Below are positions 1 through 5,004 of a DNA stretch of 5,004 nucleotides, piece by piece; the stretch's first letter is position 1, and every line of letters begins with the position of its first letter. Source of the stretch: Candidatus Aerophobota bacterium (lineage in GTDB: Bacteria; Aerophobota; Aerophobia; Aerophobales; AE-B3A); the NCBI GenBank assembly GCA_030672445.1, contig DAOVGK010000010.1:1-5004 (forward strand), in the 5' to 3' direction. The notes beneath the pieces were generated by a model. That model saw only the letters and a list, made by a program, of their open reading frames with translations, was not told where the DNA came from and did not search any database. The position numbers were made by a program, and so were the translations under genes.

Positions 1-54
1 GCTACTCCTAATGGGCTTTATGGAATAAAAATTTTCTGTATTATCAGATTGCAT
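1..54 (-). CDS. Possible N-terminus of a divergent gene, running off the left edge
   Basis: An ATG at 54-52 on the minus strand opens a frame that stays open for 18 codons to the window edge (MQSDNTENFYSIKPIRSS). A TGA lies two codons upstream, so this is the first possible start in its frame. The main support is context: a near-consensus minus-strand promoter lies at 86-113, putting the expected transcript start near 79 and leaving a leader of about 25 bases. Against it, the sequence before the ATG (TGTGAGAA) is a poor Shine-Dalgarno, and 18 open codons can occur by chance. The product is not recognised and no function is proposed. Confidence 0.25.
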   Translation of the reverse strand, partial: MQSDNTENFYSIKPIRSS

Positions 55-85
55 TTCTCACAGTGCAAACTCTAGCTCGTTAAAT

Positions 86-113
86 ATTGTACCTCACGGC
101 AATTTTTTGTCAA
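86..113 (-). promoter_or_regulatory. Sigma70-like promoter firing leftwards
   Basis: On the minus strand TTGACA (113-108, perfect -35) is followed after 16 bases by TACAAT (91-86, five of six -10 matches). Transcription would start near 79 and run out of the left edge. It is divergent from the proC promoter about 300 bases away. The call is by consensus match only. Confidence 0.5.
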
Positions 114-415
114 TATCTCGATTTCTTTTTGCTTCTGTTGCTATAGTCCGGCGGGCTTTCGCCAAAAAATTAAAAAAGAATTAAAGAAATGAAAAAATGA
201 GAAAAAAACTAGATCCCCTACCCTATCGGCTTAATGAGTTAAAATTGGATCAATTTGTGTTGCATTAGCCTTGAAATCTTCTCAACAACCGACAAAAATC
301 AAGATACTCTGTGGTTGGTCAAGGGAATTCTCTTCTTGCCTAAGAGAGTCCAAATTTGGGGTCTCTTTTGGCTTATTTTAAGAGTTGATCAGCGTATTGT
401 ATCTTAACTGCCGTG
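114..415. other. Intergenic stretch between divergent promoters, no gene seen
   Basis: All six frames are broken by stops and no RNA gene or riboswitch fold is recognised. Three things can be seen. A small GC-rich island at 150-163 has arms GGCG and CGCC around a 6-base loop. It is followed by a strongly A-rich, purine-rich run at about 164-208. An imperfect inverted repeat lies at 342-367 and is listed separately. The spacing is unusually loose for this otherwise tightly packed window, so an unrecognised small RNA or decayed sequence is possible. Confidence 0.4.
342..378 (+). terminator. Imperfect inverted repeat with T-rich tail, possible terminator
   Basis: Arms AAGAGA (342-347) and TCTCTT (362-367) pair perfectly. 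After a G/G mismatch the inner 10-base palindrome CCAAATTTGG (350-359) extends the stem. On the plus strand the repeat is followed by an interrupted T-rich stretch (366-378); on the minus strand no T-tract follows. This would fit a weak rho-independent terminator for a plus-strand transcript ending just before the proC promoter, but no plus-strand gene is seen upstream. A protein-binding palindrome is equally possible. Confidence 0.3.
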
Positions 416-443
416 TTGACACACTGGTAGATTTGGTTATAGT
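416..443 (+). promoter_or_regulatory. Sigma70-like promoter of the proC operon
   Basis: TTGACA (416-421, perfect -35) is followed after 16 bases by TATAGT (438-443, five of six -10 matches). The predicted start is near 450, about 50 bases before the yggS-like leader frame and about 118 before the proC ATG. It is the best plus-strand promoter match in the left region and lies directly upstream of the operon. It was probably the promoter of an original yggS-proC operon (inference). Confidence 0.6.
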
Positions 444-502
444 AAGACTGCCTATTTAATGTGTATCTTCACTTTGTCTAGGAGTACTCTAGGAAAAAAG
501 TA

Positions 503-559
503 ATGAGGATAGCCTCTAACATACGAAAAGTTAGGGAGAAAATTGTAGAGAAAGGATAG
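503..559 (+). pseudogene. yggS: N-terminal remnant of yggS (PLP homeostasis protein), 18 codons
   Basis: An ATG at 503, preceded by AGGA (491-494) at an 8-base spacing, opens an 18-codon frame, MRIASNIRKVREKIVEKG, ended by TAG at 557-559. The pattern M-x-I-x-x-N-[IL]-x-x-[VI]-[RN]-[ED]-[KR]-I is how YggS/YlmE (PLPBP/PROSC) proteins begin; E. coli YggS and B. subtilis YlmE both start this way. yggS classically sits directly upstream of proC, so both position and sequence agree. The family is about 220-240 residues, so the fold, PLP lysine and phosphate-binding loop are all absent. The likeliest history is a deletion joining the head of yggS to the sequence just before proC. The stop overlaps a GTG (TAGTG), so a surviving leader peptide could couple translation to proC. 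A chance resemblance in 18 residues or an assembly deletion cannot be excluded. Confidence 0.55.
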
Positions 560-570
560 TGACTAGAATG
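551..570 (+). promoter_or_regulatory. Ribosome binding site that decides the proC start
   Basis: AAAGGA at 551-556 lies only 2 bases before the GTG at 559 but 11 bases before the ATG at 568. Spacing therefore favours ATG 568. The alternative GTG would add Met-Thr-Arg before the conserved Rossmann start, which the family does not need. Confidence 0.5.
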
Positions 571-1374
571 TTAAAAGAGAAAATCGGCTTCATTGGAGCA
601 GGCAGCATGGGATCAGCTTTAATTAGATTGATTCTAGAAAAGAGGTTAGTCTCTTCTAAGAATTTGTGGATTTGTGACAAGATTCCGGAAAAGCTTTCTT
701 CCTTTTCGGAAAGAGGAGTTAATACTTCAATCAAAATGAAACCGATGATAAAAAGAGTTGATGTTATACTCATAGCCGTCAAACCGCAGGACATTTCCAA
801 AGTTCTAGAAGACTTAAAAAATGAAATTCGACCTTCTCAACTTATAATTTCCATCGTTGCCGGGATTACCATCTCCTATATTAGGCAAGTGTTAAGTGAT
901 GAAATCCCGGTTGTTCGAGTTATGCCCAATGCGCCAGCTTTGATCGGAGAAGGAATATCAGCTATTTCCCCTTCCAGAGGTACAAGTATCGAGAATATTA
1001 AAATAGTAAAGGAAATTCTGCAAGCAGCCGGGGAGATAATAGAAGTCCCCGAAGAACTCCAGGACGCAGTAACAGGCTTAAGTGGAAGTGGACCGGCTTA
1101 TATCTATAGCCTGCTTCAGGGCCTAACTGAAGGGGGAATAAAGGTAGGACTCAGCAAGGAAGTAGCCTCAAGACTGGCTATACAGACTACTCTGGGAGCA
1201 GCAAAAATGGCTAAAGAAAGTGGAGTTTCTCTGGATGAACTTCGAAGATCGGTTGTCTCTCCTGGAGGCACTACCAGTGAGGGGCTTAAGGTTCTAGAAA
1301 AAGGAGGGTTCAAGAGCTGTCTTGTCCAGGCAGTAATTCGGGGTACAGAAAGAGCGAGAAAGCTAAGAAGATAG
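568..1374 (+). CDS. proC: Pyrroline-5-carboxylate reductase
   Basis: Cytosolic enzyme that reduces 1-pyrroline-5-carboxylate to L-proline with NAD(P)H, the last step of proline synthesis. The 268-residue product, counted from ATG 568, has the usual family length. Residues 7-15 are the Rossmann dinucleotide loop GFIGAGSMG. The motif VKP lies at 71-73 and VRVMPNAP at 116-123. The C-terminal all-helical dimer domain carries LSGSGPAY (171-178) and SPGGTT (231-236), the core of the P5CR signature that binds substrate. No key residue appears missing. The start could also be GTG at 559 (271 residues), which overlaps the stop of the yggS-like remnant, but ribosome-site spacing and family alignment favour the ATG. 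It is transcribed from the promoter at 416-443 and is followed after 15 bases by the DivIVA-domain gene. Proline is itself an osmolyte, so the gene may relate loosely to the solute cassette on the other strand (inference). Confidence 0.96.
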   Translation: MLKEKIGFIGAGSMGSALIRLILEKRLVSSKNLWICDKIPEKLSSFSERGVNTSIKMKPMIKRVDVILIAVKPQDISKVLEDLKNEIRPSQLIISIVAGITISYIRQVLSDEIPVVRVMPNAPALIGEGISAISPSRGTSIENIKIVKEILQAAGEIIEVPEELQDAVTGLSGSGPAYIYSLLQGLTEGGIKVGLSKEVASRLAIQTTLGAAKMAKESGVSLDELRRSVVSPGGTTSEGLKVLEKGGFKSCLVQAVIRGTERARKLRR

Positions 1375-1389
1375 ACAAGGAAAAAAGCT

Positions 1390-1950
1390 ATGACCATAGA
1401 TCCTTCTGAAATTGAGAAAAAGAAATTTGAGCTTTCCTTTAGAGGATATAACCAAAGAGAGGTAAATGAATTCTTAAGGGAGATAAAAAAGGACTATGAG
1501 CAGCTTCTGAAAAGAAATAAAGCCTTATCGGAAGAGCTAGATCAAACAAAAAAAGAGTTAGAAAAGTATAATTTAAGAGGAGAAAGACTGGAAGAAGCTC
1601 TGATCTCAGCCCAAAGAAGTGCCAGACTAATCACTGAAAGTAGCCAGGAAAGAGCTAAATTAATCATCGAGGAGGCAGAATTAAAAGCTAAAAAAAGTCT
1701 GGAGAAAAGTGAGGAAAAACTAGGGAAACTAAAAGAGGAGATTGTCAAACTAGAGGGACAAAAAAAGCTCTTTCTTACCAAACTAAGATCTCTAATTATG
1801 GCTCATTCCGAACTATTAGAATTTTATGAAGAACCACCAGTAGAAAAAAAGACCAAAGAAGACACCAGTCCCCCTCTCCCCAAAGAAAATCCCCCACCCT
1901 TCTCTTTCCGAGAAACTTCCCCAGAAGGAATCCTCTTTGAGGAGGAGTAG
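1390..1950 (+). CDS. DivIVA-domain coiled-coil protein
   Basis: Likely a membrane-curvature-sensing scaffold that gathers division or polar-growth proteins at septa and poles, acting on the cytoplasmic face of the membrane. The 186-residue product begins with the DivIVA N-domain, and FRGY falls at residues 17-20. The Phe17/Arg18 pair, which in B. subtilis DivIVA inserts into and binds the membrane, thus sits at the same positions. The next motif is REVNEFLREI (22-31). A long Lys/Glu-rich coiled coil follows to about residue 140. The tail from about 148 is Pro- and acid-rich (PPVEKK, SPPLPKENPPP) and looks disordered. There is no signal peptide or membrane helix. AAGGA at 1377-1381 lies 8 bases before the ATG. 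The gene is co-directional with proC and presumably in its operon. In many bacteria this position follows sepF/yggT; neither is between them here. The DivIVA family is clear; which division or growth role it has is not. Confidence 0.88.
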   Translation: MTIDPSEIEKKKFELSFRGYNQREVNEFLREIKKDYEQLLKRNKALSEELDQTKKELEKYNLRGERLEEALISAQRSARLITESSQERAKLIIEEAELKAKKSLEKSEEKLGKLKEEIVKLEGQKKLFLTKLRSLIMAHSELLEFYEEPPVEKKTKEDTSPPLPKENPPPFSFRETSPEGILFEEE

Positions 1951-1958
1951 GCAAATTA

Positions 1959-3197
1959 TTAGCTAAGCAAGCCTTTCAGATAATCCTGGTAGATAGCCTC
2001 CCAGGAAAACTTGGATACCGCCCGTCTAAACATAAGGTAAGTTGGCTGAGTAGTGAGGGACTCTATTATTTGTCTGGCAATACGAGAAGGCTCATCATCC
2101 AGTTTAAAAAGCAAGGCCTTATCTTTGGCAATTTCTGATAGCGGCGGTATGTCGCTGCAAGTAATGGGCAGTTTCATTGCCGCTGCCTCTAAAAGTGGAA
2201 TTCCGAAGCCCTCCTGGGAAGAAGTAATCAGTAATAGATCAGAGATCCGGTAAAGATCTTGTAGCTCTCGATAGCCAATCTCTAGTCCATACTTGTTCTT
2301 CAAGTCGCTGATGAAAAGAACATTATCCTTAAGCTCCATTTTTTCTACCAGATCGTGCAAGTAACGGTAATATTTCTTTGAGGTGGAATTATGGGGATCG
2401 GAGGGGGCAGTTATTAGCAGTTTACATTTTTTACCTGAGGCAGCTAGCTCTTTCGTTATCTTGATGGCTAACTCATAATTTTTCCTCTTGACGATTCTGG
2501 AGGGAAAGAGCATAACCAGATCGTCATCAAAAATCCTCTTGTCACAAGCCATTTTCCATACGGGATCCGAGATTCTTAAGAACGACTTTATATCTATGCC
2601 ATTGGGAATGACTCTAATTAGATTCTCTGAGACACCAAATAACTCGGAAAGCTGCTTTTTTCTCCACTGCGAGATGGCAATGTAAGTAGCATTTTGGTTA
2701 AACTTTCTTAAGAGGGACCAGGGATACTGACTCAGGTCTCCAACGTCATAATCCGGATTCATCAAGGTAGCATCGTGACACCACAGATAAAACCTTATCT
2801 TGTGGTGAAGTTCATCGATAATCTCATCCAAAACTGAGGTTAAAGCAAGGTTAAAATGCATAGTCATGACATTATGTATCAGGCAGATATTAACCTCTTC
2901 CAGGGAATGTTTAATCTTAGGATAAATGATCCTCCTTAATCTCTGGAAACGCTCTGAAACGATACCTTGCTTCAACTCTTCTGCTACGACTTTATTTTCT
3001 GGCCAGCCTGATCCAATTTCAGAGACAAGGTCTATCTGGATACTCTTGTGTCTAGTTTCGCCTTTGGCGGTGATGATCTTTATTCTGCACCCATTCTTAG
3101 CCAGAATTTCAGCATGTCCCTTTATGATAAACTCCACTCCCCCTATCACCGGAGGATAAGAGTAGTGCAGGATGGCTACCTTCTTTCCAGAAATCAT
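1959..3197 (-). CDS. GT4-family glycosyltransferase, probably acting on glucosylglycerate
   Basis: A 412-residue GT-B retaining glycosyltransferase transferring a sugar from an NDP-sugar donor, cytosolic, with no membrane helix. The N-terminal acceptor domain begins with SYPPVIGGVE (13-22), the glycine-rich loop of GT4 enzymes, and carries HDA at 141-143. The C-terminal donor domain starts near PNGID (198-202). It has SRIVKRKN (233-240), with the Arg/Lys that bind donor phosphates, and EGFGIPLLE (329-337), the E-x7-E motif. All key residues seem present. It is the last gene of the minus-strand operon: its ATG overlaps the phosphatase stop (ATGA, 3194-3197), with AAAGG at 3210-3206 as ribosome site. 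Next to gpgS and a phosphatase, a mannosylglucosylglycerate synthase-like role (mannose onto glucosylglycerate or its phosphate) is the best inference. GT4 specificity cannot be read from motifs; it could equally extend a glycan starter. Confidence 0.85.
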   Translation of the reverse strand: MISGKKVAILHYSYPPVIGGVEFIIKGHAEILAKNGCRIKIITAKGETRHKSIQIDLVSEIGSGWPENKVVAEELKQGIVSERFQRLRRIIYPKIKHSLEEVNICLIHNVMTMHFNLALTSVLDEIIDELHHKIRFYLWCHDATLMNPDYDVGDLSQYPWSLLRKFNQNATYIAISQWRKKQLSELFGVSENLIRVIPNGIDIKSFLRISDPVWKMACDKRIFDDDLVMLFPSRIVKRKNYELAIKITKELAASGKKCKLLITAPSDPHNSTSKKYYRYLHDLVEKMELKDNVLFISDLKNKYGLEIGYRELQDLYRISDLLLITSSQEGFGIPLLEAAAMKLPITCSDIPPLSEIAKDKALLFKLDDEPSRIARQIIESLTTQPTYLMFRRAVSKFSWEAIYQDYLKGLLS

Positions 3198-3748
3198 AAG
3201 GAAAACCTTTCAATTTGGGCAATCTCGGGTAGTTTTCGCCATAGTAGATTAAGGCGACTGTCGCTGTTCAAGATTAATTTTATTAAGGCATTGATAACTT
3301 TGTGAGCGACTATTACTCCCGTTCCTTCTCCAGGGAGAATATTTTCAGTCCAGAACTGCCTCGCTCTTTGGAATGCCTCCCTCACACTCTCCCCTCTTGG
3401 AGGTGTAACTGAAGTAGGATCTTTTTCCCATCTTGAGTAAAGATCCGGATATAACCTCCTTGCTTCCGAGGTCTTCATTCCCTCCCATTTCCCCTGCCTA
3501 AGCTCATCTAGCCTTTTGTCGGTCAGGACTTCCAATTTATGAAGCTTAGCTATCTTAATAGCAGTATCAAGAGCGCGGGAAAGCCTACTGGAATAAATAT
3601 AATGAATGACTGTATGAGAGAGTCTCGCGGCAATATCTCTTGCTTGCTCTTTTCCCCGCTCATTTAAAGGGATATCAACTCCTCCTTGGATTCTATTTTC
3701 TCGGTTCCAGTTGGTTTCGCCGTGCCGCACTAAAATTACTCTCTTCAA
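3194..3748 (-). CDS. Histidine phosphatase (phosphoglycerate mutase-like), candidate glucosyl-3-phosphoglycerate phosphatase
   Basis: A 184-residue cytosolic member of the histidine phosphatase superfamily. The RHGET motif at residues 8-12 supplies the nucleophile His9. Arg58 follows in YSSRLSRAL (52-60). The general acid is probably Glu82 in LDELRQGKWEG (80-90), and the second catalytic His is His149. The His149 context is VAHKVINAL rather than the commoner SHGG form. Its place between gpgS and a glycosyltransferase, with both junctions overlapping, suggests it removes phosphate from glucosyl-3-phosphoglycerate to give glucosylglycerate. Mycobacterial GpgP is a histidine phosphatase of this superfamily, which supports the idea; mannosyl-3-phosphoglycerate phosphatase is by contrast a HAD enzyme. 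The start is TTG at 3748, overlapping the gpgS stop (TTGA), with a strong AGGAGG five bases upstream. Alternatives are a general sugar-phosphate phosphatase or a phosphatase acting on a mannosylated product. Family is certain, substrate inferred. Confidence 0.88.
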   Translation of the reverse strand: MKRVILVRHGETNWNRENRIQGGVDIPLNERGKEQARDIAARLSHTVIHYIYSSRLSRALDTAIKIAKLHKLEVLTDKRLDELRQGKWEGMKTSEARRLYPDLYSRWEKDPTSVTPPRGESVREAFQRARQFWTENILPGEGTGVIVAHKVINALIKLILNSDSRLNLLWRKLPEIAQIERFSL

Positions 3749-4716
3749 TTTGTCCTCCTGCGTCGATATTGCTTCACAGTGATCATAGGGGGTCTTTCGA
3801 TGAAGGAAAATCTTTCTTTTTTCAAAAAGATATCTTCTCCTCGTCTCTTGACCAACTCAAACTCATTAGAGGTTACTTTTTTGAAAGCCACAAGATCTTG
3901 CTCCTGCAGTCTGGCGAAAAAGGTGTGCAGGATGGCAAACGACATCTTACCCAGAGCAGCTAACCTCTGGTGTCTGTGGACTCTTTTATCTAGATCTACC
4001 TGTGCTAAACCTTTCAGCCCACATTTTTCATAAATATCTATAAGCAGACCTATTTCTACTCCATAGCCGACCCGGAAAGGAACCGCCTCCAGAATCTCTC
4101 TTCTGCCGGCATATTCACCTGATAAGGGCTGCATAAAACCGCATAATTCTGGATAAAAATTAGCTAAAAGAGGTCTTGCTAAGATTTCGGTAACTCTTCC
4201 CCCACCTGAGGATCTCATCTTATTTCCGAGCACCAAAGGTCTCTCATAGAAGGCCTTGACGTATTTAAGATGATCGTATTCTAAAAGTGGTCCCACCGTC
4301 CCATAAACAAATTTGGGATGAATATTCTTAATGTCGGCATCTATCCAGACGATGATGTCCCCTTCCAGAACATAAAGGCTTTTCCAAAGATTTTCCCCTT
4401 TACCTCTGATACTTCCAAACTCTGGAAGGCAATCATCGGCCAGATAAACCTTAGCTCCGGCCTCCCGGGCTAATTCCCTGGTTCTATCAGTGGAACCGCT
4501 ATCCATGACCACGATCTCGTCTATCAAAGGATACTCCATCTGTAGCTTCCCCTTTATTACATTGATCTCCTGGGCGACCGTCTCCTCCTCATTCAATGTC
4601 GGAAAAGCTAAGCTAATTCTAAGATTCTTCTTTTTCTTCAGCTCAACCAACCGGCTTATGTTAGAAAAAGAAGAATGATGATAAGTATTGGTCTTAATCC
4701 ATTCATCTATTTTCAT
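3745..4716 (-). CDS. gpgS: Glucosyl-3-phosphoglycerate synthase (GT81)
   Basis: GT-A glycosyltransferase that transfers glucose from an NDP-glucose (GDP- or UDP-) to D-3-phosphoglycerate, the first step to glucosylglycerate, in the cytosol. Counted from ATG 4716 the product has 323 residues. It opens MKIDEWIKTNTYHHSSF, typical of the family. The nucleotide-binding start is AFPTLNEEE (37-45), then MDSGSTDRT (71-79). The metal-binding DAD is at 126-128. The acceptor loop SSGGGRVTE lies at 169-177, GYGVEIGLLID at 217-227, and RVHRHQ at 245-250 holds the family's metal-coordinating histidine region. An upstream GTG at 4737 would add seven residues, but it touches AAGG with no spacer and lies outside the conserved start. 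ATG 4716 in turn has only a weak ribosome site, so the start is uncertain. It heads a three-gene operon and its stop overlaps the phosphatase start. Mannosyl-3-phosphoglycerate synthase (GT55) is less likely given these motifs. Confidence 0.92.
   Translation of the reverse strand: MKIDEWIKTNTYHHSSFSNISRLVELKKKKNLRISLAFPTLNEEETVAQEINVIKGKLQMEYPLIDEIVVMDSGSTDRTRELAREAGAKVYLADDCLPEFGSIRGKGENLWKSLYVLEGDIIVWIDADIKNIHPKFVYGTVGPLLEYDHLKYVKAFYERPLVLGNKMRSSGGGRVTEILARPLLANFYPELCGFMQPLSGEYAGRREILEAVPFRVGYGVEIGLLIDIYEKCGLKGLAQVDLDKRVHRHQRLAALGKMSFAILHTFFARLQEQDLVAFKKVTSNEFELVKRRGEDIFLKKERFSFIERPPMITVKQYRRRRTN
3746..3759 (-). promoter_or_regulatory. Consensus AGGAGG site fixing a TTG start
   Basis: On the minus strand AGGAGG (3759-3754) is followed by five bases and TTG (3748-3746). 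The site lies inside the last codons of gpgS and supports the TTG as the true start of the phosphatase gene: the RHGET motif begins at residue 8, as the family expects. Confidence 0.7.
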
Positions 4717-4811
4717 TGTTCTTAGTTTATAATACACCTTCCCTCTAAATATTTTAGCCTCGGAATATCTCTATCATCCGTAACAGCAAGTAAAAAGTCA
4801 GATTTATCCTC

Positions 4812-4839
4812 ATTATACTACCTTTGCATAAAAAGACAA
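4812..4839 (-). promoter_or_regulatory. Candidate promoter of the gpgS operon
   Basis: On the minus strand TTGTCT (4839-4834, four of six -35 matches) is followed after 16 bases by a perfect TATAAT (4817-4812). Transcription would start near 4805, giving a leader of about 90 bases before the gpgS ATG. That leader contains CTAAA-ATA-TTTAG (4757-4745), a 13-base inverted repeat that could be an operator or just AT-rich chance. Confidence 0.5.
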
Positions 4840-5004
4840 TTAGCTTTGATCATACTATAGAGAAAGCTTGAAGATCATATTTTAACCGGTGTGTGCCTTG
4901 ATAATACCAGAAAAATGTTAGTATTCAAGAGATTTATACGCGTATCGAGGGACTTTCCCCGAAGGAGCCTTATATCAGCCACCTTAACGAGTCTTCGAGT
5001 TGAG
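4840..5004. other. Right-edge region, no confident gene
   Basis: Two frames run through this stretch and off the edge, one on each strand, so neither can be trusted. On the minus strand a frame is open from the window edge to TGA at 4877-4875 (42 codons). On the plus strand a frame is open from 4861, with its ATG at 4915 (MLVFKRFIRVSRD...) and no good ribosome site. Neither product is recognised. The minus frame continues with few stops to 4722, described under findings. Confidence 0.3.

Follow-up and report, generated by a model that had tools for sequence, protein, structure and literature searches.

A single in-frame deletion has very probably reduced yggS to an 18-codon remnant upstream of proC in an Aerophobetes lineage

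The window analysed here, a 5,004-nucleotide stretch of DNA, carries proC behind a promoter-like site and a short open reading frame. Its nearest genome contigs come from Candidatus Aerophobetes MAGs, L001 (94% identical over the 271-residue ProC query; its proC is 95% identical) and L002 (87%); three further loci are 56-57% identical, and there are 29 loci in all. Using L001 as the sister sequence, the following features were assigned:

416..443, + strand: promoter-like site of the former yggS-proC operon (TTGACA-N16-TATAGT, sigma-70-like, 11 of 12 consensus bases)
491..494, + strand: AGGA, possible ribosome site for the 18-codon frame, 8 nt 5' of ATG 503
503..559, + strand: 18-codon frame reading MRIASNIRKVREKIVEKG, from ATG 503 to the stop TAG 557-559
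503..551, + strand: retained yggS 5' end, 16 codons plus one base, identical to L001 296-344 at 48 of 49 bases
551..552, + strand: deletion junction, between whose sides 624 bp (L001 345-968) are missing, with no microhomology relative to L001
552..559, + strand: retained yggS 3' end, AAGGATAG, made up of a partial codon (two bases), the final codon and the stop
568..1374, + strand: proC, pyrroline-5-carboxylate reductase (TIGR00112, 264 bits, cut-off 196.75), with a conserved ATG start
downstream of proC: DivIVA-domain protein
opposite strand: glycosyltransferase (several family-4 models matched, all below their cut-offs)
opposite strand: histidine-phosphatase-like protein (best model below cut-off)
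opposite strand: glucosyl-3-phosphoglycerate synthase (396 bits, cut-off 262)

Both hexamers of the promoter-like site are kept in L001 and L002. Positions 1-1400 of the window hold five promoter-like sites, compared with 2.7 (sd 1.8) in shuffled sequences, so the 416-443 site taken alone is weak evidence. We infer that proC is expressed from this retained yggS promoter. The AGGA at 491-494 is absent from L001 in the alignment, and a second ribosome-site-like motif, AGGAG, lies at 480-484, 18 nt 5' of ATG 503. For proC, the candidate ribosome site is AAGGA at 552-556, which lies inside the retained 3' end of yggS, 11 nt 5' of ATG 568. A preliminary description of this DNA had the TAG of the short frame overlapping a GTG just before proC. 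The overlap itself (TAG 557-559 with GTG 559-561) is there, but comparison with related sequences indicates ATG 568 as the most likely start of proC: the in-frame alternative GTG 559 was rejected because L002 has ACG at that place, and ten of eleven database ProC proteins (P0122-P0132, 81-88% identity) have 268 residues and a starting Met aligned with ATG 568, the eleventh, P0131, being listed with 274 residues. Between the window and L001, proC has a dN/dS of 0.25, which fits a gene that continues to be used.

The minus-strand genes for glucosyl-3-phosphoglycerate synthase, the histidine-phosphatase-like protein and the glycosyltransferase form a row (1959-4737) that resembles a compatible solute cluster of the glucosylglycerate type, in which the histidine-phosphatase-like protein may provide the GpgP step. 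The glycosyltransferase gene sits between divIVA and the phosphatase gene in the window and in L001 and is missing from L002, which at 5917/5918 has a clean 1195-bp gap relative to window 1957-3151, so that nearly the whole gene is absent; this is a second gene-sized clean deletion on the contig that carries the L002 yggS deletion described below. L002 also has a stretch of about 3.7 kb (approximately 510-4234, against window 393-416) just 5' of the yggS-proC promoter. It is absent from the window and from L001, and contains two long minus-strand frames that by eye resemble a response regulator and a PAS sensor.

The 18-codon frame had been described as the amputated head of yggS, with about 200 codons gone and with promoter, leader and first codons surviving, and comparison with sister genomes had been proposed as a check. 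That comparison bears out each of these points. In L001, an intact 226-codon yggS (296-976 including the stop) lies directly 5' of proC, and its product passes the TIGR00044 model for YggS/PLPBP (COG0325) with 167 bits against a cut-off of 106.25; this orthologue was tested in place of the 18-codon frame, which is itself too short for a profile search. By BLAST, window 552-4722 corresponds to L001 969-5139 without gaps at 96.2% identity, and window 206-551 corresponds to L001 1-344 at 83%. Deletion coordinates were taken from these matches; a three-way alignment misplaces the short head of the window. The window is thus L001 minus 345-968, an in-frame loss of 624 bp (681 - 57) between collinear flanks, which leaves 18 codons of the full-length gene and removes 208. 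At the join, A from the left and AA from the right make a hybrid Lys codon, followed by Gly and the old stop. The similarity of the head to yggS is far beyond chance, and it is in keeping with the coding-region identity between the window and L001 (95.3-97.1% per gene). Together with the same promoter hexamers and the same downstream genes, it marks the frame as a yggS remnant, homologous by descent and at the same locus. The N-terminus MRIASN of the window frame is also found in six of ten close YggS relatives (P0004-P0007, P0009 and P0010), and the Ser/Arg difference between the window and L001 therefore reflects natural variation. In E. coli YggS, the PLP-binding lysine is given as Lys36 (PMC9601805). 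Visual comparison with the E. coli peptide given in that paper places a matching Lys of L001 YggS in an AATK segment; the 18-residue frame of the window stops short of this lysine.

In the non-coding stretch 206-502, 55 of 294 bases differ from L001, and window 4797-4896, at the far end, is only 77% identical. These stretches differ by 19-23%, compared with a dS of 0.06-0.14 at the silent sites between them. Because 206-502 is more diverged than silent sites, recombination around the locus is possible, as is fast intergenic change; the same drop in identity at the far end indicates that the divergence is not particular to the junction.

A join of this kind could also be produced by misassembly or strain mixing in an organism that in fact has an intact yggS. 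The intact gene in L001 and nine database relatives, the apparent extent of the window as a single contig of 5004 bases, and the lack of the window junction in any other record are all compatible with such an artefact; among 17 Aerophobota genomes, window 380-620 matches those of L001 and L002, each as two separate pieces with other sequence between. However, a repeat capable of causing a misjoin was not found at the junction. Between the 200-nt stretches at either break point, the longest common string is 8 nt and lies out of register, which together with zero microhomology means that a misjoin is not explained by a repeat. The join is clean and in frame, and its flanks are collinear. Moreover, the same gene is broken in other ways in L002 and, judged from protein, in P0010, and a near-copy of the L002 remnant exists in a second record (P0230). 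We therefore consider an artefact very unlikely, and infer from these sequence comparisons that the deletion is present in the organism and not merely in the assembly.

Ten database YggS proteins are 88-98% identical, nine of them full length (P0001-P0009, 226 or 228 residues). L002 lacks the equivalent of L001 252-745, so that the leader, the start codon and codons 1-150 are gone while the promoter is kept. From an inner ATG, 69 residues of this remnant can be read; they lack the PLP lysine and reach 48.6 bits against the TIGR00044 cut-off of 106.25. The protein collection holds the remnant as P0229 (100%, from L002's own MAG) and as P0230 (99%, a distinct sequence in another NCBI record), on four and three contigs respectively, counts which may include one contig from several sources repeatedly. 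In P0010, which is 88% identical to L001 YggS, the C-terminus VEYAKTR replaces a glycine-serine stretch, and deleting ten bases at the matching spot of the L002 sequence yields exactly VEYAKTR and a stop. The altered C-terminus, judged here from the protein alone, may thus be explained by a 10-bp deletion; it may also be a sequencing error or belong to a working protein, and P0010 still scores 143.8 bits, above the TIGR00044 cut-off. Ser205, Arg220 and Thr223 are described as PLP contacts in E. coli YggS (PMC9601805), and these residues would fall in or near the part lost by P0010.

A ProC tree groups the window with L001 (100/99) and L002 with P0122 and P0123 (98/95); besides the window's own protein it includes L001, L002, L003 and L005 and 16 of 107 database matches, with L004 left out. 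Given these separate groups and the different break points, the losses in the window and in L002 are independent. A YggS tree (16 of 120 listed proteins plus L001) was poorly resolved, with good support for two of 14 inner branches, and was not used. Thus, at least one other clade member carries an independent break of yggS, and the 18-codon frame is an eroded yggS within a clade that is losing the gene more than once.

Other incomplete matches do not enter the count of lesions. Since contig ends may cut C-terminal fragments, P0231-P0234 (on contigs of 531-1345 bases), P0236 and P0238 were excluded. P0236 lies on a 3996-base contig, and the contig of ProC P0130 is also 3996 bases long. P0238 is a 55-residue YggS fragment of the clade, on a contig of 1207 bases; its end is out of frame, and it is a possible further lesion. 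P0235, P0237, P0239 and P0240 (56-62% identity; four of the 12 matches in the remnant search) seem to belong to other lineages and were set aside.

The preliminary description further suggested that the short frame now acts as a leader peptide. The frame retains a start, a stop and a near ribosome site, and its stop lies 8 nt before ATG 568. Its 48 matches in 49 bases compare with 239 in 294 aligned bases of the non-coding stretch just upstream; at that background rate, at most one change has P = 5e-4. These features would fit a functional leader that opens or times proC translation, for which the in-frame deletion has been kept. However, a recent deletion in a coding gene predicts the same conservation (P = 0.38 at the coding rate). 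Attenuators and leader peptides of amino acid genes contain codons for the regulating amino acid, with a terminator or an alternative hairpin before the gene. Here, the 18 codons include no Pro codon, the + strand shows nothing terminator-like within positions 1-1400, the fold of RNA 449-620 is no better than that of shuffled sequences (z 0.11), and a search of the window against RNA families produced no Rfam match; a regulatory role is thus not borne out. The in-frame join was considered as a sign of selection and rejected: its chance is one in three, and either of the other joins also leaves proC translatable, one stopping at TAG 564-566 and the other running in frame into ProC, so that the kept frame says little. 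L002, moreover, keeps proC despite total loss of the leader and start. A functional leader is therefore very unlikely, although the geometry would allow passive translational coupling from the frame to proC, which is possible. A broader account, in which YggS is repeatedly removed in this uncultured Aerophobetes clade with promoter and proC spared and pdxJ kept, and in which the window remnant is a young coupling leader made in one step, also appears improbable.

Loss of YggS raises the question of another copy and of PLP supply. Among the 17 Aerophobota genomes, TIGR00044 gave a match in 12 and a score above cut-off in nine. The L001 genome has one yggS copy, and in G009 a contig breaks off within a yggS whose first 68 residues are 63% identical. 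In the L002 genome, a MAG of uncertain completeness, no second yggS exceeded the TIGR00044 cut-off; besides the remnant it has two weak matches, within frames of 393 and 398 residues, for which alanine racemase is one guess. Of the PLP synthesis genes, pdxJ passes in 15 of the 17 genomes, including those of L001 and L002, and pdxS in none. With pdxJ present and yggS over cut-off absent, L002 seems able to make PLP without YggS. The lack of a second match over the cut-off in L002 favours dispensability over another copy, and the different breakage of the gene in this close relative suggests a lineage able to do without yggS, so that selection on the gene would be relaxed in this Aerophobetes clade. 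The genomes searched are incomplete MAGs, with proC found in eight of 17, and the missing second copy in L002 is therefore no proof; for any one genome, failure to find a gene carries little weight.

YggS, which is described as occurring in every domain of life, has no settled role yet. It is very widespread, exceeding the cut-off in 11 of 14 control genomes. In other bacteria, yggS loss is reported to give phenotypes (PMC13353753, PMC11619424, PMC8787154), which is evidence against general dispensability. Normal growth is reported for an E. coli strain from which yggS was deleted (PMC11602438); this strain resembles the present case in that YggS loss is tolerated with PLP synthesis present, and differs in being a laboratory deletion and not a natural loss.

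Taken together, the yggS remnant is very probably the product of one clean internal 624-bp deletion, tolerated under relaxed selection, with promoter and proC kept. A single event would have taken the 208 codons, including that for the PLP-binding lysine. The yggS promoter and leader, its start and stop codons and the AAGGA before proC would all have stayed in place, so that the old promoter could still drive proC, with translation beginning at ATG 568. The AAGGA formerly lay in the last yggS codons and was spared. Transcription would start after position 443, and ribosomes may still translate the 18-codon relic, beginning at ATG 503 and halting at 557-559. Because relic translation would end 8 nt before ATG 568, an earlier translational coupling could be kept passively. 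Loss of yggS would be tolerated because the gene is under relaxed selection in this clade.

Convergent, independent yggS loss, attributed to relaxed selection, has been described in Blochmannia (PMC3017870). As far as that account goes, the two cases are alike in that yggS was lost independently in related lineages and is intact in a relative. They differ in that Blochmannia are insect endosymbionts with no detectable yggS relict, whereas the window, from an uncultured candidate phylum, keeps head, promoter and stop; the Blochmannia paper makes no mention of proC. COG0325 (yggS) and proC are reported as gene neighbours (PMC5504682), an arrangement that L001 shares, with yggS directly before proC, and from which the window differs by the yggS deletion. 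Among the eight proC-positive Aerophobota genomes, intact yggS adjoins proC only in that of L001 and a remnant does so in that of L002, while in G003, G005, G007, G014 and G015 proC and an over-cut-off yggS are on different contigs. Our literature search found no publication linking YggS with Aerophob- and none combining PLPBP, YggS and 'gene loss'. The remnant is a further case of the known erosion of yggS, with an unusually clean intermediate.

A clade in which yggS is intact, partly lost or nearly lost at one locus is a natural comparison set, and accompanying changes upon YggS loss, in PLP enzymes or B6 uptake, could be read from its genomes. The locus itself displays, base by base, how an operon can lose its first gene with the second still connected.
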